This document shows, in pieces, positions 1 to 42,844 of a DNA stretch of 42,844 nucleotides. The notes under the pieces were generated by a model. That model made no database searches. It was not told the origin of the DNA and saw only the letters and a list, made by a program, of their open reading frames with translations. Within the stretch, counting starts at the first letter, position 1, and each line of letters begins with the position of its first letter. The DNA comes from an uncultured Aureispira sp. (GTDB taxonomy: Bacteria > Bacteroidota > Bacteroidia > Chitinophagales > Saprospiraceae). Made by a program: the position numbers and the translations under genes. The stretch covers positions 1-42,844 of the forward strand of contig CAJQQM010000066.1 of assembly GCA_905480485.1 (NCBI GenBank). Reading direction: 5' to 3'.

Positions 1-7
1 TATTAGC

Positions 8-613
8 TTATTTAGATTTTGAAAAGTCGAGATCTTTAGCTGTATAAAGTTGGCCATTGAGTTCAAATTTATATTGTTTTTGCTTGTCTGTTTCCGAAAC
101 TGTCGAAACGAGCTTCAAATGCACATTTACATCTTCACGGATAGCCCTCATTTTGTGTAGTAGTTGCTGTAGTTCTTCTTCGGATACAGAACGAGCACGC
201 ACCATATCTTCGTCAATATCTTTATACAAAGACGACTGATCATTCATAACAAAATAGTCGGGCGTAGAAATACTTATTTCGATATTTTCTTGAAAAGGAG
301 CTCCATTGAGCTTTAGTGGCACCTCTAAATTCGGCGCATCTACAAAATAATCCCCTTCGATTATTTTGCCATCTAATTCGTAGCGACCGGCTTCCATAAG
401 GGCGTCAATGACTTCGGGTGGGATACCTGCTTCTATTACTATATCAATTCGTATACCTCCAAATTCCCAAGCCTCGTGTTTGATTAAATTATTGGGTACT
501 TTGATTTTTATGTTTTGACACTTTTGCGGATTTAGTGTACGCACCTGTGTTTGCTTTTGCGCCTGAATTTGAGCAAAACAAAACAAACATACTATTAGCG
601 ATAAGAACTTCAT
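8..613 (-). CDS. secreted hypothetical protein, 201 aa
   Basis: I do not recognise the family. The protein opens with a Lys-containing hydrophobic signal peptide (about residues 1-19) that ends in Gln-Ala-Gln, the usual signal-peptidase I pattern in Bacteroidota, so it is probably periplasmic or surface-exposed. The mature part is soluble-looking and charged, with no membrane segment, no lipobox and no type IX sorting tail. An acidic stretch around residues 125-150 is predicted by eye to be helical. The ATG start is followed directly by the signal peptide, which supports it. The gene lies 132 bp downstream of the Asp-box protein on the same strand, but a strong hairpin separates the two, so it is probably transcribed on its own. 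It is complete at the window edge: the stop codon lies at positions 8-10. Confidence 0.75.
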   Translation of the reverse strand: MKFLSLIVCLFCFAQIQAQKQTQVRTLNPQKCQNIKIKVPNNLIKHEAWEFGGIRIDIVIEAGIPPEVIDALMEAGRYELDGKIIEGDYFVDAPNLEVPLKLNGAPFQENIEISISTPDYFVMNDQSSLYKDIDEDMVRARSVSEEELQQLLHKMRAIREDVNVHLKLVSTVSETDKQKQYKFELNGQLYTAKDLDFSKSK

Positions 614-695
614 AATTATGTGATTTAGTGGAACATAGAAACTTTAATAAAAATAATCAAATTATTGAAAAATTAATACTTTTCATTGGCTAATT

Positions 696-737
696 CCTAA
701 AAAGGGCTCTTTGAATACATTAAGAGACCTTTTTAGG
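696..737 (-). terminator. long stem-loop, probable terminator of the Asp-box gene
   Basis: Two 16-base arms (696-711 and 722-737) are complementary except for one mismatch and enclose a 10-base loop. The outer part of the stem is A-rich on one arm and T-rich on the other, and it starts 8 bases past the stop codon of the minus-strand gene ending at 746. This is a good candidate for transcription termination before the next minus-strand gene. The T run lies within the stem rather than after it, so efficiency is uncertain. Confidence 0.6.
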
Positions 738-745
738 AACTTTGG

Positions 746-3700
746 CTAAGGTTCTAGCCAGATAATATCGACCATTTTTTGTCTAAACATTTCATTAAAG
801 CCTTTGATATCTTCTTCCAAAATTGCTTTGAATTTGTTAATATTTAGATCAATCTGATTAAATAACTCATCTCGAACTGCAATTGCTTGATCGGTTGGAG
901 GATAATCTCCATAGGATAACGCATTTAGATGGCCTAATTTATTATTAAGTCGAATCGGGAAATTTAAAGGATCTTGTGGGCTTCTGTTTTTAGTTTGATA
1001 CAATGCATTTTCTACCACGGTTAGGGTAGAATCAATGCCTTTAGCAAGCATCTGTAAATCGCTGAAAGTCGAATCTGCGTTGATGCGTACTTTTAGTGTT
1101 TTAAGCTGTTTACGAACCGCACGAATATCGATTATCGTCTGATGTGTTTCAGATAATTTATCGCGCATAGCGGCAACAAACTCAAATTGAGCTTTCAAGT
1201 CATCAAGGCTCGCTTCTGAAAGTGGGTCATTTTCAATTTTAAATTTTGTAGAATCACAAGTTCCATCAACACAGAACAATGCCTTATAATTACCTGGCAA
1301 AGCCTTAGGGCCCGCCATTGACGCCCAAAAATTAATCATGCCTGGAAATGTTTTGGCTGAAGGATAGTTGAGGTTCCAACTAAAAATACCTGCGCCCTGC
1401 TGCACTTTCATTTTATTAGCCTTGTCGCTAGCCGATGTACTAAAATGACGGCAAGTATCCCCTTTTTCATCTGTAATAATCATCTCTACAGAACAGCTGT
1501 CAGGATCCACTGCTAAATAATAATGCAACTGCAAACCCGCAGCATGATTGACGCCACTTCCCTTTACCTTGGTATTTTGACCACCATCCATTCGATAAAC
1601 TGTTGCCGGCTGAAATAAGTGATGGCTTTTTTGTAAAATACTATTTTGCGCTTGTTGAACTACATTGATATTATCTAATATCCAAAGTGAACGACCTTGA
1701 GTAGCGACAATAAGGTCTTCGTCTTTGAGCGTCATGTCAGTGATTGGAACAATAGGAAGGTTTAATTGTAATGATTCCCAATTTGCCCCATTATTGAACG
1801 AAATATAAACCCCCGTTTCCGTCCCGGCATAGAGCAAGCCCTCTCTATTTTTGTCGGCACGAATAACCCGTGTAAAATGTTCAGGTTGGATGCCATTGTT
1901 AATTTCTACCCAGTCTTGTCCATAGTTTTGTGTATAGTATAAATAGGGTTTAAAATCTCCCATTTTATAGCGTGTCCCAGCCACATAAAGCCCTCCGTCG
2001 TGAAAAGGATCGGCTTCTATTGAATTGATCAACATCCACTTAGGCATAGATTCAGGCGTTACGTCTTTCCAATTTTTCCCTCCATCTTTAGATAAATGAA
2101 TTAATCCATCATCCGACCCTGTCCACAGAACGCCCGCTACACGGGGGGATTCACAAGCCGCAAAAATAGTACAATAATATTCTACCGATGTATTATCTTG
2201 TGTAATTGGCCCTCCTGAAGAAAGCTGCTTTGAAGAATCATTACGACTTAGGTCGGGACTAATCGTTTCCCAAGATTGCCCTTCGTTGTAGCTAACATGT
2301 AAATGATTGGAAGCCGTGTATAGTTTTTTGGGATTGTGTGGACTAAAAAACAGCGGGAAGTTCCATTGAAATCGATATTTCATATCCTCTGCACCATGCC
2401 CCATAGGGTTGTCGGGCCAAACACTAATAGCCCTCGATTGCCCATTTTTATGATTTTTACGTTGAAGATAGCCGTCATAACAGCCGCCGTATACAATATC
2501 AGCATCAAGGGGATCGACGGCAATATGTCCACATTCACAACCTGCTGTGGATTCCCAGTCTTTATCGCTAATTGACCAGCCTTTGGTTCGGTGCGGTATA
2601 CGTACAGTAGAATTGTCTTGCTGTGCTGCATAAATTCGATAGGGAAAATGATGGTCCGTCGTCACTCGATAGAATTGTGCTGTTGCCTGATTGTAGTAGG
2701 TCGACCAGGTTTGGCCACCATCGTAGCTAACTTGTGCGCCACCATCGTCTCCTATAATCATTCTTTTGTTGTTGGTAGGATCGATCCACAAATCGTGATG
2801 ATCCCCATGAGGAGCATTAAACTGCTTAAACGTTTTGCCTCCATCGTCCGATCGGTGATAGCGAACATTAAGCACATACACCCTGTCTTCGTTCTCTGAA
2901 TCGGCATATATTCGGGTGTAGTACCATGCTCGTTGACGTAAATTTCGGGCCTCGTTTGTTTTGGTCCAGCTTAGGCCAGCATCATCAGAGCGAAACACCC
3001 CGCCAGTCTTAGACTCTACAATAGCCCACAAGCGCTGTGAGTTGACCGGTGAAACGGTGATTCCAATGATACCCAAGGTGTCGGTAGGCAAGCCAGGATT
3101 AGCGGTAAGTTCGGTCCAAGTTTCGCCACTATCACTGCTTTTCCAGATACCACAACCTTGTCCACCTGAAGATAAGCTGTAAGGAGTACGTTGAATCCGC
3201 CAAGTAGTAGCGTAAAGAATTCTTGGATTGCTCGGATCAATCACTAGATCGACGGCCCCTACACTATCGTTGACAAACAAAACCTGTTGCCAGGAATCTC
3301 CCCCATCCACAGATTTGTAAACTCCCCGTTGCTTATTTGGTTTAAAAAGATTGCCCATAGATGCAGCAAAAACAATATTATGATTGCTCGGATGAACGCG
3401 TACACGGGCTATATGTCTTGACTTTTTCAAGCCTTTCTGCTGCCAGGTTTTGCCAGCATCTTCACTCTTCCAAATACCATACCCTATTGATACGTTACCA
3501 CGAACTGTCTTTTCGCCGCCGCCTACATATAGTACATTTTGATCCGATTTACTTACTTCGATCGCTCCAATTGAACCACCAAAATAACCATCAGAAATAT
3601 TGTCCCAAGACCTGCCTCCATCGCTTGTTTTCCAAACACCACCACCTGTCGAACCAAAATAGAATAAATTAGGTTGACCAACTACACTTGTTACAGCGCA

Positions 3701-3847
3701 GGAACGACCGCCTCTAAAAGGACCTATATTTCTCCATTGCAGGGTATCGTACAAACGCTGATCTACAGAACTTGGATATTTTTTTTGGGCTGAAGTGTCT
3801 AGAGAAAAAGCCAAAACAATCCATAAAACAAACCATAACTTATGCAT
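746..3847 (-). CDS. secreted sortilin/Vps10-like Asp-box (BNR) repeat protein
   Basis: This 1033-residue protein has a signal peptide (residues 1-20, ending Ser-Ala-Gln) followed by about eleven Asp-box turns of the S-x-D-x-G-x-x-W type, for example STGGGVWKTSDGGRSW near residue 67, SEDAGKTW, SVDGGDSW, SSDSGETW and SKDGGKNW. Asp-boxes mark beta-propeller blades, and this arrangement matches the sortilin N-terminal (Vps10) family that is widespread and multi-copy in Bacteroidota. The last 300 residues contain an Ig-like region and a helical tail and lack Asp-boxes. Members have been annotated loosely as glycosyl hydrolases, but no sialidase catalytic residues can be assigned here, so I infer a binding or scaffold role at the cell surface. 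There is no type IX sorting tail and no lipobox. The ATG is immediately upstream of the signal peptide. A perfect match to the Bacteroidota -7 box lies on the minus strand at 3940-3947, but without a convincing -33 box. Confidence 0.88.
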   Translation of the reverse strand: MHKLWFVLWIVLAFSLDTSAQKKYPSSVDQRLYDTLQWRNIGPFRGGRSCAVTSVVGQPNLFYFGSTGGGVWKTSDGGRSWDNISDGYFGGSIGAIEVSKSDQNVLYVGGGEKTVRGNVSIGYGIWKSEDAGKTWQQKGLKKSRHIARVRVHPSNHNIVFAASMGNLFKPNKQRGVYKSVDGGDSWQQVLFVNDSVGAVDLVIDPSNPRILYATTWRIQRTPYSLSSGGQGCGIWKSSDSGETWTELTANPGLPTDTLGIIGITVSPVNSQRLWAIVESKTGGVFRSDDAGLSWTKTNEARNLRQRAWYYTRIYADSENEDRVYVLNVRYHRSDDGGKTFKQFNAPHGDHHDLWIDPTNNKRMIIGDDGGAQVSYDGGQTWSTYYNQATAQFYRVTTDHHFPYRIYAAQQDNSTVRIPHRTKGWSISDKDWESTAGCECGHIAVDPLDADIVYGGCYDGYLQRKNHKNGQSRAISVWPDNPMGHGAEDMKYRFQWNFPLFFSPHNPKKLYTASNHLHVSYNEGQSWETISPDLSRNDSSKQLSSGGPITQDNTSVEYYCTIFAACESPRVAGVLWTGSDDGLIHLSKDGGKNWKDVTPESMPKWMLINSIEADPFHDGGLYVAGTRYKMGDFKPYLYYTQNYGQDWVEINNGIQPEHFTRVIRADKNREGLLYAGTETGVYISFNNGANWESLQLNLPIVPITDMTLKDEDLIVATQGRSLWILDNINVVQQAQNSILQKSHHLFQPATVYRMDGGQNTKVKGSGVNHAAGLQLHYYLAVDPDSCSVEMIITDEKGDTCRHFSTSASDKANKMKVQQGAGIFSWNLNYPSAKTFPGMINFWASMAGPKALPGNYKALFCVDGTCDSTKFKIENDPLSEASLDDLKAQFEFVAAMRDKLSETHQTIIDIRAVRKQLKTLKVRINADSTFSDLQMLAKGIDSTLTVVENALYQTKNRSPQDPLNFPIRLNNKLGHLNALSYGDYPPTDQAIAVRDELFNQIDLNINKFKAILEEDIKGFNEMFRQKMVDIIWLEP

Positions 3848-4011
3848 ATTTTTTTATTTTTAAAGAGGTCTAAATAATTGCTAGAATTTGATTAGGCGAA
3901 GCAGCGCTTACCGTGATTCAGTCTAGGGATACCAATTTACAAAATTAAGAATTGCGAATTAGAAAAGCAGGTATAAATATAGTATATTCGTCCTAGAAAA
4001 TTCAATAAATA

Positions 4012-5034
4012 ATGGCCAAGGCAAAATCTTTATCATTTCATCAAATAATGGCAAGTCTTCAAAAGAAAGAATACTTTCCAATCTATTTCCTACATGGTGA
4101 AGAGAGTTTTTATATTGACGAACTTTGCAACCACATCGAAGCGAATGCCTTAGATGAATCAGCAAAAGCATTTAATCAAACCATTCTTTACGGCAAAGAT
4201 ATTGATTACAAAACAGTTTTAGACTCCGCCCGTCGATATCCTGTAATGTCCGACAAGCAAGTCGTTATCATCAAAGAAGCTCAAGAACTCAAAACATTAG
4301 ATAAACTTGAAGCTTATTTCGAGCAGCCACTTGACAGTACGATTTTGGTTTTTGCGCACAAGCACAAAAAACTCGACGGTCGAAAAAAATATGCCAGTAT
4401 CCTAAAAAAATCGGCTAAAACTTGTCTTTTTGAATCCAAACCACTCTATGAAAATCAAGTGCCCAACTGGATAAACAACTACCTTAAAGACAGAAATATT
4501 CACATCAAACCTGCAGCTACTTCTTTATTGGCCGAATACTTAGGGACGAATCTGTCTAAAATATCGAATGAGTTAAACAAGTTGACCCTTAATTTGCCTA
4601 AAGGTGGAGCTATTGACAAAAATATCATTCAACGAAACATAGGCATCAGCAAAGACTTCAATGTTTTTGAGCTTCAAAATGCCTTGGGTAAAAGAGATCA
4701 ATTTAAAAGTTTTTTGATTGTAAAATATTTTATTGCCAATCCCAAAAATCATCCCTTACCTATGATTACCGCTACACTATACAATTATTTTAGTAAAGTG
4801 TACATTTGCCAATCTATGTTAAGGAGTTCTAATCAAGATATAGCGACTACTTTAAGCGTCAATAAGTTTTTTGTCGGAGACTATATAAATGCTGCACGTC
4901 AGTACGACCGTGCGCAACTAGAGAATGTAATTGCGACCCTCAAAGATTATGACCTTCGTTCTAAAGGAGTTAATAATGTTAATTTTACTCCCGGTGAATT
5001 GTTACGAGAAATGATTATTAAAATTTTAGCGTAA
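4012..5034 (+). CDS. holA: DNA polymerase III subunit delta
   Basis: The 340-residue product matches HolA in length and organisation. The N-terminal AAA+-like domain begins with the family signature around residues 20-32 (YFLHGEESFYIDEL), followed by the delta middle domain and an all-helical C-terminal domain that ends in the typical segment Phe-Thr-Pro-Gly-Glu-Leu-Leu. Delta opens the sliding clamp as part of the clamp loader during replication; unlike the motor subunits it lacks a functional P-loop, and none is seen here. It is divergent from the Asp-box gene (164 bp between starts), and the FAD enzyme follows 90 bp downstream on the same strand. The ATG start at 4012 is followed by a short lysine-rich segment and looks right for the family. 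Confidence 0.93.
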   Translation: MAKAKSLSFHQIMASLQKKEYFPIYFLHGEESFYIDELCNHIEANALDESAKAFNQTILYGKDIDYKTVLDSARRYPVMSDKQVVIIKEAQELKTLDKLEAYFEQPLDSTILVFAHKHKKLDGRKKYASILKKSAKTCLFESKPLYENQVPNWINNYLKDRNIHIKPAATSLLAEYLGTNLSKISNELNKLTLNLPKGGAIDKNIIQRNIGISKDFNVFELQNALGKRDQFKSFLIVKYFIANPKNHPLPMITATLYNYFSKVYICQSMLRSSNQDIATTLSVNKFFVGDYINAARQYDRAQLENVIATLKDYDLRSKGVNNVNFTPGELLREMIIKILA

Positions 5035-5124
5035 TCACCACTTAATAAAGTAAAAATTATCGATACATGTCTAATACGCACGTCCATCTAATCTTAATTC
5101 AAATCAACTTTTAATCCTTTACAG

Positions 5125-6255
5125 ATGAATTTAAGCTATTGGGAATACCAATCTTTTTTCAAAGATATTGATGTACTCGTAGTTGGCAGTGGAATTGTAG
5201 GCTTAAATGCCGCAATAACTATTCAAGAAAAACATCCTTCCAAAAAGGTGATTATTGCAGAACGAGGAACACTTCCAACGGGTGCTAGTACCAAGAATGC
5301 TGGTTTTTCCTGTTTTGGCTCGGTATCAGAACTTATAGACGACTTAAAAGGTCAGTCTGAAGATCTTGTATGGTCCGTTTTGGAAAAACGTTGGCTAGGT
5401 CTTCAGCGCTTAAAACAACGTATCGGTACAGAGAGTATGGATTATTTTCAGCACGGAAATTTTGAGGTGTTTGGCGAACAAGATCAAGCTTTATATCAAG
5501 CTTGTCAAGCGCATATAGCCCCTTTTAATCGACAAATAGAAGCTATTACGGGCGTCAAAAACACCTTTGCAACGGCTCATGAAAAAATTAAGGATTTTGG
5601 CCTTGCCCACAGTCAACAGCTTATCTGGAACCAATCAGAGGGCCAAATCAATACGGGTAAAATGATGCAACAGCTGTTAAAGCTCGCTCGGGAAAAAGGG
5701 ATTGAAATATATAACGGATTGAGCATTGTGGCCATCGAAGAAACGGCGCATTGTGTTCAGGTTAAAACTACTCAAGGTTGGTCATTTCAGAGTCAACAAG
5801 TAATAGTTGCTACCAACGGATTTGCGCAGCAACTATTGCCTAATTTAGCGATTAAGCCTGCCCGAAACCAGGTATTGATCACCGAGCCCATAAAAGGCCT
5901 CAAACTCAAAGGCTGTTTCCATTATTTACGCGGCTATGTGTATTTTAGAGACATCGATAATCGTGTATTGTTAGGGGGGGCTAGACACCTAGATAAAGCC
6001 GGCGAAACAACCGACCAATTTGGATTTTCAGAAAAAATACAAGACTATCTAATCGATATTTTAAAGCATATTATTGTTCCTTATCAAAAGGTAGAAATTA
6101 GTCGATGGTGGAGTGGTATTTTAGGAGTAGGGACCGCGAAGAATCCGATCATTGAACGGGTATCTGATCGCCTAGTCGTAGCTGCTAGAATGGGAGGAAT
6201 GGGTATTGCTATTGGTTCACTTGTTGGTGAAGAAGGTGCAGCATTACTCGACTAG
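5125..6255 (+). CDS. FAD-dependent oxidoreductase of the DAO (D-amino-acid/amine oxidase) family
   Basis: The 376-residue protein has a Rossmann FAD-binding motif near the N-terminus (VVGSGIVGLNAA, Gly21/Gly23/Gly26). Next comes the GAST-K-NAG segment typical of DAO-fold enzymes of the gamma-glutamylputrescine oxidase/sarcosine oxidase type, and a C-terminal FAD-contact region with Trp-Trp-Ser-Gly and Gly-Met-Gly-Ile-Ala. Such enzymes oxidise a C-N bond of an amino acid or amine with transfer of electrons to FAD and usually to oxygen; the substrate cannot be read from the sequence. No signal peptide is present, so it is cytoplasmic. It follows holA by 90 bp and converges on the NAD(P)H-hydrate repair gene with 16 bp between stop codons. 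No catabolic partners lie alongside, which leaves its pathway open. Confidence 0.88.
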   Translation: MNLSYWEYQSFFKDIDVLVVGSGIVGLNAAITIQEKHPSKKVIIAERGTLPTGASTKNAGFSCFGSVSELIDDLKGQSEDLVWSVLEKRWLGLQRLKQRIGTESMDYFQHGNFEVFGEQDQALYQACQAHIAPFNRQIEAITGVKNTFATAHEKIKDFGLAHSQQLIWNQSEGQINTGKMMQQLLKLAREKGIEIYNGLSIVAIEETAHCVQVKTTQGWSFQSQQVIVATNGFAQQLLPNLAIKPARNQVLITEPIKGLKLKGCFHYLRGYVYFRDIDNRVLLGGARHLDKAGETTDQFGFSEKIQDYLIDILKHIIVPYQKVEISRWWSGILGVGTAKNPIIERVSDRLVVAARMGGMGIAIGSLVGEEGAALLD

Positions 6256-6271
6256 AAGATACTATTACTAC

Positions 6272-7792
6272 TTAAGAATTTGAAATCTGCATAAAACTCT
6301 TACCTAGGTAGCGTACAAGATCGCCGGAAGTAAGGCTTTCTTCACTTTGTTCAGCAGCAGCGATATCCCCCGCTAAACCGTGAATATATACCCCCAAAAG
6401 ACAGGCCTCTAAAGGATTGTACTCTTGGGCAAGCAAGCCTGTAAGGATACCGGTTAGCACATCACCTGAACCGGCCGTACCCATACCCGGATTACCTGTT
6501 GAATTAAAATAACAAGTGCCATCAGGAGTAGCTATACAAGTATTCGCTCCTTTTAAAATGATATACACGCCAAATTCTTGTGCTTTCGATCGCTGTAATT
6601 GATTGCGTTCAAAATTGTCAGAGGCCCTGCCAAACATCCGTTCAAATTCTTTAGGATGGGGAGTGAGAATCGAACCTTTTGGGATATATTCAAACCAATC
6701 GGGACTTTGACCTAAGATATTTAACGCATCTGCATCCAATACAGTTGGTTTGTCCATATGCTTTAATAAATAACACAAGGCATTCCGGGTTCTGTTTTTG
6801 GTACTTAAACCACAGCCAATTGCTATAGTAGTATACTTTGGCAAATCATACACTTTGGTAAATATAAATCGGTCTTCGTCTAAACTAACCATTGCCTCGG
6901 GTACTGAGGTTTGCATTACTTCATAGCCGCAAGTCGGTACATGAACGGTCACCAAGCCGACACCGGCGCGAAGGCAGGCTTTGGTTGCCAAAATAGCGGC
7001 TCCCATTTTGCCGTAGCTGCCCATTATCAAAAGTGCATGGCCAAAAACGCCTTTGTGGGCAAATTTGTCCCTACGTTTGTATATTTGCTTAACCAAATTA
7101 GCTGTTAAATAAAAATAAGGAGAATCAGCTGATTCTATGAACTTTTGGTTGAGACCAATCGATTCATACACAAAGTTACCAACGCAATGGTAGTTTTCTG
7201 GAAAGAAAAAAGACAACTTGGGAAATTCGAAAGCAAAGGTATAATCTGCCTCAATACAAGTACCCGTTGTAGGCATGTCCGAAAATACTCCAGTGGGTAT
7301 ATCCACTGCAATCATCGTATTGCTGCATTCGTTCAGAAAGCTTAATATCTCCGCCATTTCATCGACCACGGGGCGACTCAAGCCCGATCCTAAAATAGCA
7401 TCAATCAAAATTTCTTCTTCTCCAAACACAGGCATTTCATCAACAGATTGCACGTAATTAAGGCTTATCTTACCCAAGTCTTTTAGTTGGTGAACCCGTT
7501 CAAGGTTGGTTTTGAAATCATCTGTTTTTTTGTCGGACAAATCTAAAACAAAGACAGCAACATCATAGGATTTGTCGACCAACTGACGAGCAATCGACAT
7601 ACCGTCTCCCCCGTTGTTGCCCTTTCCACAAATTACACTAACCATTTCGTTTTTTGGTAAAGGGAACTTTTGGACAAACCAATCGACAAAAGCTTTGCTT
7701 GCTCTTTCCATGAGATCAATGGACAATATAGGTTCATTGCTAATGGTGTAAGCATCGGCTTCCCTGGTTTGCTGTGTTGATAAAATTTTCAT
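6272..7792 (-). CDS. nnr: bifunctional NAD(P)H-hydrate epimerase / ADP-dependent dehydratase
   Basis: At 506 residues this is the usual fused form. The N-terminal YjeF epimerase domain (about 1-215) contains the nucleotide loop GKGNNGGDG at residues 56-64. The C-terminal ribokinase-like dehydratase (about 230-500) shows the Gly-Ser-Tyr-Gly-Lys-Met-Gly-Ala segment, DADALN, TPHPKEF and GSGDVLTG. The enzyme repairs the damaged hydrates NADHX and NADPHX: the epimerase interconverts the R and S forms and the dehydratase restores NAD(P)H from the S form. It is cytoplasmic, with all expected motifs intact. The ATG start directly precedes the conserved opening Met-Lys-Ile-Leu-Ser. It lies 227 bp after the UbiD-family gene on the same strand, so it may have its own promoter. 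Confidence 0.95.
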   Translation of the reverse strand: MKILSTQQTREADAYTISNEPILSIDLMERASKAFVDWFVQKFPLPKNEMVSVICGKGNNGGDGMSIARQLVDKSYDVAVFVLDLSDKKTDDFKTNLERVHQLKDLGKISLNYVQSVDEMPVFGEEEILIDAILGSGLSRPVVDEMAEILSFLNECSNTMIAVDIPTGVFSDMPTTGTCIEADYTFAFEFPKLSFFFPENYHCVGNFVYESIGLNQKFIESADSPYFYLTANLVKQIYKRRDKFAHKGVFGHALLIMGSYGKMGAAILATKACLRAGVGLVTVHVPTCGYEVMQTSVPEAMVSLDEDRFIFTKVYDLPKYTTIAIGCGLSTKNRTRNALCYLLKHMDKPTVLDADALNILGQSPDWFEYIPKGSILTPHPKEFERMFGRASDNFERNQLQRSKAQEFGVYIILKGANTCIATPDGTCYFNSTGNPGMGTAGSGDVLTGILTGLLAQEYNPLEACLLGVYIHGLAGDIAAAEQSEESLTSGDLVRYLGKSFMQISNS

Positions 7793-7920
7793 AGTAGAAT
7801 TGCTGGATATAAGGATTAAAAACTAGGCGAAATCATTGTTTGGAAGCTGTAACCGGCTACAAAAAAAAGAAAGAAACACTGTGCAAGCCACTACCATTAG
7901 CTTCCGTCGTATAGTAAATG

Positions 7921-7953
7921 TGTTGTTGAATACGAGTCTAAAATACAACAACA
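7921..7953. repeat. 8-bp inverted repeat in the nnr leader region
   Basis: The arms TGTTGTTG (7921-7928) and CAACAACA (7946-7953) are exact reverse complements around a 17-base spacer. They lie about 130-160 bp upstream of the nnr start, in a 227-bp gap with no supported gene. Function is unknown; simple low-complexity arms of this length can occur by chance. Confidence 0.3.
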
Positions 7954-8019
7954 ATATAAGAATCCTACCCTTTATTTTAGTACAGAATTTTCTTTTTTTT
8001 AGATAATTCAAAAAAATTA

Positions 8020-9861
8020 TTAAGTTTTGGAGCTAATACTACCATATAGAGAACCTCCTTTTCTAAACAACTTATCGACTTGTTGACTGACTTTTTTGTC
8101 AACAATTAGGGGCGGGGCATGATGCGGCTTGACACGTGCATCTATGATTAAGGACCGACAACCCCAATGTTTGTTATCATAAAAACTATCTAAACCGTGC
8201 AAATCATAAGAGGGGTTAGAACGGGTAAAGGTAACCCAAACAAAATTGTTGAGGGTTTGGCACAAAAAAGAGGCATCCTCCGTAAGAACAATCATTGGGA
8301 TGTGCTCAAAATCATCGGCCGAAAGAGCAGCTTTGAGTTGTTCAATATCGTTTAAAGCAGTTTTTCGATCGTTATAGCTCGGACTTTGCAAGGCCAATAT
8401 TCCTTTTTGGACAAACTGTGGGTTAGAGAAACCCGCAGGCAGCTTTAAGTTGGAGGGTAAACTTGCCTTGAGGGTTCTTTTAGGGGCACCACAGCAAGCA
8501 ACGACTACTTTAGACCCTTGATTCCAACCCTCTCCAGAATAATCAAGCGTATCAATAGTGGTTTTGGTTTGAAAATGCAAATCCCTAGACAAATCGATGC
8601 GTTCCAGTAGATGGTGAAAATATTTTCGTACATCGTGTGTATCTAGACTAGGGTCATCGGCTTGGTCTGCTATAAATAAATATTTAGCCAAAGAAGTTTG
8701 CCCTTTTCCGAGTAAATGGTTGGCAATCGTTAACAATTCTTCCGGCTTCTGCTCTCTAAAAGGCATATAACGTTCGCTGCCTATAGCCAACAACAAAGGA
8801 TGTACCCCGGCTGCATCCACCGCATTGACATCTATGAGACCCGGAAATTCTTGAGGGGCCAATTCTTTGACCAATTCATGAATTAGATAACCAAAACTAG
8901 AGTCTTCTGCAGGAGGCCGACCGACCACTGTAAAGTGCCATATAGCATCTTTGCGATGGTATACATTATCTACTTTCATTACAGGAAATTCATGCGCCAA
9001 ACTGTAGTAACCTAAATGGTCGCCGAAGGGGCCTTCCATTTTCTTTTTATCTTTTAAAACAGTGCCAGTAATGCAAAAATCAGCATCTGCAGAGAGAGTA
9101 TAGCCGTCTTGTTGAAAGTAACGAAAAGGACGGCCGTTGAGTAAGCCCGCGAACGTAAGTTCTGATAAGTTTTCGGGCAATGGCATGATAGCCGAAAACG
9201 CATTAGAAGGTGGCCCCCCTACAAATATTGATACTTTGAATGCCTCCGATGAATTGTTGTAGGCTTTGTGATGAACACCAATACCTCGATGAAGTTGATA
9301 GTGCAGCCCAATTTCTTCATTCATAGAATAATCATTGCCAGACAATTGTATTCGATACATCCCTAAGTTGGACTTCATGATATCTTTGGAATCGGGCCCC
9401 ATAGAAAACACTTGCGGTAAGGTAACAAATGCTCCACCATCGTCGGGCCAAGATTTGACCTGTGGCAATTGATCAATACTAGTTTTGCCAAAGGCTATAG
9501 GCCTAGAGAACCTTGCTTTGCGCGGTAATCCTGACAGGGCGTGAAACGGTGATAATAAATAACGAGATGGCTTTTTGATCAACTGAATTGGGTCAATCTT
9601 GAGTTCTATAATTTTTTGGACCTTCTCTAACTCGTTTCGAAATAAAAATCGGGTACGATCAAAGGTTCCATACAAATTGGATAAAGCAGGGAAAGGACTT
9701 CCCTTCACATTTTCAAAAAGCAATGCAGGACCTCCTGACTCAAAAAAACGGCGATGAATTTCGGCCATCTCCAAATTAGGGTCTACCTCGTCTTTGATTC
9801 TTAACAACATCCCGTGTTTTTCTAAATCCTTTGCGCAGTGTGCCAAACTTTTATATCCCAT
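8020..9861 (-). CDS. UbiD family decarboxylase (prenylated-FMN dependent)
   Basis: The 613-residue protein carries the UbiD core: the arginine of the Met-Tyr-Arg-Ile-Gln segment (Arg170), the histidine-rich prFMN region Leu-His-Tyr-Gln-Leu-His-Arg-Gly around 186-193, and the acidic motif EGPFGD followed by GYYS (Glu276, Asp281). The family uses prenylated FMN to decarboxylate aromatic or alpha,beta-unsaturated acids reversibly. In bacteria without ubiquinone, long UbiD proteins of this type are commonly assigned to quinone biosynthesis, so a role in menaquinone formation is a reasonable inference but unproven here. No ubiX-like prenyltransferase gene, needed to make the cofactor, is in the window. 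It stands alone on the minus strand. A perfect Bacteroidota -7 box lies 52 bp upstream of the ATG. Confidence 0.9.
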   Translation of the reverse strand: MGYKSLAHCAKDLEKHGMLLRIKDEVDPNLEMAEIHRRFFESGGPALLFENVKGSPFPALSNLYGTFDRTRFLFRNELEKVQKIIELKIDPIQLIKKPSRYLLSPFHALSGLPRKARFSRPIAFGKTSIDQLPQVKSWPDDGGAFVTLPQVFSMGPDSKDIMKSNLGMYRIQLSGNDYSMNEEIGLHYQLHRGIGVHHKAYNNSSEAFKVSIFVGGPPSNAFSAIMPLPENLSELTFAGLLNGRPFRYFQQDGYTLSADADFCITGTVLKDKKKMEGPFGDHLGYYSLAHEFPVMKVDNVYHRKDAIWHFTVVGRPPAEDSSFGYLIHELVKELAPQEFPGLIDVNAVDAAGVHPLLLAIGSERYMPFREQKPEELLTIANHLLGKGQTSLAKYLFIADQADDPSLDTHDVRKYFHHLLERIDLSRDLHFQTKTTIDTLDYSGEGWNQGSKVVVACCGAPKRTLKASLPSNLKLPAGFSNPQFVQKGILALQSPSYNDRKTALNDIEQLKAALSADDFEHIPMIVLTEDASFLCQTLNNFVWVTFTRSNPSYDLHGLDSFYDNKHWGCRSLIIDARVKPHHAPPLIVDKKVSQQVDKLFRKGGSLYGSISSKT

Positions 9862-9912
9862 AAATTTATTATATATTTCCGAATGCTAAATCAATGTGGT
9901 ATTCTTTCTAAA

Positions 9913-9920
9913 CAAATATA
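9913..9920 (-). promoter_or_regulatory. candidate -7 promoter box of the UbiD-family gene
   Basis: Read on the minus strand the site is TATATTTG, an exact match to the Bacteroidota -7 consensus TAnnTTTG, 52 bp upstream of the start codon. No clear -33 TTG lies at the usual spacing, and such boxes are common in AT-rich gaps, so this is tentative. Confidence 0.3.
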
Positions 9921-10088
9921 CCAATATAACGTAAAACTAAAATTATCAGCAAATGTTTAATCAAATGCTGTCATATTAAGAGCATATTTTTTTCGCAGCT
10001 CAACTTAATAGGATGGACTGTATTAGTCTAGATTCATTTATTAATACGCTGCCTAAGTATTATTCACTATTTTAACCATTTAGAAGTC

Positions 10089-11621
10089 CTGAAAAGCATT
10101 CTACACCACTACCAAATTTGGACATGCCTGTGGCTGTGTTTTAGTTGTGTATCGCTCCCCGCGCAACTACAACATCAACTATTCACCACAGACAAATCGA
10201 CTTTTTCTCCCTTAGGGAAAGACAAATACAATTGGGCATGCTTGGCTAATTTTGAACTATCGGATCCTCGAAACTTCGGTCGAATCAAGCATTTGCAATC
10301 CGACGGTAAGAATCGCCTGTATGTTGTTGACAACAATGGCTTTCTTTATGCCCTCTCCATAGATAATTTCAAAGAAATATGGAAAATAAAATTAGAGTAC
10401 GAACAAGTTGCCAACTTTGAAGTAAGTCCGAACGGAACTACTTTAGCGATCACTTATAATTACATCAAAACTGCTACCAAACAATTAGAAATTAGGAATT
10501 GCAAAAATGGTCAAATTAGTTTACACCTTAAACAAACGCCTGAATGTTATGAAGCATATTACTTGGCAGATGTTGTGGATAATACCACTCTATACCCCTA
10601 CAAAATGGTGTACAACCCTCAAGGAACGCAGCTTGCTATTTGGTATCAGAACCATGGCTTTGATGAAAACAAATGCATTGCCAAAGAGGAGGAAAAACTG
10701 ATTATTATCGATCCAGTCACTGGCGATATTTTAGCCAGCAAAAATAAAATTCCCAACGATTTCAGTTACCGTAAATGTGAAGGAAACTATCCATTTGTTT
10801 TTAGTAAAGAGGGTGAACATCTGATGATTGCCAATTGCCGTGGAGAATTAAATATTTATGACGCCCAAAGCTTAAAACTTATTCGCCAAAAATCATTTGA
10901 AACTGCAATCCAGCACATTGAACAAACGGTTCTTAAAACTAAAGTATCCAAAAGCAGTCAACTTGCTTTTAATAGCTTAAGTTTACAACCTAACGGTTCT
11001 CTTATTTCAAACATCGGTAAGAAAGGACGTTTTTTTTCGATTTCTGCAGATATAGAACAACTCAACTACATTGGACAATTCCACAAAAACACAGCAACAA
11101 CCTGTACCTTTAGCCCAAAAGGAGCCATGTTTATGCTAAATGGACATCAAGTAAACTTGTGGGACCTCAACGACCCTCAAGCACTTCTTTGCACTGAAAC
11201 GCCGCATGCTTATGCAGCAAAAACTGCTTGTTTTCACCCCAAAAAAAGAGCCTTAATTATAGGAAGTAAAAGAAGCCTTAAAATTGTAGCCCCTTGCCCT
11301 GTTACGACCGTACACATTGCCGATACCTTTACTGCTACTGGTCATTATGTTCAGGCCGAAACCAGCTTTAGTGTAGTAGGACAAGGTAATATAGAATGGG
11401 CATACGATGATTTAATCATATATCACAAATATGCTAAAAATAAAATACTGAGTACCCATTCTCTTGGATTTAGTCATCTCTTCAATAGCCGACAAAACAT
11501 ACCTGATGCATCTCAATTAAGAATTAAAACAGATATGCCAGGAATTTACACTATATTTGGCGGAACCAAAAAAAGATGGAACAGACAACAAGTTTTGGAA
11601 CATCTTGACAACTGGGATTAA
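10089..11621 (+). CDS. secreted WD40-like repeat protein; start codon non-canonical or uncertain
   Basis: The first standard start in this frame is TTG at 10242, but the frame stays open upstream to a stop at 10029-10031, and the 10089-10241 segment encodes a convincing export signal: Leu-Lys, two His, then the hydrophobic run IWTCLWLCFSCVSLPAQ ending in Ala-Gln. I therefore place the start near CTG 10089 (ATT 10098 is the alternative); no ATG, GTG or TTG lies in this stretch. From the TTG the protein has 459 residues of beta-propeller-like repeats, with blades such as LYVVDNNGFLYALSIDNFKE and HQVNLWDLNDPQ, and it ends in a possible Ig-like or PKD-like segment. No enzyme motif is seen, so a periplasmic or surface binding role is inferred. 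The esterase gene follows 23 bp downstream, suggesting co-transcription. Confidence 0.65.
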   Translation: MKSILHHYQIWTCLWLCFSCVSLPAQLQHQLFTTDKSTFSPLGKDKYNWACLANFELSDPRNFGRIKHLQSDGKNRLYVVDNNGFLYALSIDNFKEIWKIKLEYEQVANFEVSPNGTTLAITYNYIKTATKQLEIRNCKNGQISLHLKQTPECYEAYYLADVVDNTTLYPYKMVYNPQGTQLAIWYQNHGFDENKCIAKEEEKLIIIDPVTGDILASKNKIPNDFSYRKCEGNYPFVFSKEGEHLMIANCRGELNIYDAQSLKLIRQKSFETAIQHIEQTVLKTKVSKSSQLAFNSLSLQPNGSLISNIGKKGRFFSISADIEQLNYIGQFHKNTATTCTFSPKGAMFMLNGHQVNLWDLNDPQALLCTETPHAYAAKTACFHPKKRALIIGSKRSLKIVAPCPVTTVHIADTFTATGHYVQAETSFSVVGQGNIEWAYDDLIIYHKYAKNKILSTHSLGFSHLFNSRQNIPDASQLRIKTDMPGIYTIFGGTKKRWNRQQVLEHLDNWD

Positions 11622-11644
11622 CAACCTCATCCTTTTAGACAAAT

Positions 11645-12412
11645 ATGGAACTAAATTTCAAAGTTTTTGGAAGTGGACAACCCCTCATAATTCTTCATGG
11701 GATGTTCGGCACCTTAGATAACTGGCAAAGCATCGCCAAAAAACTAGCTGAAAACTATATGGTGTTTATTGTAGACTTACGCAACCACGGTAGGTCACCG
11801 CACTCCGATGCTTTTAGTTACGAAATAATGGCAGATGATTTACGGCTTTTTATGGAAAACAATTGGATTTATAAAGCCCATATAATTGGACATTCAATGG
11901 GTGGAAAAGTAGCCATGCATTTTGCCGTTGAACAGCCAGATATGGTAGACCAATTAATAGTGGTTGATATTGCCCCAAAAATCTACCAAGGCAACCATCA
12001 AACCATCTTTAAGGGCCTACTAAATTTAAAACCAGAACAATTAAAATCTAGACAAGAAGCTGCCGAACAGCTAGCCCTTTGGATTGAAGATGCTGCTGTA
12101 AGACAATTTATTCTCAAAAATTTGTACCTACACAAAATTACCGGAAAATATACTTGGCGTATGAATTTATCGGTCATCCATCAAGCCTATACACATATTC
12201 TCAGCAATAGTCTAGCGTCTGTTCAATTTGATGGCCCAACTTTATTTGTGCGCGGGGCATTATCCGATTATATCTTAGTAGACGAATGGGATAATTATTT
12301 AAAATATTTTCCAAAAGCCAAGCTTTCAACAGTAGATGCCGCCGGACATTGGGTTCATGCTGCACAACCAACTGCATTTTTGAGTGCTATAACTGCTTTT
12401 TTAGCCGATTAA
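11645..12412 (+). CDS. alpha/beta hydrolase, YbfF-like esterase
   Basis: The 255-residue protein shows the alpha/beta-hydrolase layout: oxyanion-hole segment HGMFGTLDNW (residues 18-27), the conserved Asp-Leu-Arg-Asn-His-Gly-Arg-Ser, nucleophile elbow GHSMGGK with Ser84, and the catalytic histidine in AAGHWVH (His235), with an acidic residue near 208 as the likely third member. HGxFGxLDN, the RNHGxSP segment and GHSMGGK together are typical of the E. coli YbfF subgroup, small acyl-ester or acyl-CoA hydrolases of the cytoplasm; the physiological substrate is not known. No signal peptide is present. It sits 23 bp after the WD40-like gene and is probably its operon partner, although one product is exported and the other is not. 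Confidence 0.88.
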   Translation: MELNFKVFGSGQPLIILHGMFGTLDNWQSIAKKLAENYMVFIVDLRNHGRSPHSDAFSYEIMADDLRLFMENNWIYKAHIIGHSMGGKVAMHFAVEQPDMVDQLIVVDIAPKIYQGNHQTIFKGLLNLKPEQLKSRQEAAEQLALWIEDAAVRQFILKNLYLHKITGKYTWRMNLSVIHQAYTHILSNSLASVQFDGPTLFVRGALSDYILVDEWDNYLKYFPKAKLSTVDAAGHWVHAAQPTAFLSAITAFLAD

Positions 12413-12469
12413 CACTAAATTTAGACTTCTTTAACAAAGCATGGAACAAGAATTGCACTAAATATAACG

Positions 12470-12501
12470 TTGACATTATTCAAAACTGTTGGTTTAATTT
12501 G
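12470..12501 (+). promoter_or_regulatory. candidate promoter of the OmpA-family gene
   Basis: A TTG at 12470-12472 is followed after 21 bases by TTAATTTG (12494-12501), one mismatch from the Bacteroidota -7 consensus TAnnTTTG. The predicted transcript would have a leader of about 70 bases before the ATG at 12579. The gene upstream ends at 12412, so a promoter in this gap is expected. Confidence 0.3.
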
Positions 12502-12578
12502 TTAGATTATTGACCTATAGGACACCGCTAATTGCATAAATCCATAAAATACTACTATATCTTTTTTATTTTCCTAGC

Positions 12579-13700
12579 ATGAAAATTAATTACAGCTTCA
12601 TTTTTGTTTTAATAATTGGTGCTTTTTTCATAGAAACTTCTTTGGGCCAGTCTAAAGACTATGTTGATCATAAGCCCGTTTACAGAAAGTGGCAAGATGA
12701 TTACATAATTGACAAAATTGAGTACACTAAAGACAGAACAATTTTTTACTTTCGATTTGTTTGCAAAAGTGGCAAATCTACTAGCGCTATTTTCTATCCT
12801 CCTGGTGGCAAACACCCTTGGTATTTAAAAGGTCGAGATGTTCGTAAAAATTTCTATTTAAAAGAAATTAGAGATGTACGCCGCAATGGTCGTCTGATGA
12901 AATCGAGGGTACGGTCTGCGCCCTACAGTGTCCTGGCATTAGATGGGATTGGGTTTACAGTATTTAGCTGCGAGGTTCATTTTGATCGCCTTCCCAATAA
13001 TATCAAGGTAGTAGATTTGATAGAAGGCTCTGGGCAAGAATACAATAAGAATCATTTTAATTGTTTTAGAGTTAAACTCAAAACCTGGAATGATGATGAT
13101 TTGGGCAATACTAAAGATAGTGAAAAAAAAGTATCTGATTTCCAAAAGAAATACGGTGTAAATATCAAGCCAAAGCCAAAGCCGAAACCGAAGCCGAAGC
13201 CGAAGCCTAAACCGAAACCCGAGCCTAAACCCGAACCCGAACCCGAGCCCGACACAATCGAAACAGCCACAAGACAAATTATTGCCCTAAAAGAGGTCAA
13301 ACCAGTAGAATCGTCCTTTTCCGTAAGCCGTTTAGGTTCACAAAGCGATATTAATTGTGGTGAAATGTTAGTTTTAGATAAGATAAAATTTCACGATAAT
13401 TCAATAAAATTCAAAGGAATGATTGCTGCCAACCGGACACTTTTCATATTGTTTAATTATATGAAAGAACATCCGAAGTCTACCCTTAATTTGTATGGAC
13501 ATACTGATATTTTTGGGTCTGAAGAATTTAATATGGAATTATCCAAAGCACGAGTTGTCAAAATTCAACGGTGGTTATCCATGTATGGTATCAAACAGCA
13601 CCGCATCAATTATGAGTGGTACGGACCTAAACAACCCCTAGACCCTAATGGCAATCCGATCAATCGAAGGGTTGAAATAAAAGTAAACTGCGGCGACTAA
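12579..13700 (+). CDS. OmpA-family peptidoglycan-associated protein with Lys-Pro/Glu-Pro linker
   Basis: The 373-residue protein has a signal peptide (about 1-24), a unique globular N-terminal domain (about 25-195), a 14-dipeptide proline-rich linker (residues 197-224), and a C-terminal OmpA domain (about 260-370). The OmpA part contains the peptidoglycan-binding pattern: LNLYGHTD, the Glu-x-Asn-x-x-Leu-Ser-x-x-Arg helix, and the closing Asn-Arg-Arg-Val-Glu-Ile. Proteins of this design are anchored to the cell wall by the OmpA domain while the proline rod spans periplasmic space. The N-terminal domain is not one I recognise; it is rich in aromatic and basic residues and looks beta-stranded. 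The LysM gene follows 30 bp downstream and is also predicted to bind peptidoglycan, so the two probably form an operon. Confidence 0.88.
   Translation: MKINYSFIFVLIIGAFFIETSLGQSKDYVDHKPVYRKWQDDYIIDKIEYTKDRTIFYFRFVCKSGKSTSAIFYPPGGKHPWYLKGRDVRKNFYLKEIRDVRRNGRLMKSRVRSAPYSVLALDGIGFTVFSCEVHFDRLPNNIKVVDLIEGSGQEYNKNHFNCFRVKLKTWNDDDLGNTKDSEKKVSDFQKKYGVNIKPKPKPKPKPKPKPKPKPEPKPEPEPEPDTIETATRQIIALKEVKPVESSFSVSRLGSQSDINCGEMLVLDKIKFHDNSIKFKGMIAANRTLFILFNYMKEHPKSTLNLYGHTDIFGSEEFNMELSKARVVKIQRWLSMYGIKQHRINYEWYGPKQPLDPNGNPINRRVEIKVNCGD
13167..13250 (+). repeat. hexanucleotide-type tandem repeat encoding (Lys/Glu-Pro)14
   Basis: Fourteen consecutive six-base units of the form AAR-CCN or GAR-CCN encode nine Lys-Pro units, then Glu-Pro, Lys-Pro and three Glu-Pro. 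The units are in frame and imperfect at third positions. The tract can gain or lose units without a frameshift, so linker length may vary between strains. Confidence 0.85.
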
Positions 13701-13730
13701 ATTTAATTTATCAGAAATATAACCTATGCT

Positions 13731-14612
13731 ATGCCTATAATAGCCCTTTTATACATTTTTAGTTTGTTATTTTTGAAAGATACACAAGCTCAGGACCTAC
13801 AGAATACAGCCTTGAAATTTAGTGTAAACGATAGCTTATTCGTTGAAGTGATCAATGGACAACGCTATTTAAGACACCGACTTAAAAAAGGTCAAACGTT
13901 GTATGCTATTTGTACGTTTTATTCTGTTAAAATATCTGAGCTTTATTTTAACAATCCTAGCTTGGAAGTAAACGACCTTAAAATTGGTCAAATCATAAGA
14001 GTTCCTATGCTTCGTGCAGCGCTATTAATTGATCAAGACGCAACACAAAACCCGTCTAATTACCTCCCTATTTATTATAAAGTCAAACCCAAGGAAACAC
14101 TTTATCGTGTTGCTAAAATACATTTTCAGATACCCGTAGAGGAATTAAAGGGAAGAAATGCTTTATCTGACAATGCCTTAAACGAAGGCATGCACCTTAA
14201 GATAGCATGGATTAATGCCCGTGGGATACCGGATAGTTTACAGGCCAACCAAGGTTTGAGCGGCCTTTTAGGAGAAGAAAGTCAACGCAACCAAAAACTA
14301 TACAAAGCATCTTACAACGGCCGGAACGAACAACTCGCTGAAGGAATTGCATGTTGGGATAAACAGATGCAACTTTCTTCCAAAAACAAACTATATGTCA
14401 TGAGTTCAATTGTCAAGAAGGGAAAATATATACGCATCGACAACCCTATGACAAAACGTTTTTTGTATGCAAAAGTGGTAGCCACTAAACCTCAAAATTC
14501 TTTCACTAAAGACGCACTGATAGTTTTGACACCAACAGTTGCAAAAGCATTAGGCGCTTTGGATGCGCGATTTTTTGTCCGAATATTTTATTGTGAAGAA
14601 AGCCCTAATTAA
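13731..14612 (+). CDS. secreted protein with two LysM domains
   Basis: The 293-residue protein has a short signal peptide (about 1-21, ending Ala-Gln) and two LysM modules. The first is around residues 42-94 (LKKGQTLYAIC ... LKIGQIIRVP) and the second around 117-164 (VKPKETLYRVAK ... NEGMHLKIAW). LysM binds the glycan backbone of peptidoglycan. The C-terminal 75 residues (about 215-290) look like a compact beta domain similar in layout to a double-psi beta-barrel (RlpA-like), but the RlpA catalytic aspartate cannot be placed confidently. No hydrolase motif is otherwise seen. It lies 30 bp after the OmpA-family gene. Its stop codon overlaps that of the opposing lipoprotein gene in a shared TTAA. 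Confidence 0.85.
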   Translation: MPIIALLYIFSLLFLKDTQAQDLQNTALKFSVNDSLFVEVINGQRYLRHRLKKGQTLYAICTFYSVKISELYFNNPSLEVNDLKIGQIIRVPMLRAALLIDQDATQNPSNYLPIYYKVKPKETLYRVAKIHFQIPVEELKGRNALSDNALNEGMHLKIAWINARGIPDSLQANQGLSGLLGEESQRNQKLYKASYNGRNEQLAEGIACWDKQMQLSSKNKLYVMSSIVKKGKYIRIDNPMTKRFLYAKVVATKPQNSFTKDALIVLTPTVAKALGALDARFFVRIFYCEESPN

Positions 14613-15100
14613 TCGTTGAAACATTGAATATACAAAGGAGCGGTCTCTATTTCGTTCGACCAACGACCGGCAATGTCTTTGATACGAATTTTGAAGACAA
14701 CAGGATCGTAAAAATCAGCAACATCCTGACAAAGAATTAAAGGATTGCTCGGGTTGATGCAACAAAGCTGAGACATCGTTACATCTATCTGCCCAGAAAT
14801 ACCACTCACCACGCCTTGTGGTTCGATTGTAGGAATCTGGTAAAACAAGGTGTCATTAGGTGTTCTTCGCGTATCTACAATGATAATATGACTTGTTGTA
14901 TCGTTGTCTCTACCCAAATCACCATCGCCGTCCGTAAAGCCTATTTCAAAGGTAACAATACCATTAAATTGTCTAATTGTATCCTCTGAGAAACCAACCC
15001 ATTCAATCGTAGGTGTGTCATCGTAAATCGGGGGTTTGTCACAACTTGTCCAGGTTAATAAAGAAAAAGCCAAAATTCCAATTAAAAATATATATTTCAT
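14609..15100 (-). CDS. lipoprotein, paralogue A of a tandem pair
   Basis: The 163-residue product has a lipoprotein signal with lipobox Leu-Thr-Trp-Thr-Ser-Cys (Cys20), so it is expected to be lipid-anchored. The mature part contains FTDGDGDLGRDND, an acidic loop resembling a calcium-binding turn, a Cys-Cys-Ile-Asn-Pro motif in the second half, and a closing segment FKIRIKDIAGRWSN before a final Cys. The same three landmarks in the same order occur in the neighbouring gene, so the two are clearly paralogues from tandem duplication. I do not recognise a named domain; the fold is probably Ig-like beta. It starts 25 bp after the paralogue ends, and both are likely transcribed together. Confidence 0.8.
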   Translation of the reverse strand: MKYIFLIGILAFSLLTWTSCDKPPIYDDTPTIEWVGFSEDTIRQFNGIVTFEIGFTDGDGDLGRDNDTTSHIIIVDTRRTPNDTLFYQIPTIEPQGVVSGISGQIDVTMSQLCCINPSNPLILCQDVADFYDPVVFKIRIKDIAGRWSNEIETAPLYIQCFND

Positions 15101-15125
15101 AGTTATCGTTACTAAGTTTAAAATG

Positions 15126-15602
15126 CTAGGATGTGCAATCTAAAGTTATGATTTCGCTATTAATTCGATTACTGTAATTACCTTCATTATCAACAATTTG
15201 AATTTCAAACTGCATAGTACGATTCGGAAACAAGGGCTGTACATAACAAGATGAACTATCCGGGTAAATACAACATGGCGCAAAAAGCAATATAGATACA
15301 ACACCACTACTTTTGTTATTGTTGGGGTTTAGTCCCAAAGAAGCAGGTATTTTAAAACTAGCAATATTCAATCCAGTTCTTGAATCTGAGACAAAAACAT
15401 TGTTAAAAGTATCAGATCCTATGTTTCCATCCCCATCTTCGAAAGAAAAGCTCAGAAATACAGAATCTTGTGCATTTTGTTGTAGGTAAGTTTGAGAAAC
15501 AGAAACATACTCGATATAGGGCACAGAAGATAAACGTTCTTTACAAGAAAAAAACATACAGGAATACAAAAGGATAAAAAAAGATAGTAAATTTGTAGTC
15601 AT
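15126..15602 (-). CDS. lipoprotein, paralogue B of a tandem pair
   Basis: This 158-residue protein begins with a hydrophobic signal and a lipobox-like Cys (Phe-Phe-Ser-Cys, Cys20). It then has FSFEDGDGNIGSD, Cys-Cys-Ile-Tyr-Pro and the closing FEIQIVDNEGNYSN ... Cys, matching paralogue A landmark for landmark, although the remaining sequence has diverged strongly. The acidic Asp-Gly-Asp-Gly-Asn loop may bind calcium; that is inference. It is first of the two-gene unit. Its start codon lies only 22 bp from the start of the divergent LuxE-family gene, so the promoters of the two directions must overlap coding sequence. Confidence 0.8.
   Translation of the reverse strand: MTTNLLSFFILLYSCMFFSCKERLSSVPYIEYVSVSQTYLQQNAQDSVFLSFSFEDGDGNIGSDTFNNVFVSDSRTGLNIASFKIPASLGLNPNNNKSSGVVSILLFAPCCIYPDSSSCYVQPLFPNRTMQFEIQIVDNEGNYSNRINSEIITLDCTS
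15588..15595 (+). promoter_or_regulatory. candidate -7 promoter box of the LuxE-family gene
   Basis: TAAATTTG is an exact match to the Bacteroidota -7 consensus TAnnTTTG. It would start transcription about 20 bases before the ATG at 15625. It lies inside the first codons of the divergent lipoprotein gene, as the 22-bp gap between the two genes demands. No clear -33 TTG was found. Confidence 0.4.
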
Positions 15603-15624
15603 ACACTATAACGATATATTAGGG

Positions 15625-16620
15625 ATGAAAAACAACTACCAACAAATCAAAGAAGCCATACGCAAGGTCGATACGCATTCTTTTGAAGCGGTAGCCTTAG
15701 AAGTTTTTGAATACCAAAAACAAAATAACCCTCTTTACCAAGAATTCATAAATTTACTTGGTCTTTCCAACAAAAACATTCAACAAATTGAAGACATTCC
15801 CTTTTTGCCCATTCAATTCTTTAAGTCGAAACAGATAAAAACGGGTCAGTGGACTACTAGTCATGTCTTTAGTAGTAGTGGCACTACACAAACTACAACT
15901 AGTACACACCATCTAAAATCGGCCGAATGGTATAGAGAAAATAGCTGTCGATTTTTTGAGCAACAATATGGTCCACTCGAAAATTATATCGTACTAGCAC
16001 TACTCCCCTCCTATCTTGAACGCAAAGGGTCTTCGCTAATTTTTATGATAGATGCATTTATCAAAAATAGCAAGCATCCTCTAAGTGGTTTTTTTCTTTA
16101 TAATACGCAACAACTCAAAGAAGTGTTGAGCTTAAGCGCCAAAGAAAACAGAAATATTTTATTGGTAGGTGTTAGCTATGCCCTTTTGGATTTGATTCAA
16201 GACTATGACTTACAATTAGAACGCTTAGTGGTTATGGAAACCGGCGGGATGAAAGGTAGACGCAAGGAAATGACCAAAGAACAATTACACACGACTCTAA
16301 AAAAGGGATTTAAACAAACTTCAATACATTCAGAATATGGGATGACAGAATTATTGTCGCAGGCCTATTCTAAAAAAGATGGTATTTTTACGCCCTGCCC
16401 TACCATGCAGGTCTATATCCGAGAAATCAACGACCCTTTTTGTATGGCCACGCTAGGCAAAGTCGGGGCTGTAAATGTTGTCGACTTACTCAATATTGAT
16501 ACATGTAGTTTTGTCGCAACAGACGACTTAGGTAGAAAATACGAATCGGGTAATTTTAGTTTGCACGGACGTAGTGATGTATCTGATTTGAGGGGTTGTA
16601 ATTTATTACTTTTGGAATAA
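15625..16620 (+). CDS. LuxE-family acyl-protein synthetase
   Basis: The 331-residue protein matches the acyl-protein synthetase LuxE family, relatives of adenylate-forming enzymes. Visible landmarks are the N-terminal segment IPFLPIQFFKS (about 58-68), the Ser/Thr-rich nucleotide loop FSSSGTTQTT (about 82-91), Glu-Thr-Gly-Gly-Met-Lys-Gly near 204, SEYGMTELLSQAY near 237, and a final Gly-Arg-x-Asp before the C-terminus. The family activates a carboxylic acid with ATP and can transfer the acyl group to a protein or thiol. In luminous bacteria it serves fatty-aldehyde synthesis, but no luxA, B, C or D neighbour exists here; in Bacteroidota the family is found outside lux operons and its substrate is unknown. 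It is cytoplasmic. Confidence 0.88.
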   Translation: MKNNYQQIKEAIRKVDTHSFEAVALEVFEYQKQNNPLYQEFINLLGLSNKNIQQIEDIPFLPIQFFKSKQIKTGQWTTSHVFSSSGTTQTTTSTHHLKSAEWYRENSCRFFEQQYGPLENYIVLALLPSYLERKGSSLIFMIDAFIKNSKHPLSGFFLYNTQQLKEVLSLSAKENRNILLVGVSYALLDLIQDYDLQLERLVVMETGGMKGRRKEMTKEQLHTTLKKGFKQTSIHSEYGMTELLSQAYSKKDGIFTPCPTMQVYIREINDPFCMATLGKVGAVNVVDLLNIDTCSFVATDDLGRKYESGNFSLHGRSDVSDLRGCNLLLLE

Positions 16621-16629
16621 AAGCTTAAA

Positions 16630-16641
16630 AATTAGCTAATT
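16630..16641. repeat. 12-bp perfect palindrome downstream of the LuxE-family gene
   Basis: AATTAGCTAATT is its own reverse complement. It lies 10 bp after the LuxE-family stop and 80 bp before the next ATG. It could be an operator half-site pair for the following gene; palindromes of this length are expected occasionally by chance in AT-rich DNA. Confidence 0.3.
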
Positions 16642-16721
16642 ACAGCAATAAAAGATCCATATTTTTAAATTTGATATAATTTTTGGTATATTTAGTTAAT
16701 TAATTTCCCAATATTCCTACT

Positions 16722-17288
16722 ATGAATCAAATTTTACTCTCCTCTGAGCGCCTAAATCTCAACAAAGTTTTGAGTACTGGCTATTTTGATGTATTTGAAT
16801 TAATAAAGCAACATCAATCTTTATCTTGTTTACAACTAGAAACTGAAATTCCCAATCTTACTTTATCTCTGCATTGGAAAGAACTCAGTACGCCTGAGAC
16901 GCCGCATAGTTTTAAAGACCTAGCAGGCAAAAAACTTTCTGACTACAAGTTTCAGTACTTAGGAAATTTCCAATACCAAGACCAGGTAATTCCTGCATTA
17001 TCTGAATCATTCCGCTCTGATTTTACCGAACAAACAATTCATGATTGTTCTGTCGAAACCACAGGATGGTTTAACTGCACATGGCTTGTAGATTTTTTGA
17101 TGAATGCCCCCTCTATTGACAAAGACCCACTTCGAAAAGAAAAGCTATTTTGGCGTCAAGAAAATGATTCTTTTTGTCTTTCTTTGTCATCAGAAGCAAT
17201 CGACTACCGTCATGCCGAACAGCAAAAGTTTAGCTTTCAACTAGATTATTCGTCGGTCAGTTGGCAACACCTTACCTTATTTGCCTAA
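16722..17288 (+). CDS. hypothetical protein, 188 aa
   Basis: I do not recognise this family. The protein has no signal peptide and no membrane segment, so it is probably cytoplasmic. It is rich in aromatic residues and Gln, with a notable central stretch Glu-Thr-Thr-Gly-Trp-Phe-Asn-Cys-Thr-Trp (about 114-123) and three or four scattered Cys residues. The ATG at 16722 is preceded by an AT-rich 100-bp gap. It follows the LuxE-family gene on the same strand and could share a transcript with it, but the gap and a 12-bp palindrome leave room for a separate promoter. Codon use and base composition look like those of neighbouring genes, which supports it being real. Confidence 0.65.
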   Translation: MNQILLSSERLNLNKVLSTGYFDVFELIKQHQSLSCLQLETEIPNLTLSLHWKELSTPETPHSFKDLAGKKLSDYKFQYLGNFQYQDQVIPALSESFRSDFTEQTIHDCSVETTGWFNCTWLVDFLMNAPSIDKDPLRKEKLFWRQENDSFCLSLSSEAIDYRHAEQQKFSFQLDYSSVSWQHLTLFA

Positions 17289-17613
17289 AACCATCCACTA
17301 GTGGTACTTTTCAATACTAAAATGTGCTACTTGACAGGGGCTATTTTCTGAAACTAACACTATGAGGTGTTCAGTACAGCTTTATTATGTATAATTTTGA
17401 CAAATAAACTTATTTGCGCAAATAACTATTTGTTTAAAAGGGCGTGTGAATGATAGCTTTATACCTCAAAGAAGACATTAAAGAGACGGTGCAAAACTTA
17501 CAGCCACTAGCCGCTGAATATCTACTCCACCACGATTTAACAAATTGATTCACATGACTTAAGCATTTATAAGACCGCTGTAGTACAAGCCAATAATTTG
17601 CTGCAAGACAGCC
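17289..17613. other. convergent intergenic gap, 325 bp, no supported gene
   Basis: The gap separates the tails of the unknown 188-residue gene and the HhH-barrel gene. It holds a 10-bp palindrome CCACTAGTGG at 17295-17304, a 16-bp perfect palindrome at 17410-17425, and a 32-codon open frame from ATG 17450 that resembles nothing I recognise. No hairpin with a T run typical of a terminator was found. Confidence 0.5.
17410..17425. repeat. 16-bp perfect palindrome
   Basis: TTATTTGCGCAAATAA is its own reverse complement over all 16 bases, centred on GCGC. It lies in a convergent gap, which is unusual for an operator, and has no loop suited to a terminator. About one such site is expected by chance in a window of this size. 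Confidence 0.4.
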
Positions 17614-19746
17614 CTAAAACTTGGCCCGTATTTGCACTTTTATTTCGGAACGCGTCGCTGCATCAATCTCGTTAAGGCCCGAACTAATAACAGAACGATC
17701 GGTAAAGTAGGTTTGTGAAAAGCGTAGCCACAGACTGAAGTTTCGGTTAATTTTGTAGCTTACATTAAAATAATAGCGTAATCCTTGTCCGTAATAAGGT
17801 AAAACAGAAAAAGCGTATAACACATCATTCTCGAAGGCATAAATACGGGTGTCGTAGTTGTCGGTATCGAAAAAGGCAAGTCTTGTTTGTATTTTCAGAG
17901 GGATTTTTTTGGGCTTAAAAATTAAATCCTGGTAAATGACAAAACCTTTATTGAATGATTGGTTTTGATAAAAAGAAAACTCAATTCTAGATCGTATAGA
18001 AAATTGACTCGATACATCGTAGGCTAAATGTGCGCGCAAGTTATGCCGATTGTGTTTAATAAGTTGATCAATATTAGTGGTGTTTCCCGACAAATTACGG
18101 TCTTTTTGTTCGAACCTATATTGAAGATAAGTACTTAGATAATAGTTGGGGGCATAATCAAGTTTGCCAAAAATTTCATAGCCACGACTTGGGGCATCTG
18201 TTTGAAATCGAAGCCAAGGGAATTGAAAAAAATCAAAATAGGTGCTGAACTTAACTCCTTTCCCCAAACGTGTTTCTAGGCCAAAATAAAGGCCTGATTC
18301 ATTTGATGCGTCCGAAGACTCTCCAAAAGCATTGCCATTAAGCGTATAATATTGTGGCGCATAATAGCGATGCACCAGTGCAAAACTCACTCTAGGGTCT
18401 AGATCGGCTAAAATAGAATTTATAGTAGCTAATCCGCCCTTTTCGTTGATAGCTGTTTCGCCAAAAAACTGAAGATTGCGATACCTAAACGAATAATCAA
18501 GGCTTGCATTGACGGTTTGATTGCCCGAAAATTGATATTTTTGATACAAGGAGGTATTGTCCCTTACCAATGGGTTACTTAGGTAATTGTGTACAAAGTT
18601 TCCTGCTACATGCCAAAATTTACCTTTATACCGCAGGCTTGCGCCAGAGGTTACCATTCCAATAGCATTTTCATCTTCTATCTCCGAAGCTGTACGATGA
18701 AATCCTATTTCTTGTAGCGAACTAATTTCTACATCCAAATCTTCTACTAATGAATCAATAGCTGATTTAAGGTTGGCATCTCTTGTTCGATAGGACCCAA
18801 ATACCGTTATTTCTAAGTTATTTTCAGGTAGAAATTGGAAATTAGCTGCTGCACCTCGCAAAAATAAAGCTTCGTTAACCGAAGAATAAGGGCGAATCGG
18901 CAAAGACATCCGTTTAACATTGAGTACTTGTGCTCCTTTTCGTGTTCCAAAGCCTCCCCAAATTGTAAGACCTTGCCCAAAATAGACTTGAAAATCTCCG
19001 AGGGCAATCGAATGAATATTTTTACTTACTTGTTTTAGATAAAAATGGCCTGAATAATAATCAAAGCCTTGTTGGTTAGAACCCGTAAAAAATTCTTCCC
19101 CTGCGTCTTTTTCCATCGTCAAACCTAAACTCATGCGATCTTTATAAGACATTTTGTAACGCAGATATAGTTTATCTGCTGACCCCAAATAGCGGGTTCC
19201 GGTTTCGCCGGGTTGGAGCGGCCTAAAGCCTTTTTGAGTTTCTAAAATACGTTGATAACGTGCAAATATTTGATGCCGCCCCCATTTAAACATTCGTTTA
19301 AAATTCAATTTTTCGAGGGCCTTGGATTTTTCTACCTGGACATAAGGACTTAGTCTTAAAATTGTTCTCAAATCAAAGGTAGGAACTCCTTGCAACTCAT
19401 AAAGCGAAAAGATTTGGCCGAAGCGTTCTCGATAAAGCAGTAAAGCCTGAATTTGAATCGCTGTTAACAAACCAAAATCGGTTAATTGCTGTTCATTAGC
19501 CTGATTTAAATCTAAGGGGTTTTTTTGAAAGGCTTCTAAGTATTCAAATTGGGTGTCAAAATCAAAGTCCTCTGCATCATTATCTGCCACTATGTTCTCT
19601 ATCAGAAACTGAGTTGAATTAGAAACTTCTGCTTCTTGAACCGATTTATCTTGTTTGTTTTGAGCAAAACACCAAGACGTAATAAACACTAGCAAAAGTA
19701 AATTTGCCCCTTTATTGATGAATAGGTATAGCCAATTAAGATACAT
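17614..19746 (-). CDS. helix-hairpin-helix domain fused to outer-membrane beta-barrel
   Basis: The 710-residue protein has a signal peptide (about 1-29). A ComEA-like helix-hairpin-helix region follows at about residues 72-140, with Leu-Asp-Leu-Asn-Gln-Ala-Asn opening, Tyr-Arg-Glu-Arg-Phe-Gly and Leu-Tyr-Glu-Leu-Gln-Gly-Val. Then come about 550 residues of alternating amphipathic strands rich in Tyr, Phe and Arg, ending in a terminal Phe, the classic signal for barrel insertion by the BAM complex. HhH motifs bind DNA backbone non-specifically in ComEA and repair proteins, but may also serve as protein-binding modules. This layout recurs in Bacteroidota as proteins of unknown function. It begins 5 bp after the PorV/PorQ-like gene, so the two are one transcriptional unit. 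A role in moving DNA or another polymer across the outer membrane is speculation. Confidence 0.85.
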   Translation of the reverse strand: MYLNWLYLFINKGANLLLLVFITSWCFAQNKQDKSVQEAEVSNSTQFLIENIVADNDAEDFDFDTQFEYLEAFQKNPLDLNQANEQQLTDFGLLTAIQIQALLLYRERFGQIFSLYELQGVPTFDLRTILRLSPYVQVEKSKALEKLNFKRMFKWGRHQIFARYQRILETQKGFRPLQPGETGTRYLGSADKLYLRYKMSYKDRMSLGLTMEKDAGEEFFTGSNQQGFDYYSGHFYLKQVSKNIHSIALGDFQVYFGQGLTIWGGFGTRKGAQVLNVKRMSLPIRPYSSVNEALFLRGAAANFQFLPENNLEITVFGSYRTRDANLKSAIDSLVEDLDVEISSLQEIGFHRTASEIEDENAIGMVTSGASLRYKGKFWHVAGNFVHNYLSNPLVRDNTSLYQKYQFSGNQTVNASLDYSFRYRNLQFFGETAINEKGGLATINSILADLDPRVSFALVHRYYAPQYYTLNGNAFGESSDASNESGLYFGLETRLGKGVKFSTYFDFFQFPWLRFQTDAPSRGYEIFGKLDYAPNYYLSTYLQYRFEQKDRNLSGNTTNIDQLIKHNRHNLRAHLAYDVSSQFSIRSRIEFSFYQNQSFNKGFVIYQDLIFKPKKIPLKIQTRLAFFDTDNYDTRIYAFENDVLYAFSVLPYYGQGLRYYFNVSYKINRNFSLWLRFSQTYFTDRSVISSGLNEIDAATRSEIKVQIRAKF

Positions 19747-19751
19747 TTAAT

Positions 19752-20600
19752 TTATTTTTCCTTAGGTTTTGTAGAACTAGAAGCAAGCGCATAACTAACC
19801 GACAAAGATGGACTTAAACCTAGTGTCGTATGATAACTAGTCGCTATATCAATACGTAATGCCTTGATTTTAAGGCCTAATCCAAAAGAAGCTACTACTG
19901 GCGTTGTAGCAACTCCTGCACGTATGTACAAAACTTCAATGACTTGATATTCTATACCAAATTTAGCATTAAACGGTTGTATTAAATCTTTTTCAACCTC
20001 GGCTGTCAACCGCAATTTTGAGGAAGGAAGATAGGCTATACCTATTTTAAATACAGAAGGCAAGGACTCTCCATTTGGCAATTCGATGCGCGCAGGACTA
20101 AAAACATGTGCCGCTATATGTAATTGTTTGCTTATTTTGGCCAAAACTCCCAGTTCAAAGGTAAAGGTATGTGCGCTGCCATAGTAATTATTGCCAAAAC
20201 GAGTGCCTATGTAATTAAATTGAGCACCAATTGATAAGCGCTTAAATAATTTCCTTGCGTAGGAAAGACCAATTTTCTGCTCATTGTAAGGCCCATATCC
20301 GAAATAATGTACAGACAATCCCACGGTGCCTATTTTTTGGTGCGGATATGCAGCACCAAATAAAAAAGAATTAAGGCCATCAGCCACTAAAAATCGTCTT
20401 TCCCCAAAAACAGTAAACGACAGTTCTTCGAGAAAACCTAGACCTGCCTGATTGCTAAAAATACTATTAATATCGGTAAAGGTAAGGCTAGTATTCGCCA
20501 TTGCAGCACCCCTGGCACCCGCACTTTGAGGGATACCGTTCTGAGCTTGAATTTGCAGAGATATAACGAAAAATAAGAATCCTGAAATTATTCTAAACAT
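19752..20600 (-). CDS. PorV/PorQ-like outer-membrane beta-barrel protein
   Basis: I start the gene at the ATG at 20600, giving 282 residues, because the signal peptide Met-Phe-Arg-Ile-Ile ... Gln-Ala-Gln begins there; the frame extends upstream to a TTG at 20624, which would add eight unneeded residues. After the signal comes the PorV/PorQ-type opening: Ala-Gly-Ala-Arg-Gly-Ala-Ala-Met-Ala-Asn-Thr, then Asn-Gln-Ala-Gly-Leu-Gly. It continues with regularly spaced strands ending in Gly-x-Tyr or Ile-Gly patterns. Members of this superfamily include the type IX secretion shuttle PorV and PorQ, but many homologues have other or unknown roles, so I do not assign a symbol. It lies 5 bp upstream of the HhH-barrel gene and 402 bp from the divergent folE. 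Confidence 0.78.
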   Translation of the reverse strand: MFRIISGFLFFVISLQIQAQNGIPQSAGARGAAMANTSLTFTDINSIFSNQAGLGFLEELSFTVFGERRFLVADGLNSFLFGAAYPHQKIGTVGLSVHYFGYGPYNEQKIGLSYARKLFKRLSIGAQFNYIGTRFGNNYYGSAHTFTFELGVLAKISKQLHIAAHVFSPARIELPNGESLPSVFKIGIAYLPSSKLRLTAEVEKDLIQPFNAKFGIEYQVIEVLYIRAGVATTPVVASFGLGLKIKALRIDIATSYHTTLGLSPSLSVSYALASSSTKPKEK

Positions 20601-21002
20601 AATACTATGAAGGTTCAAGGCCAAACAATAAGAGCGCTACTGAACTATTTTAATCAACTGCTTTACAGGTAGATAAGTTAGTTGTTAGGCGACAAATTGT
20701 CCTTTTTAATTGATTTAACTACAAAATGCGGAAACTCTATCAACAATCCAAGCTATTTCGTTATAATTTTTGTAAATTTACATCATTCCAAAACAGCCTC
20801 AAGTCTTCTGCATATAACATCTTTCTTTTAGACAGCTATTTAACCTAACTGTTTGTTTTTAATTTCAACTTGAACTATTTTTTTAGATTATTGTTAGTAT
20901 AATTGAGCAATCCGAAATATTAATCTTTTACAAAACCCATTTCAATCACACCCTTGTTCAATTTTTTAACCCGGACTATTTTGTCCCTTAAACCGACCAC
21001 AA
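20601..21002. other. divergent intergenic region between the PorV/PorQ-like gene and folE
   Basis: This 402-bp gap must hold promoters for both directions. It contains a perfect 12-bp palindrome at 20771-20782 and a near-palindrome GACAA-A-TTGTC at 20692-20702. No gene, RNA or known riboswitch architecture is visible, and I find no box matching TAnnTTTG exactly on either strand. Confidence 0.5.
20771..20782. promoter_or_regulatory. 12-bp perfect palindrome in the divergent region, possible operator
   Basis: TGTAAATTTACA is fully self-complementary and lies about 170 bp upstream of the PorV/PorQ-like start and 220 bp upstream of folE. Its position between divergent genes suits a regulator site, but nothing identifies the regulator. 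Confidence 0.3.
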
Positions 21003-21701
21003 ATGAAAAATGGAAATATCTCTTTGCTAGACAAAGAGTCCATCGAAATTTATGAAGAAATAGGTGATCAACACCTCCTTACTTCAATAGATACACCACT
21101 CCGACCCGACGCATTCGATTTATCTGATGATGAAAAAATCGCTAAAATTCAAGATAATTTTAAAACAATCATGGAGACCCTAGGTTTAGACCTTAGCGAT
21201 GATAGCCTAAAAGGGACCCCTTATCGAGTAGCTAAAATGTACGTCAAAGAAATATTTAGCGGCCTTGATCCCAAAAACAAACCAAAAGTAGCTTTGTTTG
21301 ACAATAAATATCAGTACAACGAAATGCTGATTGAGAAAAATATTCTTTTACAATCCACCTGCGAACACCATTTTTTGCCAATTTATGGTAAAGCACATGT
21401 TGCCTATATCGCTAATGGTAACGTGATTGGTCTGTCCAAAATAAACCGCCTGGTGCAACATTATGCCAAGCGTCCGCAGGTACAGGAACGTTTAAGTATT
21501 CAAATTATGGAGGAACTAAAAAGAGTCCTCAATACAGAGGATGTTGCTGTTTACATCGATGCTAAGCACATGTGTGTTTCTTCAAGGGGCATCAAAGATG
21601 TCTCAAGTAGTACGGTCACTTCTTCTTTTGGCGGCAAATTTAAAGAAGCTTCCTACAAAAATGAGTTTCTTTCCGCTGTTCATCACGATGTATCTTACTA
21701 A
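21003..21701 (+). CDS. folE: GTP cyclohydrolase I
   Basis: The 232-residue protein is a type I GTP cyclohydrolase. The zinc ligands are present as Cys120 and His123 in STCEHHFLP and Cys191 in HMCVSSRGI, and the active-site region LSKINRLVQ and RPQVQERL follows the family pattern. The enzyme converts GTP to 7,8-dihydroneopterin triphosphate, the first step toward folate and related pterins. An acidic N-terminal segment of about 40 residues precedes the catalytic core, as in many Bacteroidota homologues. It is monocistronic, with a strong terminator 8 bp after the stop. folB, a later step of the same pathway, lies 5.5 kb away on the other strand. Confidence 0.96.
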   Translation: MKNGNISLLDKESIEIYEEIGDQHLLTSIDTPLRPDAFDLSDDEKIAKIQDNFKTIMETLGLDLSDDSLKGTPYRVAKMYVKEIFSGLDPKNKPKVALFDNKYQYNEMLIEKNILLQSTCEHHFLPIYGKAHVAYIANGNVIGLSKINRLVQHYAKRPQVQERLSIQIMEELKRVLNTEDVAVYIDAKHMCVSSRGIKDVSSSTVTSSFGGKFKEASYKNEFLSAVHHDVSY

Positions 21702-21709
21702 ATTTTAAT

Positions 21710-21732
21710 GCACCCTTCGGGGTGCTTTTTTT
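21710..21732 (+). terminator. intrinsic terminator of folE
   Basis: A perfect 6-bp stem GCACCC / GGGTGC encloses a stable TTCG tetraloop and is followed by seven T residues, 8 bp after the folE stop codon. This is a textbook rho-independent terminator. Confidence 0.93.
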
Positions 21733-22279
21733 ATGCGTTTTTTGTTTACAGACTCATTTATCTTCCCTTCGTCTAAGTGCCCTTTTGCAGATTATGCTGA
21801 AGCCCCGCTTCCATTAATCAAATATTAAACATCAAGTGCCGTATCAATACCCAATTGTTACGAAAATATAGCATCTAAATTTTCGTAATTACAAAGCTGT
21901 TTTCTAATGTTATTTTAAATAATTTGCTTGCACTAAAAAGTCATCAGCATTCTTAAATGAACCTTCACCTACCTTTGACTTTCAGATGGTAAAGATAAGG
22001 ACCTTCGAATCCTACAAACAACAATATTTCTGGCTTTATTTAAAGAGCATTTGAATGGCTTTGATTGCTGTAAAAAATAAGTCCATTGGAATATTAGTAC
22101 ATGAATTTCATGCATTAACAGTTAGCATTTTAACCCTCAAAAGTCCTTAATTTTTAGCGATTTAATACAACCCAATAAAACAGTAAACTCCCGCAGTAAC
22201 TGTTGCTGATTATTTACTTACTTAAAAATGTATTTATCTAGGGGGATTTGCACTAGAGTACATAATGCCCCCCAAAAGA
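21733..22279. other. 547-bp gap between convergent genes, no supported gene
   Basis: The region lies between the folE terminator and the end of the 266-residue envelope gene. Only very short open frames occur on the plus strand, the longest near 21975-22080 of about 33 codons without a convincing start. A 10-bp perfect inverted repeat is at 21858-21888 and a CATGAA-T-TTCATG palindrome near 22101. The length is unusual for a convergent gap in such dense DNA. A decayed gene or a small RNA are possible, but neither is shown. Confidence 0.5.
21858..21888. repeat. 10-bp perfect inverted repeat
   Basis: TTACGAAAAT (21858-21867) and ATTTTCGTAA (21879-21888) are exact reverse complements around an 11-base spacer. 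There is no T run after either arm, so it is not a typical terminator. It could be a stem-loop of a small RNA or the relic of an element end. Confidence 0.45.
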
Positions 22280-23080
22280 TTAGTAGAAGCGAATATCCTC
22301 TTGTGTTTCGGGTGTATAAATATAAATAGGCAATGTAACACCTACTCGAAAGCCTATCAAAATGTCTAGCCTATTTTTGGTGTCCTCTTGCATGGTATCA
22401 AAGTTAAAACCTCTACGATTTTTGGTAAAAGCTTGCATAAAATCAAACCCACCGAAAAAGTTGAGTAAACGATTTTTGTCGAGGTGCCGATAGCCAATAT
22501 ACTGCCTAAGTGCCAAGCCTGTTGTCATTCGGTCGTATCCTTTGGAATAATCGCCGGACAAACCAAAGACTTCGCCTCCCAAGACTTCCATCCGAATCCA
22601 ATGCTGCACATAACCACCCTCAAAACGAACTTCTATACCCGAACGTTTGTAATTTTTGAGGACTGGTATCAGATAAGCTACCGAGGCCCCTAAGAAAAAT
22701 CCTCTTTGCCCTAGTTGTACATCCGATAATTGTCCAAAGCGATCAATTAAGAACCCTTCTTCTTCTCTTAAATTAGATAGGATATCTTGTTTGACTTCAT
22801 CTGCAAATTGATAATCCCCCACCAAACCAAGGCTGAGGTTGTTGGAAAAAATATACTGTAATTTTCCTCCTAAAGAAAAATTATAGACAAAATTTTCATT
22901 CATATCGGCAAAAGGCAACTGAACCCCGTAAGAAAAATCAATGATAATACCACTTGGTGGTTTTGTATTATCTTTATTGGGTAAATTTTCGTTAAAGATA
23001 TCTTTGGTTTGTGCCTTGTTTTCGAAACATTGGAAAAGCAACAAAACTGAAAGAATAAAAGTCAATGTAGTTTTCATCAT
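22280..23080 (-). CDS. predicted outer-membrane beta-barrel protein, 266 aa
   Basis: The protein starts with a signal peptide (about 1-23) and then shows barrel-like strands alternating Gly and aromatic residues, such as FSYGVQLPFADM, GLVGDYQF, FFLGASVAYLIP and IGFRVGVTLPIYIY. It ends in Tyr after Phe, compatible with a barrel C-terminus. No named domain is recognisable and no enzyme motif is present. The codons ATG-ATG open the frame; either could initiate. It lies 18 bp after osmC on the minus strand and may be the last gene of the bshB1-osmC transcript. Confidence 0.75.
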   Translation of the reverse strand: MMKTTLTFILSVLLLFQCFENKAQTKDIFNENLPNKDNTKPPSGIIIDFSYGVQLPFADMNENFVYNFSLGGKLQYIFSNNLSLGLVGDYQFADEVKQDILSNLREEEGFLIDRFGQLSDVQLGQRGFFLGASVAYLIPVLKNYKRSGIEVRFEGGYVQHWIRMEVLGGEVFGLSGDYSKGYDRMTTGLALRQYIGYRHLDKNRLLNFFGGFDFMQAFTKNRRGFNFDTMQEDTKNRLDILIGFRVGVTLPIYIYTPETQEDIRFY

Positions 23081-23098
23081 CTATGGTCTAAATATGAT

Positions 23099-23500
23099 TT
23101 ACTGCCAGTCAAATTCCACCCGTTGTTCTATAGCAGGGTCGATACTTTTAGCAACAGGGCAATTAAGAGCAGCGGCTTGTAAAATAGCACGATATTTGGA
23201 TTCGATACCAGATGTCATTTGCAGTTTTATTTCGATTGTAGATATACGGCGGGGATTAGACGCCATTGTTTTGAGGACCTGCGCTGTTGTTTGTTCAATA
23301 TTTATACCGGCATGCATAGCTTTTATCCCCATGATGGTTAACATGCATGCTGCTAGAGCATTGGCAACCATATCAGTAGGAGAAAATGCCTGTCCTTTCC
23401 CATTGTTATCAGTAGGTGCGTCACTTATAATCACTTCTCCTGATTTTAAATGAGTAGATGCTACCCTTAGTTGTCCTAGATAGACCGCTTTTGACGTCAT
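23099..23500 (-). CDS. OsmC/Ohr-family protein
   Basis: The 133-residue protein matches the OsmC fold in length. It carries the two redox cysteines, Cys52 in the helix ALAACMLTIMG and Cys114 in ALNCPVAKS. OsmC and Ohr proteins are thiol-dependent peroxidases acting on organic hydroperoxides, although some members with this short YhfA-like form have no proven activity. The glutamate and arginine pattern that separates Ohr from OsmC cannot be assigned safely by eye. It starts 12 bp after bshB1 on the same strand, so it is very likely co-transcribed with a gene for the low-molecular-weight thiol bacillithiol. It is cytoplasmic. Confidence 0.88.
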   Translation of the reverse strand: MTSKAVYLGQLRVASTHLKSGEVIISDAPTDNNGKGQAFSPTDMVANALAACMLTIMGIKAMHAGINIEQTTAQVLKTMASNPRRISTIEIKLQMTSGIESKYRAILQAAALNCPVAKSIDPAIEQRVEFDWQ

Positions 23501-23512
23501 TCTTTTTGAGTT

Positions 23513-24229
23513 TTATACTAAATCAAATAAATTATTTACTCCAATTGTACGGTTAACCGTAAAAGCCTCCGCATAATCAAGGGATGCTGGACGACCGAAA
23601 GTAATACTTTTGCTTTTAATAGACTCTATGAAATGTTTGCCTGAAATTGGGGTGTTAGGCTCTTCCGAGTTCGGATCGTAAAATTGAGATTTGTAACACA
23701 TAATAATGTCAATTTTACGATCAATATATGTACTAATATCAACAACAAAATCTGGTTTGATATAGCGGTCTTGTGTGTAATGATATGCCGCTTTGGGTCG
23801 CCATTTTTCTTGGCTTATCCCTTCCCATTCTGTTTTAATTTTTTCTAACCCAGCATAATAGCATGCATCCGCACTTAATTTAGCTGCTCTGCCGTGGTCG
23901 GGATGCCGGTCTGTTATGGCATTCATTAATACTATTTCGGGACGCATCAAACGAATCACCTGAATGATTTTGAGAAGATTAGTTTGATTGTATTCAAAAA
24001 AACCATCCTCCATACCTAAATTACCGCGCACAATTGCCCCCATCAATTTAGAAGCCTCTTCTGCTTCTTTCATTCTAATCGAAGCAGATCCTCGGGTGCC
24101 CAATTCTCCTTTAGTTAAATCAAGCAAGCCTACTTTTTTGCCCATATCAATATGCCTGAGCAAGGTACCTCCACACGATAGTTCAATATCATCGGGATGT
24201 ACTCCTATAGCTAAAATATCTACTTTCAT
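23513..24229 (-). CDS. bshB1: bacillithiol biosynthesis deacetylase BshB1
   Basis: The 238-residue protein is a PIG-L/LmbE-type zinc deacetylase. The metal site is visible as HPDD (residues 11-14) and DRHPDHG (107-113, with His112 as ligand), with Asp13 as the likely general base. The stretch TKGELGTRGS near 39-48 and the C-terminal segment YDPNSEEPNTPIS are typical of the BshB1 subgroup that removes acetate from GlcNAc-malate, the second step of bacillithiol synthesis. Neither bshA nor bshC is in the window. It is followed at 12 bp by osmC, which could use the thiol. It lies 24 bp after the T9SS-sorted protein gene. Confidence 0.92.
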   Translation of the reverse strand: MKVDILAIGVHPDDIELSCGGTLLRHIDMGKKVGLLDLTKGELGTRGSASIRMKEAEEASKLMGAIVRGNLGMEDGFFEYNQTNLLKIIQVIRLMRPEIVLMNAITDRHPDHGRAAKLSADACYYAGLEKIKTEWEGISQEKWRPKAAYHYTQDRYIKPDFVVDISTYIDRKIDIIMCYKSQFYDPNSEEPNTPISGKHFIESIKSKSITFGRPASLDYAEAFTVNRTIGVNNLFDLV

Positions 24230-24253
24230 AACTTCTTAATTCTATCGATTTAA

Positions 24254-26209
24254 TTATTGCTTTAAGAATTTCAATTGTTCCATTAGTTGCCCCTTTGCAT
24301 CGAGTAAACTCACAAAATAGATACCTGCAGGATAATTGACAGTAGAAAGCACTTGAACATAATCATCCATATACACAAGACGCCCAAAGGCATCAACAAT
24401 GCGCAAATGATAGGACTGCAAAGGGTCGGGATGACTTAATTGAAACTGAACCTTGCTGCCGACAGGGTTAGGGTATAAAAGCAATTGAGGCTTGGTTACT
24501 TCTACGTTTTGGATTGGAATTAAGGTAAAGGAAGAATCGCCCCACAATAAAGGACGAATCATAACCGAACCTACAAGACTCATCGTATCCCAAGTAGAAC
24601 CTGTTCCAACAAAAGTTTTGGCGCGGGCATCGGTACTTCTGTCAAAACCGACCGGTACTTCAGGACCAAAGGATTGCTGCCAGCCCACATAAAATTTTTG
24701 ACCAGGTTCTAAATGTATCAAAACTTTTTGCCCCGAAAAATCAAGTAATTCAACAAAAAAGAAACCATTAAACCCATCTACATACTGCAAACGATACAAA
24801 TCTCTTGAAAATGCTTCTTGCCCCGTCAACGAATCTAACCAAACCTTTACGTTTATAAAATCTAATTGAGCATCGCGATTGGTAAAGTAAGGTAAATGAA
24901 AATAAATACCTTGTAGGGTATCTTTTACCTCCGCTACAAATTCTACAGCTACTTTTGTTCCTAAACCTTGTGCAATGACCCTTGTTTCGGCAGTACCGTC
25001 GTCGTAGGCAAAATAGTTGTCAAGCTCGGTATAGGTACAAATCGTGTCGTTGTCAAAAAATATAGGATTGTTTTGAAATCCTGTAGGTGCCAAAATGGTA
25101 TACGTAGATTTTAAGGTTGTTTTTTCGGTCGGCACAAAAGAGGTGCTAAAAGTATTGTTGAGCCTGTGTCCACCCTTGTCATCACTGTTTGGGCTAGGCA
25201 AATAGGATGCTACTGCAGGAATAGCTTCTGATAGTAGGAGATTGCTGTTTGGTGCCGATTCTTCAACTTCGTACAAGCGATCGAGTGTCGCTACTCCGGA
25301 TAAATCATTGTGATTAAAATTTTCTATGACAAGACTGTCGTTCCAAGAATCATTGCTGTTAAAATGTTTCCATGGCATTGCAGTATAACTATTTTTGAGC
25401 GGAGTTTTGGGGCGATGCGTAAACGCAACATCTGAATACCTTCCGTAGTTGCTATTAGATGTATCTGCATTGTTCGACCTATTTTCATCGATGTAAATAT
25501 AGTCTAGGTGCCAATGATCGTTATTGCCAGAAATAGAGGCTAAGTTCCTAAACCGAAACTGAAAGCCTTTGTAAAAATATGCCCCACTATCGACAAGAAT
25601 ATAGTGTTGCTGAAATACCGGAACAGCTAAGGTAGATAGCGAATCTGCTACACCAGGCACCGACCAAACTAAATTCCAAACATCGCTGCTGTCTTTAAAT
25701 TCAAGAATTAAAGAATCCCGTTCTTCAGGGCGATCCGACAAACCTTGTTTTTGGTAATAAAAGCTTAGATATACTTGATCACTAATTGATTTACCTGACA
25801 TATCAAGATGCTGAGAACTGAGCGTATCCGCCGGCGAACCTACAGAAACCGAAGCATAGACATTGTAAGGGCTTCCATCGTGTGAAAGGCCATCAAGTGT
25901 AGCCACCCCTATCGAAGGAGGGTTCGAAGCCATATCAAAATTGACGAATGCATGATTATCTTGCCATAAAGCGCAATTTGGATAGATAGAATATTCCGCC
26001 GAAAAATCATCAAAGAAAGGAAGACTCAACGTATCTATTGAACAAACTTGGTTGTTTCGAGCAGTAATATTATGTGTAGCTTGCCGTGCTTCAATCAATG
26101 TAGGATTGTTTTCGAGGGCTTGTAAACGTAAATGTTGCGCTTGAACCCCGAAGGTAAGCGTAGCAAGCATTAAGGTAAAAAAGCAATAGAGTTTATTGTA
26201 ATTTATCAT
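24254..26209 (-). CDS. secreted protein with type IX secretion sorting domain
   Basis: The 651-residue protein has a signal peptide (about 1-24, ending Val-Gln-Ala-Gln) and a C-terminal Por secretion sorting domain of about 75 residues. That domain opens with LLLYPNPVGSKVQFQLS and contains the conserved VDAFGRLVY and YPAGIYFVSL, the signature for export by the type IX system and surface attachment. The body is beta-rich, with an N-terminal segment Leu-Pro-Phe-Phe-Asp-Asp-Phe-Ser typical of large Bacteroidota secreted proteins and a lectin-like region around 60-230. No catalytic residues are recognisable. A -7 box match sits on the minus strand at 26298-26305 without a clear -33 box. Confidence 0.9.
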   Translation of the reverse strand: MINYNKLYCFFTLMLATLTFGVQAQHLRLQALENNPTLIEARQATHNITARNNQVCSIDTLSLPFFDDFSAEYSIYPNCALWQDNHAFVNFDMASNPPSIGVATLDGLSHDGSPYNVYASVSVGSPADTLSSQHLDMSGKSISDQVYLSFYYQKQGLSDRPEERDSLILEFKDSSDVWNLVWSVPGVADSLSTLAVPVFQQHYILVDSGAYFYKGFQFRFRNLASISGNNDHWHLDYIYIDENRSNNADTSNSNYGRYSDVAFTHRPKTPLKNSYTAMPWKHFNSNDSWNDSLVIENFNHNDLSGVATLDRLYEVEESAPNSNLLLSEAIPAVASYLPSPNSDDKGGHRLNNTFSTSFVPTEKTTLKSTYTILAPTGFQNNPIFFDNDTICTYTELDNYFAYDDGTAETRVIAQGLGTKVAVEFVAEVKDTLQGIYFHLPYFTNRDAQLDFINVKVWLDSLTGQEAFSRDLYRLQYVDGFNGFFFVELLDFSGQKVLIHLEPGQKFYVGWQQSFGPEVPVGFDRSTDARAKTFVGTGSTWDTMSLVGSVMIRPLLWGDSSFTLIPIQNVEVTKPQLLLYPNPVGSKVQFQLSHPDPLQSYHLRIVDAFGRLVYMDDYVQVLSTVNYPAGIYFVSLLDAKGQLMEQLKFLKQ

Positions 26210-26389
26210 AAATAATAGAAACCGTTATCCAATGCAGTTAGTGGAAAACTAGCCTTTAGAATATAAAAGATATTCCTTGAGTATTCCAATAAGTAGGCAA
26301 AATTAAAATCAATGTATAACCATAAACGTAGCATCCTTGTACAATGTGCTACAGTACAGCAAATTCTCTTGATTACAAATATAAAAAAC

Positions 26390-27133
26390 TTATTTGTTAT
26401 CCTGCTTGGCAAAAACCTTTTTCAGTAAATCAGTTACTCTTTTAACAGGATCTTTACGAATCATTTGTTCTTCTTTTTCGATCATCATAAATACACCATC
26501 CATCGCCTTATTGGTTACATAATCATCCAAATCTGGATTCACTTTCTCAATAAAGGGTATTTTATTATACTTGGAGATAACGGCCGTCCATGCATCAGAA
26601 GCCCCGACCTGATTGAGTGATTTTTTGATGACAGGATTAAAACTATTAAACAAGGCAGTTTTGGTCGTTTTTTTGAGGTAATTAGTACAGGCATTATCGG
26701 CACCCATTAATATATCCATCGCGTCATTAACAGTCATTGATGTAATAGCATCTACAAACACATCTTTAGCGCCAATTGCTGCATCTTCCGCAGCACGATT
26801 TAACTTTTCAACAGCCATATCAACAATTGAACCGGCCCCTATATCTCTTAGTGTTTTTTCGACCTTTTGAGCTTCGGGTGGAAACAACACTTTTACCGCA
26901 TCATTTTTCAGAAAACCATCCTTGACGGATAAGATATCTACCCCTTTTTGTGTTCCTTGGACCAAGGCTTCCTTCAGACCTTTAATAATATCATCGTTGG
27001 TCAAAGCTGCTGCGGTTGTTGAAGAACCATTTAGTGTAGTATTGACCACATCGTGCACCACGTCGCAGTTGGATAAAGTTAACAATAGAGTCAATGAACA
27101 AGTCCAGCTTGCAATTTTTTGAAATAATTTCAT
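26390..27133 (-). CDS. DUF4197 family lipoprotein
   Basis: The 247-residue protein has a lipoprotein signal with Leu-Ser-Asn-Cys (Cys23) and then the DUF4197 pattern: Ile-Ile-Lys-Gly-Leu-Lys-Glu-Ala-Leu, FLKNDAVKVLFPPEAQKVE (about 92-110), Leu-Asn-Arg-Ala-Ala-Glu-Asp-Ala-Ala, Met-Thr-Val-Asn-Asp-Ala, and Tyr-Val-Thr-Asn-Lys-Ala-Met-Asp-Gly-Val-Phe. The family is all-helical, periplasmic and of unknown function, present in many Gram-negative bacteria. It lies 85 bp after folB on the same strand and 180 bp before the T9SS-sorted gene. An inverted repeat ACAAATA/TATTTGT just past the stop (26375-26397) might form a weak hairpin. Confidence 0.88.
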   Translation of the reverse strand: MKLFQKIASWTCSLTLLLTLSNCDVVHDVVNTTLNGSSTTAAALTNDDIIKGLKEALVQGTQKGVDILSVKDGFLKNDAVKVLFPPEAQKVEKTLRDIGAGSIVDMAVEKLNRAAEDAAIGAKDVFVDAITSMTVNDAMDILMGADNACTNYLKKTTKTALFNSFNPVIKKSLNQVGASDAWTAVISKYNKIPFIEKVNPDLDDYVTNKAMDGVFMMIEKEEQMIRKDPVKRVTDLLKKVFAKQDNK

Positions 27134-27218
27134 GCTATTATATAGGATTTAGTACTGTAAAGAATGTTTATAGCTTTTCAATAAACATTCCAAAATAAAT
27201 AATGAAAGGAATTTAACG

Positions 27219-27752
27219 TTAACGATGTTCTTTGGTTTCTTTTAGCAAATGTGGTTGTAAACAGTCTAGGCATATATGAGGGCCGTATGAACGTATTAAA
27301 GAGGCTTTGGTTTCGGGGTAGACATAACCGTGTTTTGTCCAACAATCTCCTTTTTGGTGCGACAAAAAAATCCGTTTGCATTGTCCACACTGTACTTTGA
27401 AATCTTCCTCAATTTCTACATAGGCACGTTCAACCTGCCCCCCTAAAGGTGGATGCATTTTAATTACTCGTACTTTTAGATAACTAACAGTTGTGCAAAT
27501 CTGCGCAATTTTGTCAAGAATTTGTTGGGCTAAAGTTTCTATTAATTTTGCATTTTTACTCATCACTAATTTAGCAATACGGTAAATTGTTTCGTAGTTA
27601 ACGGTGCCGGCTAATTCATCCTTAGTAGCCCCTTCTTTGAAATCCACCTGCAAATAAACATCTACCCTATAGGTACCCCCTATTTGTTGTTCTTCTGCAT
27701 AATACCCATGCCGAGCTTCAAATTGCATCCCTTCTAATGCTACTAAACCCAT
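27219..27752 (-). CDS. folB: dihydroneopterin aldolase with C-terminal cysteine-rich extension
   Basis: Residues 1-118 form a complete FolB: the opening Met-Gly-Leu-Val-Ala-Leu-Glu-Gly-Met-Gln, the HGYYAEEQQIGG segment with the conserved glutamate, Thr-Val-Asn-Tyr-Glu, and the catalytic lysine in VRVIKMHPPLGG (Lys98). FolB converts dihydroneopterin to hydroxymethyl-dihydropterin and glycolaldehyde in folate synthesis. Normal FolB ends near residue 120; here about 58 residues follow, with Cys122-x2-Cys125, Cys137 and Cys161-x2-Cys164 plus nearby histidines, the arrangement of a zinc ribbon or similar metal site. The reading frame is continuous with no sign of frameshift. It starts 5 bp after the DPP-IV gene and is translated from the same transcript. 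Confidence 0.9.
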   Translation of the reverse strand: MGLVALEGMQFEARHGYYAEEQQIGGTYRVDVYLQVDFKEGATKDELAGTVNYETIYRIAKLVMSKNAKLIETLAQQILDKIAQICTTVSYLKVRVIKMHPPLGGQVERAYVEIEEDFKVQCGQCKRIFLSHQKGDCWTKHGYVYPETKASLIRSYGPHICLDCLQPHLLKETKEHR

Positions 27753-27757
27753 TGTTT

Positions 27758-29941
27758 CTAATTTAGCTTTTCATCGATATAGCTTAATACTTTGTTGATT
27801 AGGTGCACCCTATCTTTACCGCGCACATTGTGTTGATGCATTGGATACGGGAAAAAATCGACTAATTTTCCGGCTTCCACAAATGCCTTTATCAAACTAT
27901 AATTATGTTGCATCAAAACAACATCATCCACTGTACCGTGAATTAAAAGTAAATCACCTTTTAGCTGATCGACATAATTTTTAAGCTGTGTATTGCGATA
28001 ACCCTCTGGATTTTCTTTCGGAGTATCCATATAGCGTTCTCCATACATAATCTCATAATAGCTCCAATCCGTAACAGGACCGCCGGCAACCCCCACTTTA
28101 AATACATCGGGATATTTCAACATTAGGGAACTAGTCATAAATCCGCCATACGACCATCCGTGCACGGCCATTTTTTCGCTATCTACATAAGGAAGTTTTT
28201 TAAGATAGTCGACACCTACCATCTGATCTTTCATTTCAAGCGTACTCAAGTTGCGGTGAATGCAATTTTCAAATTCAAAGCCACGATTGGAGGAACCACG
28301 GTTATCGAGCGTAAACACAATATACCCCTTATTGGCGGCATGATACATCCAAAGACTAGCTCCAGCTAACCAATTATTTTTGACCATTTGAGCATGTGGC
28401 CCTCCGTATACGTAAACCAAAACGGGATACTTTTTGGTTGGATCAAAATCGTATGGTTTAATCATACGGGCATGCAAATCGGTACCGTCTTCAGCTTTAA
28501 GGCTTAAAATTTCTGGACTTGATACAGCGTAGCCCTCTAAGGGATTGGCTGCCTTATGAAGAGCTTGCAAAAGATTCCCATTCAAATCGAGGGTCCGAAT
28601 TACTTTGGCCTGCGCTATATCCGAATAGCTATCTATTAGATAATTACCCGACGAAGACATACTAAAACTGTGGACACCATCTTCTTTAACAATCCGCTTA
28701 GGAGCTTGATTGGCTGTTAGATCAGCTGTATATAGTGTAGTGTTTAATCCGCTTGGATCTGTTCCTTTTACCACTATTTTTTTTTGAGAAGCATCGAGTC
28801 CTAGAATATCTAAACAGAGCCAATTGCCCTTGGTTACCTGACCTAGAAGTTCTCCTTTGGTGTTGTAGCGATATAAGTGCATAAATCCATCCCGTTCCGA
28901 CCACCATAGAAATTCATTTTTGTTGTTGGGCAGAAACCAAACAGGATGCTCCGGTTCAACATATTTAGGGTGTTTCTCTTCTAGCAAAGTTGCTATAAAA
29001 TTGCCAGTTTGGGCTTCGTATTGTTGCAGCCAAATATGATTTTGAGCTCGATTGACTACTACCACGTACACATACTGACCTGCCGGCCCCCATCCTACAT
29101 TCGTCAAATATTGATCTTTAGGTCCCGTTACTTTTAAATAAACTACGGCCCCTGTCGATGCATGAAAAACACCCACTTTAGACTGTTCACTTTTTTGACC
29201 TGCCATTGGGTATTTGATCGACTTTAGGGTTCCTGGTGTTGTCGTAATATCCAACAAAGGATAATCTGCTACATTCGTCTCATCCTTTTGATAAAAAGCC
29301 AAATGTTGTCCGTCCGGTGACCAAAAAGTACCTTTACTGATACCAAATTCGTATCGTGCAATCGCCTGACCCGACACAATATTGGGGTCTTTTGATGCTG
29401 TCACTGAAACAGTCTCTCCTGATTTTGTTTGAACAAATAGGTTATTAGACTTGGTGTAAGCAAGGTGCCCGGATACTGGATGAAAGTCGATATTATTCGC
29501 CTTTGGATATTCACGCTTAGCTTTTAGTTGTAAATCCTTTTCATTGTTTGAGCTAATTAATCCTTTTCTTTTCAATTGTTTTGGAGCTAATTGAATAGAA
29601 TAACGTGTATTCTGATGCATAAAACTGAAACTGATGGCAGATTCCCATTTAATACGAGGAAAACGCTTCAATTTTAAGCCTGTAACACTGTTGAGTTCAG
29701 TAAGCGTACAAATTACTTCCTCTACAGGTGCTTTCGCTCTTGTTTTTATTAATCTTGTGTTGTCTTCAGAGACTTTTGAATAAGCATCCATGCCTTTTAT
29801 CCACATCAATTGATTGATTTCGCTTGGATAAAACTGACGCCATTGTCCCATTACTGAAGCCTCAAGGTCGAGCTCTTCAAGTTGTGCTTTTGCAGTAAAA
29901 ACTCCTATAAAAAGAAGAAAACTTAGGCTAACAAACTTCAT
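27758..29941 (-). CDS. S9 family prolyl peptidase, dipeptidyl-peptidase IV type
   Basis: The 727-residue protein has a signal peptide (1-19), a DPP-IV N-terminal beta-propeller (about 95-450), and a C-terminal alpha/beta-hydrolase domain. The catalytic triad can be placed: Ser597 in GWSYGGFM, Asp672 in HGTVDD and His704 in MHQHNVRG. Asp-Glu-Thr-Asn near residue 225 follows the propeller residues that bind the peptide N-terminus in the family. The enzyme removes X-Pro or X-Ala dipeptides from exported peptides and is probably periplasmic or surface-associated; there is no lipobox. It is co-transcribed with folB 5 bp downstream, with no obvious functional link. Length and motifs are normal. Confidence 0.94.
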   Translation of the reverse strand: MKFVSLSFLLFIGVFTAKAQLEELDLEASVMGQWRQFYPSEINQLMWIKGMDAYSKVSEDNTRLIKTRAKAPVEEVICTLTELNSVTGLKLKRFPRIKWESAISFSFMHQNTRYSIQLAPKQLKRKGLISSNNEKDLQLKAKREYPKANNIDFHPVSGHLAYTKSNNLFVQTKSGETVSVTASKDPNIVSGQAIARYEFGISKGTFWSPDGQHLAFYQKDETNVADYPLLDITTTPGTLKSIKYPMAGQKSEQSKVGVFHASTGAVVYLKVTGPKDQYLTNVGWGPAGQYVYVVVVNRAQNHIWLQQYEAQTGNFIATLLEEKHPKYVEPEHPVWFLPNNKNEFLWWSERDGFMHLYRYNTKGELLGQVTKGNWLCLDILGLDASQKKIVVKGTDPSGLNTTLYTADLTANQAPKRIVKEDGVHSFSMSSSGNYLIDSYSDIAQAKVIRTLDLNGNLLQALHKAANPLEGYAVSSPEILSLKAEDGTDLHARMIKPYDFDPTKKYPVLVYVYGGPHAQMVKNNWLAGASLWMYHAANKGYIVFTLDNRGSSNRGFEFENCIHRNLSTLEMKDQMVGVDYLKKLPYVDSEKMAVHGWSYGGFMTSSLMLKYPDVFKVGVAGGPVTDWSYYEIMYGERYMDTPKENPEGYRNTQLKNYVDQLKGDLLLIHGTVDDVVLMQHNYSLIKAFVEAGKLVDFFPYPMHQHNVRGKDRVHLINKVLSYIDEKLN

Positions 29942-30039
29942 ATTTATGCGGTTTAATAGTACTAATTTCGGACTGAAGATGTCCTGTTGAAAATTAAAAA
30001 TTTAAATCAGAATTGAATATCAGTAGATAAATGCAAGCA

Positions 30040-30240
30040 TCATTCCATAATTTTTTGAACACGCCCGACTGCACCACATTCTAAGCGAACTTTGATACCA
30101 TGCGGATGATACTTGCTGTTGGTTAGTAATTTTTCTACAATACCATAGGTTAACCGACCCGAGGCTTGATCTTTTTTTAGAACAATTGCAACCTCAATAC
30201 CTAAACTTATGTGGCTTCTTTGCTTACCATCAAGCTGCAT
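30040..30240 (-). CDS. YwbE family small protein
   Basis: The 66-residue protein aligns over its whole length with the YwbE family (DUF2196). Recognisable segments are Ser-Leu-Gly-Ile-Glu-Val-Ala-Ile-Val, LKKDQASGRLTYGIVEKLLT and HPHGIKVRLECGAVGRVQ. The family is a compact beta protein resembling a KOW or OB-like RNA-binding fold, with unknown function. It starts 4 bp after the stop of the DEAD-box helicase on the same strand, so the two are almost certainly translated from one transcript, consistent with an RNA-related role. It is followed by 98 bp before the DPP-IV gene. Confidence 0.9.
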   Translation of the reverse strand: MQLDGKQRSHISLGIEVAIVLKKDQASGRLTYGIVEKLLTNSKYHPHGIKVRLECGAVGRVQKIME

Positions 30241-30244
30241 ACTA

Positions 30245-31531
30245 TCAACTTTTTTTATTCGATTTGTTGTTCTGAGATGAGGATTTATTACTTCTTTTGT
30301 GCCCTCCTTTTTTTCGATGCTGATTGCCTTTGTTAGAGGATTTATGGTGTTTTTTTCCTTTGTGTGGTCCCGATCTTGTATTGACTTTATAACTAGGACC
30401 AGCGCCCAAAAATTCAGGCATTTGCATCAAGGGAATAGATGATTCGATTAGTTTTTCGATGCGCGAAAACTTATACATATCATCCTGATTGACCAAACTC
30501 AGTGCAACACCTGTTGTGGAAGCCCTCGCAGTTCTGCCTACGCGATGTACATAATCGGCAGCATCTCCAGGGACATCAAAATTAATCACTAAGTTAATAT
30601 CTTTTATATCTACTCCCCTACTCAAAACATCAGTGGCTACTAAAATTCGCACACTCTTCTGCTTAAAATTTAAGAGTACTTTTTCGCGTTCAGACTGTTC
30701 TAAATCGGAGGAGATTCCAGCAACAGCGTATTTTTCTTTGCGTAAAGAACGGACTATATCGCTTACTTTTCGTTTTGTCGACGAAAAAATAAGAATACGC
30801 TCGTACTCGGGTTTGTCCGATAAAAGATGATGAATAAGACTATTCTTCTGATTGTCGTATACCATGTAAGCCGCCTGTAGGACGCCTTCAGCAGGCTTGG
30901 CTAAGGCTATATTGATAGATTGTGGATTTTCTAAAATTTGCTTAGCTAACTTACGCATTTTAGGCGCCATCGTGGCACTAAACATCAAATTCTGACGTTT
31001 TGCCGGAAGATAGGATATAATTTTTTGAATATCATCCAAAAAACCCATATCAAGCATTCGGTCGGCCTCATCCAAAATTAGGTGTTCAACGTCGCCAAAT
31101 TTGACATATCCAAGGTTGAGATGCGATATGAGTTTGCCAGGAGTTGCTACAATAATATTACCTCCTTGAGTGAGGGCTCTTTTTTGTTGAGCAAAATCGT
31201 CTCCTCCACTTCCTCCGTAAACAGCAATAGAACTGACCCCCACAAAATAAGCAAATCCTTGGATTTGTTTTTCTATTTGAATAGCCAACTCCCTAGTCGG
31301 ACAAATCACTAATGTATTGATTTTTTCGGTGGGATTTTCAGCCAATTTGTGCAGAATGGGCAAAATAAAAGCTGCTGTTTTACCCGTACCTGTTTGGGCA
31401 CAGGCTATCAAATCTTGTCCTTGTAAAATTATTGGAATAGCTTGTTCTTGTATCGGTGTCGCATCGACAAATCCCATGTAATCTAGAGCATCCAACAATT
31501 CGTAATCGAGTTCTAATTCCTCAAATGTCAT
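30245..31531 (-). CDS. DEAD-box ATP-dependent RNA helicase, RhlE type
   Basis: The 428-residue protein has all helicase motifs in order: Q motif region near 20-28, motif I AQTGTGKT (45-52), Pro-Thr-Arg-Glu-Leu, DEAD (in LILDEADRMLDMGF), SAT, and motif VI HRVGRTAR. A basic tail of about 50 residues rich in Lys, Ser, Gly and His follows the core, as in RhlE-like enzymes that act on rRNA and structured mRNA. Cold-adapted or ribosome-assembly functions are known for relatives, but no specific role can be read here. It is first of the helicase-YwbE unit. The 176-bp gap upstream separates it from the era operon. Confidence 0.93.
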   Translation of the reverse strand: MTFEELELDYELLDALDYMGFVDATPIQEQAIPIILQGQDLIACAQTGTGKTAAFILPILHKLAENPTEKINTLVICPTRELAIQIEKQIQGFAYFVGVSSIAVYGGSGGDDFAQQKRALTQGGNIIVATPGKLISHLNLGYVKFGDVEHLILDEADRMLDMGFLDDIQKIISYLPAKRQNLMFSATMAPKMRKLAKQILENPQSINIALAKPAEGVLQAAYMVYDNQKNSLIHHLLSDKPEYERILIFSSTKRKVSDIVRSLRKEKYAVAGISSDLEQSEREKVLLNFKQKSVRILVATDVLSRGVDIKDINLVINFDVPGDAADYVHRVGRTARASTTGVALSLVNQDDMYKFSRIEKLIESSIPLMQMPEFLGAGPSYKVNTRSGPHKGKKHHKSSNKGNQHRKKGGHKRSNKSSSQNNKSNKKS

Positions 31532-31707
31532 GAAAGCGTTGTTAATTTAGTTTAGTTAAAGACTAGGGTAACCAATACCTTAGTTTAGCCTTTAGGTTAT
31601 TGAGCTACAAAGTACTATTTTTTTGTGAGAAATTAGATTTTTGACAAATAATAGCCCTAGTATAAACTTAATATCCGGCATCTCTATCTAAACAGCAAAG
31701 GCGGCTA

Positions 31708-32469
31708 TCAAGGTGCTTTACCGACGGATATATTGAATTTCTGATGAATTGATGCCTGAACCGTCCCTATTTCGGCTGCCTGGTATTCGCTTGAAAGGAT
31801 TAAATCATAGGGTTTGCTTGGTACAGACAACTGCTTAATTTGAACTCCATCTGTAGAAATCAGATTTGAATGCAACCATTTTTTTAAAGGGACTTTTTGG
31901 TTAATTAATAATTTTTTAACCACCCAAAAAGGAACAGTCCCTCCTTTTTTATAATTACCGATAGCATAATTGCGCATCAAGACAGAACCTCCTGCAGGTA
32001 CGCATATCGCTCTAAAACTATGCTCAACCCCTTTAAATTCTAACTCAATCAATGATTTATTGCTAGCCTCGTAGCGGTAAGCACTGAATATTTGTTCCGA
32101 TTTAGTAGCCACAAAAAGCCCTGTGGAAGGCAAGGCTTGTTGATGCGCGGCAGGCATCAAATACCACATATCTATATTGTGATTGTTTTGGATCAATAAT
32201 TTAACGCGAACCCCTTTTACCGGCACCTTTGATTCGGGCTGTTCGTCTTCTGATACCTGTTGATAGAGCAGGCGAATGGATGATTTTTGGTGCGGGTTTG
32301 TTTTTTTAGGAGTTAAAGCGCGCAATCGACGGCGTCTCTTTCTTTCTTCTTTGATTTCTGCATTTTTCTTTAGTTCTTCAAACTCGACATTACTATTGTT
32401 AATTTGACCAACTGCTGTATTGACACACACTACAAACAAGGTTAGAAAAATAATCTTTAGATCATTCAT
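31708..32469 (-). CDS. secreted hypothetical protein co-operonic with era
   Basis: I start the gene at the ATG at 32469, giving 253 residues, because a signal peptide (Met-Asn-Asp-Leu-Lys ... Ala-Val-Gly-Gln) begins exactly there and the start then lies 2 bp after the preceding stop; the frame extends 25 codons further upstream into that gene. After the signal comes a strongly basic segment (about 30-60, many Lys and Arg). A beta-rich globular part of about 170 residues follows, with Ala-Pro-type turns and no Cys motif. I do not recognise the family; a resemblance to Bacteroides TraN-like proteins is too weak to use. It is the last gene of a four-gene unit with era. Confidence 0.75.
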   Translation of the reverse strand: MNDLKIIFLTLFVVCVNTAVGQINNSNVEFEELKKNAEIKEERKRRRRLRALTPKKTNPHQKSSIRLLYQQVSEDEQPESKVPVKGVRVKLLIQNNHNIDMWYLMPAAHQQALPSTGLFVATKSEQIFSAYRYEASNKSLIELEFKGVEHSFRAICVPAGGSVLMRNYAIGNYKKGGTVPFWVVKKLLINQKVPLKKWLHSNLISTDGVQIKQLSVPSKPYDLILSSEYQAAEIGTVQASIHQKFNISVGKAP

Positions 32470-32471
32470 AA

Positions 32472-32831
32472 TTAAAAATCTGGGCTTGGCAGTATTCGAG
32501 AGAAGTCCCAGCCTTGGGCATCCGCTTCTTCTTTTATCATCCAAGCATTATTAATCAACTGAGCTTCTTGTTCAGAAGTATGAGTAGGAAACATCGGCAA
32601 AACCAAGGTAAAATCATCCGCATAAACCAACCCTAGCGATTGTACAATTGACTTGGCTTGCAACACCGCTTCTTTTATTGAAGGACAGTTCATTATTGTA
32701 AAATCCCCTGATGCCTGCAGTTGGTCGTTGTAAGTTTGTAAGCCTAAGCGCACCTGAAAGGGGGCATCTGTAGTAGGTAGGATTAAAAACAACAATGAAC
32801 GCGCTTTAATAGCAGGTTTTTGAGCAATCAT
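32472..32831 (-). CDS. hypothetical protein, 119 aa, co-operonic with era
   Basis: No family is recognised. The protein has no signal peptide and reads as a small alpha/beta domain: a strand Ser-Leu-Leu-Phe-Leu-Ile-Leu-Pro, a central helix (about 50-65), a second strand Asp-Asp-Phe-Thr-Leu-Val-Leu-Pro and a C-terminal helix ending in Pro-Asp-Phe. It starts 21 bp after era and ends 2 bp before the secreted gene, so it is tightly embedded in the operon. The tight spacing and typical codon use support it as a real gene. Confidence 0.7.
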   Translation of the reverse strand: MIAQKPAIKARSLLFLILPTTDAPFQVRLGLQTYNDQLQASGDFTIMNCPSIKEAVLQAKSIVQSLGLVYADDFTLVLPMFPTHTSEQEAQLINNAWMIKEEADAQGWDFSRILPSPDF

Positions 32832-32852
32832 AACCGCCTTTTTTTAAATATG

Positions 32853-33755
32853 TTATTCTTTGTATCCAAATGTTTTGAGCATAAGATCATCATTCCTCCA
32901 ATTGTCTTTAACTTTGACAAAAAGTTCTAAATATACCCGAGCATCCAAAAATTTCTCGATAGCATATCGAGCATCAGTTCCAAGTTTTTTGATGGCAGCT
33001 CCTTTTTTTCCGATGATAATATTTTTCTGGCTTTTACGAGAGACATAAATCATTGCATGAATTCGAATCAAGTTTTTGTTTGGATCCGGGTCTTCTGTAA
33101 ATTCATCCACTACTACTTCACAAGCATAGGGAATCTCTTGATAATAATTCATTAGTAATTTCTCCCGAATAATTTCGGAGACAAAAAAGCGCTCTGGACG
33201 ATCGGTAAATTGATCTTTGGGATAAAAAACAGGGCCTTCAGGTATATCGGCTAGAAGTTGATTGAACAAATAATCAGTCCCTCTTTTTTGGATGGCTGCA
33301 ATCGGAATTACCTCTTTGAAGTCTGCTTTATCTTTCCAGGTAGCTATTTTGTGAAACAAAACTGAATCACTGACTAAATCAATTTTATTTATCACTAGGT
33401 ATAAAGGCACTTCTACGCTTTCTAATTTTTTGAACAGAGGGTTTTCCACATCATAATCCTCTTGCACGTCTACCACCAACATCATTACATCGGCATCTTT
33501 AAAAGAACCGGATACAAATTTATTCATGGACTCTTGCATCTTGTAGGAAGGGTCTTTGATAAAACCTGGAGTATCAGAAAAAACAAGTTGATAATCAGTA
33601 TCACTAACGATGCCAATAATTCTATGCCGAGTGGTTTGAGGCTTGTTGGTTATGATAGACATTCGTTCGCCCACAAGGGCATTCATCAAGGTAGATTTAC
33701 CTACGTTAGGACGGCCTATAATATTGACAAATCCCGAGCGATGTTTTTTTTCCAT
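32853..33755 (-). CDS. era: GTPase Era
   Basis: The 300-residue protein is a complete Era. The G motifs are GRPNVGKS (14-21), Thr42 in PQTTRHRI, DTPG (61-64) and NKID (123-126). The C-terminal KH domain carries the GKKGAAIKKLG loop and ends in the conserved WRNDD. Era binds the 3' end of 16S rRNA and acts in small-subunit maturation, and it is essential in many bacteria. It is preceded at 22 bp by a small membrane protein gene and followed by two unknown genes on the same strand. The first gene of the unit has a well-placed -7 box upstream. Confidence 0.96.
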   Translation of the reverse strand: MEKKHRSGFVNIIGRPNVGKSTLMNALVGERMSIITNKPQTTRHRIIGIVSDTDYQLVFSDTPGFIKDPSYKMQESMNKFVSGSFKDADVMMLVVDVQEDYDVENPLFKKLESVEVPLYLVINKIDLVSDSVLFHKIATWKDKADFKEVIPIAAIQKRGTDYLFNQLLADIPEGPVFYPKDQFTDRPERFFVSEIIREKLLMNYYQEIPYACEVVVDEFTEDPDPNKNLIRIHAMIYVSRKSQKNIIIGKKGAAIKKLGTDARYAIEKFLDARVYLELFVKVKDNWRNDDLMLKTFGYKE

Positions 33756-33777
33756 AGTATTGAAATTGTGCTGTACC

Positions 33778-34155
33778 TCAAGAATATTTCCCTCGGTATC
33801 TATTTTTCTTTTGTTCTCCTAATATTAAATCTCTGCAATACTTACCACACAACATCCCCAAACCACCCAAAATGCCGCCAATTAGCAGGGTGGGAATAAA
33901 GGGATCAAACTTTAGCAATGCGGCCATTTTTGTAGACAATTGACTTTGGTTCTGAAAATCAAGACAATAGGCATATAGGCCAAAAAAAAGAACCCCGCCA
34001 ATAAACCCACTCAAAAAACTCTGAAAGCCGTGCAATTGTAGCCCAAACCCTACTGCTAAAGCAATAACAAACAAGCCCCACCATCCGACAAAAGTCCCGA
34101 AATAGCCTAAGAGAAGCAAAAGACCGATTGCATAAATATTTTTTTTCATTTCCAT
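33778..34155 (-). CDS. small integral membrane protein, 125 aa
   Basis: No family is recognised. Four hydrophobic segments can be seen at about residues 8-24, 27-42, 48-66 and 88-107, with a basic C-terminal tail, so it is a multi-pass inner-membrane protein of four helices. Two in-frame ATGs, at 34155 and 34149, both fit; the second begins Met-Lys-Lys and is the more usual arrangement. It is first of the era transcript, 22 bp upstream of era. A candidate promoter and a palindrome lie just upstream. Confidence 0.75.
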   Translation of the reverse strand: MEMKKNIYAIGLLLLLGYFGTFVGWWGLFVIALAVGFGLQLHGFQSFLSGFIGGVLFFGLYAYCLDFQNQSQLSTKMAALLKFDPFIPTLLIGGILGGLGMLCGKYCRDLILGEQKKNRYRGKYS

Positions 34156-34173
34156 GCTTTTAACATCAACAAG

Positions 34174-34188
34174 TGTAATCTGATTACA
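34174..34188. promoter_or_regulatory. 15-bp palindrome at the era operon start, possible operator
   Basis: TGTAATC-T-GATTACA has two perfect 7-base arms around one base. It abuts and overlaps by two bases the -7 box of the minus-strand promoter and covers the expected transcription start, where a bound repressor would block initiation. The regulator is unknown. Confidence 0.4.
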
Positions 34189-34194
34189 AATTTA
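34187..34194 (-). promoter_or_regulatory. candidate -7 promoter box of the era operon
   Basis: Read on the minus strand the site is TAAATTTG, an exact TAnnTTTG match, 32-38 bp upstream of the two possible ATG codons of the first gene. The distance is typical. A -33 TTG at the expected spacing is not clear. Confidence 0.45.
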
Positions 34195-34250
34195 AGAGAA
34201 TAATCCTATTAATTGTATAAAATTAAAAAAAGAGTCAAATGACAAAGCAT

Positions 34251-34910
34251 TTAAATCATTTGTATTTCAACGGCTTTTGCCTGACAATATTCCCTATAAA
34301 TGCCGGGTACTATATCAAGGCATTCCTTCAACTTTGCCGTTGTTTCAAAACTTGGTATTAACATCAAAAATCGTTGGGTATCGGCATCTATTTTTGTTCG
34401 TTCTGAATCAGAAGTAATACTTCCAAAGGCTCCAATTTCATCCCTGAAAACGGGAAGGTATTGAATATTTAGCGCTCCTCTTCCTAGTCCTCGATAGGCT
34501 TCATCTTTTTGGCCGACCCCAAAGCGTATTGGCCCTTTAATTTTGTCTAAGTCGTAGCCTCCAATTGACCAAGCTGTTTGAATAGAGATTAAATTTAAGG
34601 TATCGACGACATTATTGATGGAGTACAGCCCTTTAGATTTCAAAACTCTTCGCAGTAAAGCGTCCGCAGACAAGCGATATCGAGCAGGGTCTTTACCAAG
34701 AATACGATACGCCCTACGCCCAGTCAAAATAGGATTAAGCTGCGCGATTTCAGGCAGTTGCATAGATTGTTGCAGTTGATTGGTTTGTTGTTTAATGTGT
34801 TCTAAAAGTTTGTTGGAACTAGGCTTACAGCTTAATTGACAACAAAAACAAGCTACTTGTAGCTGAGGAAAGTGTTGCTTAAGTTCAGAATCAATACTTA
34901 GTGGGATCAT
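34251..34910 (-). CDS. B3/B4 domain-containing protein (PheRS beta-like tRNA-binding domain)
   Basis: I choose the ATG at 34910, giving 219 residues; an upstream ATG at 34967 would add a 19-residue Phe-rich segment unlike the family. The core shows the B3/B4 signature: RLSADALLRRVL (about 98-109), Gly-Leu-Tyr-Ser-Ile-Asn-Asn-Val-Val-Asp, Ser-Ile-Gly-Gly-Tyr-Asp-Leu, Gly-Arg-Gly-Ala-Leu-Asn-Ile, and Arg-Asp-Glu-Ile-Gly-Ala-Phe-Gly-Ser-x-Thr-Ser-Asp-Ser-Glu-Arg. Related domains in phenylalanyl-tRNA synthetase edit mischarged tRNA, and free-standing proteins may edit in trans; the substrate here is unknown. A Cys-Phe-Cys-Cys cluster near the N-terminus is notable. It is separated from the era operon by a 95-bp gap. 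Confidence 0.85.
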   Translation of the reverse strand: MIPLSIDSELKQHFPQLQVACFCCQLSCKPSSNKLLEHIKQQTNQLQQSMQLPEIAQLNPILTGRRAYRILGKDPARYRLSADALLRRVLKSKGLYSINNVVDTLNLISIQTAWSIGGYDLDKIKGPIRFGVGQKDEAYRGLGRGALNIQYLPVFRDEIGAFGSITSDSERTKIDADTQRFLMLIPSFETTAKLKECLDIVPGIYREYCQAKAVEIQMI

Positions 34911-35052
34911 GTAGAAAAAATTAAAAGATGTAAAAATATGCCTCAAAATAAGCCCACTGATGAACATGCCCTCGTTTCAAAAGCCGTAACATATTGCTGC
35001 TTAGACCTAAAGCCACAGCAAAGGTTTAATCTTCCAAAAGGAAACACAACAA

Positions 35053-36900
35053 TCAATTCAATTTGATAAATTGATTATTTCTCAGTAAAAATCGATGCCC
35101 TGATACTTCTATGATTTCGCCTTCTTTTACTTGGTTGAGCCCGAGGATATCTTCTTTTAGTGTATGTACAGAACCATTTGTACGTCGGGCAATTGTAAGG
35201 TATTCTTCGTTGACTACTGCGGCCAAGCCTCTATAAAAATTATTTTGCTCTTCTGCCCCACATAAAATAATCCGCAAAGGAATAGGAATCTGTCCCAACA
35301 GCTCCAAATCCCGGACCCTAGAATAACTATCTGCTATCAAAATAATTTCTTTCACCTGTTTATTTAATTGAATCCCTACTAAGACGGCCTCTAGATCATT
35401 TTCGGGAGGTTCAGCACCTCCTAATCCATTTTCTATGGCTTGATGCATCGTGGCAATAATCGAATCGAGCGATGCATAGTTAGCCGTACAAGCGTAGATT
35501 CCTCCTGTTTTACCAATTTTTTTGGCAGAAGCCATTTTACGATCACCATCGTTAAAAAATATATATTGATAACGGTCGCCATCTCTAAGGTTAAGAGCAT
35601 GCCAAAGGAGTACCTCTTCCAAATAAGGTTGCATACTTTGGGTTATATCTGTCACAATTAGGGTTCCTTTCCAGTTGTTTTTAAGGCGCTCAAGACTAGA
35701 CAAAATTGGTTTAGAGTGCGCTTCATACACTTTGGGATGAATAGTAATTTGCTCTTTAAAATAGGCCACCTTGGCACGGATAGCTTTCCTGACTCTAAAT
35801 GTTCTTAAAATTGGAATCGCTACGTTGTTCTTGAGAATGCGCTCTATAGTTTGCTGTTCTAACTTTGCGTTTTTGAGCGAATCCAATTGTTTTGCAACAC
35901 GGTCGGCTCTTTCTTGTATCAGGGCATCCCTTTTTGCAGCCAAACGAGTTTGTTCGGTTCGCCTTGCTTTCCATTCGGTAGTACTTATCGACAGGTATTC
36001 GATAGTTTCTACCAACAAATCAGCCCCCTCTTCCAAAAAAAGGGCTTGTTGACCAAAATTTAGATTATTGGGAGTATTTAGTGTATAACTATCGTTGATT
36101 GGAACCAAAATCTGAGCAAGCCCCGCAGCATTTGTTTTGGCTCGGTAGCGCAAATGATTTTTTTGGGCTTCTACCCAAAAAAGTTCTCCTTCAACGGGGC
36201 GCCCTTTTAGATCTTGAAAAACAAAATTAATCAAAGCCTGCTCTATAGAAGGATACTTTTCATACCCTTCTCGGCGCTCAAAATAAAGGGTTTCAGTCCA
36301 TGTAGCAAAAGGTTGATGAGGCATTTCGAATTGGTAATAATCTGGAGCACCTTGTAAGCTTAGACGATAAGATTTGCCAAGCGCCAAAGATAGTGTAGCT
36401 TCGCCCTTATTGTTGGTATGAACGATAGTGGATGAAGTACTGTCCAATGCTCTAATCCTAATTTTTTCTTGCAAGTCCCATGCCTTACCATTTTTACATA
36501 ATAACTTTATGATAACTGGGATGGATAAATCTAGTGGCTTATCCTCTGAGTATTGATAGTAAGGCACCGGAAATTCGTGCTTTTGGTACGCTCCTTTGGG
36601 AATATGTATTGTTGCAAAATCATCCCAATTAGATAGATGTATAGTATAATGATCATCAATCGGCAGTAATAATTCTACCACTCCAATTGAATCGGTTTCC
36701 AATCTATAGGTTTTTTTTTCATTTTGGGACTCAACGTTGAAAGAGAGACCCGAAATGAATACATGGTCCTTTGGATTTTTAAAAATAAATCGGACAACAG
36801 CTTTTGAAGTAGTGGGCCTTAATTGAGCATTGAGAGCAGCTGAGCCCGACAAATACAGAAAGTTGATTATCAATAATTTAATGACATATTGATATTTCAT
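35053..36900 (-). CDS. secreted protein with three Ig-like repeats, coiled coil and vWA-like domain
   Basis: The 615-residue protein has a signal peptide (1-26). Three diverged repeats of about 80 residues follow (about 34-115, 126-208 and 222-302), each reading as a carboxypeptidase-regulatory or Ig-like beta sandwich with a Gly-x-Ala/Val-x-Leu-x-Leu-Pro ending. Next come a charged helical, probably coiled-coil segment (305-360) and a von Willebrand A-like domain (about 410-575). The metal site is seen as Asp418-x-Thr420-x-Ser422, with Gly-Gly-Ala-Glu-Pro-Pro-Glu-Asn-Asp near 494 and Ala-Asp-Ser later. vWA domains bind ligands through a metal ion. No lipobox or sorting tail is present, so it is probably periplasmic. 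It is monocistronic. Confidence 0.82.
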   Translation of the reverse strand: MKYQYVIKLLIINFLYLSGSAALNAQLRPTTSKAVVRFIFKNPKDHVFISGLSFNVESQNEKKTYRLETDSIGVVELLLPIDDHYTIHLSNWDDFATIHIPKGAYQKHEFPVPYYQYSEDKPLDLSIPVIIKLLCKNGKAWDLQEKIRIRALDSTSSTIVHTNNKGEATLSLALGKSYRLSLQGAPDYYQFEMPHQPFATWTETLYFERREGYEKYPSIEQALINFVFQDLKGRPVEGELFWVEAQKNHLRYRAKTNAAGLAQILVPINDSYTLNTPNNLNFGQQALFLEEGADLLVETIEYLSISTTEWKARRTEQTRLAAKRDALIQERADRVAKQLDSLKNAKLEQQTIERILKNNVAIPILRTFRVRKAIRAKVAYFKEQITIHPKVYEAHSKPILSSLERLKNNWKGTLIVTDITQSMQPYLEEVLLWHALNLRDGDRYQYIFFNDGDRKMASAKKIGKTGGIYACTANYASLDSIIATMHQAIENGLGGAEPPENDLEAVLVGIQLNKQVKEIILIADSYSRVRDLELLGQIPIPLRIILCGAEEQNNFYRGLAAVVNEEYLTIARRTNGSVHTLKEDILGLNQVKEGEIIEVSGHRFLLRNNQFIKLN

Positions 36901-37119
36901 ATAAGATAATTATTTTGGCTTGAATATTGATGTTATTTAATAAAAAAGAAAACCAAGAACTGACTTAAAGGTTCTAAATAAAAAAAATGTTATAATTTAT
37001 GGTTCAAATATCGATACCTTCGAAATTTTGACCTTTATTCATGGTAGTACCTACGATGTTTCCCATAGAATACCACAATAAATTAACAAAAAATTAGTTA
37101 ATTAAGTAGAAAAAAAAGA

Positions 37120-37491
37120 ATGAAAACGACACTCCTTCTTCTAATGTTGATGTACAACTATGCATCAGCCCAATTGTATTCGGCACAACAAACTGAAAAC
37201 TTTGACATTGCTTCATCCGTAGACAATTTTGTTGCGAACGATGAATGGACGTTTATAAAAGGCCGAAAAGGCAAATCGCTCTTCATTGATTTAGAAAAGT
37301 TGAATGGTAATACGACAAAGCTTAGCTTGATTCGTGAGGATAAAACCCTAATTCACCAAGACAATCACCTTTTTGACCTCCCAAACAACACAATTTACGA
37401 GATAGATTTGGAAAATTTAAAAAGAGGTGTTTATTTTGTAGTAATACAGCGTCAAAAATTGGACCCTGTTCGACAAAAAATCAGCATTTAA
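37120..37491 (+). CDS. small secreted protein, 123 aa
   Basis: A signal peptide of 18 residues ends in Ala-Ser-Ala-Gln. The rest is a single beta domain of about 100 residues ending in Tyr-Glu-Ile-Asp-Leu-Glu-Asn-Leu-Lys-Arg-Gly-Val-Tyr-Phe-Val-Val-Ile-Gln, which resembles the last strands of type IX sorting domains; it lacks the N-terminal part of that domain (the Tyr-Pro-Asn-Pro motif), so I do not call it one. Function is unknown. The ATG follows an A-rich tract. It lies 13 bp upstream of the HU-CCDC81/SPOR gene and is likely co-transcribed with it. Confidence 0.75.
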   Translation: MKTTLLLLMLMYNYASAQLYSAQQTENFDIASSVDNFVANDEWTFIKGRKGKSLFIDLEKLNGNTTKLSLIREDKTLIHQDNHLFDLPNNTIYEIDLENLKRGVYFVVIQRQKLDPVRQKISI

Positions 37492-37504
37492 CACAAACAT
37501 ACAC

Positions 37505-38515
37505 TTGGACTTATCCTCAAACATAAAAGAACTTCTCTACAAAAATGATTGTGTCATTATTCCGAATATTGGGGGTTTCGTCACTCAATCCTCGCCTGCT
37601 TCGGTAGATATGATCGAACAAGTAGTTGTACCTCCAAGTAAATCCGTTTCCTTCAATATAAAACTAAATCACAACGACGGTTTGATTGCTAATCATGTAG
37701 CAGCCCAAGCCAACATCCCTTTCAACGAAGCCAAGATTGCTGTTGAACAATATTGTCAAAATATTGAGGATGATTTATTCAACAACAAAATTGTACATTT
37801 CAAACAATTAGGAAAATTGTTTTTTAATGCCGACGGCAAATTAGAGTTCGTCCCCGAAAAATGTAACTTTTTGATTGATGCGTACGGATTACCCGACCTG
37901 GACTGCATACCAATATTACGCAACAAAAAATACTTAAAGGAAGTTTTAAGCCCTGAAGCCGTAACCGTTTCGACCGTAAAACCAAACGCCAAGATTCCTT
38001 ACACCAAGCTTGCTGCTGCGTGTTTGCTTATTGTGGTATTTGTCAGTTTTATATACAGCAACGATTGGCTAATAGGCCCTTCGAACAACCTTGCGGATAC
38101 AATAAGTGAAACGCCTGACAGTAGTACTCAAATAGCAACAGCTACCGTCTTGCCTCTTCCTAATACTAATTTTATCGACACAGCAGAAACCATCGAAGCG
38201 ACTCCTGATGTTCAGGATACTACCTATGATGATGCTATAACAGCGCCGACAAATGACAAAAAGCCCCAACTTGAAGCTTTAGAAGCTGAAAAAGAATTGG
38301 AAGATTTTATAATTGTTTTGGGCGCTTTTGGTAAGAAAAAAAATGCAGATAGGTTATCGAAAAAATTGGCTGCAGATAATTATTTGCCTGATGTCACCTT
38401 TAAGAATGGCTTAAACCGCGTGGGTGTTCAAATAAGCTGCACCAACGAAGAATTGCAACAACATTTGCAATTTTTGAGAGATAACTACAATCCTAAAGCT
38501 TGGATTGTTGAATAA
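37505..38515 (+). CDS. HU-CCDC81-like, transmembrane and SPOR domain protein
   Basis: The 336-residue protein has two tandem HU/CCDC81-type domains at about 3-70 and 72-132, with the opening Ile-Lys-Glu-Leu-Leu-Tyr-Lys-Asn-Asp-Cys-Val-Ile-Ile-Pro, Gly-Gly-Phe-Val, and His-Phe-Lys-Gln-Leu-Gly-Lys-Leu. One membrane helix follows (168-186), then an acidic and Thr-rich linker, and a C-terminal SPOR domain (about 262-336) with Val-Leu-Gly-Ala-Phe-Gly-Lys. SPOR binds denuded glycan at the division septum, while the HU-like part would be cytoplasmic, so the protein spans the inner membrane. The start is TTG at 37505; no ATG or GTG lies upstream in frame, and the start directly precedes the domain. 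Convergent with aroK at 6 bp. Confidence 0.86.
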   Translation: MDLSSNIKELLYKNDCVIIPNIGGFVTQSSPASVDMIEQVVVPPSKSVSFNIKLNHNDGLIANHVAAQANIPFNEAKIAVEQYCQNIEDDLFNNKIVHFKQLGKLFFNADGKLEFVPEKCNFLIDAYGLPDLDCIPILRNKKYLKEVLSPEAVTVSTVKPNAKIPYTKLAAACLLIVVFVSFIYSNDWLIGPSNNLADTISETPDSSTQIATATVLPLPNTNFIDTAETIEATPDVQDTTYDDAITAPTNDKKPQLEALEAEKELEDFIIVLGAFGKKKNADRLSKKLAADNYLPDVTFKNGLNRVGVQISCTNEELQQHLQFLRDNYNPKAWIVE

Positions 38516-38527
38516 ATTAGCTTATTC
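38510..38527. terminator. short hairpin between convergent stop codons, weak bidirectional terminator candidate
   Basis: GAATAA (38510-38515) and TTATTC (38522-38527) are complementary with a 6-base loop, and the two stop codons of the convergent genes lie in the arms. The stem is short and AT-rich and has no T run, so it is a weak candidate. Confidence 0.2.
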
Positions 38528-39055
38528 ATCGGTGTTATGTTCCTTTATTATTGCTGCAAAATTTTTTAGATTTTGATGTTCAATCGTCAGACTATACTGT
38601 GCCTGTTCATAAAACTTTGCTCTTTCATTCAACCTTTCGTTGATCAAATACTGCAATTGTACAGCGGTCTTGTTGGCTAGTAATGGACGTTGAGCCGTTT
38701 CTTTATGCAGGCGCTCATAGAGTATTTCAGGACTCAACTTTAGGTATATGCTGCAGGTTCCAGCCGATGATATTATGCGCTTTATGCTGTGCTGATTGCA
38801 AGGAGTACCTCCCCCTAAAGCCACAACTAGCTTTGATTTATTTAATAAATTTCCGAGGTTCTTTTGTTCTAATTCCCTAAAAAAAGTTTCCCCAAATTTT
38901 TCAAAAATTAAGGGAACAGACATTCTTTGTTGTTGTTCTATTAAATCGTCCAAATCACAGAAACCCCAATTCAGATAGCTTGCTATTTTTTGACCCCAAT
39001 AAGTCTTGCCAGCCCCCATAAAGCCCATCAAAACTATATTTCTAACGACCGTCAT
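38522..39055 (-). CDS. aroK: shikimate kinase
   Basis: The ATG at 39055 gives 177 residues, the normal AroK length; the frame extends 24 codons upstream into the MarR gene without family support. Motifs are the P-loop GFMGAGKT (11-18), Asp34 and Asp36 in Cys-Asp-Leu-Asp-Asp, Arg60 in Phe-Arg-Glu-Leu-Glu, and Gly-Gly-Gly at 81-83 that binds shikimate. AroK phosphorylates shikimate at the 3-hydroxyl on the way to chorismate and aromatic amino acids. Its start lies inside the 3' end of the MarR gene (14-bp overlap), so translation may be coupled to the regulator. It converges on the HU-CCDC81/SPOR gene with 6 bp between stops. Confidence 0.93.
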   Translation of the reverse strand: MTVVRNIVLMGFMGAGKTYWGQKIASYLNWGFCDLDDLIEQQQRMSVPLIFEKFGETFFRELEQKNLGNLLNKSKLVVALGGGTPCNQHSIKRIISSAGTCSIYLKLSPEILYERLHKETAQRPLLANKTAVQLQYLINERLNERAKFYEQAQYSLTIEHQNLKNFAAIIKEHNTDE

Positions 39056-39698
39056 TGATGTACTTTTCAAAAATCTGAGCAATCGATGATAATTTTTCTT
39101 TATGAAAAATCGGGTGATGAAAATCATTAAGTTTACTTAACAATTTCAATATTTGATTTTTTTCCGGCTCCGTCAAATCGCCAACAGCTACCGTACCTAT
39201 TTTTTCTAACATAGGCATCAATTTTATAAAAACACGATGCCCCTTTTCCGTTGCCATAACGCGCCGAGCTCGCTTGTCTTCCAAATCACGGTACGAACGA
39301 ATCAATTCGTGTCTTTCAAGACGCCTAATAACCTCCATACCTGACGTAAATTCACAGGTGTTTTTCTGGATGAGTTCATTTTTTTTCATATCTCCTAACA
39401 ACACGAGGGAGGTCAAAAAACCAAAATCATCGGTAGTCTTCAGGACTGAACCATCGAGGCCTTTTTTAAAATAAAGACGTAAATATTTGTACATCAAACT
39501 AATGTACTGGCAAATTTTAGCTTCAAGCGTACCATGCATTTCTACATCATCTAGGTTATCCATGGGCTTTTGTGGGACAGGACCAGCAGTTTTGTTGATC
39601 ATCCAGTCGGCAAAGGCATCGACATTATCGATATGACCCTCATTTTGATATTGTTCGATGAGAGGTATTAAATCGGACAGTAATTTGTAGCTAGGCAC
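39042..39698 (-). CDS. MarR-family transcriptional regulator
   Basis: The 218-residue protein has a winged helix-turn-helix at about 95-165, including the recognition region Thr-Ser-Gly-Met-Glu-Val-Ile-Arg-Arg-Leu-Glu and the wing with Asp-Leu-Glu-Asp-Lys-Arg-Ala-Arg-Arg-Val ... Thr-Glu-Lys-Gly, the MarR signature. About 60 residues precede the usual MarR core, longer than the typical 140-150-residue family member. The start is GTG at 39698; a stop codon directly upstream in frame rules out anything longer. MarR proteins are dimers that bind palindromes and usually repress their own gene. The effector is unknown. It overlaps aroK by 14 bp downstream. A 16-bp inverted repeat lies 175 bp upstream. 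Confidence 0.87.
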   Translation of the reverse strand: MPSYKLLSDLIPLIEQYQNEGHIDNVDAFADWMINKTAGPVPQKPMDNLDDVEMHGTLEAKICQYISLMYKYLRLYFKKGLDGSVLKTTDDFGFLTSLVLLGDMKKNELIQKNTCEFTSGMEVIRRLERHELIRSYRDLEDKRARRVMATEKGHRVFIKLMPMLEKIGTVAVGDLTEPEKNQILKLLSKLNDFHHPIFHKEKLSSIAQIFEKYINDGR

Positions 39699-39872
39699 TT
39701 AAATATTTTTTTTCGATGAGTGTAATCGTTGGTATTTTTTTATGATATTGGCAATAAAACAGACTGATTAACAAAACAACATAGAAACTTTAAAACAAGT
39801 AGTTTAAAGAAGGAGGGGATTAAAAAGGTACAAATTTTAATTGCCAATTGAATAATAGCATTTAATATACAA

Positions 39873-39888
39873 AATCTTATTTAAGATT
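39873..39888. promoter_or_regulatory. 16-bp inverted repeat upstream of the MarR gene, possible operator
   Basis: AATCTTA and TAAGATT are perfect 7-base complements around two bases. MarR dimers typically bind palindromes of this size in their own promoter region, and this is the best palindrome in the 288-bp gap upstream of the regulator. The distance of 175 bp to the start is long, so it is tentative. Confidence 0.35.
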
Positions 39889-39986
39889 CCTAAATATTGA
39901 ACGTCAATACAATTGATGAAGAATCAAAAAAAAACAGCTATCGAATCAATACATATTCAGGAAATGCGGCTTAAGGATTTGTTGTT

Positions 39987-41690
39987 TTATTTTTTGGATA
40001 AATTCATTTGCTCGGCAGGGGTAGGTTTCTGTTTCCAAGAATTGTCATAGGCTTCAAAATGTCCGCTTGCGTGTGCTTGCTGAGCATTAAGACGCCCGTC
40101 TGCAAACTTACAAAAAGAGGCAAAAGCCGCTGGCTTTTGTTCTTTTAGTACAAATATCGATGCATTTGTTGCAGCTTTTACAGCGATAGGAACACCTCCG
40201 CCCAAGTCTGACCAATGCCCGCCTAAGATTAGATTTTTGATCGGTGTACGATGGTGCGCAATTTTTGCTTCCATATTTGCTCGACCAGGACGTGCCCCCA
40301 TAATAGAACCGTTGCGATTGAAACTGTAACGCCAATGCGTGATAGGAGAAGCAATATCCATAAATTCAATATGACTACGAATATCAATATCCAATCGCTC
40401 TTCAATTCTGTCGAGTATTATCGCCGCAAATTCTTCTTTAATTTTATAATAGGCATCGGTTCGCACAAAGTGCCCCCGTTCATCTAATTCTGTACCCCAA
40501 TAATTTTTGTAATCGATCCAGGCAGAGGAGTAAATAGTTAAGGTTCCTTTACCTGCAGGGGCCAAGCTTTTATCTCTCAAGCTTGGAGGAATAATGGATA
40601 TAGCCGTTTTGTAAGGATCGCCAGAATCGTGGTCTTTTCTAGAAACGCCATCTGCCAAAATCAACACCAACTCTTCCTGAAAACCTAAGGATTCGGTAGG
40701 ACAATCTAAAGCGATAGAAATAGCCACAGCAGAACTGTATAACACAGCAGATTTAAGGTTTGTTTTTAACTGTTGAGGTACTTGGTCTGTCGGCAGCATT
40801 TTTTCATACAAACGTTCCACGTCGCAGGCGGCAATTACATGACCCGCTTTAACTTCGTAATCTTTGTTGTTTTTAGAAAACCGAACACCTTTGCAAACGC
40901 CATCACTAAGAAGTATTTCTTTGGCCTCCACCTGAAAAATAAGGTCGTTTTTGTAGTAGTTAGTAACGTGTTCCAACCATTCGATAAACACTTGCGAACC
41001 GCCTTGAGGTGGCAGTTGATAATCACTACAATACGCCCAAGCAATTGGCAACAAAACCGATAACAAATCGGGCTCTGAGGACCATACCTTGTGCAAGTTT
41101 GGATCTTTAAAAAATAGATTTAGGCCCTTGGTAAAACCCGCTTCCCCGTGGTACCAAATATATCGAATAATAGGGCGAACAAATTCTAATTTCCGAAAAC
41201 CATTTTTCATTTTTTCAAAGACAGACATTGTTTCGGTCGTCCGAAACATATTAGGGTACAAATCAAAAGAACGGGTTATTTTTTTGGCGGCTTTAAAAAG
41301 TCGAAGAATCCCTTTTTTTTCGTGTGGAAAATCTGCTATTAATTGGTCTCTTAATGCATCGGGATTATTAGTCAATAGGTAGTCGTAGCTTGCACCTTTA
41401 AATCGATTGATCCGGTGCAGGGTTTCTAAGGTAGGTTTATCTTCGCCTATAAATTCAAAAATTTTGGTGACTAAGCCCTTCTCTCCGCATTGATTTAGCC
41501 AATGAATTGCCGAGTCAAAACGAAAATCCTTCCGACGAAACCCCGCTAAATAGCCCCCTGCATGCGGTTCTTTTTCGAGCACACAGACCGATAATCCACA
41601 ACGACTTAACAGTGCTGCCGCTGTCATTCCAGAAATACCTGCGCCAATAATGACAACATCATAATAAGACTTGGCTACTATTTCGCTCAT
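39987..41690 (-). CDS. CrtI/retinol-saturase-like FAD-dependent oxidoreductase
   Basis: I use the ATG at 41690 (567 residues); a TTG two codons earlier is less likely. The N-terminal dinucleotide-binding fold is complete: DVVIIGAGISGMTAAALL (Gly16, Gly18, Gly21) followed by Glu40 in Val-Leu-Glu-Lys-Glu. The C-terminal FAD-contact region reads LILGGHWSDLGGGVPIA. The middle resembles the phytoene desaturase/carotenoid isomerase/all-trans-retinol 13,14-reductase superfamily, with Ser-Ala-Ile-His-Trp-Leu near 60. These enzymes act on polyene lipids; which one cannot be told from sequence, and no crtB, crtY or other carotenoid gene is in the window. No signal peptide. It lies 288 bp upstream of the MarR gene on the same strand, so it may or may not share its regulation. 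Confidence 0.86.
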   Translation of the reverse strand: MSEIVAKSYYDVVIIGAGISGMTAAALLSRCGLSVCVLEKEPHAGGYLAGFRRKDFRFDSAIHWLNQCGEKGLVTKIFEFIGEDKPTLETLHRINRFKGASYDYLLTNNPDALRDQLIADFPHEKKGILRLFKAAKKITRSFDLYPNMFRTTETMSVFEKMKNGFRKLEFVRPIIRYIWYHGEAGFTKGLNLFFKDPNLHKVWSSEPDLLSVLLPIAWAYCSDYQLPPQGGSQVFIEWLEHVTNYYKNDLIFQVEAKEILLSDGVCKGVRFSKNNKDYEVKAGHVIAACDVERLYEKMLPTDQVPQQLKTNLKSAVLYSSAVAISIALDCPTESLGFQEELVLILADGVSRKDHDSGDPYKTAISIIPPSLRDKSLAPAGKGTLTIYSSAWIDYKNYWGTELDERGHFVRTDAYYKIKEEFAAIILDRIEERLDIDIRSHIEFMDIASPITHWRYSFNRNGSIMGARPGRANMEAKIAHHRTPIKNLILGGHWSDLGGGVPIAVKAATNASIFVLKEQKPAAFASFCKFADGRLNAQQAHASGHFEAYDNSWKQKPTPAEQMNLSKK

Positions 41691-42133
41691 ACTCAATTAG
41701 TATCATTTTGATTTAAAAACGTCTCAAAATACTAAATTTTATGCACAAACTATGCTTCCAAAAGAGATACTTTCGACTCGAACTACAGGATAGGAGCTTA
41801 ATTGATGAGCTACAGTAAATAGAAGGAGTCGATAGGGCCAAATTCTTGAACTATAAATACTAAAGGAAGGTTAAACTTGAATATAACATAAGATAATTTG
41901 TGTCTAAATAAAAGATCGGACGTGAGGGTCGTTTAGCGCGATGCATACAACACCCTTAGGTGATGCTTAATCGATTGTATCGGACTCGAATAAGGAAGCT
42001 AATTTTATCTTTATTGATCAAAAGCCATTCGATTGGATGATTGATTTAGGAAATGATTGCTTAATACAATAGTAAGCTGTTTTTAAAGCTTTTGTTGATA
42101 AAGCAATAATAAAGAAAAGTTGCCTGAACTCCA

Positions 42134-42148
42134 AACTAGTTACTAGTT
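42134..42148. repeat. 15-bp palindrome upstream of the metalloprotease gene
   Basis: AACTAGT-T-ACTAGTT has two perfect 7-base arms around one base and also contains a direct repeat of ACTAGTT. It lies about 190 bp upstream of the protease start. A regulator site is possible. Confidence 0.35.
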
Positions 42149-42192
42149 GAATCGCTCGGTTTTCATCACCTTGGGATGTTTTTGTGTCCCCT

Positions 42193-42214
42193 AATAATTA
42201 CCCTGTTAATTATT
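42193..42214. repeat. AT-rich stem-loop with 8-bp arms
   Basis: AATAATTA (42193-42200) and TAATTATT (42207-42214) are exact complements around a 6-base loop, about 125 bp upstream of the protease start. No T run follows, so it is not a typical terminator. Confidence 0.35.
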
Positions 42215-42338
42215 GCTGTAGAATCTTTTTAAAACCTTTAACTAGAAGACACAAACTAAAATTAAGCAGTCAATAAAATAGGAAATTTAGCGGTATTTTC
42301 ATACATTAATTATCTTACTGAATACAACCTACTCAATT

Positions 42339-42844
42339 ATGAATAAGTTACTTATTTTAATAATACTGATTGGCTCAACGCTCGATTTGATAGGTCAACA
42401 ACAAGTTGTACCGATACACAAAAAAGCCAACTGCCAAAGCAAGACCTTGATGCAACAAAACCTTCGGCAACAACCTTTCCTAATGCAAAAACGAACTAAT
42501 TTTTTACGAAAAAGTAAAAGATGGATAGCAGATCAGGCCAACGCTACAGAACAAAAGTTGGCTAAAGTTATCCATAACATACCTACGGTGGTCCACGTAG
42601 TTTATGCAAATGCCATCCAAAATATATCAGATGCTCAAATTCAATCTCAAATTCAAGTCTTGAACGAAGACTTTAGTTTATCCAATCCCGATTTTGGTTT
42701 GGTAGTCCCTGCAGTATTTCAATCTTCAGCAGCTGATATCGAATTTAATTTCTGCTTGGCGCAAATTGATCCTGATGGAAATACAAGTACCGGAATTACC
42801 CGTACTATGACTACGGTAAGTAATATTGGCAATAGTAACAGTTC
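42339..42844 (+). CDS. M43 (pappalysin-type) zinc metalloprotease, 5' part only
   Basis: The frame opens with ATG at 42339 and runs off the window after 168 codons. It starts with a signal peptide (about 1-20, ending Ile-Gly-Gln). The pro-region and N-terminal catalytic segment follow with the hallmark IPTVVHVVYAN (about 84-94), Ile-Ser-Asp-Ala-Gln-Ile-Gln-Ser-Gln-Ile, LNEDFSLSNPDF, and Ile-Glu-Phe-Asn-Phe-Cys-Leu-Ala near 139-146. This pattern is typical of family M43 (cytophagalysin, ulilysin), secreted zinc proteases, often exported by the type IX system in Bacteroidota. The zinc motif HExxHxxGxxH and any sorting domain would lie beyond the window edge and are not seen. The upstream gap of 648 bp implies an independent promoter. 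Confidence 0.82.
   Translation, partial: MNKLLILIILIGSTLDLIGQQQVVPIHKKANCQSKTLMQQNLRQQPFLMQKRTNFLRKSKRWIADQANATEQKLAKVIHNIPTVVHVVYANAIQNISDAQIQSQIQVLNEDFSLSNPDFGLVVPAVFQSSAADIEFNFCLAQIDPDGNTSTGITRTMTTVSNIGNSNS

Follow-up and report, generated by a model that had tools for sequence, protein, structure and literature searches.

A conserved gene pair for two outer-membrane barrels in Bacteroidota, one with a ComEA-related domain, as a candidate port for DNA uptake

Two adjacent genes in a 42,844-nucleotide stretch of DNA from an uncultured Aureispira sp. (contig CAJQQM010000066.1; the whole stretch is called the window below) raise the question of what a predicted outer-membrane barrel with a ComEA-like helix-hairpin-helix (HhH) domain does beside a second barrel of the PorV/FadL type. 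In the naturally transformable P. gingivalis, the route of DNA across the outer membrane to the periplasm is stated to be unclear, according to excerpts of PMC11532111. A widespread pair with a ComEA-related domain, adjacent to comEC in one family, is a candidate for this entry step. We put at roughly 0.4 the probability that the HhH barrel and its partner form an outer-membrane port for DNA uptake with a companion that depends on the type IX secretion system (T9SS). The pair also connects porD, a gene of the T9SS, with a locus for which the literature searched describes no such link.

Gene layout and predicted folds

The HhH-barrel gene lies 5 bp downstream of the partner gene, and both are on the minus strand. 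The features of the locus are as follows.

17614..19746, minus strand: HhH-barrel gene, an open reading frame of 710 aa with a C-terminal Phe, from a mostly single-copy family
19752..20600, minus strand: partner gene, FadL/PorV-type barrel, 282 aa, 14 strands in the model
19747..19751, minus strand: intergenic gap of 5 bp between the partner gene and the HhH-barrel gene
19663..19746, minus strand: predicted signal peptide, residues 1-28, followed by Gln; read from the sequence, with Q29 invariant in alignment A4
19339..19557, minus strand: ComEA-like (HhH)2 region, residues 64-136, from profile matches and the model; hairpins GLLT and PTFD (in ComEA PGIG and TGIG)
17620..19278, minus strand: predicted outer-membrane barrel, residues 157-709, 24 long strands, from DSSP on the model and structure alignments
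19087..19110, minus strand: conserved motif KDAGEEFF, residues 213-220, in invariant or nearly invariant alignment columns
18967..18978, minus strand: conserved GQGL motif, residues 257-260, from the family alignments

The partner reading frame spans 19752..20624 on the minus strand, and the ATG start at 20600 gives the 282 aa. The earlier note had described a barrel gene followed after 5 bp by a 710-residue protein that joins an HhH region to a barrel ending in Phe, and this layout was borne out by the open reading frames and the AlphaFold model. The model of the HhH barrel (mean pLDDT 86.8) has 24 strands of at least 9 residues between residues 157 and 709, counted manually from the DSSP list, and the barrel is a prediction from this strand count. 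No curated family matched the window protein above cut-off, the Bam families gave zero matches up to E 1, and a sequence-profile search of the PDB with the barrel part returned nothing save one chance-level chain at E 1.3. MtrB, the best Foldseek match (TMq 0.38), was not taken as kin.

The model of the partner (pLDDT 90.6) has 14 strands and N-terminal helices, and its best PDB matches are PorV (8gl6_F, TMq 0.73) and then FadL. On this model, the partner has the 14-stranded FadL fold with an N-terminal segment and belongs to the PorV/FadL superfamily. By sequence, it scored 65 bits against the NCBIfam family PorV_fam (cut-off 90) and stayed under the equivalog cut-offs of PorV (21.1 versus 250 bits), PorQ (18.3 versus 220), PorV2 (12.3 versus 325) and BamG (16.5 versus 250), while a PDB search with the partner profile gave zero matches. 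By these scores, the barrel that the earlier note called PorV/PorQ-like is not a PorV or PorQ proper.

The HHH_3 profile matches residues 76-136 of the window protein alone at E 0.03, below threshold, and matches 24 of the 29 members of alignment A1 at E 0.01, the window protein not being among the 24. The profile built from A1 finds the ComEA structures 8dss (E 2e-11) and 8dfk (E 8e-9). Judged by these profile matches, the N-terminal domain is a ComEA homologue with a tandem HhH of the same family, in agreement with the ComEA-like region noted earlier.

Conservation of the pair and its comEC neighbourhood

A single-sequence query detected the HhH gene in 27 of 30 relatives (in G016 as a 186-aa frame only) and in 157 of 198 genomes of the phylum, mostly with one copy each, and the observation is therefore not due to chance. 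The named close relatives with the HhH barrel are Aureispira and other Saprospiraceae. A more sensitive count of 197/198 phylum genomes was not taken as presence, for the matches around E 1e-8 probably stem from other HhH proteins, presumably Tex-like ones. Full-length HhH matches were absent in the sampled genomes of families f15 and f16 and of parts of f13 and f14, so the HhH barrel is not essential everywhere. Our guess is that f14, f15, f16 and f27 are Sphingobacteriaceae, Weeksellaceae, Flavobacteriaceae and Chlorobiaceae, and that f15 and f16 are lineages whose transformation relies on other outer-membrane proteins (PMC8459023). Records of Parabacteroides distasonis and Bacteroides finegoldii annotate the HhH barrel as 'helix-hairpin-helix domain-containing protein', and BT3167 of B. 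thetaiotaomicron, which may or may not belong to the family, bears the same name in an iron-response table (PMC10434189, in excerpt).

Of 80 named loci, 47 have the partner gene immediately upstream in the same orientation, separated from the HhH gene by -53 to 95 bp and in one case by 281 bp; 27 other loci have at least 1 kb upstream without the partner there, and 6 are too short to judge. Parabacteroides distasonis has both genes, and no partner stands beside the HhH gene in Bacteroides finegoldii, Phocaeicola massiliensis and one Prevotella record. In a set of 30 genomes chosen so that unlinked cases were represented, 28 gave a partner match of some kind (G036 at just 24 bits) and two, G031 and G218, gave none; in 12 the partner is on a different contig from the HhH gene, 10 of these scoring above 100 bits. 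Since the partner is mostly still present where it is unlinked, the pair is real and mostly kept, with exceptions. Other recurrent neighbours were seen in no more than 12 of 78 named loci. In family f14, all 41 genomes that hold both genes have the partner immediately upstream. Co-occurrence and conservation across Bacteroidota, which the earlier note had named as the check on the pair, were thus found, and the HhH barrel and its partner are confirmed as a genuine conserved pair.

The gene comEC encodes the inner-membrane DNA channel, and its position was followed in a panel of 61 f14 genomes (thresholds of E 1e-40 for the HhH barrel, 1e-15 for the partner, 1e-50 for SprA and 1e-10 for comEC), which gave the HhH barrel in 50, the partner in 44, SprA in 54 and comEC in 58. 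In 46 of the 50 HhH-positive genomes, a comEC domain follows the HhH match downstream in the same orientation at a distance of no more than 1.5 kb, the exceptions being G245, G257, G268 and G277. At loci L202 (genome G151) and L221 the three reading frames overlap by 1-14 bp, the first start codon of each being used, and the slot between partner and comEC at L221 and L204 (genus g131) is taken by a divergent HhH gene that the search had not detected. The three genomes of the 61 without comEC (G230, G246 and G247) have no detected HhH gene or partner either; G246 is a single-contig genome, and its three sampled congeners (G229, G258 and G269) keep all three genes. Because the three genes are adjacent, each joint loss may be one deletion, and the pattern amounts to some two events. 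Neither barrel was found in five comEC-bearing f14 genomes, all of genus g44. Outside f14, a home-made ComEC profile found no comEC within the flanks of the 80 named loci or 40 deep-lineage stretches, and 14 other stretches from the host's class gave a single 12-bit match (L219). A link to natural transformation by comEC neighbourhood is therefore present in f14 and was not seen in the other lineages sampled.

The porD neighbour, SprA and rival readings

In deeper lineages, another neighbour is found. Outside the host's class, porD is found no more than 2.5 kb from the partner and/or the HhH gene in 36 of 50 porD-bearing genomes and 21 of 27 families of an 80-genome panel for porD and SprA, which was hand-chosen rather than random, nearly all from the 198 phylum genomes, and covers HhH-positive and seemingly negative lineages. 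The porD, partner and HhH genes are all contiguous in 25 of the panel genomes outside the class. The identity of the neighbour as porD (PF16119/NF052317) was above cut-off in all 7 cases tested, and 7 of the 50 panel matches fall under the family cut-off. In G033, the porD beside the pair is a 79-bit fragment, and the full gene sits on another contig. Divergent HhH copies stand beside porD in 14 genomes that had given weak or no match in the earlier searches (30 bits in G114, 24 bits in G164). Inspection of coordinates, rather than a scripted count, showed no porD adjacency in the 27 panel genomes that belong to the class. PorD is a periplasmic subunit of the T9SS and binds PorW/SprE of the translocon, as described in the excerpted text of PMC8754138 and PMC10994853.

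Adjacency to porD in 21 families points to the T9SS rather than to DNA. The pair could accordingly be a T9SS accessory, a second SprA-PorV-like translocon or a surface-attachment subcomplex with PorD as its periplasmic link, and unrelated to DNA. The PorV fold of the partner is in favour of this reading, as is its distribution: in f14 the partner is kept in 39 of 43 genomes with both SprA and the HhH barrel versus 2 of 7 with the HhH barrel and no SprA (Fisher p 0.001, uncorrected for kinship) and versus 3 of 11 with SprA and no HhH match (Fisher 6e-5, likewise uncorrected). Two of these last three (G249 and G233) were inspected, and in both a divergent HhH gene lies between partner and comEC. 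The partner therefore appears dependent on the T9SS. Against the reading, the HhH barrel is kept in all 7 SprA-less f14 genomes and in 3 panel genomes of f27 without SprA and PorD, while 8 panel genomes of f15 and f16 have SprA and no full-length HhH match, and the Bacteroides, Phocaeicola and Prevotella records have the HhH gene without an adjoining partner. In two of the SprA-less f14 genomes, G264 and G281, the HhH gene contains an in-frame TGA, which decay or sequencing error may explain.

Strict co-occurrence of the HhH barrel with SprA was not found in f14 (n=61), the barrel being undetected at E 1e-40 in 11 of 54 SprA-positive genomes, among which are the G233 and G249 with divergent copies. 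Four panel genomes without SprA and PorD (G031, G092, G100 and G202) are all HhH-positive, and a partner match at E 1e-9 was obtained in G092 alone. The pattern is contradicted by G218, G036 and G070, in which SprA, PorD and the HhH barrel were all found, but at E 1e-9 no partner. Overall, where the HhH barrel or the T9SS is missing, the partner tends to be missing too, and the HhH barrel does not need the T9SS. Membership of the T9SS as the sole account is rejected because SprA-less genomes retain the HhH barrel, and an accessory role unrelated to DNA is considered unlikely.

An equally improbable reading takes the HhH barrel as a housekeeping transporter or assembly factor of the outer membrane, for lipid, polysaccharide or lipoprotein, with comEC and porD as historical neighbours. 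The barrel is widespread and mostly single-copy, the comEC linkage was not seen outside f14 in the loci scanned, and the FadL relative BamG is a structural companion attached to another barrel in the BAM complex of Bacteroidota (PMC12611786 and PMC12578637, in part). Such a role fits poorly with the sampled lineages that lack a full-length match and with the comEC neighbourhood kept across f14.

The last reading concerns the hairpins of the HhH domain, in which the GxG motif marks the contacts with the DNA backbone and phosphates. In 101 of 101 rows taken as members of the host's class, the comEC-linked f14 rows included, GxG is absent at both hairpins. The counts cover these 101 rows, for which the 80 named loci were assigned to the class by name and similarity and from which L191 (family f39) is excluded as not of the class, and 34 deep-lineage rows with partly misaligned N-termini (L167, L174, L190 and L198); the deep rows have GxG at hairpin 1 in three cases (L196, L197 and L199) and at hairpin 2 in two (L166 and L178). 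The window protein, with GLLT and PTFD, has none of the four hairpin glycines. Where ComEA has its lysine after hairpin 1, 94 of the 101 class rows, the window protein among them, have Gln, and 17 have Lys or Arg at the place of the lysine in hairpin 2. Backbone nitrogens are the usual means by which HhH domains bind DNA, and ComEA adds side chains including lysines (PMC9747964, in part); a Lys-Thr pair is among the modelled phosphate contacts given in the same excerpt, by our matching of the numbering, and the window protein has Arg-Thr at this place in hairpin 2. Net charge is no argument against DNA binding, as the HhH domain of the window protein and both ComEA pieces are equal at -2.

The loss of GxG from both hairpins makes a direct grip of this protein on the DNA backbone unlikely, and the conservation of the domain despite this loss suggests a contact with protein. 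Canonical DNA gripping just inside the outer membrane, as the earlier note proposed, is therefore very improbable in spite of the ComEA homology, the few deep members with GxG and the Arg-Thr pair. That note had itself named the lack of GxG-type contacts as what would speak against its DNA-backbone-binding motif, and by alignment this lack is what was found. Its wider idea of DNA transport or capture gains unexpected support from comEC directly downstream in f14. The connection to the T9SS by way of porD had not been foreseen there.

The proposed DNA port and known systems

The HhH barrel accompanies comEC in f14 and does not need the T9SS, and the partner accompanies both the HhH barrel and the T9SS, of which a port for DNA with a T9SS-dependent companion is the simplest joint account. 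Together, the two genes would specify an outer-membrane port made of two parts, a pore with some 24 strands and, in contact with it, a FadL/PorV-type companion. The ComEA-related (HhH)2 domain would sit at the periplasmic end of the pore. The large pore would pass DNA, the substrate that we infer, across the outer membrane in natural transformation, replacing the pilus and secretin used elsewhere, and the DNA would then be handed on towards ComEC. The HhH domain would more probably dock a periplasmic partner, either a separate DNA-binding protein or ComEC itself, than grip DNA. The companion may be a PorV-like carrier that keeps a surface protein delivered by the T9SS, perhaps a DNA receptor, positioned over the pore. 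It is more doubtful, and we offer it only tentatively, that Bacteroidota and their relatives in general have in the HhH barrel their missing outer-membrane DNA channel, a single-chain channel free of pilus and secretin, with a T9SS-loaded PorV-like companion and its surface receptor.

The transformation of P. gingivalis requires a ComEA-domain protein and ComEC (PMC11532111). This ComEA is PGN_0421 in the Results of that paper and PGN_0419 in its Discussion, with HhH at residues 94-165; if it belongs to the HhH-barrel family, a DNA role would already have been shown there. Transformation of Riemerella anatipestifer depends on other outer-membrane and HhH proteins, one of which, RA0C_RS02645, is predicted to be periplasmic with HhH at residues 236-301 (excerpts of PMC8459023); identity of the HhH barrel with this protein was rejected, the two being set apart by its described layout only. 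Literature searches, mostly outside subscription papers, returned no paper pairing 'type IX secretion' with 'helix-hairpin-helix' and, among the papers listed, none on the HhH-barrel family.

Among known systems, ComEA shares with the HhH barrel an (HhH)2 domain of one family, but it is small, membrane-anchored or free in the periplasm, and without a barrel (PMC9747964, as excerpted); the two aligned ComEA chains keep GxG in both hairpins, whereas the window protein keeps it in neither. In the VIA-align comparison, the FimD/PapC ushers fill the six best rows (Z 13.8-13.2, rmsd 3.8-5.5, 357-383 residues aligned). Pilus ushers have 24 strands and are large barrels like the HhH barrel, but differ from it in sequence (7-10% identity), and TonB-dependent receptors and other barrels follow just 1-2 Z units lower, so the likeness speaks for size and not, by itself, for kinship. 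BamA-BamG, like the pair, has a FadL-family companion on another barrel; the partner scores far under the BamG cut-off, and membership of the pair in BAM is rejected on this ground. The SprA-PorV translocon likewise combines a large barrel with a companion of FadL fold, and the PorD neighbour in deep lineages adds to the likeness. SprA is far longer than the HhH barrel, however, its frames in these genomes mostly having about 2,200-2,750 aa (that of the host genome is on another contig), and the HhH barrel persists without the T9SS. If the DNA port is real, the T9SS and BAM would be joined by a third setting that teams a large barrel with a FadL-type protein.

Probable T9SS cargo and a LuxE-like gene in the window

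The window also encodes a protein with a sorting domain of the type 9 secretion system (T9SS) and a LuxE-like acyl-protein synthetase adjoined by two short proteins:

24254-26209 (-), protein of 651 aa, Por_Secre_tail match at E 8e-7
15625-16620 (+) and 14609-15602 (-), LuxE-like acyl-protein synthetase and two adjoining short proteins

The Por_Secre_tail domain makes the 651-aa protein a probable T9SS cargo, and the T9SS proteins SprA and PorD were both found in the same genome. The LuxE-like match has an E of 1e-6, and a Pfam search of the two short proteins returned no match.

Genomes without a partner match

Contrary to the general pattern, in which the FadL/PorV-type partner goes with the HhH barrel and T9SS, three genomes (G218, G036 and G070, with loci L217, L207 and L210, respectively) possess SprA, PorD and the HhH barrel but gave no partner match at E 1e-9. 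In two genomes of family f14, searched for SprA and the partner, neither was found, and the HhH-barrel gene, which adjoins comEC, reads with a stop codon in frame:

G264:C1:3275989-3278010, one in-frame TGA
G281:C1:1185929-1187911, one in-frame TGA

Neighbours of porD and the HhH gene in other lineages

Outside the class of the window organism, proteins that combine HEAT repeats with a prolyl isomerase domain of the cyclophilin type (Pfam) recur near porD:

L171:11753-13771, HEAT-repeat and prolyl isomerase protein
L174:4002-5720, HEAT-repeat and prolyl isomerase protein

A protein of locus L173 resembles these two at its start. In Parabacteroides and Bacteroides (L222, L223, L225) the gene after the HhH gene carries the annotation radical SAM protein, and the ORF next after the HhH gene in Phocaeicola has a start resembling that of this protein.
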